46,980 nt of DNA, taken from Acidobacteriota bacterium. GTDB lineage: Bacteria; Acidobacteriota; Terriglobia; Terriglobales; Acidobacteriaceae. The stretch spans positions 1 to 46,980 of the forward strand of contig JABBOG010000029.1 of NCBI GenBank assembly GCA_019351975.1, given 5' to 3'. Positions 1 to 46,980 of the stretch are shown one piece after another. Position 1 is the first letter of the stretch. Each line of letters begins with the position of its first letter. Position numbers and translations under genes: made by a program. A model generated the notes under the pieces. That model worked only from the letters and a program-made list of their open reading frames with translations. It made no database searches and had not been told where the DNA came from.

Positions 1-1
1 G

Positions 2-580
2 GTCGCCAATTACATCACCGAGACCTACACGCTCGCCCGCCCCAGTGACCATAGCGTCTTAGCGCTGTACATCGGCTCCAGCATCGGCAATTTCTCACCA
101 CTGGAGGCCGCATCCATTCTCCGAAACCTGCGCGCCCACCTTGAACCTGGGGATGCCCTACTTATCGGTACAGATCTTGCTCCCGGCCTACACAAGTCTG
201 TCGCCACCATCCTCGCTGCCTACAACGACGCCTCTGGCGTTACTGCTGCCTTCAACAGGAACATTCTCGCCCATCTTAACCGCGAACTCGACGCCGACTT
301 CAACCTCGATACCTTCGCCCACCGCGCGCTATGGAACGCAGCCGACAGCCGCATCGAGATGCACCTCGAGAGTCTGGTCGAACAAATCGTCCGCATCCCC
401 ATGGACGGCCATACGCAATATGTTCACTTTGCCGCCGGAGAAACGATTCACACCGAAAACAGCTATAAATTCACAACCGAAATGCTCGAGGCCTTGCTCA
501 CCAGCACCGGCTTCACCACGACCCGAACCTTCCATGACGAAGCGCATAGCTTCGCTGTAACCCTTGCACAAGCAACTTGA
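2..580 (+). CDS. egtD: L-histidine N-alpha-methyltransferase EgtD, 3' part
   Basis: The reading frame is open from the window edge and ends in TGA, giving the last 192 residues of a SAM-dependent methyltransferase. EgtD trimethylates histidine to hercynine, the first step of ergothioneine synthesis in the cytosol. The visible part contains LYIGSSIGNF (SAM-binding region) and, near the C-terminus, GETIHTENSYK, a hallmark of EgtD substrate binding. The 5' end (roughly 130 residues) lies outside the window, as would any egtB partner. The convergent moaC ends 95 bp downstream. Identification is from family motifs and is fairly certain. Confidence 0.88.
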   Translation, partial: VANYITETYTLARPSDHSVLALYIGSSIGNFSPLEAASILRNLRAHLEPGDALLIGTDLAPGLHKSVATILAAYNDASGVTAAFNRNILAHLNRELDADFNLDTFAHRALWNAADSRIEMHLESLVEQIVRIPMDGHTQYVHFAAGETIHTENSYKFTTEMLEALLTSTGFTTTRTFHDEAHSFAVTLAQAT

Positions 581-674
581 AAGTGAGCTGGCGAACCTCT
601 GTTCATCGTTTCCCAAGCGAAGGCCGCGTTCGACCTCTTTGCCTCGAGCACCAAAAGCAATGGAATGACAAGAT

Positions 675-1145
675 TTACTTTGGCCGCGTAAAATCTCCGC
701 TTTTCCCACCCGATTTCGAAAGCAGTATGATTTCACGTATCCGAATACCTTTATCCAGTGCCTTCGTCATGTCATAGATGGTGAGCGCCGCCACCGAAGC
801 CGCCACCATCGCCTCCATCTCCACGCCGGTTCCGGCCACCGTGGCTGCGGTCGCTCGGATCTCCACGCCTCCAGCCACCACTGCGGCCTGTACATCCACG
901 AAGCTCAGCGCCAGAGGATGGCACATGGGGATCAGGTCGCTCGTCTTCTTCGCAGCTTGTATTCCAGCAAACCGCGCCACCTCCAGCGGATTTCCCTTCG
1001 GATTCTGCGGCAGGGCTGCCAGCACCGCCTCGTTCAACTCCACAAATGCGCCAGCAACCGCCTCGCGCCGCGTCTCAGCCTTGGCCCCAACATCTACCAT
1101 TCGCGCTTGCCCGGCATCATCAAAGTGCGACAGTTTCTGACTCAT
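675..1145 (-). CDS. moaC: Cyclic pyranopterin monophosphate synthase MoaC
   Basis: MoaC converts the MoaA product (3',8-cyclo-7,8-dihydro-GTP) into cyclic pyranopterin monophosphate in molybdenum cofactor synthesis. The 156-residue length is normal for the family. MVDVGAK (16-22), MCHPL (74-78), GTGVEMEA (105-112) and the DMTK segment (125-128), which carries the conserved active-site Asp and Lys, are all present. The ATG is preceded by TAGGATGACC, a plausible ribosome site. It begins 9 bp after the moeA stop on the same strand, so the two form a Moco pair. The product looks intact. Confidence 0.95.
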   Translation of the reverse strand: MSQKLSHFDDAGQARMVDVGAKAETRREAVAGAFVELNEAVLAALPQNPKGNPLEVARFAGIQAAKKTSDLIPMCHPLALSFVDVQAAVVAGGVEIRATAATVAGTGVEMEAMVAASVAALTIYDMTKALDKGIRIREIILLSKSGGKSGDFTRPK

Positions 1146-1154
1146 CTGGTCATC

Positions 1155-2390
1155 CTACCGCAGCAACACGCGCACCGTCTCACCCGCAGCAAAAGCCGCG
1201 ACGTTCGCAGGCAGCACCACGTAGCAATTTCCTCGGGCATTCCCCGCGACATCACCAGACCCCTGCCATCCGATCACCCTCACCGAAACACCATCCCACG
1301 CGCCCGTCAGTGCTGCAGGCAGAAATCTCGTCACGCGTGCTCCACCCCTCACTGCATCAGTCAGCCGCGCCTCCACAAACTGCGGCCCAAGTGCCGACCG
1401 TCCTCCCAACGCCCAAACCATCGGCGCAACGAAGAGGTGGAAGCAAACCTGGGTCGACACTGGATTCCCCGGCAGCCCAAAGAAATACGTCCATTGACCC
1501 GCGTCTCCCACTCGCGGCAGCCGTCCAAACACGATTGGCTTTCCCGGCTGAATCAGCGCTCCCGTAAAGAAGAACTCTGCTCCAAGTTCAGACAGCACAT
1601 GTTCCACCAGATCATACTTTCCCATCGATACGCCGCCGGTGAGCAGCAACAGGTTCGCATTCCGCCCCGCATCAATCCGCACACGAAGGCACTCCACCGT
1701 GTCCCGCGCAATCTCCGTGCGCTGGGCGACGCCGCCCGCAGCATGCACCAGAGCCTCCAGCGCGTAACTGTTTGAGTTCCGGATCTGCCATCCATCCATC
1801 GTCGCATCCAGCTCCACCAGTTCATCGCCTGTCGCCACAATCGCTACCGAAGACTTACGAAATACTTCCACCCGGCCCACCCCGCAGCTCGCAGCCACCG
1901 CAATCTCCGCCGCCGCGAGCCCCCTTCCGACCGGTAGAACGACATCTCCCTCCTTCGCCTCCGCGCCGCGCGGCACCACATTCTCCCCCGCATACAACTG
2001 CCGCCCATCTTCAACGCGCAGCATGCGGTCGTCCGCCGTCACATGTTCCACCATCACTACCGCATTTGCTCCCGCCGGCAACGCCGCCCCCGTCATGATC
2101 TCGACAGACTCCCCGGCCGCAAGCGTCCGACCGTCCCAACGCTGTCCCGCGCGCACAGTTCCCACTACGCTGAGCGTGCCACTCACATCCTCCGCTCGCA
2201 ACGCATATCCATCGCGCGTCGAGCGATCAAACGGAGGCTGATCTCGGTCGGCAACGACGTTCGCAGCCAGCACCCGCCCCGCAGCTTCCTTCAGCGCAAC
2301 CGTCTCCACGCGATCCGACCGTTCGACCGCGCGGCAGTGCGCCAGCACCTCGGCCAGCGCCTCCTCAAATGTCAACACCTTCTCACGCAT
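1155..2390 (-). CDS. moeA: Molybdopterin molybdenumtransferase MoeA
   Basis: MoeA inserts molybdate into adenylated molybdopterin, the last step of Moco formation. The 411-residue protein has the family layout: an N-terminal PPFDRSTRDGYA segment (52-63), a central MoCF-type domain with ATGDE (186-190) and TGGVSMGKYD (251-260), then GLPGNPVS (305-312) and a C-terminal beta domain. The ATG has AGGACGAGCG just upstream. It is the first gene of a two-gene unit with moaC. A strong hairpin at 2414-2442 separates it from the upstream TPR gene, so it probably has its own promoter. Confidence 0.95.
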   Translation of the reverse strand: MREKVLTFEEALAEVLAHCRAVERSDRVETVALKEAAGRVLAANVVADRDQPPFDRSTRDGYALRAEDVSGTLSVVGTVRAGQRWDGRTLAAGESVEIMTGAALPAGANAVVMVEHVTADDRMLRVEDGRQLYAGENVVPRGAEAKEGDVVLPVGRGLAAAEIAVAASCGVGRVEVFRKSSVAIVATGDELVELDATMDGWQIRNSNSYALEALVHAAGGVAQRTEIARDTVECLRVRIDAGRNANLLLLTGGVSMGKYDLVEHVLSELGAEFFFTGALIQPGKPIVFGRLPRVGDAGQWTYFFGLPGNPVSTQVCFHLFVAPMVWALGGRSALGPQFVEARLTDAVRGGARVTRFLPAALTGAWDGVSVRVIGWQGSGDVAGNARGNCYVVLPANVAAFAAGETVRVLLR

Positions 2391-2413
2391 CCGCTCGTCC
2401 TATCTCAAACGCA

Positions 2414-2442
2414 GAAGCCCCGGCAATATCAGCCGGGGCTTC
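2414..2442 (-). terminator. Perfect 11-bp hairpin after the TPR gene
   Basis: GAAGCCCCGGC and GCCGGGGCTTC form a perfect 11-bp stem around a 7-nt loop (AATATCA), 22 bp past the stop of the minus-strand TPR gene and 24 bp before moeA. There is no clear U-tract, so intrinsic termination strength is uncertain. Position and symmetry favour a transcription boundary. Confidence 0.65.
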
Positions 2443-2463
2443 CATTTCACCAAGTGCTCTATC

Positions 2464-3672
2464 CTACGACTTCTTACCTGCCCGATAGTGCGTATCTACC
2501 TTCGCTCCAAGGCTCGAAAGCACCTCCTTCACCTGCGGTACCTTCGGATCGTTCGGAGCCAGTTCCAGAAACTTCTGGTACGCTTCCACACATCCCGCTG
2601 GAGCAACCAGCTTGCCGCTCGCATCAGGAGCCGTCTTGGTCACAAGCGCCTGCCCTTTGATGAAGTACGCGTCCGCAGCGTTCGGGTCCGCAGCAATCGC
2701 CTTATTCGCCGCGTCCAGAGCGCCATCCATCTGGCCAGCGTTATACAGCACAGCAGCTGCGTTCTTGTAGTACATGCCAGCCTTCGAAGGATCGGTAGCC
2801 GCCGCCTTGTCAAACGCTGCCGTAGCATCATCCGTCTTTCCAAGCTGCGTCAGCGCGTTGCCCAACTGGTTGTAGTCTGCCGCCAGCCCGGCCACGTTCG
2901 GCTTTGCAGCCGCCGAATCCAGAGCCACGGCCTTCTGATACGCCGCTACGGCATCCGTATACTCTTTCGTCACATCACCATCCGTCGCCGGCGTCTTACC
3001 TGCCTTTACGTCCTCAGCCTTCAGGTGATTGCCCTGCGCCTGCAGTGTATCGCCGTACGTCAACCAGAGCAGCCCTACATCAGCCTTCGCATCCACTGCC
3101 TGCTTCATCGCGGTTACATCCTTGCTCACGTCGCCTTTGTCCGGTGCTGCCGCTGCAAGATCGGCACGCGTCGTCTTCAGCGTCGCATTCAACTGTGCAA
3201 TCACTTTGTTCGCATTTACGACCTCGGAGTTCTTCTTCTTGTACTCCTCAAGAGCCTTCCGGGCCTCTGGCGTCATACTCTTGAGATACTCTTCACGCGT
3301 CATGTCATCATCGAACGTGATATTCGTGTCGCTCGGCTTCACCGTCAGAGACTGCTGGTCAGCCGCCTTATCGGCCTGCACGGCATACACATAGTAGTCT
3401 CCAGGGGCAACGCCCTCAACCTTGTACGTCCCGTCCGGTCCGATCGGGGCAGTGTACTGGAACTTCTCATCCTTATACGGAACCGTCTTGTCCGTGCTGA
3501 ACTTCATCTCACCGCTCGTCAAAGGCTGGCCGGCTGCATTGGTGACCTTACCTTGTACCGTAGCCCCAGTCTTCTGGCCGAATGCAGGGCACACCATCAG
3601 GATCGCCACGGCGGCGACGCCCATCGATTTGCTCACGAAAGAATCTTTATTTTTTCCCGTCAATGTCTTCAT
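2464..3672 (-). CDS. Secreted tetratricopeptide-repeat protein with N-terminal beta-sandwich
   Basis: The 402-residue product starts at the ATG at 3672, which has AAGGACGAGG upstream. A longer start at 3789 would overlap queC and is rejected. Residues about 1-33 look like a signal peptide (hydrophobic AAVAILMVCPAFG). Next comes a carboxypeptidase-regulatory/Cna-B-like segment (GATVQGKVTNAAGQPL, then GPDGTYKVEGVAPGDY), then an alanine- and lysine-rich helical linker. The C-terminal half holds TPR units (YNQLGNALTQLGKTDDA, NAGQMDGALDAANKAI and neighbours). Such proteins are common envelope or periplasmic proteins in Acidobacteriota. No catalytic residues are evident and the function is unknown. 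It follows queC by 34 bp. Confidence 0.8.
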   Translation of the reverse strand: MKTLTGKNKDSFVSKSMGVAAVAILMVCPAFGQKTGATVQGKVTNAAGQPLTSGEMKFSTDKTVPYKDEKFQYTAPIGPDGTYKVEGVAPGDYYVYAVQADKAADQQSLTVKPSDTNITFDDDMTREEYLKSMTPEARKALEEYKKKNSEVVNANKVIAQLNATLKTTRADLAAAAPDKGDVSKDVTAMKQAVDAKADVGLLWLTYGDTLQAQGNHLKAEDVKAGKTPATDGDVTKEYTDAVAAYQKAVALDSAAAKPNVAGLAADYNQLGNALTQLGKTDDATAAFDKAAATDPSKAGMYYKNAAAVLYNAGQMDGALDAANKAIAADPNAADAYFIKGQALVTKTAPDASGKLVAPAGCVEAYQKFLELAPNDPKVPQVKEVLSSLGAKVDTHYRAGKKS

Positions 3673-3706
3673 CCTCGTCCTTCTTTCCGCTGCCTTGCGT
3701 GCAGAT

Positions 3707-4429
3707 TCACAAGGCGTTTCTATGAAATTTCGCCCCGCCTTCAGGAGCATATGGAAGTGGATCTGTTCTACCAGCCATCGCGAACGCATTTAAACGCAGA
3801 TCGCAACTCTCACAGACCCCACAAGCTTCAGTCTCACCCGTGTAACACGACCAACTTACATGCAACGGAGCGTCAAGTTCAACTCCCAGCGTCACAATCT
3901 CGTGCTTTCGCATCGCGATCAGCGGTGTCTCAACCACAATGCGTCCTTCTTTCGTGCCCTGCCGAATGAGCGCATTAAACGCCTCGTAGTACGCCGGACG
4001 GCAGTCCGGATACCCGGAACTATCCTGCTCTACGGCACCGATAAACACTTTCTCCGCTCCCAGCACCTCTGCCCAGCTCACCGCGGCGCTCAAAAAGTGA
4101 GCATTCCGAAACGGAACATACGTCACCGGTATCTCCGCAGGCGCTCCCGCCAGCGCCACCCCATCCGACCCAGCATCGGGCACCGCAATCGCCGCGTCCG
4201 TAAGCGCCGAACCGCCAATGCGCCGGAACAGCTCCGTCTTCAACTCCATCAACTCACGCAATCCGACAGTCTTGGCAACCGCTCGTGCAGCCTGCAGCTC
4301 ACGCTCCTGCGTGCGCTGGCCATAGCTGAAGTGCAGCCCATAACAATCGTATTCGCGTGCAGCCAACGCCGCACAGACAGTGGAGTCCATCCCCCCCGAA
4401 AGGCAGATCACCGCCTTCGCCCGGCTCAT
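3707..4429 (-). CDS. queC: 7-cyano-7-deazaguanine synthase QueC
   Basis: QueC uses ATP and ammonia to turn 7-carboxy-7-deazaguanine into preQ0, the precursor of queuosine in tRNA. The PP-loop SGGMDST is at 11-17. The C-terminal zinc site has Cys195, Cys203, Cys206 and Cys209 (CYTGE...CGVCESC). The 240-residue length is normal. Its ATG overlaps the stop of the upstream DUF2007 gene by 4 bp, so it is co-transcribed at the tail of the LPS operon. Its pathway partners queD and queE lie about 12 kb away. Confidence 0.95.
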   Translation of the reverse strand: MSRAKAVICLSGGMDSTVCAALAAREYDCYGLHFSYGQRTQERELQAARAVAKTVGLRELMELKTELFRRIGGSALTDAAIAVPDAGSDGVALAGAPAEIPVTYVPFRNAHFLSAAVSWAEVLGAEKVFIGAVEQDSSGYPDCRPAYYEAFNALIRQGTKEGRIVVETPLIAMRKHEIVTLGVELDAPLHVSWSCYTGETEACGVCESCDLRLNAFAMAGRTDPLPYAPEGGAKFHRNAL

Positions 4430-4752
4430 CGTCTCGCTTCCTCGTCCGCAATCTCAGCCGCTGTCACCGACTCCATCGTCTCCGGATGATCTTCCATCCC
4501 ATCCAGCAAAGCGCGCGCCGCCTTCTCATCCGATGCATGCACCTGGAGCTGCGACAAAAATGCCACTGGAATCAGGCTGTTCGCCGTCTCTCCAAGCAAA
4601 AACACACGGATGCCAGCCGACTCCAGCGCTGACCTCGCCATGTTCGCCTCCATAGGCTCCGGAAATACTGCGATCGTCACAAGTTCGTCCTGTCTTTCCT
4701 TGCGTTCCGTCTCTTCGGTCATTCTCGTTCTCACTGTCTCGCTTTCGCGCAT
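4426..4752 (-). CDS. DUF2007-type small protein
   Basis: A 108-residue protein (98 if the second Met at 4722 is used; neither start has a strong ribosome site). The core, VTIAVFPEPMEANMARSALE followed by an aliphatic GETANSLIP segment and ALLDGM, matches the pattern of DUF2007 'putative signal-transducing' domains, a small ferredoxin-like fold whose role is not known. It overlaps queC by 4 bp and begins 16 bp after the DUF3108 gene. Family assignment is from pattern recognition only. Confidence 0.65.
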   Translation of the reverse strand: MRESETVRTRMTEETERKERQDELVTIAVFPEPMEANMARSALESAGIRVFLLGETANSLIPVAFLSQLQVHASDEKAARALLDGMEDHPETMESVTAAEIADEEARR

Positions 4753-4768
4753 CGTTCTGTGTCATGTG

Positions 4769-5626
4769 CTACTTGAAATCAACCGATTGCAGGTGAAACG
4801 TAATTGTTCCCCAGAACAACCGTGCCTGAATCTGCACCGGAAGATGCCTCGCATCATCCGTGTACCAGATCCAGATACTTCCGCGGTTCTTCACGATGCC
4901 CTCATCTGCAGTCGCTTGAACTTTGATGGTCTGAAACGTGCCTGCGGGTGTCTTGATCTCTTCATGATCCTCCACTTTCATCCCGACCGTCACCGTACGC
5001 ATCGAATCCGCCAGTGGAAAGTACACCGTCTGGCCCACAGCCATTGGCTGAGACTGCGTATAGAACATCGCCGAAAGCGAGTCCGTTACGCACGCCGGTA
5101 TGCTCGCCTCCTTGTGCGTCGCCGTGCCCTTCACCAGGTTCCGCTCGTTCTGCGTTTGCGTTCCATGGGCGTAGTCAAATACCAGCTCGCTGGCGATCTT
5201 CCGCCGTCCCTCCTGAATCTGCTTATTGAAGCCGGTCGAACAACCTGTCTTCAAATCAAATCCAGACTCAAACCTGTCCACCACTGGAAACAGCATATTC
5301 ACCGCTCCAATCGAGTCCGCCGTCGCCGTGATCTTCATCGCATCGCCGCTCTGGTCCAGATGAAAGACCGCAACGCCCGCCGTGAAAACGCGCCAGTCGA
5401 CTGAAAACGTCAGCGTCTCGTGCTGTGGATACTGAAATCCGCCAGGCGGAGGCTGGAGCACCGGAATCGGCCGCTGCGGCGCCGCCGCCGCTGGCTTCGA
5501 CAGAAACTGCCCCGAAGCGCAGAATGGCAGCACAAAAATCGTACACACGCCGCACCCAGCAGCCACCCGCGACAAGCATCTCCAAACCCGCAAAGGGGCC
5601 ATCCTAACGGCCTTCAAGATCGGCAT
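4769..5626 (-). CDS. DUF3108-domain exported protein
   Basis: A 285-residue protein with a basic N-terminus and a hydrophobic segment (about 20-38) that fits a signal peptide or anchor, then a proline-rich stretch (45-62). The remainder is beta-rich and matches DUF3108: LTFSVDWRVFTAGVA near the start, VDRFESGFDL in the middle, and an IWYTDDARHLPVQIQ segment near the end. The DUF3108 fold is thought to be a lipid-carrier-like beta-barrel or half-barrel at the envelope; its role is unproven. The position in an LPS-core operon supports an envelope role, by inference only. Confidence 0.75.
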   Translation of the reverse strand: MPILKAVRMAPLRVWRCLSRVAAGCGVCTIFVLPFCASGQFLSKPAAAAPQRPIPVLQPPPGGFQYPQHETLTFSVDWRVFTAGVAVFHLDQSGDAMKITATADSIGAVNMLFPVVDRFESGFDLKTGCSTGFNKQIQEGRRKIASELVFDYAHGTQTQNERNLVKGTATHKEASIPACVTDSLSAMFYTQSQPMAVGQTVYFPLADSMRTVTVGMKVEDHEEIKTPAGTFQTIKVQATADEGIVKNRGSIWIWYTDDARHLPVQIQARLFWGTITFHLQSVDFK

Positions 5627-5656
5627 CTCCTCGGGGTTAGACGCATTTGCGAAGCG

Positions 5657-6256
5657 TCAGCGTTTCAACAGCATCCGCAGCACCAATGCCACATAAATCG
5701 CGGCTGCGCCCATAAGTGCATTGTACTCGCGATGATGCAGGTAACGCTCCGAGGAAAATCTTCCGCCCCCCACGCTCGACCCCTCAAACCCCGCCGCTGT
5801 CAGCCGCGGCAACAGACGTGGAACCCGCTGCGCATACGCCTCAAACTCTGGAAACACCCCACGCAAATATGCCTCTTCCGACAGAATTGTGGGAACATAA
5901 ATCGCCAGAAACATCACCAGCAGCAGCAGACCGAGCCACGCCCTCCCCGCCGCCACGGCAAATCCAAATGCGATCCCCATCGACCCCAGGTACAGCGGGT
6001 TCCGCGTGTACGCATACGGCCCCGTACGCGTGAGCTCCGCGTTCTTCTTCACATAGCCCGCAGCATATCCGCGCAGCCAGATCCCCGGCAGCACCAGCAG
6101 CAGGCTCCATGCCATCGAGTGCCAGCTTGACCGTGCGAACACCAGAAACACCGCAGCCACCACAAAACCCAAAGGCACGCGTATCCGCCGCGCCACCCTC
6201 TGCCACCCCGTCTTGCCCTGCGTCTTCGTCGTCATCGCGGTATCCACTCGCATCAT
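5657..6256 (-). CDS. Isoprenylcysteine carboxyl methyltransferase-like membrane protein
   Basis: This 199-residue integral membrane protein belongs to the ICMT/PEMT-type methyltransferases. The signature GPYAYTRNPLYLGS lies at 79-92, followed by a hydrophobic hairpin and EEAYLRGVFPEFEAYAQRVPR, the usual C-terminal SAM-binding part. About four or five membrane segments are apparent. Bacterial members methylate varied lipids or cysteines and the substrate here cannot be told. It starts 4 bp after the heptosyltransferase stop, suggesting co-expression with LPS genes. Confidence 0.8.
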   Translation of the reverse strand: MMRVDTAMTTKTQGKTGWQRVARRIRVPLGFVVAAVFLVFARSSWHSMAWSLLLVLPGIWLRGYAAGYVKKNAELTRTGPYAYTRNPLYLGSMGIAFGFAVAAGRAWLGLLLLVMFLAIYVPTILSEEAYLRGVFPEFEAYAQRVPRLLPRLTAAGFEGSSVGGGRFSSERYLHHREYNALMGAAAIYVALVLRMLLKR

Positions 6257-6260
6257 TCTC

Positions 6261-7268
6261 TCAAATCAACCGCTGCATCGCCCCGACCACCTGCTCCACT
6301 GTGATCTCTGCCATCCCTGCATCAACATCAGCCGTCCGTTTATAGCTCGTCACCGAGTTCGCGTCGCGCAACACGATTTTTTCCCCGGACCCCCATGGCC
6401 CGTTGCGCGCCGGGTCCGTTGGCCCGAATAGCGCCACGGTCGGCACAGCCAGCGCCGCCGCAAGATGCAGCGGCCCTGAATCGCCGCCCACAAACAGGTC
6501 TGTCCGCCGCATCAACGCCACAAGTTGTTCCACGCTACACGCAAGCGCCCGCGCTGCGCCCCCGCTCGCCTCCGCCACCTGCAGCGCCAAGGCATCCGCG
6601 TTCGAGCTCGCATTCACCACGCAATCCTTCATACGCGGTCCCACGGCTCGCGCCACGGCCGCAAACCTCTCCGCTGGCCAGCGCTTCGAGCCCCATCCAC
6701 CGCCCGGCGCAAGCATCAGCAGCGGCCGCGCGCGCACATTCTCTTCAGCCCATGCCTCAACCGCTGGATCCAGCGGCAGCATCGCCTCCGCCGGTGCAAG
6801 CTCCATTCCGCAAGCCTCTCCCAACAGTGCCGCACCTTGCTCCACCACATGCCTTCCCTTGCGCTCGAGCCTGCGCATATAGAACCACGCCGCTGCGCGT
6901 TCTCGCGGATCGCCATACCCCACCACATCTCGGGCTCCAGACATCCACGCGATCACTCCCGATCGCAGCGTCCCCTGCATATCCACCGCAAGATCATACC
7001 GCTCGCGCCGCAGCGCACCTCGCAGCGCGAAGATCGACCGCAGCGTCGTCACTGACGCCGGCGACCGCGACCACAGCTTCGTCTCTGCCAGGTGCACGCG
7101 TCCAACCACCGGTCCCTCTCCGCCGCGATTCACCAGCAGCGGTGCCCATCGCGGATCCACCACCCAATCCATCACCCAATCAGGATGCTCACGGTGCAGC
7201 GCCGTCACTGCAGGCAATGCGTGCAGCACATCGCCCAACGCACCCACACGCACAATCAGCACCCTCAT
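6261..7268 (-). CDS. waaC: Lipopolysaccharide heptosyltransferase, GT9 family
   Basis: The 335-residue product has the GT9 heptosyltransferase start (MRVLIVRVGALGDVLHALPA) and the C-terminal donor site DLFVGGDSGPLHLAAAL followed by VALFGPTDPARNGPWG. WaaC adds the first heptose to Kdo on lipid A at the cytoplasmic face of the inner membrane. The lpxK stop overlaps its ATG (ATGA), and waaA is next upstream, which fits inner-core assembly. Whether the sugar is truly L-glycero-D-manno-heptose is inferred. Confidence 0.85.
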   Translation of the reverse strand: MRVLIVRVGALGDVLHALPAVTALHREHPDWVMDWVVDPRWAPLLVNRGGEGPVVGRVHLAETKLWSRSPASVTTLRSIFALRGALRRERYDLAVDMQGTLRSGVIAWMSGARDVVGYGDPRERAAAWFYMRRLERKGRHVVEQGAALLGEACGMELAPAEAMLPLDPAVEAWAEENVRARPLLMLAPGGGWGSKRWPAERFAAVARAVGPRMKDCVVNASSNADALALQVAEASGGAARALACSVEQLVALMRRTDLFVGGDSGPLHLAAALAVPTVALFGPTDPARNGPWGSGEKIVLRDANSVTSYKRTADVDAGMAEITVEQVVGAMQRLI

Positions 7269-8293
7269 CGCGTCTGCTCCCCAACCTGCAGCATCGCCGC
7301 CAGTGAACGCATCACCGCATCCGTGTCAGCAAAAACAGCCTCCAGCGCAACCACCATCAGCGGGCCATGCTGCGCCAGCCGCGCGCGCATCGCCGCCGTC
7401 AGCTTCACCGCGTCCTTCTCCGTCGTTACAAACCCCGATCCGTTCAGCCCCTTTGCTATCTCCACCACACGCTCTACGTCCGTCATCGTATAGCGATGAT
7501 GATCGCGAAACGCGACCGTCTCCACCACGCCGCACCCCGCATTCTGTAGCATCGCTGCGAATCCCTCAGGCCTCGCGATCGCGCAAAACGCCACCGGCCT
7601 CAGCCCTGCTCCAAACACAAACAGCGGTGCGGGAAAACGCAGACTGCGACGCACCGTCCACATCTGTGTACCGTCGCGGAGCAGCCGCCACACGCGCTTG
7701 CCCGCGCTCTCCAGCTCATCCTCGCGCACCACCACTACGTCCGCCCGCGCCAGTGCACTAAATCCCTCACGCAGGTTTCCCGCAGGCAACAGCGCATCGT
7801 CTAGATCCTCCTCCGTCATCAGCACAATATCCACCGCGCGTCGCAGCCTCCTATGCTGAAATCCGTCATCCAGCAGATGCACGCCGCGCTGCGCATCGGA
7901 AACATCCGCCTCCGCGAGCCGCCCCGCCGCCAGTCGGTTCGCGCCCACCCACACCGGAGCACCAGTGCACGCTGCGATCAACACAGGCTCGTCACCGAAG
8001 CGCGCAGCAGCTCCATCCACCGACCGATCCACCCGCGCCACATCACGCCCATCGCGCCTATAGCCGCGCGAGAGCACATCGACCTCCCAGCCCTGCGCAC
8101 GCAGCATCTTCGCCAGCGCAATCACTACCGGCGTCTTGCCTGCACCGCCAGCCGACAGGCTTCCCACGCTGATCACCGGCCATCGCAGCGCATGGCTCCG
8201 CAGCAACCCGCGCGCACGCAGCGCGTCCTTCATTCCCACAACGCCACGAGTCACGGGGACAAGAAACCGACCCCACGGCCTGCGCGCGTTCAT
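7265..8293 (-). CDS. lpxK: Tetraacyldisaccharide 4'-kinase LpxK
   Basis: LpxK phosphorylates the 4' position of the lipid A disaccharide at the inner membrane. The P-loop SLSAGGAGKTP (45-55) corresponds to the family's SVGNLTVGGTGKTP. VDVLSRGY, GDEPVLIA and HLLDDGFQHRRL, all characteristic of LpxK, follow in order. The length of 342 residues is normal. It overlaps waaA upstream and the heptosyltransferase downstream by 4 bp each, so translation is probably coupled. Confidence 0.95.
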   Translation of the reverse strand: MNARRPWGRFLVPVTRGVVGMKDALRARGLLRSHALRWPVISVGSLSAGGAGKTPVVIALAKMLRAQGWEVDVLSRGYRRDGRDVARVDRSVDGAAARFGDEPVLIAACTGAPVWVGANRLAAGRLAEADVSDAQRGVHLLDDGFQHRRLRRAVDIVLMTEEDLDDALLPAGNLREGFSALARADVVVVREDELESAGKRVWRLLRDGTQMWTVRRSLRFPAPLFVFGAGLRPVAFCAIARPEGFAAMLQNAGCGVVETVAFRDHHRYTMTDVERVVEIAKGLNGSGFVTTEKDAVKLTAAMRARLAQHGPLMVVALEAVFADTDAVMRSLAAMLQVGEQTR

Positions 8294-9579
8294 CGTTCCT
8301 CTCCTAACATCGCAAGCACCGCATCGACCGTCCGCGCTGTCGCTCCCTGCTGTTCTTCAAACACGCTCCGCCCGCGTTCGCCCATAGCCTGCGCCAGCGC
8401 CGTATCCGTCAGCAGCGCCACCAGCGCAGCCTCCAGCTCCCCCCGATTCCGCACCACGCGCAGCCCCTCCGACTCCATCATCTTTGCGACGATGTCCCGA
8501 AAATTCTCAAACGACGCCCCCATCAACACCGGCACGCCAAACTGCGCTGGCTCCAGCGGATTATGCCCTCCACGCTTCACCAGACTTCCACCGACAAACG
8601 CCACCGATCCCACACCGTACACGGCAGCCAGGTCTCCAATCGTATCCAGCAGCAACACGCTTCCTGCGCGCACATCACCTGCGTGCACAGCAAGCTCGCT
8701 ACAACGCAACACAGCAGCGCCACCCTGCCGAATCCTGGTCGCCACGGCCTCAAACCGCTCCGGGTGCCGTGGCGCAATCACCAGTACGCTTTCCGGTGAT
8801 GCCTTCAAAACTCCCGGCCATGCCGCCAGCAGCATCTCCTCCTCGCCATCCAGCGTGCTTCCAGCAACCACCACCCGCAGATCTCCAACCGCTGTGCGAA
8901 TGCGCTGCGCCATCGCATTCTCCCCACGGCTCCGCACGTCATACTTCAGGTTCCCCGACACCCGCACGTTTTCCGCTCGCACACCCACAATCACCAGCCG
9001 CAGCGCATCCTCCTCGCTCTGCGCCAGCCACACCGTAGGCATCCGCATCACGCTTCCCCACACCGATTGCACGCGCATCGTGCGATGAAACGAACGGTCG
9101 CTCATACGCGCATTCGCAACCGCCACAGGAATTCCCGCGCGCGCGCACTCATGCAGCATCCTCGGCCACAGCTCACTCTCCATCAGGACCATCGCCTCAG
9201 GCTTCAGCGCCCGCAGATACGCACGCACCGCAAAACCGAAGTCCAGCGGCATATAAAACACGCGCTCCGCGCCAAACCTCTTCTGCGCCAGCGCCTGCCC
9301 CGTTCGCGTCGTCGCCGAGACTACAACGCAATACCCCGCGCCCAGAGCCATCTCCAGCTCAACCACAAGCCGCGTCGCCGCCAGCACCTCGCCCACGCTC
9401 ACCGCATGCACCCACACCACACGTCTTCTCGCAATCGCCGTCGTCAGCGCTTTCGGTACACCGCCGAGCCGCTGCTGCAGCCCTTCACGATACCGCTGCG
9501 TCGTTGCCATACGAAGCAGCCACCACGGCGCACTCAACACGAGCGCAACCGTCAGCAGCGCGCTGTAGGCCAGCATCAT
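8290..9579 (-). CDS. waaA: 3-deoxy-D-manno-octulosonic acid transferase WaaA
   Basis: WaaA (KdtA) transfers Kdo to lipid IVA. The 429-residue product starts at ATG 9579 (GGGAGCGAGG just upstream; the next codon is also ATG). A longer upstream reading would run through the divergent promoter region and is rejected. An N-terminal membrane anchor is followed by WVHAVSVGEV (56-65) with the catalytic Glu64, and a GT-B C-terminal half with GSLVKRGGHNPLEPA. It heads a minus-strand operon lpxK-waaC-ICMT-DUF3108-DUF2007-queC. Number of Kdo residues added cannot be told. Confidence 0.93.
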   Translation of the reverse strand: MMLAYSALLTVALVLSAPWWLLRMATTQRYREGLQQRLGGVPKALTTAIARRRVVWVHAVSVGEVLAATRLVVELEMALGAGYCVVVSATTRTGQALAQKRFGAERVFYMPLDFGFAVRAYLRALKPEAMVLMESELWPRMLHECARAGIPVAVANARMSDRSFHRTMRVQSVWGSVMRMPTVWLAQSEEDALRLVIVGVRAENVRVSGNLKYDVRSRGENAMAQRIRTAVGDLRVVVAGSTLDGEEEMLLAAWPGVLKASPESVLVIAPRHPERFEAVATRIRQGGAAVLRCSELAVHAGDVRAGSVLLLDTIGDLAAVYGVGSVAFVGGSLVKRGGHNPLEPAQFGVPVLMGASFENFRDIVAKMMESEGLRVVRNRGELEAALVALLTDTALAQAMGERGRSVFEEQQGATARTVDAVLAMLGEER

Positions 9580-9657
9580 CCCTCGCTCCCGCCCGCGCTT
9601 TTTTGTTTCCACCGCATCCTGAAGAGGATAATCGAAGCGAGCCGTAAAAACTCTGCT

Positions 9658-10161
9658 ATGACCCAAATGCCCCTGAACATACGCTCCGCAACTCCGCAAG
9701 ACGCCGCCACAATCCTCCGCTTCATCCGCGAGCTCGCCGCCTACGAGCGCGAGCCCGACGCCGTGCTCGCCACAGAAGCCGATCTGCTGCGCGACGGCTG
9801 GGGCACACCTCCTCGCTTCACCGCACTCATCGCCGAATATGATGGTAGCGCCGTCGGTTTTGCCCTCTACTTCACCACCTACTCCACCTGGCGCGGACAT
9901 CACGGCATCCGCCTCGAAGACATCTACGTCACACCAGCAATGCGCGGCAAGGGTATTGGAAAGGCCCTACTGGCGCGGCTCGCGCACATCGCCGTCGAGC
10001 AAGGCTGCCCGCGCCTCGAGTGGGACGTCCTCAACTGGAACGAGCCCGCCATCGCCTTCTACCGCAGCATCGGCGCACATCGTCTCACCGAGTGGAGCAT
10101 CATGCGCCTCTCCGATGCTGCCCTGTTGCACCTCGCCTCACACAACTCTCCCGTATCGTAG
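9658..10161 (+). CDS. GNAT family N-acetyltransferase
   Basis: A 167-residue acetyltransferase. It starts with NIRSATPQDAATILRFIREL and has the acetyl-CoA site IYVTPAMRGKGIGKALLARL, then LEWDVLNWNEPAIAFYRSIGA. This arrangement resembles the spermidine/diamine acetyltransferase (SSAT-like) branch, but the acceptor is unknown. The start at 9658 is the first ATG after the divergent intergenic gap. No strong ribosome site is visible and 9667 is an alternative. The stop lies 6 bp before trmFO, suggesting co-transcription. Confidence 0.85.
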   Translation: MTQMPLNIRSATPQDAATILRFIRELAAYEREPDAVLATEADLLRDGWGTPPRFTALIAEYDGSAVGFALYFTTYSTWRGHHGIRLEDIYVTPAMRGKGIGKALLARLAHIAVEQGCPRLEWDVLNWNEPAIAFYRSIGAHRLTEWSIMRLSDAALLHLASHNSPVS

Positions 10162-10167
10162 AAGCTA

Positions 10168-11652
10168 ATGAAGAAAATTCACATCATCGGCGGAGGTCTC
10201 GCCGGCCCAGAAGCCGCACTGCAGGCCGCCAGCCTCGGCTGCAACGTCATCCTCTCGGAGATGCGCCCCGTGCGCTCCACCGAAGCCCATCAAACCTCCG
10301 ACTTCGCCGAGCTTGTCTGCTCCAACTCCCTCAAGAGTGAGAGCGAAAACACCGCTCCGTGGCTGCTCAAACAGGAGATGCGCCGCGCCGGCTCCTTCCT
10401 GCTGCAAGCCGCCGACGCCAGCGCCGTTCCCGCCGGCCACGCTCTCGCCGTCGATCGTATCGAGTTCTCTCGCCGCGTCGCAGCGCGGATCGAATCCCAC
10501 CCCAATATCGAAGTCCGCCGCGAAGAGGTCACCCACCTCAACGAGACCGACCTCGACACCATCACCATCCTCGCCAGCGGCCCCCTCACTAGCTCCCCTC
10601 TCGCCGCTGAACTCCAGCGCCTCACCGGCGCCGAGCACCTCGCCTTCTACGACAGCATCTCTCCCATCGTCGACGCCAGCACCATCGACATGGACAAAGT
10701 CTACTTCGCCGCCCGCTGGGACAAAGGCACCGCCGACTACATCAACTGCCCCTTCACCAAAGACGAATACGACGCCTTCATCGAAGCCCTCGCCACCGCC
10801 GAAAAGATCGAACAAAAAGCCTGGGAAGCCCTTCCCTCCAACCCCATACGAATGCCTGTCATCCTGAGCGAAGGCTCGCGCAACTTCAAGCCGCAGTCGA
10901 AGGACCCCGAAGGTCTACACCCCGACACAACCGCCCATCCCTTTTCTCTCTCGAATCCCACGAACTCCTCCGCCGCCGCTGGCCTGCAATACTTCGAAGG
11001 CTGCCTTCCCATCGAAGAGACCGCACGCCGCGGCCGCGACACGCTCCGCTTCGGCCCCATGAAGCCCGCCGGCCTCACCAACCCACGCACCGGCCGCTGG
11101 CCCTACGCCGCCGTGCAGTTGCGCCAGGAAACCCTTCGCGCCGACAGCTACAACCTCGTCGGCTTCCAGAACTCCCTCAAATACGGGGAGCAGGCCCGCA
11201 TCCTCCGCATGATCCCCGGCCTTGAAAACGCGAAGTTCCTCCGTTACGGCCAGATCCACCGCAACACCTACATCCACGCCCCCTCACTCCTCACCGAAAC
11301 ACTCCAGCTCAAGGCCCACCCCAGCATCCTCATCGCCGGCCAACTCTCCGGCGTCGAAGGCTACACCGAATCCATCGCCAGCGGCCTGCTCGCTGGCCGT
11401 TACGCCGCTGCACTCGCTCGCGGCCAGCAGCCCACGCCCGCACCCCGCATCACCGGCAACGGCTCCCTCATCCACTACATCACCCACGCCGACCACAAAA
11501 AGTTCCAGCCCGCCAACATTACCTTCGACCTTCTCGTTCCCCTCGAAGACGACCTACGCAAAAAAATTCGCGACAAAAAAGAGCGCCACCGCATCCAGTG
11601 CGAACGCGCCCTCGTAGCCTGGGACGCATGGCTTCAGCAGACACTGACCTAA
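10168..11652 (+). CDS. trmFO: Methylenetetrahydrofolate-tRNA (uracil-54-C5) methyltransferase TrmFO, with in-frame repeat insertion
   Basis: TrmFO makes ribothymidine at position 54 of tRNA using methylene-THF and FADH2. The FAD motif GGGLAGPEAA is at 8-17 and the conserved Cys51 is in VCSNSLKS. The second conserved cysteine, in YFEGCLPIEE, is at about 279. The protein is 494 residues, longer than the usual 435-470. The excess lies just before Cys279, where residues from about 229 to 270 read VILSEGSRNF...KDPEG and match a non-coding repeat elsewhere in the window (31738-31797). The frame is kept open, so the enzyme may be functional. It converges on der with a 7-bp gap. Confidence 0.92.
   Translation: MKKIHIIGGGLAGPEAALQAASLGCNVILSEMRPVRSTEAHQTSDFAELVCSNSLKSESENTAPWLLKQEMRRAGSFLLQAADASAVPAGHALAVDRIEFSRRVAARIESHPNIEVRREEVTHLNETDLDTITILASGPLTSSPLAAELQRLTGAEHLAFYDSISPIVDASTIDMDKVYFAARWDKGTADYINCPFTKDEYDAFIEALATAEKIEQKAWEALPSNPIRMPVILSEGSRNFKPQSKDPEGLHPDTTAHPFSLSNPTNSSAAAGLQYFEGCLPIEETARRGRDTLRFGPMKPAGLTNPRTGRWPYAAVQLRQETLRADSYNLVGFQNSLKYGEQARILRMIPGLENAKFLRYGQIHRNTYIHAPSLLTETLQLKAHPSILIAGQLSGVEGYTESIASGLLAGRYAAALARGQQPTPAPRITGNGSLIHYITHADHKKFQPANITFDLLVPLEDDLRKKIRDKKERHRIQCERALVAWDAWLQQTLT
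10855..10914 (+). repeat. Repeat A copy inside trmFO
   Basis: The segment begins cctgtcatcctgagcgaag and ends aaggaccccgaag. Both ends are identical in an intergenic copy at 31738-31797, with a different middle. Here it is read in frame as part of TrmFO. About 60 bp of recognisable element sit in a larger insertion of roughly 120 bp. Confidence 0.75.
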
Positions 11653-11659
11653 TCCCGTT

Positions 11660-13567
11660 TTACTCTGCCTTCTTCTTATTCCGCGCCTTCACCTTGAACC
11701 AGATCGGGCTTCCAATAAACTTGAACGTATCCCGAATCTCATTCGCCAGAAAGCGCTCATAACTGAAGTGCAGCTTCACATCGCGATCCGTAAACAGCAC
11801 AAACGTCGGCGGCGCCACTGCAGCCTGCGTCATGTAGTAGATCTTCACGCGTCGATTCATCGGCACGCTCGCCCGCTGAAAATCAATCTTGTCCAGAAAG
11901 CGGTTCATCGCACCCGTAGACACCCGCTTGCGCCGCTCCCGCGACACCAGCTCCACCTTCTTGAACACCTCTTCAATCCCCTTCGATTCCGCCGCCGAAA
12001 CAAACAACAGCGGCGCGTACTCCAGGTACTTCAGCGAGTCCCGCACCTGCTGCTCATACAGCTTCTTGTCCGCCGGCGCGCTCCCATCAAACAGCGTCTT
12101 TCCATCCGCCCCAACCTTGGTCACAAGATCCCACTTGTTCACCACAATAATCACGCTGCGTCCGCTCTCATGCGCGTAGCCGCCGATGTTCGCATCCGCC
12201 GCCGCCACACCCTCCGTCGCATCGATCACCAGCAACGACACATCCGCCGCCTCCAGATGCTTCCGGCTCATAATCACCGACAGCTTCTCCGCCATCAGCT
12301 TCGTCTTTCCCTTGCGCCGAATCCCCGCCGTGTCGATGAACCGGAAGCTATGCCCATCGCGCTCCACCACCTCATCCACAGCATCGCGCGTCGTTCCCGC
12401 AATCGGCGAAACAATCGCCCGGTCGCTCCCCGTCAGCGCGTTCAGCAGCGTGCTCTTGCCCACATTCGGTCGCCCGATGATCGCAATCTTCGTCTCGCGC
12501 GCAACATGCTCGCCATGCGACCGCAATCTGCGCCCCGCGGGTTCCACCTCATCGGGTCCATCCTGCGGCCCCGGCAGCGGATCGCCCCCGCCGTCCTCAT
12601 CCTCTTCAAACTCTTCCTCGAAACCCTCCTGGTTTTCACTTGGCTCTTCCGCCACGAACTCCGGCGGCAGCGCTGCCCACACCTCATCCAGCAGATCCCC
12701 AATCCCCGATCCATGCTCTGCCGAAATCGGGCAAACATTCCTGAAGCCCAACTGGCGAAAGTTCTCCGCCGCTGCATACATCTCCGGCGCATCCATCTTG
12801 TTCACGGCCAGAAAGATCGGCTTTCCACCGCGCAGCAACAGCCGCGCCAGCTCCACATCCGGCGCAGCCAACTCCGTCCGCCCATCCACCACCATGATGA
12901 TGACATCGGCCTCTTCAAGCCCCACCTTCGCCTGCCGAAAGATCTCCGACGGAATCAGCGCCTCGTCATCCGGCACCACACCCCCCGTATCCACCAGCCG
13001 AACATCGCGCCCCGCCCACTCCACATCGCCATAGATGCGGTCCCGCGTGATCCCCGGCTCATCGCCCACAATCGACCGCCGCGTCTGCGTCAGCCGATTG
13101 AACAGCGTCGATTTCCCCACATTCGGTCGACCGCAGATCGCCACCAGCGCCTGTCGCGTCACATCCCGATGCCCCGCATCCGTCGCCAGCGTGATCTGCG
13201 CCGCAATCGACTCCGCCTCGCTCCACGCGCGCTCCTCATGCCTGCTGCCCGCCCCGCCCGCAACCGACTCCCTGCGCTTGCTGCGCACCTCCTTCGCAGG
13301 CACCTCCTGCTCGCTCGCAAAGCCCCGTGTCCCAGCCTCATCGCGGTTCCGCAGCACAACCTTCCGCTCCCGCTCCGGGCTCTTCGTCGGCGTCTTCGCC
13401 GCCTTCACCGCCGCAGCCTTCTTCGCCGCAAGCTCCTTGCGCTTCTTCGGCGAAACCGCTCCCGTCGTCGCCGTTCCACGCGGCGCACTCTTGCCCATCT
13501 TCGGACGCGTGCTCGCCTGCCGATGCTTCTTCCCCAGCCGTTTCTTCTCTGTACGCTTCGGTGCCAT
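11660..13567 (-). CDS. der: Ribosome-assembly GTPase Der (EngA) with long basic N-terminal extension
   Basis: Der is a tandem-GTPase factor for 50S ribosome assembly. Two G domains are clear, with GRPNVGKST near 146 and again near 365, each followed by G2-G4 elements (DTGG/NKMD and DTAG/NKWD), then a KH-like C-terminal domain. The product is 635 residues against the usual 440-490. The excess is an N-terminal Lys/Arg/Ala-rich region of about 140 residues and an acidic linker (about 306-345) between the G domains. The chosen ATG (13567) has AGAGG upstream; starts at 13594 or 13672 are possible but lack ribosome sites or overlap dinG. Confidence 0.93.
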   Translation of the reverse strand: MAPKRTEKKRLGKKHRQASTRPKMGKSAPRGTATTGAVSPKKRKELAAKKAAAVKAAKTPTKSPERERKVVLRNRDEAGTRGFASEQEVPAKEVRSKRRESVAGGAGSRHEERAWSEAESIAAQITLATDAGHRDVTRQALVAICGRPNVGKSTLFNRLTQTRRSIVGDEPGITRDRIYGDVEWAGRDVRLVDTGGVVPDDEALIPSEIFRQAKVGLEEADVIIMVVDGRTELAAPDVELARLLLRGGKPIFLAVNKMDAPEMYAAAENFRQLGFRNVCPISAEHGSGIGDLLDEVWAALPPEFVAEEPSENQEGFEEEFEEDEDGGGDPLPGPQDGPDEVEPAGRRLRSHGEHVARETKIAIIGRPNVGKSTLLNALTGSDRAIVSPIAGTTRDAVDEVVERDGHSFRFIDTAGIRRKGKTKLMAEKLSVIMSRKHLEAADVSLLVIDATEGVAAADANIGGYAHESGRSVIIVVNKWDLVTKVGADGKTLFDGSAPADKKLYEQQVRDSLKYLEYAPLLFVSAAESKGIEEVFKKVELVSRERRKRVSTGAMNRFLDKIDFQRASVPMNRRVKIYYMTQAAVAPPTFVLFTDRDVKLHFSYERFLANEIRDTFKFIGSPIWFKVKARNKKKAE

Positions 13568-13653
13568 CGCTCTCAAAACCTCTGTCTCTTTCATGGTCGC
13601 ACGCATCCATGCCCGCACGGCGAACAAACGGCGGATATCATCGACATAGCCTG

Positions 13654-15741
13654 ATGCCTTCCTCCACCCCACTCACCGCCATCAAGGACGCTCTGCCCGA
13701 TCAGAAGCTGCCCACCCTCTACGACTTCTTCCATCCCGGCGGAATCCTCGCCAAATCCTCCCTCGCCTTCGAGCACCGCCCCGGCCAGTACGCCATGGCC
13801 AAACAGATCGAACAATGCTTCGCCGACCGCCGCCATCTCATCGTCGAAGCCGGTACCGGCACCGGCAAAACCCTCGCCTACCTGCTCCCCGCCCTGCGCC
13901 GCGCCCGTGAACAAAAACAGCGCATCATCATCTCCACCGGCACCAAAAACCTCCAGGAGCAGATCTTCTTCAAGGACATTCCCTTCCTCGAATCCCTTCT
14001 CGGCCCCCTCAAAGTCTGCTATATGAAGGGCCGCGCCAACTACATCTGCAAGCAGAAGCTCTACGCCCTGCGCGACAGCCCGCTGCTCTCCGGCCTCGAC
14101 GAAATCTCGCAGTTCCACTCCATCCTGCAATGGGAGCGCACAACCGAAACCGGCGACCGCGCCGAAGTCGACGACCTCCCCGAAAGCTCCTCCCTCTGGC
14201 ACAAACTCGACGCCCGCAGCGAAGTCTGTCTCGGCCAGACCTGCCCCAACTGGGAGCAGTGCTTCATCACCTCCATGCGCCGCAAAGCCCTCGAATCCGA
14301 CATCGTCATCGTCAACCACCACCTCTTCTTCGCCGACCTCTCCATCAAGCAGCAGGCCGCCGGTGCACCCGACGCTGGCATCCTCCCCGAAGCCGCCGCC
14401 GTCATCTTCGACGAAGCCCATGAGCTCGAAGACATCGCCAGCCAGTACTTCGGCATCGCCCTCTCCAACGCCCGCTTCGACGAGCTCGCCCGCGACACCG
14501 AATCCATGCTGCGCTCCAAAGGCGCCAGCTCCTCCGCCATCGAAAGCTCTACCCAGACCGTTCGCGAGCGCTCCAAACTCTTCTTCGCCTCGCTCCCCGC
14601 TGGACCCTCCGACCTCGGCCGCCTCGAATTCATCGACCGCGCCGACTTCCTCGAAGCCCGCGGCGACGCCTACATCGGTGCCACCAACGCCCTCCAGCGC
14701 CTCGAAGCCGAGCTCGAACGCCTCCGCGACGTCGAAGAGGCCACCGGCCTTCGCAAGCGCGCCGCCGACATACGCAACCACCTCAAATTCCTCCTCGAAT
14801 CCACCGACCCTAACACCGTCTTCTGGATCGAACGCCGCGCCACCAGCGGCCTCCGCAACGCAGCGCGCAACACACGCGACAACGCCGGCCCACAGTCCTT
14901 CAGCACCCACCTCCAGGCCACCCCCATCGACGTCTCCACCCTCATGGCCGACACCCTCTTCGAGCGCTATCCCAGCGTCATCCTCACCTCCGCCACCCTC
15001 ACCGTCGCCGCCCAGGACGGCACGCCCAGCTTCGACCACCTCAAGACCCGCCTCGGCATCCCCTTCCCCAAAGAGCTCGTCGTCCCCAGCCACTTCGACT
15101 ACGCGCGCCAGGCCCTCCTCTACCTCCCGCCCGGCATGCCCGCGCCCCGCGACCCCAACTTCCTTCCCCAGGCCGCGGAAAGAATCCGCCGCGTGCTCGA
15201 GATCACTCGCGGCCGCGCCTTCTGCCTCTTCACCAGCCACGCCCAGATGCGCGAGCTCCACGACCGCCTCCTCTCGCAGCTCCCCTATCCGCTGCTCATG
15301 CAGGGCTCCGCACCCCGCCACATCCTCCTCCAGCAGTTCCGCGACACCCCCAACGCCGTCCTCTTCGGCACCAGCTCCTTCTGGCAGGGTATCGACGTTC
15401 AGGGCGAGCAACTCTCCTGCGTCATCATCGACAAGCTTCCCTTCGCCGTCCCCTCCGACCCCATCATGAAAGCCCGCACCGACGCCATCACCGCCGCCGG
15501 CGGCAACGCCTTCAACGACCTGCAGGTTCCGCAGGCCGTCATCGCCCTCAAGCAGGGCTTCGGCCGCCTCATCCGCTCCCTCACCGACCGCGGCGTCCTC
15601 ATGCTCCTCGACCCCCGCATCCGCACCACCCGCTACGGCGCCACCTTCCTCGATAGCCTCCCACCCTACGCCCGCACCGACGACATCACCCAGGTCGAAC
15701 GCTTCTTCGACACGGCAAAGACGCCACCAATGCGCGCCTAG
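13654..15741 (+). CDS. dinG: DinG/XPD-family ATP-dependent DNA helicase
   Basis: A 695-residue superfamily-2 helicase. Walker A EAGTGTGKT is at 65-73, Walker B DEAH at 253-256, and a late QGIDVQGEQL plus GFGRLIRS motif VI is present. Four cysteines (132, 192, 197, 203) are spaced as expected for the iron-sulfur cluster of DinG/XPD helicases, which unwind DNA 5' to 3' in repair of R-loops and stalled forks. It is divergent from der with 86 bp between. DinG versus YoaA cannot be separated by eye. Confidence 0.9.
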   Translation: MPSSTPLTAIKDALPDQKLPTLYDFFHPGGILAKSSLAFEHRPGQYAMAKQIEQCFADRRHLIVEAGTGTGKTLAYLLPALRRAREQKQRIIISTGTKNLQEQIFFKDIPFLESLLGPLKVCYMKGRANYICKQKLYALRDSPLLSGLDEISQFHSILQWERTTETGDRAEVDDLPESSSLWHKLDARSEVCLGQTCPNWEQCFITSMRRKALESDIVIVNHHLFFADLSIKQQAAGAPDAGILPEAAAVIFDEAHELEDIASQYFGIALSNARFDELARDTESMLRSKGASSSAIESSTQTVRERSKLFFASLPAGPSDLGRLEFIDRADFLEARGDAYIGATNALQRLEAELERLRDVEEATGLRKRAADIRNHLKFLLESTDPNTVFWIERRATSGLRNAARNTRDNAGPQSFSTHLQATPIDVSTLMADTLFERYPSVILTSATLTVAAQDGTPSFDHLKTRLGIPFPKELVVPSHFDYARQALLYLPPGMPAPRDPNFLPQAAERIRRVLEITRGRAFCLFTSHAQMRELHDRLLSQLPYPLLMQGSAPRHILLQQFRDTPNAVLFGTSSFWQGIDVQGEQLSCVIIDKLPFAVPSDPIMKARTDAITAAGGNAFNDLQVPQAVIALKQGFGRLIRSLTDRGVLMLLDPRIRTTRYGATFLDSLPPYARTDDITQVERFFDTAKTPPMRA

Positions 15742-15759
15742 TATCCTTCTTATAGCCCT

Positions 15760-16026
15760 ATGGGACGCAACCTCTACATCCTCGCCGCCACCATCGCCGC
15801 CCTCTCGCTGCTCTCCATCGTGCTCTCCTTCACCAACATCGCACAGCAGCCGGGCTCCCCCGGCGACGCCTCCCTCTGGCGCATGACCAGCATCGCCCTC
15901 CTCTGCGTCTCCCTCATCATCGCCCTCGGCGGCATCCTCAGCTCGCTCTTCGAGCAGGCCGAGCGCCGCCACGCCGCCACTCGCCAAAAGGACCGCGAAC
16001 AGAAACGCCGCCGCCGCTCCGAGTAG
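15760..16026 (+). CDS. Small two-helix membrane protein
   Basis: An 88-residue product with two hydrophobic helices (about 5-26 and 42-64) joined by a polar loop, then a strongly basic C-terminal tail (QKDREQKRRRRSE). It lies 18 bp after dinG on the same strand. No family is recognised. Codon use matches the neighbours and the two clear membrane segments make it a likely real gene; the function is unknown. Confidence 0.6.
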   Translation: MGRNLYILAATIAALSLLSIVLSFTNIAQQPGSPGDASLWRMTSIALLCVSLIIALGGILSSLFEQAERRHAATRQKDREQKRRRRSE

Positions 16027-16084
16027 CATATTCGCTAGAATGGTAGATGGCGCGCAAGCGTCCCCGATTGGAGTCCCAACCACC

Positions 16085-16471
16085 ATGTTCGAAGTCACGG
16101 TACAGGCCGGTTTTTCTTCAGGCCACTACCTCCGCAACTACCGCGGCAAGTGCGAAAACCCGCACGGCCACAACTACCGCGTCCTCGTCACTCTCGTCGG
16201 CGACGAACTCGACGAAGCCGGCCTTCTCCTCGACTTCAAGCTCCTCAAGCAGGTCCTTCGCCCCACCGTCGACTACCTCGATCACCAGATGATCAACGAC
16301 CTCGAGCCCTTCACCACCCTCAACCCCTCCGCTGAAAACCTCGCCCGCTACTTCTTCGAAAAAACTGCCTCGCAGATGCACGAAATGACTTCCGGCCGCG
16401 TCCGCGTCAAAGACTGCACCCTCTACGAGACCGACACCAGCTTCGCACGCTACTACGAGGCAACCCTGTAA
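16085..16471 (+). CDS. queD: 6-carboxytetrahydropterin synthase QueD
   Basis: QueD converts 7,8-dihydroneopterin triphosphate to 6-carboxytetrahydropterin, the first committed step of 7-deazaguanine synthesis. Zinc ligands His14 (SSGHY), His28 and His30 (NPHGHNY) and the catalytic Cys23 (GKCENPHGH) are present, with LDFKLLK and YETDTSFARY downstream. The 128-residue form starting at 16085 matches family length; an upstream ATG at 16040 would add 15 unrelated residues. The stop directly abuts the ATG of queE. Confidence 0.94.
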   Translation: MFEVTVQAGFSSGHYLRNYRGKCENPHGHNYRVLVTLVGDELDEAGLLLDFKLLKQVLRPTVDYLDHQMINDLEPFTTLNPSAENLARYFFEKTASQMHEMTSGRVRVKDCTLYETDTSFARYYEATL

Positions 16472-17155
16472 ATGCATCTCATCGAGCTCTACAAATCGGT
16501 CCAGGGTGAAAGCTCCTTCGCTGGCGTTCCCTGCATCTTTGTGCGGCTCGCAGGCTGCAACCTGCGCTGCTCCTGGTGCGACTCCGAGTACACCTTCACC
16601 GGCGGCAAGCCCTTCACCGACGACGAGATCATCGCCCACATCGGAGCCCTCCAGCCCTGCCGCCTCATCGAGTTCACCGGCGGTGAGCCCATGCTCCAGG
16701 CCCGCGATCTCCTCCCCCTCATGGACCGCCTCCTCGCCATGAACTACACCCTCATGATCGAAACCAGTGGCGAGCGGCCCCTCGCAGAAGTCCCCCGCGC
16801 CGTCCACAAGATCGTCGACGTAAAGTGCCCCGGCGCCGGAGCCGCCGCTAACAGCTTCCGCCTCGAGAACCTCGACGCCCTCACACCCTACGACGAGGTC
16901 AAATTCGTCCTTACCAACCGCGCCGACTACGAGTTCGCGCGCGACTTCATCCAGACCCACGGCCTCGCCGTCCGCTGCGGCGACATCCTCCTCTCCCCCG
17001 CCTTCCTCAAATCCCCCACCGACCAGCGCTCCACCGACAACTGCGCCCTCGACCCACGCCTCCTCGTCGAATGGATGCTCGCCGACGGCGTCCCTGCTCG
17101 CCTCAGCATGCAGATCCACAAGTACATCTGGGAGCCCCGCAAAAAGGGCGTCTAA
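16472..17155 (+). CDS. queE: 7-carboxy-7-deazaguanine synthase QueE (radical SAM)
   Basis: QueE is a radical-SAM enzyme that contracts 6-carboxytetrahydropterin to 7-carboxy-7-deazaguanine. The cluster-binding cysteines are Cys29, Cys33 and Cys36 in CNLRCSWCDSEYTF; the spacing CX3CX2C is canonical. FTGGEPM follows at 68-74. The 227-residue length is typical. It abuts queD with no gap and its 3' end overlaps the convergent glycosyltransferase stop by 4 bp. The product feeds QueC, encoded at 3707-4429. Confidence 0.95.
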   Translation: MHLIELYKSVQGESSFAGVPCIFVRLAGCNLRCSWCDSEYTFTGGKPFTDDEIIAHIGALQPCRLIEFTGGEPMLQARDLLPLMDRLLAMNYTLMIETSGERPLAEVPRAVHKIVDVKCPGAGAAANSFRLENLDALTPYDEVKFVLTNRADYEFARDFIQTHGLAVRCGDILLSPAFLKSPTDQRSTDNCALDPRLLVEWMLADGVPARLSMQIHKYIWEPRKKGV

Positions 17156-18369
17156 CCTGCCTTTTCGGTCGTCCCAATCTCCTCGCCCGTCCCGCTCGCA
17201 TAGCTCCGCGCCCTCCACGCCACCGGCCTCCCGCACACTTGTTTCACGAGCGCATACCACTGGATCACCAACAGCATCACGATCCCCACCGGATGAAGCA
17301 GCGCCGATCCCAGCGGCTGCCTGAATCGCCGCACCGCCAGCAGCCGCGGCACATAGCTCGCAGCCACTGCCAACGCCAGCATGAAGCTCACCATCACCGC
17401 CATCCGCCCGTCATCGAACGTCGCCCCCACCACAACGTTGCTCACGCAGAACACCACCCACAACGCTGCCACAACCACCGGCAACACCTGCCCCAGCAAC
17501 AGCAGCATCGTCAGAGGCACAATCCGCGCCGGCGCACCCAGGCCCTCCGTCGCATTCTTCGCCAGCCCCATCCACACACCTGCTGGTGAGTCATACATCC
17601 TCACCGCAGCAAGCTCCGTCAGATCCACAATGTCCGTCTTGAAACCAGCCCGCCGAAACGCCTGCGGCAACCGCAGTCCGTCATGCCGCGTCTCCCTGAT
17701 CGCCGCGTGTCCTCCGCACGCAAAGTAAGCCTCTCGTTCCGCGACAAAGAACTGCCCGCACCCCGCCGCATAACCAACCTCGGTTGTCTTGCGCATTCTT
17801 CCAAGAGGCAGGAAGCCCAGCAGCACAAAGTGGATCAGCGGCAGCAACATTCGCTCCATCCACCCCACAGTAATCTGCCTTGGGAATCCAGACAGCAGCG
17901 CGACGTGCCCCGCGCGCATCTCTACCTCACACCGCCTCAGCGCACCCGGCGCAAGCCTCACGTCCGCATCGAGAAAACACAGCAACGGAGCATCTGTCTG
18001 CTTCGCCAGCAGCCAGCATGCATGCTGCTTTCCATTCCATCCTGGAGGAAGATTCTCTGTGCCAGCGAGCCGCACCCGCGCATCGCGCATCGCATAGCCA
18101 CGCACAATCTCCGCCGTGCCATCGGTCGATGCATCATCCAGCACCACCACCTCAAACGTCGCGCCCTCATTCGCAAGCACGCTCTCCAGACACGCCGCAA
18201 TGTTCCCCTCTTCATTGCGAGCCGGGATCAGCACAGCGATCTCAGCCTCTCTGCCCCTCGCGATAACCTCGCTGCGAGGCGCACAGTATCGGCGGAGATT
18301 GACGGCAAACAGCACCGCGGGTACACCCGCGCAAACAAGCAACACGCCAGCCAAACTTATGAGGATCAT
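17152..18369 (-). CDS. Family 2 glycosyltransferase, CrtQ-like, of the carotenoid operon
   Basis: The 405-residue product has an N-terminal membrane helix, a GT-A domain with VLIPARNEEGNI (47-58), VLDDASTDGT (77-86), and the metal-binding FLDADV (132-137), then C-terminal membrane helices. This layout is that of CrtQ-type enzymes that attach glucose to a C30 carotenoid carboxylate. It is the last gene of the minus-strand carotenoid operon. Acceptor and sugar are inferred from context only; hopanoid or other lipid glycosyltransferases share the fold. Confidence 0.78.
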   Translation of the reverse strand: MILISLAGVLLVCAGVPAVLFAVNLRRYCAPRSEVIARGREAEIAVLIPARNEEGNIAACLESVLANEGATFEVVVLDDASTDGTAEIVRGYAMRDARVRLAGTENLPPGWNGKQHACWLLAKQTDAPLLCFLDADVRLAPGALRRCEVEMRAGHVALLSGFPRQITVGWMERMLLPLIHFVLLGFLPLGRMRKTTEVGYAAGCGQFFVAEREAYFACGGHAAIRETRHDGLRLPQAFRRAGFKTDIVDLTELAAVRMYDSPAGVWMGLAKNATEGLGAPARIVPLTMLLLLGQVLPVVVAALWVVFCVSNVVVGATFDDGRMAVMVSFMLALAVAASYVPRLLAVRRFRQPLGSALLHPVGIVMLLVIQWYALVKQVCGRPVAWRARSYASGTGEEIGTTEKAG

Positions 18370-18398
18370 CGCTGCCTATTCTCCCACGGCATCGTGAT

Positions 18399-19208
18399 TC
18401 ACGGTTTGCGCCACGGCACAGCAGCCTCTTCTCGCTGTGTATGGTCCACCTGCACGGGCTTTCCTGTCACTTCGGACCGCAGTCTGCGGCCCAACCCATA
18501 CAAGCCGCCACTGCCGCGCCCACCCCGCAGCACCACCCGAAACGCGCGCGCATCCCGCGCCATCGCCGCAGCCTTCAGTGCCTCCATCGCGCCACTCAGC
18601 GCATCCTCCAACTGCTCCGTCGCTACCTCATGGCTCGTTGTCGCTTCAATGCGTACAGGCTCGCTGAGCCGTAACAGCGTCTCCGGCAGCCGCTCATCCC
18701 AGAACGTATACTCAATCGCCAGCGGCACCAGCGTCGCCTGCGTACGCGCCGCCAGCGCACCCAGGCCCGGCTTGAACCCCAGTGGCTGCGCTCGTGGATC
18801 GGCAAACCTTCCCTGCGGTGTGATCCACAACACGCCACCATCTTCCAGAATCGCCTGCGACGTCCGCAAGAACTGCCCCGCCCCACGCGCCGTCGCCATC
18901 TCTACCGGAAAGATTCCAATCTTCTTCAAGATTGGATACCGCTCCAACGCCGACGCATCCATCGGCGCATAGTGCCTCCGCGCCGGCAGCAACTTTTGCC
19001 CGAGCAGCACCAGCACCATCGGATCCCACCACGACGAATGATTTGCATAAACGATGACCGGCCCGCGCGCCGCAGCAAGCCGCTCACCATGCTGCACCAT
19101 CACCGACCGAAAATGCCTGCGAAAGTACGTCTGCACAACGCGCCGAAAGAACCACAGCGTCAATCCAGAAATTTGCGGAATCTCGCGACGCTTGCCCTCA
19201 GCAGCCAT
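18399..19208 (-). CDS. PlsC-type (1-acyl-glycerol-phosphate family) acyltransferase
   Basis: A 269-residue membrane-associated acyltransferase. The catalytic NHSSWWD motif is at 56-62 (pattern NHX4D) and the second motif reads ITPQGRF in place of the more usual FPEGTR. Lying between a CrtI-type oxidase and a glycosyltransferase, it is a good candidate for the acylation step that finishes a carotenoid glycosyl ester, the role CrtO plays in staphyloxanthin. That role is inference; a phospholipid substrate is equally possible from sequence alone. Confidence 0.75.
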   Translation of the reverse strand: MAAEGKRREIPQISGLTLWFFRRVVQTYFRRHFRSVMVQHGERLAAARGPVIVYANHSSWWDPMVLVLLGQKLLPARRHYAPMDASALERYPILKKIGIFPVEMATARGAGQFLRTSQAILEDGGVLWITPQGRFADPRAQPLGFKPGLGALAARTQATLVPLAIEYTFWDERLPETLLRLSEPVRIEATTSHEVATEQLEDALSGAMEALKAAAMARDARAFRVVLRGGRGSGGLYGLGRRLRSEVTGKPVQVDHTQREEAAVPWRKP

Positions 19209-19261
19209 AGCCTATTGTGGCACCGCGCGCATCATCCTGTCCGCGTCTTCCTTCGCGTACC

Positions 19262-20815
19262 TCACGCCGCATGGTGCGCCATCCTGCCTCGCTGCAGCCG
19301 CGACGCGTCATCCTTCGCATCCGCATCCAGCGAGTCCGCCGCAATCCATCCCGACATCATCACCATCGGCATCCCCGGCCCTGGATGCGCCGCTCCACCC
19401 GCCAGATACAGCCCATCCATCTCGCTGCTGCGATTCGCCGGCTTGAACGCACCCATGAAACGCCCATGCGATGAGATCCCATAGATCGCCCCATTGAGCA
19501 CTCGATATCGGTCGTGAATATCCTGTGGCGTCAGCGCCCGCTCAAACATAATCCGCTCTTCAATATCCTCACATCCCGCTGTACGCTTCAGCTTGTCCAG
19601 AATCACCTGCCGATACGCCGGAAACATCTTCGACCAGTCATGATGCGGCCTCAGGTACGGCGTGTGCACCAGCACATACATCGCCTCTCCACCCTCCGGC
19701 GCGCTGTCCTTATCCGTCGCCGCCGTGCATGCCAGGTAGCACGTCGGGTCTGGCGCAGGCTCACCCAGATCGTAGATATGGTGAAACTCCTCATGCGGAT
19801 CGCGCGAGAATACAAAATCATGGTGCGCCAGGTGCTCATACCGCTTCTTCAATCCCAGATACAGCACCACACCCGAGCACGCAGGTTCATACGTCCGCTT
19901 ATGCTCAAAGGTCTTCGCCGTCGTCGTCTTCGCCAACAGCTCGCGATGCGTCCGCACTGCGTCTTCATTGCTCACAATCGCATCGAACGCGTACTCTCGG
20001 CCATCACTCGTCACCAGCCCCGTCACCCGTTCGCGGCCATCCTTCGCCGTCATGATCTTCGCAATATCCGTGCTTATATGGAACACCACGCCAAGCTCCG
20101 TTGCCAGCTTCACCATCGCCTCCGGCACCGCACGCGTCCCACCCATCGGATACCAGATTCCCTCCTGCATCTGCATATGTCCGATCGCCGTCAAGATCGC
20201 CGGCGAAGCATCCGGCGACGACCCCACATACTGCACCATGTGGTCCAGCATCTGAGCCGTATTTGGCTCCGGTATAAACTCCCGAATCGTGCCCGCTACC
20301 GTCTTCCCCATCCGCATCTTCATCACATCGCGCAGCACCTTCAAATCGAACGCTCCGCCCACATCAAACGTGTCCTTGATCGATCCCACCGACTTCCAGA
20401 AGAAGAACTTGTCGCTGATCGTATGCAGCTCTTCCGACAGGTCCATCAGCTGCTTGTACTTCGCTCCCATCCCCGGAAACCGCGTCTCCAGGTCAGCCGA
20501 CATCGCACCCATGTCGTCCATCAGATCGATTCGCGCGCCATCGTCGAAAAAGCAGCGCCACTGCGGATCCAGCCGCACCATTTCTACATAATCCTCAAGC
20601 TTCCTGCCCGCCTCCGCGAAGATCTTCCGCAGCACCGAAGGCTGTATCAGGATCGTCGGCCCCATATCAAAGCGGAATCCGTCCTCACGCAGTTGCGCAG
20701 CCTTGCCGCCAAGCCACGCGTTCTTCTCAAACACTTCAACCGAATGTCCGCGCGCCGCCAGCGTGCACGCCGCCGCCAATCCAGCCAATCCCGATCCAAT
20801 CACTCCTACACGCAT
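19262..20815 (-). CDS. CrtI/CrtN-family carotenoid desaturase or oxidase
   Basis: A 517-residue FAD amine-oxidase-fold protein. The dinucleotide site GSGLAGLAAA begins at residue 7, followed by EKNAWLGGKA and FRFDMGPT. The C-terminus has the family signature LYLAGGAAHPGPGMPMVMMSG. Such enzymes dehydrogenate squalene or phytoene, or oxidise terminal methyls (CrtP). The exact reaction cannot be assigned by eye. GGAG precedes the ATG by 7 bp. It lies 29 bp after the aldehyde dehydrogenase stop. Confidence 0.85.
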   Translation of the reverse strand: MRVGVIGSGLAGLAAACTLAARGHSVEVFEKNAWLGGKAAQLREDGFRFDMGPTILIQPSVLRKIFAEAGRKLEDYVEMVRLDPQWRCFFDDGARIDLMDDMGAMSADLETRFPGMGAKYKQLMDLSEELHTISDKFFFWKSVGSIKDTFDVGGAFDLKVLRDVMKMRMGKTVAGTIREFIPEPNTAQMLDHMVQYVGSSPDASPAILTAIGHMQMQEGIWYPMGGTRAVPEAMVKLATELGVVFHISTDIAKIMTAKDGRERVTGLVTSDGREYAFDAIVSNEDAVRTHRELLAKTTTAKTFEHKRTYEPACSGVVLYLGLKKRYEHLAHHDFVFSRDPHEEFHHIYDLGEPAPDPTCYLACTAATDKDSAPEGGEAMYVLVHTPYLRPHHDWSKMFPAYRQVILDKLKRTAGCEDIEERIMFERALTPQDIHDRYRVLNGAIYGISSHGRFMGAFKPANRSSEMDGLYLAGGAAHPGPGMPMVMMSGWIAADSLDADAKDDASRLQRGRMAHHAA

Positions 20816-20844
20816 GCGCTCTCCATCCCACTTCTTTTCTCAAA

Positions 20845-22299
20845 TTAGCGACGTGCCCGCTGCAACACCCGCCGCAGCCCTGCCCATCGCTTCGCAAAAC
20901 CCCTGCCGTGCAGGCCTTCAATCAGCCCAACAAACATCGCTGTATCCAGCTCACTCGTACCATCCAGATGTCGCATCGACCCGCCTCGACGCACAATCAA
21001 CGTCTTTACCGCGGTCATCTCCAGCAACCCCTCCGCCCCGCGCGTCACACCGTACCCACTCCCTGCGCGGCCGCCAAATGGCAACCTTGGATCCGCCGTC
21101 GGCGCAATCGCATCGTTGATCAAAATCGTTCCCGCCTTAAGCGTACTCGCCATCGTGCGCGCCTCGCGCTCATCGCTTCTGCCGCAGAAGATCGACGCGG
21201 TCAGCGCGTACGCGCACCGCTCATACATCCCTCGCACCTGCTCCATCGTGCCCACCTCCAGCAGCGAAATCACCGGCGCAAACACATCGCTCCTTGTAAT
21301 CGCCATCTCTGCCGTCGCATAGTCCACCACCAGCGGCTGCTGTGCTTCGGGCCGAAACGCCCCACGCACAATCGCCCCGCTGCCAGTCGCTGCACCCACC
21401 ATCACCCGCAGCCGCGCAGCCGTCGTTGGTTCCAACTTCACCGGCCCAATCTTCGCCAGCGCCGCATCCAGCAAAGGACGCAGCCGCTCCATACACTCCG
21501 TGGTTGCAAACAGCCTTCGCGGAGACATACACACAGCTCCGCCGTTCAACCTCAAACCGAACGCCACCGCCCTGGCGACCTGCCCCAGGTCCGCACTCGG
21601 CAGCACAACAATCGCGTCTGCGCCCGATAACTCCACAACCGCCGGCGTCTCTGTCTCCGCAAGCTTCGCGAGAACACCTCTCCCCACATCCGCCGATCCC
21701 GTAAAGATCACCTTATCCGGCGACGCCGCAAGCGCCATCTCGGCCGCCTGCACACTCTCATCCGTCACCGTCAAAGCCTCTACCGGCAGCCCCGCTTCGC
21801 GGCAGCACTGCGCCACCAACTGCGCCACCGCACCCCCTCCGCGTCCCGGCTTCCACGTCACCGTGTTCCCCGCGGCCAACGCCTGCATCACCTGCACACC
21901 AGGCAGAAACAGCGGAAAGTTCGATGGCCCAATCACCAGCACATGTCCCAGCGGCTCTCGGTGAACCTCCGCAATAACGCCCGCAAGCCACAGCGGACGA
22001 CCACGCCGCCCCAGCTTTCGCGGGGCCAACAAACCCTCAGCCTCACGCTCCAGGAACTTGCACGCATCCAGCAGCGGCAGCAGCTCCGAAACCAGCGTAT
22101 CCGCCTGCGTCCTCGCCAGCATTGGCGATATCGCAGCAGCGAACGCCTCCGCGCGCTCCGCCATGCCATGCCGCGCCCTGCGCAACACGCCCAGTCTCTC
22201 CGCGAGCGATCGCTGCGCCCACTGCATCTTCAAACCCTCAGCCGAACCCAGCCCACGCGCCGCATGCCTCTCCTGAAGCTCCTGCGCGGCTGCACTCAC
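20845..22299 (-). CDS. Aldehyde dehydrogenase of the carotenoid operon
   Basis: A 484-residue ALDH-family protein with GPSNFPLFL (124-132), the general base Glu223 in VELSGAD and the nucleophile Cys257 in NGGAVCMSPRR. In C30 carotenoid pathways an ALDH oxidises 4,4'-diaponeurosporenal-type aldehydes to the carboxylic acid that is then glycosylated; the neighbours support that role here. The start is GTG at 22299, overlapping the stop of the upstream oxidase as GTGA, so translation is coupled. Confidence 0.82.
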   Translation of the reverse strand: MSAAAQELQERHAARGLGSAEGLKMQWAQRSLAERLGVLRRARHGMAERAEAFAAAISPMLARTQADTLVSELLPLLDACKFLEREAEGLLAPRKLGRRGRPLWLAGVIAEVHREPLGHVLVIGPSNFPLFLPGVQVMQALAAGNTVTWKPGRGGGAVAQLVAQCCREAGLPVEALTVTDESVQAAEMALAASPDKVIFTGSADVGRGVLAKLAETETPAVVELSGADAIVVLPSADLGQVARAVAFGLRLNGGAVCMSPRRLFATTECMERLRPLLDAALAKIGPVKLEPTTAARLRVMVGAATGSGAIVRGAFRPEAQQPLVVDYATAEMAITRSDVFAPVISLLEVGTMEQVRGMYERCAYALTASIFCGRSDEREARTMASTLKAGTILINDAIAPTADPRLPFGGRAGSGYGVTRGAEGLLEMTAVKTLIVRRGGSMRHLDGTSELDTAMFVGLIEGLHGRGFAKRWAGLRRVLQRARR

Positions 22300-23891
22300 G
22301 ACGCTACCTGCATCATGTCATCGCCCATCGGCATCTCGCTCGAAGTCGCCCACCCCGTCTCCAGCCCGAGATCCTCCAACAGCAGCTTCGAACTGATGCG
22401 CGCCGACTGAAAGATCACCGGCAATCCCGATCCCGGATGCGTTCCGCCACCCGTCAGATACATCGCGTCCACGTCTTCAAACCGATTGTGTGGCCGCAGA
22501 TGCAGCATCTGGTTCAGCGAGTGCTTCATCGAGAACGTAGCCCCCTTGAACAACCCAAAATCCTCACTCCATCCCGCCGGCGTAATGATCTTCTCCGTGC
22601 GTATTCGCCGTTCCACATCGCGTATCCCAATCCGCTCCATCTGTCGCAGCGCCAGCTCGCGAAACTTCTGCGTCTCGCGTGCCCAGTCCACCTTCGCACT
22701 CTCATGCGTCACCGGCAGCAGCACGTACAGCGTCGATTGCCCCTTCGGCGCCAGCGTCGGATCCGTCACCGAAGCATTCTGCACATAGAACGACGGATTC
22801 TCCGACAGCCGGTGCAACTCCTCGATGTCCCGCAGGTTCTGCTTGTAGTTCTCCGCCAGATAGATCGTATGGTGCGCCACATCGTCATAGCGCCCGTCAA
22901 TACCCAGATACATCATGAACGTAGAACACGAGTACGTCTTGTTCTCAATCTTTCTGTCGCTCCACTTGCGCCGATGCTTGCCCGGAACCAGCTTTCGCAT
23001 CGCATCCGCAAAGTCGGCGTTCACCACCACTGCGTCCGCCTGTAGCCGCCGCTTCGATGTTCGTACGCCTGCGGCCTTGCCTCGTCCGCCTTCACCACCG
23101 CTCTCGATCAACACCTCTTCCACAGGCTCTTCCGTCAGTATCTCGACGCCCATCTCCTGCGCAATCCGCGCCATGGCCGACGTCACCGCGCCGCATCCCC
23201 CAATCGGGTGAAACACCCCATGCTCGTACTCCAGAAACGAAAGAATCGAGAACAGCGACGGGCAGCGGAACGGGCTCATCCCCAGATACTTCGACTGGAA
23301 ACTGAAGCCCAGCCGTATCCGTTCATCTTCGAAGTGTGCTCGCAGATCCCCATCCAGCGACAGCCATGGCTTCATCAACGGCAACAGCTTCAGCATCTCC
23401 GGCTTCAGCAAATCACTCCACTGCTCAAACGGCGTCTCCAGCACCGGCATAAAGCTCGCGAGCTTCTTTCGGTTGCGCGCCAGAAAGTTCTTGAACTCCA
23501 CCGCATCATGGGGCGAGATCGCTGCGATCTGCCGCTCCATTCGCTCTACATTCGACGTCGCGTCAATCTGTCCGCCATCGCCAAAAATCAGGCGATATTG
23601 CGGATCGAGACGCTTCATCGGCACCTCGTGGTCGAGATCGTAACCGGCATCCGCAAAGATCTCCCGCAGCACGCGCGGATACAAAAAAAACGTCGGCCCA
23701 ATATCGAACTTGAATCCATCCTGCTCAATCGTGGAGGTTCGCCCACCCACGCGCGCATGGCGCTCAACGATCGTTACATGCACGCCCGATCGCGCCAGAA
23801 GCATCGCCGTTGCCAGTCCCCCCGGACCGGCACCTACAATCACAACCCGTTTCTGCTGTTTCTCTCGATTGGAGCTTCGGACTATGTTCAA
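22296..23891 (-). CDS. CrtN/CrtP-family carotenoid oxidase, first gene of the operon
   Basis: A 531-residue FAD-dependent CrtI-family protein. GAGPGGLATA starts at residue 20, then VERHARVGGR and FKFDIGPTFF, with TGGGTHPGSGLPV near the C-terminus. It is paralogous to the 19262-20815 product but clearly diverged. No ATG is available before the FAD motif; the likely start is TTG at 23891, with GGTGAGGG 7 bp upstream. It heads the operon, so the promoter should lie in the 160-bp gap upstream. Desaturase versus terminal oxidase is not resolved. Confidence 0.82.
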   Translation of the reverse strand: MNIVRSSNREKQQKRVVIVGAGPGGLATAMLLARSGVHVTIVERHARVGGRTSTIEQDGFKFDIGPTFFLYPRVLREIFADAGYDLDHEVPMKRLDPQYRLIFGDGGQIDATSNVERMERQIAAISPHDAVEFKNFLARNRKKLASFMPVLETPFEQWSDLLKPEMLKLLPLMKPWLSLDGDLRAHFEDERIRLGFSFQSKYLGMSPFRCPSLFSILSFLEYEHGVFHPIGGCGAVTSAMARIAQEMGVEILTEEPVEEVLIESGGEGGRGKAAGVRTSKRRLQADAVVVNADFADAMRKLVPGKHRRKWSDRKIENKTYSCSTFMMYLGIDGRYDDVAHHTIYLAENYKQNLRDIEELHRLSENPSFYVQNASVTDPTLAPKGQSTLYVLLPVTHESAKVDWARETQKFRELALRQMERIGIRDVERRIRTEKIITPAGWSEDFGLFKGATFSMKHSLNQMLHLRPHNRFEDVDAMYLTGGGTHPGSGLPVIFQSARISSKLLLEDLGLETGWATSSEMPMGDDMMQVAS

Positions 23892-24051
23892 AGTTCACCC
23901 TCACCCGCAAAATCGAATCGGGGTAAAGATGAGTCTAACCCCTGCGCCATCATGATCGAAGACCAGAAATCGCATACGTCTCATCCCATCAAGCTTTGCC
24001 CACAATCACTTCGCGATACCGAAATCACATCACGGGCCGGCGGCCGCCCGC

Positions 24052-24522
24052 TTACAGGATCCCTCGCACGTAGCTCCGCACCTGCTCTGCCACCGTACCA
24101 AACAACAAGTGCGATGCCGCTTCACTGGTCGCCTCGCGGCTCGGCTCATCGTCAAACGCTTCGTTCACTTCACCCGAAGGTAGCCCGCTTTCGTGCGTCA
24201 ACGTCATCATAGCAAGCCCAAAGGTTTTACCACCGCCCGCAGCCGCCGCCGGATAAAACTCCGCCAGCGCACCGTAGGCTGCACCCGCTGCCAGCCCAAA
24301 TCCCCAGTTCGCCTCCGCAAATGCGCTCTTCTCGCGGCCCGCTTCTTCGCCACGATACGGAGAAGAGGCATCCTCCATCATCGTCGGGCGCTCACTCTCC
24401 CGAACGCCACGCGGTCCATACATCTTCTCCGCAACCGCCTTCGCAGCCGTCGCCACCAGACCCGCAATCATTCCCGCCAGGATTCCCTTCGCCAGCGACC
24501 GCTCCATGCTTCTCTCACTCAT
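24052..24522 (-). CDS. DUF1440 / YagU-like membrane protein
   Basis: A 156-residue protein chosen to start at 24522, where TTGAGGATTCTGGT precedes ATG. Features are an N-terminal hydrophobic helix (GILAGMIAGLVATAAKAVAE), a charged middle, a glycine/alanine-rich second helix (GFGLAAGAAYGALAEFYP), and a C-terminal helix ending VRSYV. This is the pattern of DUF1440 proteins such as E. coli YagU, linked to acid resistance; function here is not shown. It lies 46 bp downstream of the acidic-protein gene. Confidence 0.65.
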   Translation of the reverse strand: MSERSMERSLAKGILAGMIAGLVATAAKAVAEKMYGPRGVRESERPTMMEDASSPYRGEEAGREKSAFAEANWGFGLAAGAAYGALAEFYPAAAAGGGKTFGLAMMTLTHESGLPSGEVNEAFDDEPSREATSEAASHLLFGTVAEQVRSYVRGIL

Positions 24523-24568
24523 ACCAGAATCCTCAAACGTTCTTCCACCAACCATCGTACCGCCTACC

Positions 24569-25087
24569 CTAACCGATCGCTGCAAACTCCGCCACCACAG
24601 CCACCATCGCGCTCATACGAAGGGCCGCATCAATCGTCCGATCCGTTGACGCGGCGTCCGAAGCATCATCTTCCTCGTCATCATCCTCTGCTCGCTCCAG
24701 GTCATCGGATGAACTGCGCCCCGCAGCGGCACCTTCCTTCTGCACCGCCCCATCGACAGACTTCGCAATCACAGCGTCGTCGTCCTCTTCATCTTCGTCG
24801 TCATCATCATCGTCCTCTTCGTCCTCATCTTCGTCTTCTTCCTCATCTTCATCGTCGTCTTCCTCGTACTCTTCGTCCTCGTCCTCCAGCTCGTCTTCTT
24901 CTTCGTCACTGTCTTCAAGATCATCGGTATCGCGCTGCACCGCGATATTGCTGCTGGACGCACCCTCCGTCGGGTCGGAGTCAATGAACTTCGGATCGCT
25001 CTCAAACGTCGCAGTTGCATCATCGCCAATCAAATCGTGAAGTTCCGTTGCGCTATCCGGTGCAATGCGTGTCTCTGTGGCAGCCAT
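24569..25087 (-). CDS. Extremely Asp/Glu-rich protein
   Basis: A 172-residue protein whose middle third (about 54-105) is almost uninterrupted Asp and Glu, with a second acidic patch (about 128-144). The termini are ordinary: an N-terminal ATELHDLIGDDATATFES and a C-terminal alanine-rich hydrophobic helix (AALRMSAMVAVVAEFAAIG). AAGGAGAAG sits 4 bp before the ATG, a near-ideal ribosome site, supporting a real gene. Function is unknown; an intrinsically disordered polyanion that binds metals or basic proteins is conceivable. The coding DNA is a run of GAN codons prone to slippage. Confidence 0.7.
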   Translation of the reverse strand: MAATETRIAPDSATELHDLIGDDATATFESDPKFIDSDPTEGASSSNIAVQRDTDDLEDSDEEEDELEDEDEEYEEDDDEDEEEDEDEDEEDDDDDDEDEEDDDAVIAKSVDGAVQKEGAAAGRSSSDDLERAEDDDEEDDASDAASTDRTIDAALRMSAMVAVVAEFAAIG

Positions 25088-25172
25088 AGTCTTCTCCTTG
25101 TGTAGGTCCGCTCAGGCGGTGTACCTGCGCCGTTAGATGCGCGAACGACGCACACACGGATACCGCATTCCA

Positions 25173-26678
25173 CTACTCCTCAAAGGGCCTGAGCTGGCTC
25201 GCATTCGGTGGCGCAGTCAGTAAACTTCCCGCAAAAAGTCCGATCAGAGAAGCCACCAATGCCGGCAAAATCGCATCTCGCGCACCCACCGCCGCCGGCA
25301 GATGCGGCGTCACCCAGTCCCAGCAAACCGTCACCGCTGTTCCGGCCGCAATGCTCGCCACCGCACCCTTCGCCGTCGCGCGCTTCCAGAAAAACGCCGC
25401 TAGAATCACCGGCGTCAGCGCTGCCGAATAAATCGTATACGCATACAACGACTTCTTCAGCACCGATGTCGTTCCCAGCGATTGATACAGCGCCCACAGT
25501 CCTAATCCCACCACCATCAACCGGCTCACCAGCAGAACCTGCTGATTGCTCGCCTCAGGCTTCAAATACCGCACGAAAATATCATTCACTAGGTTCGTCG
25601 ATGGCGAAAACAGATAGTTGTTCGCCGTCGACACCACCTTTGCAAAGATCGCTCCCACCAGCAGCGCACCCAGAATCGCCAGCGGCTTCGTCCCCGCTCC
25701 ACCCCATCCGCCAAACGCATGGATCGCCGTATACGCCAGCACCTCACGCGGCCGCGCCGCAACCTCCCCGCTCCGATACATCGCCGATCCCACCACCGCG
25801 ATCGCCACAATAATGCTCTCCAGCACCACCGTGCCCACAATCCATCCCACCGTCGCACGTCGCGCGTCCTTCTCGCTCTTCGCCGAGAAAAACTTCTGAT
25901 ACATCGACTGGTTCCCCAGCATCAGCAGGCACGTCGGCAAAAATATCTCAAACGCAGACTGCACCTTCGCACGCGATCCATCCGCCAGCACCGGCCCCGT
26001 ATAGTAACTCGTGAACGGCCGTATATCGCCAAACCACTCAAAGTGCGTCTTCGGCAACGCCACATGCACGCCGCTCCATCCGCCCGCCAGATGCACCAGC
26101 ACAGGCAGCGCCGCAATCATCGTAAACGTCGCCAGCAGCCCGATCACAACGTCCATATACGCCACCGATCCCATGCCCGCGATCGACGTAAACACGATCA
26201 CAAATCCCGCGAGAATGAACTGCCCATCACGCGCCGTCACCTGCGGAAAGATCAGGTGCAGAATATCTCCGCCCCCAATAAACTGATAGCTCGTAATCGC
26301 GGTATACGTAAACAGCACCGCAATCACACCCAGCACCCGCGCCGTCTGGTTATACCGCGACTCCAGCAGGTCCGGAATCGTAAACTGCGCAAACTTCCGT
26401 GCCCTCGGCGCAATAAAATAAATCAGCAGCAGCCCCGCCCATCCGCCACCGCTCTGCCACAGCGCAGCAAACCCATGCTGATACGCATTCTCCGCTCCGC
26501 CCAGCAGCGAGCCCGATCCAATCCAGCTCGAAAGCAGCGTAAACACCAGCACAAACGCAGGCAGCGATCGCCCCGCCACAAGATAATCCGCCTTCGTCTT
26601 CACGCTTCCAAGCCGTGCCAGCGACACGCCAAGCAACGTGACAACGATAACTCCGAGAACAATCACATAAAGGATCAT
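25173..26678 (-). CDS. Sodium:solute symporter (SSS) family protein
   Basis: A 501-residue transporter with about 13 membrane segments. Signature features of the SSS family are present near the N-terminus: TKADYLVAGRSLPAF, then SSWIGSGSLLGGAENAY, and later NQSMYQKFFSAKSEKDARRA and FAKVVSTANNYLFSPSTN. It moves an organic solute into the cell with Na+; the substrate cannot be told (proline, pantothenate and sugars are all seen in the family). ATG 26678 is chosen; a GTG at 26702 would add 8 residues. It is divergent from the M61 peptidase. Confidence 0.87.
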   Translation of the reverse strand: MILYVIVLGVIVVTLLGVSLARLGSVKTKADYLVAGRSLPAFVLVFTLLSSWIGSGSLLGGAENAYQHGFAALWQSGGGWAGLLLIYFIAPRARKFAQFTIPDLLESRYNQTARVLGVIAVLFTYTAITSYQFIGGGDILHLIFPQVTARDGQFILAGFVIVFTSIAGMGSVAYMDVVIGLLATFTMIAALPVLVHLAGGWSGVHVALPKTHFEWFGDIRPFTSYYTGPVLADGSRAKVQSAFEIFLPTCLLMLGNQSMYQKFFSAKSEKDARRATVGWIVGTVVLESIIVAIAVVGSAMYRSGEVAARPREVLAYTAIHAFGGWGGAGTKPLAILGALLVGAIFAKVVSTANNYLFSPSTNLVNDIFVRYLKPEASNQQVLLVSRLMVVGLGLWALYQSLGTTSVLKKSLYAYTIYSAALTPVILAAFFWKRATAKGAVASIAAGTAVTVCWDWVTPHLPAAVGARDAILPALVASLIGLFAGSLLTAPPNASQLRPFEE

Positions 26679-26769
26679 GGGTGCACCGATTCTATCGGAC
26701 ACAGCGGCCGCCCCGCCTCACACGCGTACACTTAATCCCACAATGAACTCGTTTCGAGGAGCCTCACGC

Positions 26770-28698
26770 ATGTCGCCGTTCCGCTTTCTCCCCTTGGCCG
26801 CACTCTGTGCCGCAGCCCTGTCCGCCACCGCACAGACCGCACCCATTACCCTCTCCGTTGACCTCACCAGCGCTCCACGAAAGATCCTCTACTCCACCGA
26901 AACCATCCCCGTCACCTCCTCCGCCCAGCCTACCGACATGACCCTCGTCTACCCCGAGTGGATCCCCGGCGAGCACGGACCCACCGGCCCCATCATCAAC
27001 CAGGCCGGCTTCATCATCACCACACCCTCCGGCCAGCGCATCAACTGGACACGCGACCCGCTCGACATGTTCAGCTACCACATCACCGTTCCCCCCAACA
27101 CCTCCGAGCTCGACATCAAGATGGACCACCTCGCCGTCGCCGGTGCCGAGTTCACCGCCGGCGGCTCCACCAGTGCCAACCTCGCGCTCCTCAGCTGGAA
27201 CACCCTCCTCGTCTATCCCCTCAACGGCGACATCGCCCACACCCGCGTCTCCGACATCATGGTGTCGCCATCCGTAAAAATTCCCGGTAACTGGAAGTTC
27301 GGAACAGCGCTAGAAGTCGTATCGGGTGGCATATCCGATGCCCAGGGGGGCATCGTCGTCGATACGTTCAAGACCGTCTCCCTCGAGCAGCTCATCGATT
27401 CCCCCGTCCTCGCCGGTCGCTGGTTCCGCGAGATCGACCTCGCCCCCAGCGTCACGCCGAAGCACTACCTCGACCTCGCCGGCGACGGCCCCGAAGACAT
27501 CGCCCTCTCCCAGCAGCACATCGACCAGTTCTCCAAGCTCGTCCTCGAAACCGGTGCACTCTACAAGTCGCGCCACTACAACTCCTACCACTTCCTCGTC
27601 ACACTCTCCGATCAGGTCGCCCACTTCGGCCTCGAGCATCACCAGTCCTCCGACGATCGCGTCCCCGAAAAGACCTTCATCGACGAAGGCAGCTTCACGG
27701 AAGAAGGCGACCTCCTTCCCCACGAGTTCACCCACTCCTGGAACGGCAAATATCGCCGTCCCGCAGGCCTCGCCACACCCAACTACCAGGAGCCCATGCA
27801 AGGCAATCTCCTCTGGGTCTACGAAGGCCTCACCAACTACCTCGGTGACGTCCTCGCCACGCGCTCCGGCATCTGGAGCCCCGAAGTCTTCCGCGACCGC
27901 CTCGCCACCATCGCCGCCGATCTCAACAACGCTCGCCCCGGCCGCACCTGGCGCAACCTGCAGGACACCGCCACCGCTGCCCAGATCCTCTACTCCGCCG
28001 GCGGAGCCTTCGATAACTGGCGTCGCGATACCGATTACTACGCCGAAGGCGATCTCCTCTGGCTCGAAATCGACGCCACCATCCGCGAAAAATCCCACGG
28101 CACAAAGAGCCTCAACAATTTCATCGCAGCCTTCCACGGCCTCGGCGGCAACACCCCGCCCAAAGTCGTTCCCTACACCTTCGATAACGTCGTCTCCGGC
28201 CTCAACGCCGTCGTTCCGATGGACTGGGCTGCCTTCCTCCGCACGCGCCTCGACGCAAACGAGTTCAACGCCCCGGAGATGCCAGGCATCAACGCCCTCT
28301 CTGGCTATAAACTCACCTTCACCGACAAGCCGAACTACTGGTCCACCCTCGAAGAGTCCGACGGTGGCCTCAACGCCCGCTACTCCCTCGGCCTCACCGT
28401 CGGCGCCAACGGCAACATCGGCGACGTCATCATCGGCGGCATCTCCGATAAATCCGGCCTCGCTCCAGGCTTCCAGATCATCGCCGTCAACGGCCGCGCC
28501 TTCACCCCCGGCATCCTCCGCGCAGCCATCGACGACGCCAAAGGCAGCGGCCCCGCCATCAGCCTCATCGTCGAAAATACCGGCTACTTCAAAACCATCG
28601 CCCTCAACTACCACGACGGCCAAAGGTATCCCCAGCTTGAACGCGTCGACAGCGTACCCGACCGCCTCGACACCATCCTCGCACCCCTCACCAGGTAG
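26770..28698 (+). CDS. M61-family metallopeptidase with PDZ domain
   Basis: The 642-residue product starts at 26770 (GAGGA 9 bp upstream) with a signal peptide (FLPLAALCAAALSATAQ). The zinc site HEFTHSWN is at 318-325 and the family's EGLTNYLGD follows. A C-terminal PDZ-like domain includes NIGDVIIGGISDKSGLAPG and IIAVNGRAF. M61 (glycyl aminopeptidase-like) enzymes are exported and prefer Gly or Ala at the N-terminus in characterised members. It is likely periplasmic. A strong hairpin follows the stop. Confidence 0.88.
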   Translation: MSPFRFLPLAALCAAALSATAQTAPITLSVDLTSAPRKILYSTETIPVTSSAQPTDMTLVYPEWIPGEHGPTGPIINQAGFIITTPSGQRINWTRDPLDMFSYHITVPPNTSELDIKMDHLAVAGAEFTAGGSTSANLALLSWNTLLVYPLNGDIAHTRVSDIMVSPSVKIPGNWKFGTALEVVSGGISDAQGGIVVDTFKTVSLEQLIDSPVLAGRWFREIDLAPSVTPKHYLDLAGDGPEDIALSQQHIDQFSKLVLETGALYKSRHYNSYHFLVTLSDQVAHFGLEHHQSSDDRVPEKTFIDEGSFTEEGDLLPHEFTHSWNGKYRRPAGLATPNYQEPMQGNLLWVYEGLTNYLGDVLATRSGIWSPEVFRDRLATIAADLNNARPGRTWRNLQDTATAAQILYSAGGAFDNWRRDTDYYAEGDLLWLEIDATIREKSHGTKSLNNFIAAFHGLGGNTPPKVVPYTFDNVVSGLNAVVPMDWAAFLRTRLDANEFNAPEMPGINALSGYKLTFTDKPNYWSTLEESDGGLNARYSLGLTVGANGNIGDVIIGGISDKSGLAPGFQIIAVNGRAFTPGILRAAIDDAKGSGPAISLIVENTGYFKTIALNYHDGQRYPQLERVDSVPDRLDTILAPLTR

Positions 28699-28716
28699 CC
28701 CACCTCGAACCAGGCC

Positions 28717-28750
28717 CGGCGTCGTTGCCTCGCTCCACGCAACGACGCCG
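28717..28750. terminator. 12-bp hairpin between convergent genes
   Basis: CGGCGTCGTTGC and GCAACGACGCCG form a perfect 12-bp stem with a 10-nt loop. It sits between the stop of the M61 peptidase (28698, plus) and the stop of the BrkB-like gene (28753, minus), so it can serve both. No clear T-run is visible. Confidence 0.7.
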
Positions 28751-28752
28751 CG

Positions 28753-29811
28753 TCAAGCTCCATTGGTTGTCTGTACACCGGCGGCCACCGCGGCACCATC
28801 ACCAGCACCGCCTGCGATTCTGCGCGCCTCCTCTTCGCCACACTTCCGCTCCACGACAGCAGCTTGTATCTCGCTGTTGATCTCCGCACCCAGCAGCAGC
28901 ATCAGCCCCGTAATGTAAAACCACGTCAGCAGCACAATCACCGCACCCAGCGACCCATACGTCACCGTGAAGCTGTTGAAGTAGTGCAGATACACCCGCA
29001 GCCCAAGCGACGAGATCACCCACCCCACGATCGCGATCACCGCTCCCGGTGTCACCCAATGCCACCGCTTCGCCTTCAGGTCCGGCGCAAAATAATAAAT
29101 CGTGCTGAACTGCAGCAGCAGCAGCGCCACCACAATCACCCACTGAATCACATGCACCACCAGCACAGTCCCCGATGCCAGCGTATGGTGCCACACGCTC
29201 GCATACACATACCGCGCGATAAAGTCTCCGCACAGCAAAATCGCCAGGTTCACCGTCACCATCACAGCCAGCAGCAGCGTCACCAGGATCGCACTTCCGC
29301 GCGACTTCCAATACGGCCGCGTCTCCTTCACCTTGTACGCCGTATTCATTCCATCCTGGATCGACGCAAATCCCACCGACGCCGACCACAGCGCAACCAC
29401 CAGCCCCAGCGTAATCTTCCCCCCCGACGACGCCGCCGCCGTCTGGTTGAACGTCTGCATCACCATGTTGTACGCCGCACCCGGCACCACCAGCGCCAGG
29501 TACCGCAGCAGGCTGTCATAAATGTGCGATGCCTGCTGGGCCACAATCCCCAGAATCGAGCTCGCGCAGATCAGCGTTGGAAACAGCGCAAACAGAAAGT
29601 AATATCCCATCTCCGCCGCACGCGAGAGCACATTGTCACTGATCATCGCGTGGAACGTCCGCGTCCACACCAGCTTTACGCTCGCGCCTTCAAAGTCCCA
29701 GAGGTTATGCAGCGGCGACCGCGCCACCTGTTCCCACACCGTCGGCCCCAGCGGATCAGAGGCATTGCTCGCCGCCATCATCCCTGGTACGCAATGGATC
29801 TCGTCTGCCAT
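28753..29811 (-). CDS. YihY/BrkB family membrane protein
   Basis: A 352-residue protein with six membrane helices. The family landmark SRAAEMGYYFLFALFP is present, as are GLVVALWSASVGFASIQDGMN in the middle and YGSLGAVIVLLTWFYITGLMLLLGAEIN near the end. Early annotation as ribonuclease BN is wrong for this family; its real role is uncertain (inner-membrane transport or envelope). The C-terminal tail (about 30 residues) is charged then glycine/alanine-rich. Confidence 0.88.
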   Translation of the reverse strand: MADEIHCVPGMMAASNASDPLGPTVWEQVARSPLHNLWDFEGASVKLVWTRTFHAMISDNVLSRAAEMGYYFLFALFPTLICASSILGIVAQQASHIYDSLLRYLALVVPGAAYNMVMQTFNQTAAASSGGKITLGLVVALWSASVGFASIQDGMNTAYKVKETRPYWKSRGSAILVTLLLAVMVTVNLAILLCGDFIARYVYASVWHHTLASGTVLVVHVIQWVIVVALLLLQFSTIYYFAPDLKAKRWHWVTPGAVIAIVGWVISSLGLRVYLHYFNSFTVTYGSLGAVIVLLTWFYITGLMLLLGAEINSEIQAAVVERKCGEEEARRIAGGAGDGAAVAAGVQTTNGA

Positions 29812-29843
29812 CCCAGTTCAGATGCGCCGATCGCCCTCTGCGG

Positions 29844-30704
29844 TTAGATTTTGCCTCCACTCCGCATCTGATACGCAATCGTCTCCAGCGCGCGCTCCGG
29901 ATTTCCCTCCGGCACCGGCACTCCCATCTTCGCTGTCATCTGCGCTACCATCCGGTACGCCACCGCCGCCCGCGTCTCCATCGGCAGGTCCAGCATGCGC
30001 GCAAAGAACGCCTCAATCACCACCAGATCCTGCTCCTGCAGCCGCGCCACAGCATCCGCCGGAAACTTCGCCATCGCCGAATCGTCCGTCCGCATCCACC
30101 CGGTCACCACCTCCCCCCCTTCCTGGTACAGCAGCGACGCCTCATCCAGCCGCTCATGCACCACCAGCGTTCCCGCCACCAGGTCCCCAACCCGCTGGTT
30201 CTGCTTCGTACACAGCATCGTGATCACGCCCACAAAATAAAGGCTCGGCAGATAATCCACCACCCGCAGCAGGTTCCTCGCCATCGATTCGAACAGCGTA
30301 ATCTGCCGCCCGGAGTCCTTGATCACCCGCAGCTTCATCGCCCGCTTGCCCGGCGTCTGCCCATGCCAGTACGCCTCAAACAGCGCAAAATACCCCCATA
30401 CAATCGCAAAGTTCGCAAACACAATCAGCGCCAGAAACCACTTCCCCGCCGCTCCGACCGACTTCCCCGACACGCCCGAACTCAGCGTCGCCGAAGCCAC
30501 CACCACCAGGATCAACACCTCCACCACAAAAATTCCGCCCACAATCAGCGTGTCCAGCAGCATCGCCACAAACCTGCTGCCGATCCCCGCCACGCTATAC
30601 TCCAGCGCCACCTGCTCCGGAGTCTCGATATAATGCGACTCAGTCCTGAACTCACCCTCGCCACCTCCCGCACGCCGCTCCGCCACCTTCGCCACCTTCG
30701 CCAC
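29844..30704 (-). CDS. RDD family membrane protein
   Basis: The RDD core begins HYIETPEQVALEY, then GIGSRFVAMLLDTLIVGG (the R and D of the name), and WHGQTPGKRAMKLRVI, with three to four helices. A soluble C-terminal region (about 170-280) is charged. No ATG exists near the core. I chose GTG 30704 (GAGAGG upstream), giving 286 residues; GTGs at 30695 and 30686 are alternatives, created by a 9-bp tandem repeat. The function may be ion or solute transport. It is head-to-head with the SpoIIM-like gene, only 22 bp apart. Confidence 0.75.
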   Translation of the reverse strand: MAKVAKVAERRAGGGEGEFRTESHYIETPEQVALEYSVAGIGSRFVAMLLDTLIVGGIFVVEVLILVVVASATLSSGVSGKSVGAAGKWFLALIVFANFAIVWGYFALFEAYWHGQTPGKRAMKLRVIKDSGRQITLFESMARNLLRVVDYLPSLYFVGVITMLCTKQNQRVGDLVAGTLVVHERLDEASLLYQEGGEVVTGWMRTDDSAMAKFPADAVARLQEQDLVVIEAFFARMLDLPMETRAAVAYRMVAQMTAKMGVPVPEGNPERALETIAYQMRSGGKI

Positions 30705-30707
30705 CTG
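30681..30707. repeat. Three tandem 9-bp units
   Basis: CGCCACCTT occurs three times in a row, the last ending CTG. The units overlap the probable N-terminus of the RDD gene, where they encode V-A-K steps and supply three alternative GTG starts, which makes the start uncertain and the tract prone to slippage. Confidence 0.7.
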
Positions 30708-30726
30708 CCTCTCTTCACCTTCTACT

Positions 30727-31692
30727 ATGCTCTCCAACCTCTGGATCAATTCTCGCAAGCATAACTGGAACCGCCTTGATGTGCTCGTTCGCCAGGTCGA
30801 ATCCACAGGCATCAAGTCCCTCCCCACCTCCGAAATCCGCGAACTCGGCATCCTCTACCGCCAAACCGCCGCCGACCTCTCCGCGATCCAGGCAGACCCC
30901 TCCTCCCGAACCTTGGCACAGTACCTCAACCGCCTCGTCAGCCGCGCCCACAACTACGTCTACTCCGGCCGCCGCATCTCGCTCTCATCCCTCTGGCGCT
31001 TCTTCGCCTTCGCCTACCCGCGCCTCCTTCGCCGACTCTCAGGCTATCTCCTCGCCGCCACCCTCATCAGCGTCGCCGCCGGTCTCCTCGGCTCCCTCAT
31101 CGTCATGGTCCGCCCCAGCTTCGGCGTCATGTTCCTCGGCGCCCAGCGCGTCGCCGACCTCGACCACCATAAAATGTGGACCGACAGCGTCCTCAGCATC
31201 AAGCCCGAAGCCGCCTCCGGCATCATGACCAACAACATCACCGTCTGCTTCCTCACCTTCGCCGGCGGCATCACCGCCGGCCTCTTCACCCTTTACTCCC
31301 TCTTCAACAACGGCCTCATGCTCGGTGCCATCGCCGTCGTCTGTCGGCAGCACCACATGGCCCTCAGCCTCTGGAGCTTCGTCGCCGCCCACGGCGCGCT
31401 CGAACTCCCCAGCATCATGATCGCCGGTGCCGCCGGTCTCCGCCTCGCCTCCGGCCTGCTCTTTCCCGGCATGCTCCATCGCCGCGCCGCTCTCGCGCTC
31501 GCCGGCCTCGAGTCCGTCCAGCTCGTCGCCGGAACCATCCCCCTGCTCATCATCGCCGGAACCCTCGAAGCCTTTCTCTCGCCCACCCATGCGCCCATCG
31601 CCCTCAAATTCGCCGTCGGCGCCATCCTCCTCACCGCCCTCACCCTCTGGCTCACCGAAGCCGGCCGAACCCGCACCCCAAAAACACCTTAA
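30727..31692 (+). CDS. SpoIIM-like (DUF95) membrane protein
   Basis: A 321-residue protein with an N-terminal soluble region (LWINSRKHNWNRLDVLVRQV) and at least five membrane helices. NNITVCFLTFAGGITAGLFTLY and AHGALELPSIMIAGAAGLRL match the SpoIIM/DUF95 family, including the conserved HGxxEL motif. The organism shows no other sporulation gene here; non-sporulating bacteria carry this family beside RDD proteins, as here. A membrane-remodelling or channel role is speculative. Confidence 0.85.
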   Translation: MLSNLWINSRKHNWNRLDVLVRQVESTGIKSLPTSEIRELGILYRQTAADLSAIQADPSSRTLAQYLNRLVSRAHNYVYSGRRISLSSLWRFFAFAYPRLLRRLSGYLLAATLISVAAGLLGSLIVMVRPSFGVMFLGAQRVADLDHHKMWTDSVLSIKPEAASGIMTNNITVCFLTFAGGITAGLFTLYSLFNNGLMLGAIAVVCRQHHMALSLWSFVAAHGALELPSIMIAGAAGLRLASGLLFPGMLHRRAALALAGLESVQLVAGTIPLLIIAGTLEAFLSPTHAPIALKFAVGAILLTALTLWLTEAGRTRTPKTP

Positions 31693-31737
31693 GTTCTTGA
31701 TTGCAAGTTGTAGGTTGTTGGATGTTGGTTCATAAAC

Positions 31738-31797
31738 CTGTCATCCTGAGCGAAGCCATTGCGCTTTTGCAATCGCGCAGCCGAAGGACCCCGAAGA
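31738..31797 (+). repeat. Repeat A copy, intergenic
   Basis: Starts cctgtcatcctgagcgaag and ends ccgaaggaccccgaag, matching the copy inside trmFO (10855-10914) at both ends. The middle forms a short hairpin (ATTGC-gctttt-GCAAT). It lies in the 254-bp gap before the phospholipase D gene. The rest of that gap shows no gene. Confidence 0.75.
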
Positions 31798-31946
31798 ATG
31801 TCACATCACTTATACCCTTTGTGCCTTTCTCCAGCGAATCCCCATCCAGCGTGTTCGACAGCGTTCGACACTTTGAACCTCGAAGGGCGGCCCCATCCCC
31901 ACCTGCTGGCATCGAACTCCTATTGGCCCATCGGAGGACCCTGCCC

Positions 31947-33236
31947 ATGACGTCACGCACCACCAAAACCACGCGCTCTCTCGCCGTCGTCGGCGGCACA
32001 GCCATCGCCCTCTACGGCGCACGTTTCCTCCTCAACTTCTTCGGCCCCAACACTGCCTACCGCTTCGACCGCAGCCTCAACGTACCCCTCGACTCCGAAG
32101 AGTTCATCCAGTTCCTCACCCTCGTCACCGACGGAACCCTCCGCCGCTCCCGCATCACCCGCCTCAAAAACGGCACCGAGTTCTATCCCGCCGAACTCGC
32201 CGCCATCCGCCGCGCCCAACACGCCATCAACCTCGAGTTCTACAAGTTCGGCCAGGACCAGATCGGCACCGAATTCCTCGCCGCCCTCTGCGAACGCGCC
32301 CGCGCCGGTGTCCAAGTCCGCGTCATCGTCGACCGCATCGGCAGCTTCTCCACCCACGACTCCTTCTTCGATCCCCTCCGCGCCGCCGGCGGCCACATGC
32401 ACTGGTACCACCCCCTTCGTTGGAACACCTGGCAGAACGCCGACCAGCGCACCCACCGCAAGCTCATCGTCATCGACGGCCAGACCGGCTTCGTCGCTAG
32501 CGCAGGCATCGCCGACCACTGGCTTCACGCCACGCCCAAAGGCCCCGCCTGGCGCGACACCGTCTTCCTCGTCGAAGGCGAAGCCGCCGCCGGCCTGCTC
32601 TCCACCTTCTCCGAAAACTGGCTCGAAGCCTCCGGAGAGATCCTCTCCGGCGCCGCTCAGTTCAACTTCCGCACCGTCCCCGAAGGCGTCAAAAGCTTCG
32701 TCGTCTCCAGCACGCCCCACGGTGGCGGCACCAGCGCACGCATCCTCTTCCAGAGCCTCATCTCCAGCGCCCAAAAATCCATCCGCATCACCTCCCCCTA
32801 CTTCCTTCCCGACCGCAGCGCCCGCGCCGCCCTCGTCGCCGCCGTCCACCGCGGCGTCGAAGTCAAAATCCTCACCGCCGGACCGCGCATCGACCACCCC
32901 GTCGTCCGCCGCCTCAGCATGCAGAGCAGCCGCCACCTCATCAAAGCCGGCGCTCACATCTACGACTACCAACCCTCCATGATCCACGCCAAGCTCATGA
33001 CCATCGACAACCTCTGGAGCGTCGTCGGCTCCACCAACTTCGACCACCGCTCCTTCGGCCTCAACGACGAGGTCAACCTCGCCGCCCTCGACCCCGACCT
33101 CGCCGCCCTCATCAACGCCGATCAGGACGCCGACCTCCAGCAGAGCAAACCCCTCACCCTCGCCGAAGTCCACCGCCGCATGCTCGTCGGCGACCTCCCC
33201 AACATCCTCCTCCACGCCATGAAGTGGCCCAGCTGA
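31947..33236 (+). CDS. Cardiolipin synthase-like phospholipase D protein
   Basis: The 429-residue product starts at ATG 31947 with GGAGG 8-9 bp before it. An N-terminal membrane helix (about 10-30) is followed by two phospholipase D domains. The HKD motifs are HRKLIVID (from 170) and HAKLMTID (from 347), with GSTNFDHRSF after the second. This is the arrangement of bacterial cardiolipin synthases, which condense two phosphatidylglycerols at the inner membrane. Other phosphatidyl transfer reactions cannot be excluded. Confidence 0.88.
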   Translation: MTSRTTKTTRSLAVVGGTAIALYGARFLLNFFGPNTAYRFDRSLNVPLDSEEFIQFLTLVTDGTLRRSRITRLKNGTEFYPAELAAIRRAQHAINLEFYKFGQDQIGTEFLAALCERARAGVQVRVIVDRIGSFSTHDSFFDPLRAAGGHMHWYHPLRWNTWQNADQRTHRKLIVIDGQTGFVASAGIADHWLHATPKGPAWRDTVFLVEGEAAAGLLSTFSENWLEASGEILSGAAQFNFRTVPEGVKSFVVSSTPHGGGTSARILFQSLISSAQKSIRITSPYFLPDRSARAALVAAVHRGVEVKILTAGPRIDHPVVRRLSMQSSRHLIKAGAHIYDYQPSMIHAKLMTIDNLWSVVGSTNFDHRSFGLNDEVNLAALDPDLAALINADQDADLQQSKPLTLAEVHRRMLVGDLPNILLHAMKWPS

Positions 33237-33247
33237 TTCCCCCCACC

Positions 33248-34474
33248 ATGCGTTATCCTGATATCCCTATGCGCTATGGATTCTGGCTCCCCGTCTTCGG
33301 CGGCTGGCTTCGCAACATCGACGACGAACAGATGCCCGCCACATGGGAGTATGTTCGCGATCTCGCGCTGCAGGCTGAAGCCCTCGGCTACGACCTCACC
33401 CTCATCGCCGAGCTCAACCTCAACGACATCAAAGGCCCCGAAGCCGACTCCCTCGACGCCTGGTCCACCGCCGCCGCCCTCGCCTCCGTCACCCGCAAGC
33501 TCGAACTGATGGTCGCCGTCCGCCCCACCTTCCACTCCCCCGCCCTGCTCGCCAAACAGGCCGCCAACATCGACCGCATCAGCGGCGGCCGCCTCACCCT
33601 CAACGTCGTCAGCTCCTGGTGGGCCGACGAAGCACGCAAGTACGGCATCCCCTTCGACGAGCACGACGACCGCTACGCCCGCACCTCCGAGTGGCTCGAC
33701 GTCCTCGACGCCTGCTGGCACCACCAGCACACCTCCCATCACGGTCGTTTCTACAACATCGAAGACAACATCCTCAGCCCCAAACCCTTTCCCCGCCGCA
33801 CCTACTCCGGCGCGCATCCCAACCAAACGCCGTCATCTCGACCGGAGCCGCAGCGCAGCGAAGCCGCAGTGGAGAGACCTGCAGGTTCCCTCGCGCCGGG
33901 TGCCCCATCACAAGATGCCAACTCCGCCACCAACCTCTCAGTCCTTGATCCCTCCTCCCTGATCCCTTCCCGCCCCACCCTCTACGCTGGCGGCGAATCC
34001 GAGACAGCCAAGAACCTCATCGCCGCCAAATGCGACGCCTACCTCATGCACGGCGACGACCCCAACACCATCGCCGCCAAGATCGCCGACATGCGCGCCC
34101 GCCGCGCCCACCACCCCCACCTCCCGCCCATGACCTTCGGCGTCACCGGCTACTGCATCCTCCGCGACTCCGAAGCCGAAGCCCAGCGCGAACTCACCCG
34201 CATCACCTCCGCGCCCGACCCCAGCCAATCCCCCGCAGGCTTCGCCAACTTCCAGCAGTGGATCACCGGCTCGCAGCTCGAAAAAAAGCTCTCCCTCCGC
34301 GACTACTCCGTCTCCAACCGTGGCCTCCACTCCGGCCTCATCGGCACCCCCGAAACCATCGCCCAGCGCCTCGCCGACTTCGAAGGCGCTGGCTGCTCCC
34401 TAGTCCTCCTCCAGTCCTCCCCGCAACATACCGAGATGGCCCGCTTCGCCGCCCAGGTCATGCGCAGCAGCTAG
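33248..34474 (+). CDS. LLM-class flavin-dependent oxidoreductase with in-frame insertion
   Basis: A 408-residue bacterial luciferase-like (SsuD/alkanesulfonate monooxygenase-type) protein: YGFWLPVFGGWLR, LQAEALGYD, AVRPTFHSPALLAKQAANIDRISGGRLTLNVVSSWW, and RPTLYAGGESETAKN. It would use FMNH2 and O2; the substrate is unknown. About 55-58 residues (nucleotides about 33805-33970) have low-complexity, non-family sequence between KPFPRR and RPTLYAGG, and contain repeat-like DNA. The frame is preserved. The start may also be 33269. The 3' end overlaps the convergent USP gene by 17 bp. Confidence 0.82.
   Translation: MRYPDIPMRYGFWLPVFGGWLRNIDDEQMPATWEYVRDLALQAEALGYDLTLIAELNLNDIKGPEADSLDAWSTAAALASVTRKLELMVAVRPTFHSPALLAKQAANIDRISGGRLTLNVVSSWWADEARKYGIPFDEHDDRYARTSEWLDVLDACWHHQHTSHHGRFYNIEDNILSPKPFPRRTYSGAHPNQTPSSRPEPQRSEAAVERPAGSLAPGAPSQDANSATNLSVLDPSSLIPSRPTLYAGGESETAKNLIAAKCDAYLMHGDDPNTIAAKIADMRARRAHHPHLPPMTFGVTGYCILRDSEAEAQRELTRITSAPDPSQSPAGFANFQQWITGSQLEKKLSLRDYSVSNRGLHSGLIGTPETIAQRLADFEGAGCSLVLLQSSPQHTEMARFAAQVMRSS
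33829..33908 (+). repeat. Repeat-derived insert inside the LLM oxidoreductase
   Basis: Within the extra segment, an internally repetitive stretch (gccgcagcgcagcg...gccgcag) runs into cgggtgccccatcac, whose gggtgccccat is the left core of the REP-like family seen at 37-44 kb. The codons encode low-complexity residues unlike the LLM family. The element is read in frame. Confidence 0.6.
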
Positions 34475-35378
34475 CGGCGTCCGCCAACCCAGCCTCTCTT
34501 CCAAGCGTAAGCACCGGGCACCGAGCCGCGCCGACAACCTCGAAGACCATCGCCTCCCTGAACGTGCTCGTCGGCGGGTGTTGCGGCAAGCCAAGCACAA
34601 TCCAGTCTGCGTCCATCGCCGCTGCCGTACGCAAGATCTCGCCTGCAGCGGCCCCTTGAGCCACCTGCACGTTGACCTTCAACACCGGCGTCTCTGGAAT
34701 CAGCGCTCGCAGCATCGTCTTGGCCCACAGCATCGACCGCTGCGGATCAGCGCTCACAGCAAATCCGTCCTCCACAACATGCAGGAGCGTCAACTCCGCA
34801 CCGTAGCTCGCCGCAATCTTTATCGCCGTCGCACAGCTCTCACGGTAGTCCGTGGAAGCAAAGGAAACCGGATGCAGTATCCTGCGCGGCAAGGCGTGGC
34901 GTACACCCGAGTGTGGACCCACGATGAAGACCGGAATCTTCGCCTTCGGCAGAATCTGGTGCGCCACCGATCCCATCGCAAGCTGCAGCAGCGGCCCACG
35001 CCCATGCGTCCCCATCATCAGCATCGAGCGATGCGCGCGTTGCAGCTCCTCCCACACCACATCCCCCGCACTTCCGATGCGCACCGCAGTATCGACGCGA
35101 ATTCCGCCCGGAATCAGCCCGCGCGCACGTTCCAGGAGTACGTCTTTGGCACGCTGCAAGATCGTTGCACGCGGAACAGGATCATATGCGCCTTCCAGCG
35201 ATGACGCATACATCGGGCTTATCGCGTGAACCAGCGTGATGGAAGCTCCCATCGCTTCTGCCTGCGCTGTCGCATGCGGCAGCAACCGGTTGATGTCCTG
35301 CAGGTCTGTCGCGACGATGATCCGCTCCGCGATCACAGCTCGCTCAATATGCATAACCACCGCATCACATAGCTGCAT
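34458..35378 (-). CDS. Universal stress protein with two USP domains
   Basis: A 306-residue protein that starts at ATG 35378 (GTGAGG upstream). The first USP domain runs from RIIVATDLQDINRLLPHA to MGTHGRGPLLQLAMGSVA, which has the GX2GX9G(S/T) ATP-binding pattern. The second runs from ILHPVSFASTDYRESC to FREAMVFEVV, where the ATP loop is degenerate (LGLPQHPPTSTF). Tandem USPs are typically stress-survival proteins in the cytosol. An upstream extension of the frame to 35711 overlaps the GH79 start and is rejected. Confidence 0.85.
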   Translation of the reverse strand: MQLCDAVVMHIERAVIAERIIVATDLQDINRLLPHATAQAEAMGASITLVHAISPMYASSLEGAYDPVPRATILQRAKDVLLERARGLIPGGIRVDTAVRIGSAGDVVWEELQRAHRSMLMMGTHGRGPLLQLAMGSVAHQILPKAKIPVFIVGPHSGVRHALPRRILHPVSFASTDYRESCATAIKIAASYGAELTLLHVVEDGFAVSADPQRSMLWAKTMLRALIPETPVLKVNVQVAQGAAAGEILRTAAAMDADWIVLGLPQHPPTSTFREAMVFEVVGAARCPVLTLGREAGLADAASCCA

Positions 35379-35559
35379 CTCAGTGCACCTCACCTGCAAC
35401 GCTATGCCTGCCTGGCGAAAGGCGATGTGATCCGCGTCACACAGCTTCGATTCCATGACCGGAGCAAAACACCTGCGGTCTGCGCGCGTCCCAGCAGCTG
35501 AGCCGTCTGCTTCCACAGCCACTTGCCACCCCTTCGCCTGTCCCCGTATCCTTCTCCGC

Positions 35560-37074
35560 ATGAAGTCCATGGATCGTCGCCGCTTCCTGCTCACCACCGC
35601 CGCCACCGCCGCCACTCTCCCCAGCCTCCGCGCCCTCGCGCAGGCCACCAGCACCGCCACCGTCACCGTCCACACCGACCGTCCCGGCGCACACGTCCCC
35701 CCCAACTTCATCGGTCTCTCCTACGAGACCAACCAGCTCACCGACCCTACCTTCTTCAAGCCCACCAACGTCGCCCTCATCCAGCAGTTCCGCGCCCTCA
35801 GCCCCAACGGCGTCCTCCGCATCGGCGGCAACACCTCCGATATCGGCTGGTGGAAGCCCACCACCGACACCAGGCAGCCCGAGATCCACGTCCGCGACAT
35901 CGGCGGCGGCGAACCCACCTCCGCCCTCGCCTATCCCATCACCCCCGAGGCCATCCACAACCTCCGCGGCTTCCTCGATGCCACCGGATGGAGCTGCATC
36001 TACGGCATCAACCTCGGCACCAACACCCCCGCCCGCGCTGCCGACGAGGCCGTCGTCGTCGATCAGGTCCTGGGCTCTACAGCCGACGGTGGCAAGCTCG
36101 AATACTTCCAGCTCGGCAACGAGCCAGACCTCTTCAAAAACCATCTCCGCGACCCCAAAACCTGGTCCCCCGACCTCTTCATGAACGAGTGGCTCGCCGA
36201 AGCCGACGCCATCCGCGCCCGCGTCCCCAGCGCCCGCTTCGGCCTGCCCGACACCTCCGGCAGCCCCGACTGGTACGCCGTCGTCGTCAACCGCCTGCTC
36301 GGGCTCAAAGATCCGCCCAGCGTCGCCGCCCTCACGCATCACTACTACATCGGCGGCCCTCCCTCCAACCCGCAGATGACCATCGATTACATCCTCGCGC
36401 CCAAGCCTCGCGTCGCCCAGCTCGCCCACGACATCCGCGCCGCCGCCGACCGCCTCAGCGCCGGCGAACACCGCACCGTACCCTACCGCATGACCGAAGG
36501 CAACACCTGCTACCGCGGCGGCAAACCCGGCGTCTCCGACACCTTCGCCTCCGCCCTCTGGGTCGCCGACTACCTCCTCGACCTCGCCAACTTCGGCTAC
36601 GCCGGCGTCAACATCCACGGCGGCGACGGCAAGGCCGTCGGCAACTCCCTCGGCGGCCATCTCCCCGGCGACGACATCGTCCTCGCCCAGCACGGCAACC
36701 CAGCCGAGCACCCCCACCCCTACTACACCCCCATCGCCCACATCGGCGATGCCTACGTCGCCGAACCCATCAACTACGGCATGCGCTTCGCCGGACACTT
36801 CGCCGGTGCCACCATGCTCCCCCTCGACTTCAACCCCGGCAAGGTCAACGCCACCGCCTACGCCGCCAAAGCCCGCGACGGCAAAACCCTCCTCGCCATC
36901 CTCAACAAAGACACCACCCAACCCCTCCCCCTCAACCTCCACGGCTACAAGCAAGCTCTCACCCTCACCGCCACCGCCCTCGACTCCACCCACGCGCAGC
37001 TCGCCCCGCCAGCCTCCCCAGCCCCACCCACGTCCATCCCACCGGCCACAGCCATCCTCTTCCAATCCGCCTGA
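35560..37074 (+). CDS. Tat-exported GH79-type glycoside hydrolase
   Basis: The 504-residue product begins with a twin-arginine signal (MDRRRFLLTTAATAATLPS). The (beta/alpha)8 domain has FIGLSYETNQL and LRIGGNTSD near the start. GNEPD carries the likely acid/base Glu188, and YRMTEGN the likely nucleophile Glu313. A small beta domain closes the protein. GH79 includes beta-glucuronidases and heparanase-like enzymes; the sugar specificity is unknown. The start may be 35569. Two inverted REP-like elements follow the stop. Confidence 0.8.
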   Translation: MKSMDRRRFLLTTAATAATLPSLRALAQATSTATVTVHTDRPGAHVPPNFIGLSYETNQLTDPTFFKPTNVALIQQFRALSPNGVLRIGGNTSDIGWWKPTTDTRQPEIHVRDIGGGEPTSALAYPITPEAIHNLRGFLDATGWSCIYGINLGTNTPARAADEAVVVDQVLGSTADGGKLEYFQLGNEPDLFKNHLRDPKTWSPDLFMNEWLAEADAIRARVPSARFGLPDTSGSPDWYAVVVNRLLGLKDPPSVAALTHHYYIGGPPSNPQMTIDYILAPKPRVAQLAHDIRAAADRLSAGEHRTVPYRMTEGNTCYRGGKPGVSDTFASALWVADYLLDLANFGYAGVNIHGGDGKAVGNSLGGHLPGDDIVLAQHGNPAEHPHPYYTPIAHIGDAYVAEPINYGMRFAGHFAGATMLPLDFNPGKVNATAYAAKARDGKTLLAILNKDTTQPLPLNLHGYKQALTLTATALDSTHAQLAPPASPAPPTSIPPATAILFQSA

Positions 37075-37098
37075 TTCAGCGCACGAGGCCTGGCACTC

Positions 37099-37141
37099 TG
37101 GGTGCCCCATTCGTGACAGCCTCATCGTCACGGGTGGGGTG
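37099..37141 (+). repeat. REP-like palindrome (family C), copy 1
   Basis: Reads gggtgccccattcgtgac, a short loop, then gtcacgggtggggtga. The arms pair (GTGAC/GTCAC and CCCCA/TGGGG). It is 24 bp after the GH79 stop and may act as its terminator. Same orientation as the copy upstream of the RAYT. Confidence 0.75.
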
Positions 37142-37169
37142 AGTAAAGATTGCTCTTGCGCAGTTCACG

Positions 37170-37226
37170 CACCCCACCCAAGGGCAAAAACCGCATGGAT
37201 GGGGCACCCGACGTGGGTGGGCCACT
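37170..37226 (-). repeat. REP-like palindrome (family C), copy 2, inverted, with a gtgggtgggccac tail
   Basis: An inverted copy (caccccaccca...catggatggggcaccc, 37170-37209) faces copy 1 across 28 bp, forming a pair of REPs in opposite orientation. It is followed by gtgggtgggccac (37213-37225), a small GC palindrome that recurs near 42115. Together the two copies fill most of the 164-bp gap 37075-37238, which has no gene. Confidence 0.72.
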
Positions 37227-37238
37227 TGCCCGCCCTAT

Positions 37239-38120
37239 TCAAGTGCAATTCTCGTAAAGAGTATTCGTAGAAGAATCGAAATACTCGTCGCAAGTAGATG
37301 CTCCACCTGATGGAGGTTCATCCTGCGGAACTGGAGAGCCAAGTCCCCCCTTGGATCCACCTCCACCAGACGATATGATGATGCGAGGGGGATCGATTAT
37401 TCTGGAACTGCTAGATGCTTGTTGCACATCGCATGTAGTTGGCCCGCTCTTCTGATAGACGTTTCCTGTGTCGTTGACCCCGTAAAAAGGGGTAACTACT
37501 GAAGTACCGACCCCTGGCGGAGGGACCATCGCAGCAGAAGTGTAATCTGCAATGCCTTGCAAATGCGCTATTTCGTGCAATGCTACCTCAAGATAAGCTG
37601 TCCCATATCCGGGCTGGCTTGCCTCGTAGGCGGCTAAGAGCGTTTGCTGAAGAATCACATTCGGGAAGAAAGTGATAGTGGCCTGATTATTGGTTGCGTT
37701 TATCACGCCATCATTGTTCGCTGTCTGTGCTGTATAGGTTGGATTCTAGATCGTTCCTGTGGTGTCAGGAACCGCATTGACAATCACCGTTACTGGGTCT
37801 GTTGGGCCTGCTAGTACAAAGGTTGTTCCATCACCACCGGACTGTTGGTTTGCTGCGGACCAGGCACTAAAAGCTGCTTGAATCTGTGCGATCGGTGTGC
37901 TGACTCCATCTTCAATTCCAACTCCAAGAGGGATGCTTTGTAAACTTGAATCCAAGCTATAGTAAACAATGCTTCCTGAGCGAACTGCGGACTTGCTATT
38001 AGGTGGTTGCTGTGTGCACTGTGCTTCGCACGCTCTTTCGGACGTAAACATTATCGAGATGCAGCAGGCTGTAATAAATAATTTTTTGAGCTTCCAATGT
38101 CGATGATGTTGGATTTTCAT
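37239..38120 (-). pseudogene. Secreted metzincin-like metallopeptidase interrupted by an in-frame TAG
   Basis: From ATG 38120 a signal-peptide-bearing protein (LKKLFITACCISIMF) runs to a TAG at 37746-37748, after residue 124. The same frame continues open for about 168 further codons to 37239 and holds HEIAHLQGIAD near 182-192. That is the HEXXHXXGXXD zinc pattern seen in snapalysin-type metzincins (Asp as third ligand). The two parts look like one gene with a nonsense change, or a sequencing error or readthrough. An internal GTG at 37706 could also restart translation. Base composition is visibly AT-richer than the neighbours. AGGAGAAG precedes the start. Confidence 0.7.
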
Positions 38121-38848
38121 TACTTCTCCTGCTCGATAGCATGTAAAGTTGAGGAATGGAGTGCTTGAATAAAAGCTAGCTTATTGCTCATGAGTTGCTG
38201 CGCGGGAGAAGTTCCCAACGTCCAAAGTGGAGCTACAGCAAGTTTAGAAATGTCAAAGCCCCCGAGCCCTACAGGGGCGTAGGAACGGGAGTCGGGAAGA
38301 TACCTTAGATACATGAGATATTGATGACCCGCTCGCATTGGCGCTTTATGAGACAATGAAGCCTCTATCCTATGCCCTCCGGAGCGTGCTACACCACCTG
38401 GTGTCGTAATTGTAATTTCGCTGCCGAACGCGAGAGGCTGAGCTGAGCCCGTCGTTCCGGTGTCTTTCCATATTTCGCTAATGATGAATTCGGAATCGGT
38501 AAAGACAAAGGCTTTGTTTTCAGTGAGGGAGGAGATGTTTCTTACATCTTCACCGATCACTATAAGGTCGCTTTCCGCAGTAGCACGCTTAACATCAGGA
38601 TCGTTATTGGGATCAGGGGGGGCGCATCCGCCGCAAAGACCTGGGTTGCCTGAGACGCTTCTATCAGCAGAGATGTCTTGGCCGAGGTTGGCCGCTTGCT
38701 TCTCTAAATTTGGACCTCGATCTAGCTCAGAAAAATGAGACCTGTTGGCTTTTATTCTGGCCACAAGTTCCGAATCGGGAACAGATTGTGCGCAAACTGC
38801 TCCAGCGAGCAAGGAAACAGTCAGGGTAGCAAAAAAATGCTTTCTCAT
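38120..38848 (-). CDS. Secreted protein of unknown function, coupled to the peptidase
   Basis: A 242-residue protein starting at ATG 38848 (GGAGG 10 bp upstream), with a signal peptide (FFATLTVSLLAGAVCAQ). A short CGGC motif (about 72-75) and a mostly beta, hydrophilic body with SDLIVIGEDVRNI and FTDSEFIISEIWKDT follow. I recognise no family with confidence. Its TAA overlaps the peptidase ATG (TAATG), so the two are translationally coupled and probably act together outside the cytoplasm. It is AT-richer than the surrounding genome. Confidence 0.65.
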   Translation of the reverse strand: MRKHFFATLTVSLLAGAVCAQSVPDSELVARIKANRSHFSELDRGPNLEKQAANLGQDISADRSVSGNPGLCGGCAPPDPNNDPDVKRATAESDLIVIGEDVRNISSLTENKAFVFTDSEFIISEIWKDTGTTGSAQPLAFGSEITITTPGGVARSGGHRIEASLSHKAPMRAGHQYLMYLRYLPDSRSYAPVGLGGFDISKLAVAPLWTLGTSPAQQLMSNKLAFIQALHSSTLHAIEQEK

Positions 38849-39137
38849 ATCCACGTGACCTCCGACCGAAACACTTTGCCACTACGGTGACGAACCATGA
38901 AAGGAGACATGCGGTTTCCTGGGTAGCAATTATGTTCTGGTATTTTTTTGACGATAATCCAAAAATGCTGGCAGCGAAAAATATTTGATTGTGACGGATT
39001 GGCGAGGTTGCCGGGTGCCCCGTTCAGGACATCTTCACCGTCATGAGTGGGAATCAAAATTCCCAGCACTGCCCTCGAACCAGCTTCGCAACACATCCAC
39101 GTTCCACCTTTCGCCTCAACCCATCTACACTCTATCC
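38849..39137. other. Divergent intergenic region with a degenerate REP copy
   Basis: This 289-bp region separates the secreted-protein gene from glmS. It is AT-rich around 38941-38990. A worn family C element lies at 39012-39052 (cgggtgccccgttca...tcatgagtggga). An 83-codon minus-strand frame crosses it but shows no ribosome site or protein-like composition. Promoters for both genes must be here, but no convincing -35/-10 pair was found. Confidence 0.55.
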
Positions 39138-41099
<1,962 letters not shown>

Positions 41100-41103
41100 G
41101 CAC

Positions 41104-42102
41104 ATGGGTAAGCCTATAGATAGACCAGCACAGGTTTCATTTTTGTTGTGGCGTTGCCTCGCGCAATGCACATTCCTTGGGCTTCTGATTTCAGCACAAA
41201 TGCTTGGACAGATTAGCAAGGGTTCTCAGTCAGATGAGACCGGAACCCTAGTGATGGCAGGACTGAGTTCATCAGGAGTCGTCATTAGCATCGACAGCGC
41301 CATAGCGAGTTTCGACAGCGACATAGACACGTCGGGCAGAATCGCTGTCGACGGATCACGCAAGTTGGTTGATGTTGGAGCAACGGGCGCGTGCGCAATT
41401 GAAGGTTTCAATGGGAATGCTGTTGAAGGAAACAATCTTGGCCGCGAGCTTCGTGAGTGGGCCCGTGCACACCCAAGAATGAACGCTCATCAGGCGCTCA
41501 GCCACATGCTCAAAGTCGCAGTTGCTTCTTGGGACAGGGGACACTACCCGTTGAATCACCTTCCTCAAGGCCGCAAGCCGGGCTCCCCCATCACTACAAT
41601 AATCTGTGCGGATGAACTTAGCGACGGGCCAGAAATACTCGTAGGTGAAACATCGGTTGCGCGTGATGGGACAGCTTTGACGGGCTCAGTCGATAGAATT
41701 CAAGGAGACATATTTTTCGAAGGAGTATTTACAACGGCGGATATGTTTGTGAACCTGGTTAGGAGTGATATTTTGCCTGATCAGTTACCAAGTCGGTTCA
41801 TAAAAAAGTACAAGGCCGTGGGCAATGATATCCGTGGCGACAAATCTGCAATGGACGCTCTACACACAACGCTGATAGTCGAAGACGAGATGCGTAGCGA
41901 AAGCGAATCCAGCTTCGTCAAGCCTTTCTATCCCCAATCGAATCTTTCTCAAGCCGTTTTGAAGACTCTCTTTACGGCTGTCTACAAGTCGGTAGAATCG
42001 AGCTTTAACGATGTCGCACCACCAAACCAGGTGCGTTTGGTGACTAAGTGCGGAAGGTTCGCTACGACAGTGGAAGGAACTTGGCAAGTTTGTCAGAAGT
42101 GA
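41104..42102 (+). CDS. Exported protein resembling a proteasome beta/HslV-type Ntn-hydrolase
   Basis: A 332-residue AT-richer gene 4 bp after glmS. Residues 11-35 look like a signal peptide (FLLWRCLAQCTFLGLLISAQ). Beyond it, G47-T48 could be a self-cleavage point. Counting T48 as 1, G11-V12-V13 and D17 (Asp64) fall where proteasome beta subunits have them. SRKLVDVGATGACAIEGFNG follows, like the KK-h-x-h-G...G-GxxAD region. The active-site Lys position is shifted by a small insertion. The C-terminal ~150 residues are not recognised. An exported proteasome-fold peptidase is an inference and could be wrong. Confidence 0.45.
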   Translation: MGKPIDRPAQVSFLLWRCLAQCTFLGLLISAQMLGQISKGSQSDETGTLVMAGLSSSGVVISIDSAIASFDSDIDTSGRIAVDGSRKLVDVGATGACAIEGFNGNAVEGNNLGRELREWARAHPRMNAHQALSHMLKVAVASWDRGHYPLNHLPQGRKPGSPITTIICADELSDGPEILVGETSVARDGTALTGSVDRIQGDIFFEGVFTTADMFVNLVRSDILPDQLPSRFIKKYKAVGNDIRGDKSAMDALHTTLIVEDEMRSESESSFVKPFYPQSNLSQAVLKTLFTAVYKSVESSFNDVAPPNQVRLVTKCGRFATTVEGTWQVCQK

Positions 42103-42148
42103 CGACGGGTGGGCGGGTGGCCCACCCATAACCAGCCACTAACTCTTA

Positions 42149-42192
42149 GGGTGCCCCATTCATGCGCGTTCTTTTTGCGCATGGGTGGGGTG
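42149..42192 (+). repeat. REP-like palindrome (family C) upstream of the RAYT
   Basis: Reads gggtgccccattcatgcgc, loop gttcttttt, gcgcatgggtggggtg. The arms (ATGCGC/GCGCAT and CCCCA/TGGGG with a small internal mismatch) form a strong imperfect hairpin. It ends 28 bp before the RAYT ATG. A short gggtggcccaccc palindrome at 42115-42127 precedes it. Confidence 0.85.
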
Positions 42193-42220
42193 GTACGGTC
42201 CCTGACGTACCATAACTCTC

Positions 42221-42748
42221 ATGCCGAGTCGTCTGAAACGCTATCAACAGCAAGGCGACTACCACGCCATCAACTTCAACTGCTACCACCGGCTCCCATA
42301 TCTCAACGACGACCACACCCGCATTGTCTTCGAACAAACCCTTGAACAACTCCGCCAACGCCACCAGTTCTTTCTCTTCGGCTACGTCATCATGCCGAAT
42401 CACGTCCACCTTCTCCTTACCGAACCAAAGCTCCACGCGTTAGCCACCACGCTAAGCGTCCTCAAAGGAGAAACCTCCAAACTCCTCAAAGGAGATCGAC
42501 CTCAGTTCTGGCAGAGCCGCTACTACGACTTCAACGTCCTGACCCATCAGAAGTATGTAGAGAAGTTGAAATACATTCACCGCAACCCAGTCGAACGAGG
42601 CCTCGTCGAAAAACCAGAAGACTGGCCATGGTCGAGCTACCGCCATTACCTCACCGGCGAACAAGGTCGCGTCGAGATCGAATCCGAGCACACATGGAAT
42701 CGACGCGAAAAATTACGTTCCCCACCCACCGTGATAAAGCCACGATGA
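42221..42748 (+). CDS. REP-associated tyrosine transposase (RAYT, TnpA-REP)
   Basis: A 175-residue HUH-superfamily Y1 transposase of the RAYT branch. HVH (61-63) in MPNHVHLLL is the metal-binding HUH motif; Tyr118 in YIHRNPVERG is the candidate nucleophile, followed by WPWSSYRHY, typical of RAYTs. In characterised cases these proteins cut and join single-stranded REP palindromes and are vertically maintained, not mobile as ISs. Family C palindromes lie upstream (42149-42192), across the 3' end (42719-42760) and just beyond (42788-42829). The gene looks intact. Confidence 0.92.
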   Translation: MPSRLKRYQQQGDYHAINFNCYHRLPYLNDDHTRIVFEQTLEQLRQRHQFFLFGYVIMPNHVHLLLTEPKLHALATTLSVLKGETSKLLKGDRPQFWQSRYYDFNVLTHQKYVEKLKYIHRNPVERGLVEKPEDWPWSSYRHYLTGEQGRVEIESEHTWNRREKLRSPPTVIKPR

Positions 42749-42760
42749 ATGGGGCACCCA
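42719..42760 (-). repeat. REP-like palindrome (family C), inverted, at the RAYT 3' end
   Basis: Read on the minus strand it is tgggtgccccattcatcgtg, a loop, cacggtgggtgggg. It overlaps the last ten RAYT codons and its stop, so the C-terminus of the protein is encoded by the repeat. Its orientation is opposite to the copies at 42149 and 42788. Confidence 0.8.
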
Positions 42761-42787
42761 AACCATCGAGTGCATCTTGGGTATTTA

Positions 42788-42829
42788 GGGTGCCCCATTC
42801 ATGCGCGCACTTTGCGCATGGATGGGGTG
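42788..42829 (+). repeat. REP-like palindrome (family C) downstream of the RAYT
   Basis: Reads gggtgccccattcatgcgc, loop gcactt, tgcgcatggatggggtg. It is nearly identical to the copy at 42149-42192 apart from the loop, so the RAYT gene lies between two direct copies with an inverted one in the 3' end. Confidence 0.85.
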
Positions 42830-42871
42830 AGGCGAACCGGCGCTACACTGAAACCATCTCCTGCACCCGCC

Positions 42872-43280
42872 TCATCGGTGCCCGCGCCGCCACCGCAGCC
42901 AATATCCCACCCCACGAAGAAGTCGCCTGAACACGATCCCCTCGCCGCCCGCCCGACCCTCGATTTCAGCATAGGAGTCCGCGGTAAGCATCGCGCCCAC
43001 ATGCATCGGGCGGGGTGTGCTTGCTTCCGCCAATCGCAACTCCTCCGGCGCGCCAGACACCGGCTGTGCTGGAAATGCCCTCCAAGGCTGCTCGATGGAG
43101 CGTAAGGATGTGCGACGGGCGAAGCTTAAAGGGCCGGTCTGGCTCCAGAAAGTAGCCGACCATCTCCTCGATCTCCCGATATTGCTTGAGTACGTTGTAC
43201 GCTTCAAGCCGCGCCAACTCCGCAGGATCGCCGGTGACCTCAACTGCTTCAGCTTTGCTGTGACGAGTCCTGTCGTCCAT
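42872..43280 (-). pseudogene. Fic-family toxin remnant, frameshifted and truncated
   Basis: From ATG 43280 the first 90 or so residues match the N-terminal part of Fic proteins: FKLRPSHILTLHRAALEGIS, then AGVWRAGG and SKHTPPD. A one-base shift near 43005 moves the family-like continuation HVGAML to another frame, after which similarity stops. The catalytic HPFXXGNGR motif is absent from all frames down to the REP at 42829, so no AMPylation activity is expected. The start overlaps the stop of the small upstream gene as TAATG, the usual toxin-antitoxin coupling. Confidence 0.7.
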
Positions 43281-43465
43281 TAGCGCGCAGCGGCCAACTC
43301 TGCTTTGATCTGCTCATCCGCTTCCACGATCATCTCCCACGTCACATGAGGATTCTCGATCTTCGCGTTCCCATAGGCAAAGCTGCGACGCTGGGCTTCA
43401 CGTTCTGCTTCAGAGACAGGACGCGTACGTGCGGCCTCAATCAGCTTCGTCAATTCATCTGTCAT
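43280..43465 (-). CDS. Fic-associated antitoxin-like small protein
   Basis: A 61-residue protein (MTDELTKLIEAARTRPVSEA start) with EAQRRSFAYGNAKIENPHVT, a pattern I associate with small proteins encoded directly before Fic genes, many of which act as antitoxins. The coupling to the Fic remnant (TAATG) supports the pairing. With the toxin broken, this would be an orphan antitoxin. The start is the ATG at 43465; the ribosome site is weak. Family recall is by memory, not by search. Confidence 0.6.
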   Translation of the reverse strand: MTDELTKLIEAARTRPVSEAEREAQRRSFAYGNAKIENPHVTWEMIVEADEQIKAELAAAR

Positions 43466-43534
43466 GTCATGCCCCGGGAGTACGCACATCAGTGCGTCCG
43501 TTATTTCTATTAGAATCGAACACTCGCCTTGGTG

Positions 43535-43640
43535 TACACGCGAGACAATTCGCAAACCTTCGAACAAACCCTCGAACCACTCCCCCAGCGCCACTCGTTC
43601 TTCCTCTTCGCCTACGTCCTCCTGCCGAAACACACCCAGC
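43535..43640 (+). pseudogene. Decayed RAYT fragment
   Basis: About 80 bp from 43557 align with the intact RAYT (around 42325-42405) with 13 mismatches by my count, encoding FEQTLEPLPQRHSFFLFAYVLLPKH against FEQTLEQLRQRHQFFLFGYVIMPNH. The HUH motif is lost (KHTQ in place of NHVH) and neither the beginning nor the tyrosine region is present. It is a relic of a second RAYT copy. The rest of the gap 43466-43758 shows no gene. Confidence 0.75.
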
Positions 43641-43758
43641 ACCAAGTTTCGCCACATACCTGCCTTTACCAATCAACAACTTACCCGATTCACCTGAAAT
43701 TCACTAGACTTTCCCCGCACCCCGCGCCATCCTTATCGAAGCAGCAAAAGGTCCTTTT

Positions 43759-44103
43759 ATGCTTCACAAAAATGCACTGCCCCACCTTACACCGGTTACA
43801 CCCAGCCTCTCCATCGCCAATCCCAACAACCTTCACCTGATGCCCTCAGCCTCCGCCGAGCGGTCCCACAGCGCCGCACCCCATCGCGTCGCGCTCCTGA
43901 TCCTCACCGCGCGCCGTTGCTCCGCATTCTTCGCCGAAGCAGCCGTGCTCGTTCTGGTCTTCGGCATCCTCGACTACTTCATGCTCAAGGGCCGCATCGA
44001 GATCGCCTGGATCCTCCTCGCCCTTGGTGCCAGCCTCGGTCTCCTCGCCGCCAGCATCGCCACCGACTTCGCCGTCCATCACTGGGTCAAGGCGCATCCC
44101 TAG
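43759..44103 (+). CDS. Small membrane protein of unknown function
   Basis: A 114-residue protein with a polar N-terminal 45 residues and two hydrophobic helices (about 58-76 and 82-103), ending HHWVKAHP. AAAGG lies 8 bp before the ATG. A shorter form from 43840 would keep both helices. No family recognised. The GC-rich codon use is that of the chromosome, in contrast to the relics upstream. Confidence 0.55.
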   Translation: MLHKNALPHLTPVTPSLSIANPNNLHLMPSASAERSHSAAPHRVALLILTARRCSAFFAEAAVLVLVFGILDYFMLKGRIEIAWILLALGASLGLLAASIATDFAVHHWVKAHP

Positions 44104-44159
44104 CTCACACCATCACATCCCCTCCGTACCCGCCGGCGACTAGTCCATCCGCCGGTCAC

Positions 44160-44192
44160 CACCCATGCGCGCACTTGCGCATCCATCGGGTA
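44160..44192 (-). repeat. Partial REP-like palindrome (family C)
   Basis: cacccatgcgcgcacttgcgcatccat keeps the inner hairpin (ATGCGC/GCGCAT) and part of the outer arms, then reads cgggtattta as beside the copy at 42788. It lies in the 205-bp gap before the GlsB-like gene, which holds no other feature I can name. Confidence 0.65.
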
Positions 44193-44308
44193 TTTAACCT
44201 CCGCACCACCACTACGCCATATCCAAACCCACCCCGCGAACAACCTTTTCCCTCCCCGCCGACTCTCACTCCTGTTCCCAAAACTACGCACCACCAAGGA
44301 GGCACCAC

Positions 44309-44581
44309 ATGGGTCACGGAATCATCGCCTGGATCATCATCGGTCTCATCGCCGGATGGCTTACCGGCAAAATCATGAAGGGCTCCGGCTTCGGCGCTCT
44401 CATGGACATGGTCGTCGGCCTCATCGGCGCCATGATCGGCGGCTTCATCTCCTACCACCTCGGCCTCGGCGGCGTCCGCGAGCACGGCCTCATCATGAGC
44501 ATCGTCATCGCCACCATCGGAGCCGTCATCCTCACCCTCATCGTCCGCCTCCTCACCGGCGGCCGCACCCGCGAGCTCTAA
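44309..44581 (+). CDS. GlsB/YeaQ/YmgE family stress-response membrane protein
   Basis: A 90-residue protein with three glycine-rich helices. GIIAWIIIGLIAGWLTGKIM, then GALMDMVVGLIGAMIGGFI, and a third helix ATIGAVILTLIVRLL give the transglycosylase-associated (misnamed) GlsB/YeaQ pattern. Members are induced by general stress in several bacteria; no enzyme activity is established. AAGGAGG sits 7 bp before the ATG, an ideal ribosome site. Confidence 0.9.
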   Translation: MGHGIIAWIIIGLIAGWLTGKIMKGSGFGALMDMVVGLIGAMIGGFISYHLGLGGVREHGLIMSIVIATIGAVILTLIVRLLTGGRTREL

Positions 44582-44589
44582 CCCAACCC

Positions 44590-44634
44590 GACGCCGGCCT
44601 GCCATTCTCGCCCCTCCCGCACCAGGCTGGCGTC
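44590..44634 (+). terminator. 12-bp hairpin after the GlsB-like gene
   Basis: GACGCCGGCCTG and CAGGCTGGCGTC pair over 12 bp with one G-T mismatch across a 21-nt loop, 9 bp after the stop. It separates this gene from the next on the same strand. No T-run follows, so efficiency is uncertain. Confidence 0.5.
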
Positions 44635-44665
44635 AAATCCCCCTCCTACTGCATCCTATAGCTCT

Positions 44666-45439
44666 ATGAACTGGGCGCACATCGGTCCCTCCGCTCTCGC
44701 CAGCTTCCTCGCGTCCCTCGTCGAGTGCGTCGAAGCGCTCACTGTCGTCCTCGCCGTCGGCAGCGTCCGCGGCTGGCGCAGCGCACTCATCGGCAGCGCC
44801 GCCGCCGTCGGCGTCCTTCTCGTACTCATCGCCGCCCTCGGCCGCGCTCTCACCCGTGTCCCGCTCCAAACCCTCCAACTCGTCGTCGGCGCACTGCTTC
44901 TGCTCTTTGGCCTCCGCTGGCTACGCAAGGCCATCCTCCGCTCCGCCGGCCAGATTCCCCTCCACGACGAGGCCGCCGCCTTCGCGAAAAACGCCGCCGC
45001 CCTCCAGTCTGCTCCCCGCGCCGCCGCATGGGACCGCGTCGCCTTCGCCACCGCCTTCCAGATCGTCATGCTCGAAGGCACCGAGGTCGTCTTCATCGTC
45101 GTCGCCATCGGCGCCGGTGGCGTCGGCCTCATGCTGCCCGCCGTCTTCGGAGCCATCGCCGCCCTGCTCGCCGTCATCGCCCTCGGCTTCGCCCTCCACC
45201 GCCCACTCTCCAACGTCCCCGAGAACACCCTCAAGTTCGTCGTCGGCGTTCTTCTCTCCGCCTTCGGCACCTTCTGGGTCGGTGAAGGCGCAGGTTTCCT
45301 CTGGCCCGGTGCCGACTGGTCCATCCTCGGCCTCATCCTTGGTTACCTCATCGTCGCCCTCATCACCGTTCCGCTCAGCCGCTCCACCACCAACGGCCTT
45401 CAACCCGAAGCCCAAACCCCAAAGCCGGTGCGCCCATGA
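44666..45439 (+). CDS. COG4280-type integral membrane protein
   Basis: A 257-residue protein with six to seven helices. Two similar acidic membrane motifs, SLVECVEALTVVLAVG near the N-terminus and MLEGTEVVFIVVAIG in the middle, suggest an internal duplication like that of small cation transporters. The loop GQIPLHDEAAAFAK is characteristic of what I recall as COG4280. A transport role is plausible but unproven. Its stop overlaps the next ATG (ATGA). Confidence 0.7.
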   Translation: MNWAHIGPSALASFLASLVECVEALTVVLAVGSVRGWRSALIGSAAAVGVLLVLIAALGRALTRVPLQTLQLVVGALLLLFGLRWLRKAILRSAGQIPLHDEAAAFAKNAAALQSAPRAAAWDRVAFATAFQIVMLEGTEVVFIVVAIGAGGVGLMLPAVFGAIAALLAVIALGFALHRPLSNVPENTLKFVVGVLLSAFGTFWVGEGAGFLWPGADWSILGLILGYLIVALITVPLSRSTTNGLQPEAQTPKPVRP

Positions 45440-45651
45440 CCTGGCTCCGCACCATCTTCCGCGAGATCTACGGCCTCTTCGTCGACGACGGCACCTTCGC
45501 CCTCCTCATCCTTCTCTGGCTCGCCATCTCCGTCTTCCTCATCCCGTATCTCGGCTGGATCCCCCGCTGGCGCGGCCCCTTACTCTTCGCCGGCCTCGCC
45601 ACCATCCTCATCGCCAGCGCCATCCGCTACGCCCGCCGCACCCCACGCTGA
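45436..45651 (+). CDS. Small membrane protein coupled to the COG4280 gene
   Basis: A 71-residue protein with two helices (about 20-38 and 48-63) and a basic C-terminus (RYARRTPR). The overlap ATGA with the preceding gene implies translational coupling and perhaps a shared complex. No family recognised. Confidence 0.65.
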   Translation: MTWLRTIFREIYGLFVDDGTFALLILLWLAISVFLIPYLGWIPRWRGPLLFAGLATILIASAIRYARRTPR

Positions 45652-45795
45652 CCCTGCCCCGTAACCCCGCCTTCCACCATCGCGCAATCCATCAAACCCC
45701 AACCTCGTACGCGCTAAGTCCAGCCGGAATGCCACCAAGAGCATCCAACCCTCGGTTTGACCACACTTCAAATGCGGCCATCAAGCGCAAACCCA

Positions 45796-45826
45796 TTGAC
45801 GCCGATCCAACTCCCTGGACTATAAT
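45796..45826 (+). promoter_or_regulatory. Candidate sigma-70-type promoter for the small secreted protein
   Basis: TTGACG (45796-45801) and a perfect TATAAT (45821-45826) are 19 bp apart, slightly longer than the ideal 17. The -10 lies 40 bp before the ATG at 45866. In this GC-rich setting a consensus -10 is unlikely by chance, but no start site is known. Confidence 0.5.
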
Positions 45827-45865
45827 TCACTTCGCACCGCGATAGTCCCCTGGAGGTTTTTTCCC

Positions 45866-46177
45866 ATGAAGAAGCTCGTAGCCCTTTCCATCCTCAGCAT
45901 CTCGTTCCTTTCCGCCGGCGCAGCCTTTGCCGAGTCGTACACCGGTGTGGTCTCCGACGCCATGTGCGCCAAAGACACCGCCAAAGCCTCCAAGCCAGAG
46001 CACGCCGCCTGCGCCAAAAAGTGCATCGGCATGGGCTCTCCCGCCGTCCTCATCGTCGGAGATAAGGTCATCAAGGTCTCCAACCCCACAAAACTCAATG
46101 CCTATGCGGGTAAAACCGTCACCGTCGACGGCACCATGAGCAACGGCAGCCTCACCGTCGCCTCCGTCAAAGACTAA
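45866..46177 (+). CDS. Small secreted cysteine-containing protein
   Basis: A 103-residue protein with a clear signal peptide (MKKLVALSILSISFLSAGAAFA). The mature part begins ESYTGVVSDAMC and has three cysteines (MCAKD, ACAKKC) and a beta-rich end (VLIVGDKVIKVSNPTKL, KTVTVDGTMS). I have the impression of a common Acidobacteriota family of OB-like exported proteins, without a name or function. CTGGAGG precedes the ATG by 10 bp, an ideal ribosome site, and a strong promoter candidate lies upstream, so it is probably well expressed. Confidence 0.75.
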   Translation: MKKLVALSILSISFLSAGAAFAESYTGVVSDAMCAKDTAKASKPEHAACAKKCIGMGSPAVLIVGDKVIKVSNPTKLNAYAGKTVTVDGTMSNGSLTVASVKD

Positions 46178-46192
46178 TTTCAGTTCCCCAAA

Positions 46193-46218
46193 GCCTCTAC
46201 CGCGCCAGCGGTAGAGGC
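46193..46218. terminator. Hairpin shared by convergent genes and embedded in a coding end
   Basis: GCCTCTACCGC and GCGGTAGAGGC form a perfect 11-bp stem with a GCCA tetraloop. The structure starts 15 bp after the stop of the secreted-protein gene and covers the last codons and stop of the minus-strand oxidoreductase (stop at 46197), serving both directions. Confidence 0.75.
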
Positions 46219-46980
46219 ACATCTTTGCCCGTCTGCGCCGACTGTCGTGCCGCGTCCAGAATCTCCGTCACCGTCACATTCGTCTTCAGCGAAGACATGC
46301 TGTCCCCCTCCTCCACCGATCCATTCAGTACAGCCTCGAGATAATGCAGCGGATCGTCATACGGTGCCGTCAAAATCGGCCCATACTCCTCCAATCCCAC
46401 CGCCTCGTCCCCCTTCCGCACCTTCAGCAAGCTCGGGTCCATCACCTTCGCATATCCTTTCCTTCCATACACATCCATCTGCTTCACAGCAAACGGCCAG
46501 TCCCACGACCCCTCCACCAGCACCACAGCGCCCTTGTAATTCAGCACGATATCCGCCTCATCGTCCACCCCCGGATACTCCTGCGGTTTCATCTGCTTGG
46601 TCACAGCCAGCACTGAAACTGGCACCTCGCCGTGCAACATCGCGGTCATCAGATCCGGCCCATAACACCCGAAATCCGTCAGCGCACCATCGCCATTCTT
46701 CGCCGGATCCGTCAGCCACTGCAGAAACTCCGGCTGGACGCCAATCTCCTTCGGCCCCTGGTGTCCATCGCGAATCTCCGCCTTTACCAGCGGCCCCAGA
46801 TCCCCCTTCTCAAACAACCGCGTCGCCTCCGCATTGCTCGCATACCAGCTCGTCTCAAAGTCCACCAGCACGTGGATCTTCGCCTTCTGCGCTGCCGCCT
46901 GCATCGCCAGCGCATCCGCATAGCTGAACGCCAGCGGCTTCTCCATCATCACGTTCAGCCCCAGCCCCGCGCACTCCTCC
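46197..46980 (-). CDS. Gfo/Idh/MocA-family oxidoreductase, C-terminal part
   Basis: The frame is open to the window edge; 260 residues of the C-terminal side are present. MMEKPLA carries the family's EKP motif, followed by DFETSWYASN, a GDGALTDFGCYGPDL segment containing the usual DxGxx(x)D/H pattern, and PYDDPLHYLEAVLNG. These NAD(P)-dependent enzymes oxidise or reduce sugars and inositols; the substrate is unknown. The nucleotide-binding N-terminus lies beyond 46980. Confidence 0.85.
   Translation of the reverse strand, partial: EECAGLGLNVMMEKPLAFSYADALAMQAAAQKAKIHVLVDFETSWYASNAEATRLFEKGDLGPLVKAEIRDGHQGPKEIGVQPEFLQWLTDPAKNGDGALTDFGCYGPDLMTAMLHGEVPVSVLAVTKQMKPQEYPGVDDEADIVLNYKGAVVLVEGSWDWPFAVKQMDVYGRKGYAKVMDPSLLKVRKGDEAVGLEEYGPILTAPYDDPLHYLEAVLNGSVEEGDSMSSLKTNVTVTEILDAARQSAQTGKDVPLPLAR

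Follow-up and report, generated by a model that had tools for sequence, protein, structure and literature searches.

In the genome of a soil bacterium of the Acidobacteriota, we observe a locus that is very probably a REPtron, that is, a single-copy gene for an HUH/Tyr1 single-strand endonuclease flanked on either side by REP hairpins of its own. The locus lies within a stretch of 46,980 nucleotides, hereafter the window, which is contig C88 of a draft genome of 3.9 Mb in 132 contigs. This reading is based on the membership of the protein in the RAYT family, hairpin copies above chance, stem covariation, the matching of RAYTs with their REPs, an excess of the REP core in genomes that carry a RAYT, empty sites in related species, and the strand asymmetry of the hairpins. 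The anatomy of the locus, the RAYT–REP matching, the genome-wide copies and their presence or absence between related species are seen directly. The features of the window are listed below, where R2 denotes a model of a hand-drawn 13-bp stem made from 12 sequences; two of the 14 copies (C83 and C67) have longer stems and were omitted.

37100..37139, + strand: left half of a REP doublet, 5 kb upstream of the RAYT gene (R2 61.2 bits, training set; fold z -3.3)
37170..37209, - strand: right half of the REP doublet (R2 46.1 bits for 37172-37209, training set; fold z -1.6, weak)
39013..39052, + strand: degenerate REP before glmS (R2 51.5 bits, training set)
42149..42190, + strand: upstream REP, GGGTGC head and then hairpin, with the head away from the gene (R2 53.8 bits, training set; fold z -5.1)
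42221..42748, + strand: RAYT (TnpA-REP) gene, 175 aa (NF047646 102.4 bits; Pfam Y1_Tnp 2.3e-10; PDB 4er8 4.4e-8)
42720..42759, - strand: downstream inverted REP (R2 57.2 bits, training set; fold z -4.0)
42788..42827, + strand: third REP, a direct copy of the upstream REP (R2 52.5 bits, training set; fold z -5.3)
43558..43638, + strand: partial second RAYT gene, a remnant with 84% identity to 42328-42408
44160..44195, no strand assigned: decayed palindrome without a head, unscored as a copy (outside the 39 R2 matches at E <= 10)

The original prediction of an intact HUH/Y1 transposase of the RAYT branch is borne out by the open reading frame at 42221-42748, which is uninterrupted and encodes the HUH motif (H61-V62-H63), the catalytic Tyr118 and the motif FWQSRYYDFNV. 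With its HUH motif and single catalytic tyrosine, the protein carries the class 2 signature Y---NP. Its score against the curated RAYT model NF047646 lies above the cut-off of 80 bits, and among solved structures it is closest to E. coli TnpA-REP (PDB 4er8). All 82 aligned proteins keep H61, H63, Y118, N122 and P123, while position 62 is a valine in 70 of the 82. The host holds three related RAYTs of this clade, which are the window gene and one gene each on contigs C11 and C45, and the two sister proteins are 53% and 46% identical to the window protein. Two more distant RAYT-like host genes (L024 on C68 and L028 on C77) are flanked by other palindromes, such as GGGGCTTCAGCCCC, and the host genome thus seems to hold several REP systems. 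The RAYT remnant at 43558-43638 sits between the hairpin at 42788 and the decayed palindrome near 44160, and may be what is left of a decayed tandem REPtron.

As had been proposed, two direct copies of the palindrome, at 42149(+) and 42788(+), flank the gene, and the inverted copy said to run into the stop codon does so: the REP at 42720-42759(-) shares 29 bases with the end of the RAYT gene, among them its TGA at 42746-42748, so that the final residues of the protein are encoded by the repeat. Further copies had been placed at 37099, 37170, 39012 and 44160; the first three are scored by R2, while the fourth lacks a head, falls outside the R2 matches and looks decayed. The heads of the doublet at 37100-37209 point outward over a span of 110 bp in a REPIN-like arrangement, of which the window has one. 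For glmS, behind the degenerate REP, the true start is most likely the ATG at 39139. The core GGGTGCCCCATTC occurs seven times in the window with up to two mismatches against a shuffle mean of 1.00, and none of 100 shuffles reaches seven; one of the seven sites, at 33898, has no hairpin behind its head. Model R2 scores six window copies at E < 1e-4, and as these are among its 12 training sequences, the score is no independent test of them. Just outside the hairpin heads at the RAYT gene and at the doublet, we also observe a short repeat (42107-42128 versus 37214-37235) that is 86% complementary.

Among the 12 aligned copies, the 13-bp stem that follows the five-base GGGTG is paired in 94.8% of cells, and it shows 15 double-change cells compared to 4.0 in shuffles, none of 500 of which reaches 15. 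An alternative model, R1, which used the RNAalifold structure, was dropped because it paired the head bases. When five of the window copies are folded as single-stranded DNA, the head strand beats all 200 shuffles in four, whereas the fold of 37170-37209 is weak, with 13 of 200 shuffles folding equally well. In the three copies that flank the RAYT gene, the head-strand stem pairs fully through T.G wobbles, while on the opposite strand the same bases form internal loops or mismatches. The head strand is the more stable at 42149 (-13.9 versus -12.3 kcal/mol), at 42788 (-15.8 versus -13.0 kcal/mol) and at 42720 (-9.7 versus -6.8 kcal/mol). Of 128 hairpins flanking RAYTs of relatives, 88 fold better as the head strand and 32 as the other strand, with 8 equal, in a set that had been picked with credit for wobbles. 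A symmetric recount of the same 128 is weaker, with 75 T.G against 45 A.C; per hairpin, 47 lean one way, 18 the other and 63 tie, with related copies non-independent. The strand asymmetry is not general, and the tendency in relatives is moderate.

Across the host genome, the pattern GGGTGSCCCA has 64 sites, compared to 6 for the reversed pattern as control. On reading all 64, we score a hairpin behind 47 and none behind the other 17. Most of the 47 can be sorted into families matching the three related host RAYTs. Family I, around the window RAYT (GGGTGCCCCATTCATG...), has nine copies by stem pattern; family II, around the C11 gene (GGGTGCCCCATCTTCG...), has three by eye; and family III, around the C45 gene (GGGTGCCCCACATCTCG...GAGATGTGGG), has 30 by stem pattern, with paired stem changes. 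Three of these 30 have a longer and different upper stem. A conserved 3' tail, considered for family III, amounts to a weak tendency at most. Counting the 12 sequences it was trained on, model R2 returns 39 matches at E <= 10 and 19 at E < 0.02, from a scoring that covered 150 of 2394 first-look candidates. At both host sister RAYTs (C11 and C45), the downstream REP is direct rather than inverted, which counts against the REPtron reading. At several host sites, including L201 and L210, single or tandem copies of CGGGTGC/CGGGTGCC stand directly beside the hairpin head.

Of these 47 hairpins, 17 overlap gene-like open reading frames called by a gene finder based on codon usage, and 30 lie between genes. 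One copy, in front of dnaX, was removed from the gene overlaps by eye, which brings those outside genes to 31, and one in-gene match (C107) looks like chance, leaving 15 of the 47 in genes. With 66% of the examined sequence gene-like, the window included, and 34% non-gene, the 30-31 intergenic copies are an excess (p about 1e-5). A genome-wide search for the core, with a copy count and a measure of intergenic bias, had been set beforehand as the test of the original prediction, and few copies without such a bias as the outcome that would speak against it. What we find instead is 47 hairpins in several families with an excess of 30-31 between genes.

For relatives, we scanned a collection of 84,980 species and retained the best 80 of 504 confirmed loci, all of which have an acidobacterial title. 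In 57 of these best 80 loci, the exact 9-mer GGGTGCCCC, a count independent of the hairpin finder, is found 400 bp or less from the RAYT, and it is 14 times as dense near the gene as in farther flanks (124 in 62,862 versus 65 in 459,988 bases). In several of the 23 loci without it, there are inverted hairpins whose heads are variants such as GGGTGGCCCA. One locus (L118) has an internal stop and was dropped from the protein and hairpin counts, leaving 79 usable. In the expected orientation, a head plus hairpin is found upstream in 65 of these 79, downstream in 63, on both sides in 54 and on either in 74; in the wrong orientation, the corresponding numbers are 12 upstream, 10 downstream and 1 on both sides, and 20 of 905 far 365-base pieces have one on one strand. 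Because the finder accepts only cores that resemble GGGTGSCCCA closely, head tallies lean to that core. Relatives with a RAYT and no palindromes had been named as a second adverse outcome; 74 of 79 loci carry a hairpin. Counting against the REPtron reading, five loci lack such a hairpin and 25 of the 79 miss one side or both. Some loci among the best 80 come from Candidatus Acidiferrum and Sulfotelmatobacter, and the pairing of gene and hairpin may thus reach beyond the host family, despite no overall genome-wide excess there. At two loci (L061 and L073), four REP cores follow the RAYT in one orientation at steps of 41-51 bases.

The stems on the two sides of one RAYT are similar (0.73), while similarity to the stems of other RAYTs is 0.11 (permutation p <= 2e-4). 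The stem on a gene's own other side is the best match in 30 of 54 RAYTs and within the top three in 43, and the more distant two RAYTs are, the more distant their REPs tend to be (Mantel rho 0.28, 0/2000). Of 11 listed pairs of RAYTs that share a genome or contig by record name, seven have hairpins on all sides. In six of these seven, three of them from one genome, the own-side match is clearly higher; the exception is L087/L134, which counts against the REPtron reading.

The head of these hairpins varies much less than the stem. Of the 128 hairpins flanking RAYTs, the four bases before the three C's of the stem are GTGC in 105, GTGG in 16 and another sequence in 7, a tally that leans to the core near GGGTGSCCCA, with TG fixed, that the finder wanted. 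In the window copies the head is GTGC, extended to GGGTGC. The GT(A/G)G directly 5' of the stem that marks the GTAG superfamily is absent from the window copies, and the CGTC superfamily, with its CGTC tag and no associated transposase, differs both in its tag and in that a RAYT is associated here. The earlier remark that the core is unlike enteric and Pseudomonas REPs holds as far as GTAG REPs are concerned.

Among 73 loci with a single head type, residue 20 of the protein is a serine in 64 of 65 RAYTs with a C head and in one of eight with a G head (Fisher 4e-8), this residue having been chosen after the fact as the best of all alignment columns. On the tree, the G head needs four changes, and the supported branches alone force four. 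On average, residue 20 tracks the head in 3.5 of 4 contrasts, and in none does it change the opposite way; at p 0.125-0.5, the contrasts are too few for significance. The exceptions with a C head are the window RAYT itself (Asn20), the C11 protein (Cys20) and L107 (Gly20), while L066, with a G head, keeps the serine. Counted along the alignment, residue 20 corresponds to Asn19 of 4er8 and would lie in the first strand; in E. coli, residues in strand 1, around strand 4 and at the C-terminus are described as contacting GTAG (PMC8266576). We offer only tentatively, as a possibility we would not favor, that Acidobacteriota hold a RAYT/REP lineage with its own GGGTGC head, whose last base has switched between C and G about four times and is read by Ser20. 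If residue 20 does read this base, the head specificity of a RAYT would be set by a readable and swappable contact.

In 150 genomes of the same family, the core is found 8761 times compared to 1844 for the control. A RAYT of the clade is present at E <= 1e-35 in 103 of these genomes and absent at that threshold from 47, and the core excess is 9.8 per Mb in the former versus 2.4 in the latter (p 2e-9). The excess also rises with the number of RAYTs (Spearman 0.43), and neither statistic is corrected for shared ancestry. Twelve of the RAYT-less genomes exceed 5 per Mb; ten of these were rechecked at E 1e-3, at which six have weak or partial matches and four have none (G034 with 192 sites, G035 with 106, G052 with 55 and G067 with 30). 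The REP populations of G034 and G035 may have outlived their own enzyme. In 14 of the 103 RAYT-bearing genomes, the ratio of core to control is under 2; together with the four genomes without a match, this counts against the REPtron reading and indicates that RAYT and core are loosely coupled at present. In a phylum survey of 119 genomes that are at least 90% complete, the 13 from the host family have 1044 cores versus 166 controls, and the enrichment within the family is 5- to 6-fold. The 106 genomes of 56 other families together have 2559 versus 2571, or about 1-fold; raised counts are seen there in f22 (699 versus 395 in 10 genomes, mild), f20 (60 versus 27 in 6) and f9 (47 versus 27 in 1).

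The 15 in-gene copies are in frame, and the family is not purely extragenic. By Pfam matches and sequence, the host proteins are TsaD, RNase R, an M3 peptidase, MutS, MutL, a LigD-type ligase, the large subunit of exonuclease VII, SecA, an asparaginase-like protein, a beta-lactamase-like protein, a SpoU methylase, a radical-SAM protein, two PMT_2-type proteins and the C-terminus of the RAYT. Eleven of the 15 lie on the sense strand, an excess that is not significant (p 0.12), and sense copies of family III mostly read PGAPHLASEMW and near variants. Empty sites were sought for three of the 15: TsaD, the M3 peptidase and RNase R. For TsaD, a search of 28 genomes of the genus gave 26 with a match, the host included, and the site is empty in all 25 aligned same-genus orthologues. 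For the M3 peptidase, 15 orthologues were found, one of which (L152) breaks off at the region, and all 14 that run through lack the 37-residue stretch holding the hairpin. Of 13 aligned RNase R orthologues, two (G161 and G163, the latter with a variant head) carry such a hairpin in the same linker and 11 have none. Since these copies are absent from same-genus orthologues, REPs have come or gone since the species split. A second kind of in-frame repeat (KGTGFSP...GA-APE) occurs alongside REPs in the genes for TsaD (L219) and the beta-lactamase-like protein (L198); in the host TsaD it coincides with about 55 extra residues that are wholly or mostly missing in the aligned same-genus orthologues. 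A repeat of GTCATCTCGACCGGAG type lies near the hairpin inside MutS (L231) and the M3 peptidase (L042).

These empty sites bear on the alternative that survives best, in which the RAYT is domesticated with a cellular role, for example in repair or structure, and the REPs are relics now serving as binding sites. It draws on the single-copy, divergent nature of the RAYT genes, on the degenerate state of some REP copies and on the genomes that keep REPs without a RAYT, while the in-gene copies missing from orthologues of TsaD (25/25) and the M3 peptidase (14/14) show gain or loss after the species split, with which a second role would still be compatible; we consider it unlikely, with a chance that should nonetheless be reckoned with. 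Much less probable is an IS200/IS605-type insertion sequence that left solo copies of its subterminal hairpins behind and whose gene still jumps as a unit. The window protein is indeed a Y1 transposase, with a decayed second copy of its gene 0.8 kb away, but the IS200/IS605 model NF033573 gives 25.8 bits, below its cut-off of 55, whereas the RAYT model passes. Moreover, a DNA comparison finds no near-identical second copy of the gene in the host genome, where it matches only its own remnant and the 66%-identical C11 gene, the sister proteins are only 46-53% identical, and the hairpins far outnumber the related genes (47 versus 3). Weakest of all, and already disfavored, is a reading in which intrinsic terminators or mRNA-end hairpins of an ordinary kind happen to lie near the RAYT and the core is a regulatory motif, which would suit the 31 of 47 copies between genes but not the 15 inside reading frames, the 6-fold enrichment in the 13 family genomes against about 1-fold in the 106 others (f22 mildly raised), the strongly biased orientation relative to the RAYT, or stems that match on both sides of one RAYT and differ between RAYTs of one genome.

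Under the REPtron reading, the REPs would spread as non-autonomous elements. By analogy with studied members (PMC8266576), we infer cleavage, strand choice and the agency of the RAYT in this spread. The RAYT probably recognizes the single-stranded hairpin on the strand with the 5' GGGTGC head, and would cut beside it with Tyr118 and probably rejoin it elsewhere. In the window copies, full pairing through two T.G wobbles on the head strand, versus a mismatched internal loop on the other, could let the enzyme tell the strands apart. Each related RAYT would serve its own REP family, with the head common and the stem private, and insertions that keep the frame could survive inside genes as short linkers. 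RAYT recognition of REPs and their ongoing movement thereby become testable questions outside Proteobacteria: one protein clade offers a near-constant head, freely changing stems and natural single-base head switches on the tree, while insertions in conserved genes whose counterparts in sister species are empty at the site make REP mobility itself testable. The head also suggests that REP lineages may have escaped searches restricted to GT(A/G)G.

When compared to known systems, the locus is closest to E. coli TnpA-REP and the REPtrons of groups 2 and 3, as these are described in PMC8266576 and PMC2817692. Shared with them are the HUH/Tyr1 protein, the single gene between inverted REPs, the 5' head followed by a hairpin, irregular stem pairs and a REP family of its own for each RAYT. 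The difference lies in the head, which is GTGC here, extended to GGGTGC, and GTAG or GTGG in theirs; GT(A/G)G is given as the head of REPs in PMC2817692, and canonical REPs are said to carry GT[AG]G in PMC6006769. The E. coli residues reported there to read GTAG (E100, H101 and R104) align, near the fourth strand, with Asp103, Phe104 and position 107, of which the first is present in 82 of 82 aligned proteins, the second in 70 of 82, and the third is variable. Among the TnpA-Y1 subclasses of the same source, likenesses include the class 2 Y motif (Y---NP), a WQ motif, a length of about 175 aa and genes flanked by hairpins. Its Table 1 lists no subclass with the combination EHVH, WQ and Y[IM]HRNP of our clade, the nearest being 2.6 and 2.7; the window protein has NHVH where the clade has EHVH.

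REPs inside genes, often those for replication and repair, are known for both GTAG and CGTC REPs according to PMC3733652, and like the Rickettsia palindromic elements treated there, the hairpins we observe are kept in frame. Those known intragenic elements are tagged GTAG or CGTC, whereas ours form a GTGC-headed family with matching RAYTs in the genome. In literature on acidobacterial RAYTs, REPs and TIRYTs, as far as titles and passages go, we found no description of the GGGTGC head, and among the matches listed for GGGTGCCCC in literature text, none is about REPs by title. The nearest precedent is in PMC3733652, which describes 'TIRYT' genes, RAYT-like and with terminal inverted repeats, in four acidobacterial species, the proteins being from T. 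saanensis, K. versatilis, A. capsulatum and G. mallensis. The likeness, drawn by description rather than by protein clade, is in the phylum and the flanking repeats, and for one of the three Koribacter genes the flanking repeats were noted as a repeat family. There, the repeats are called terminal inverted repeats unrelated to REPs, with GGGGWSAS quoted as the common motif, and nowhere in the main text do the letters GGTG appear. The locus is thus very probably a REPtron of a known kind, set apart by its head, and the acidobacterial TIRYTs of 2013 partly foreshadowed it (PMC3733652).
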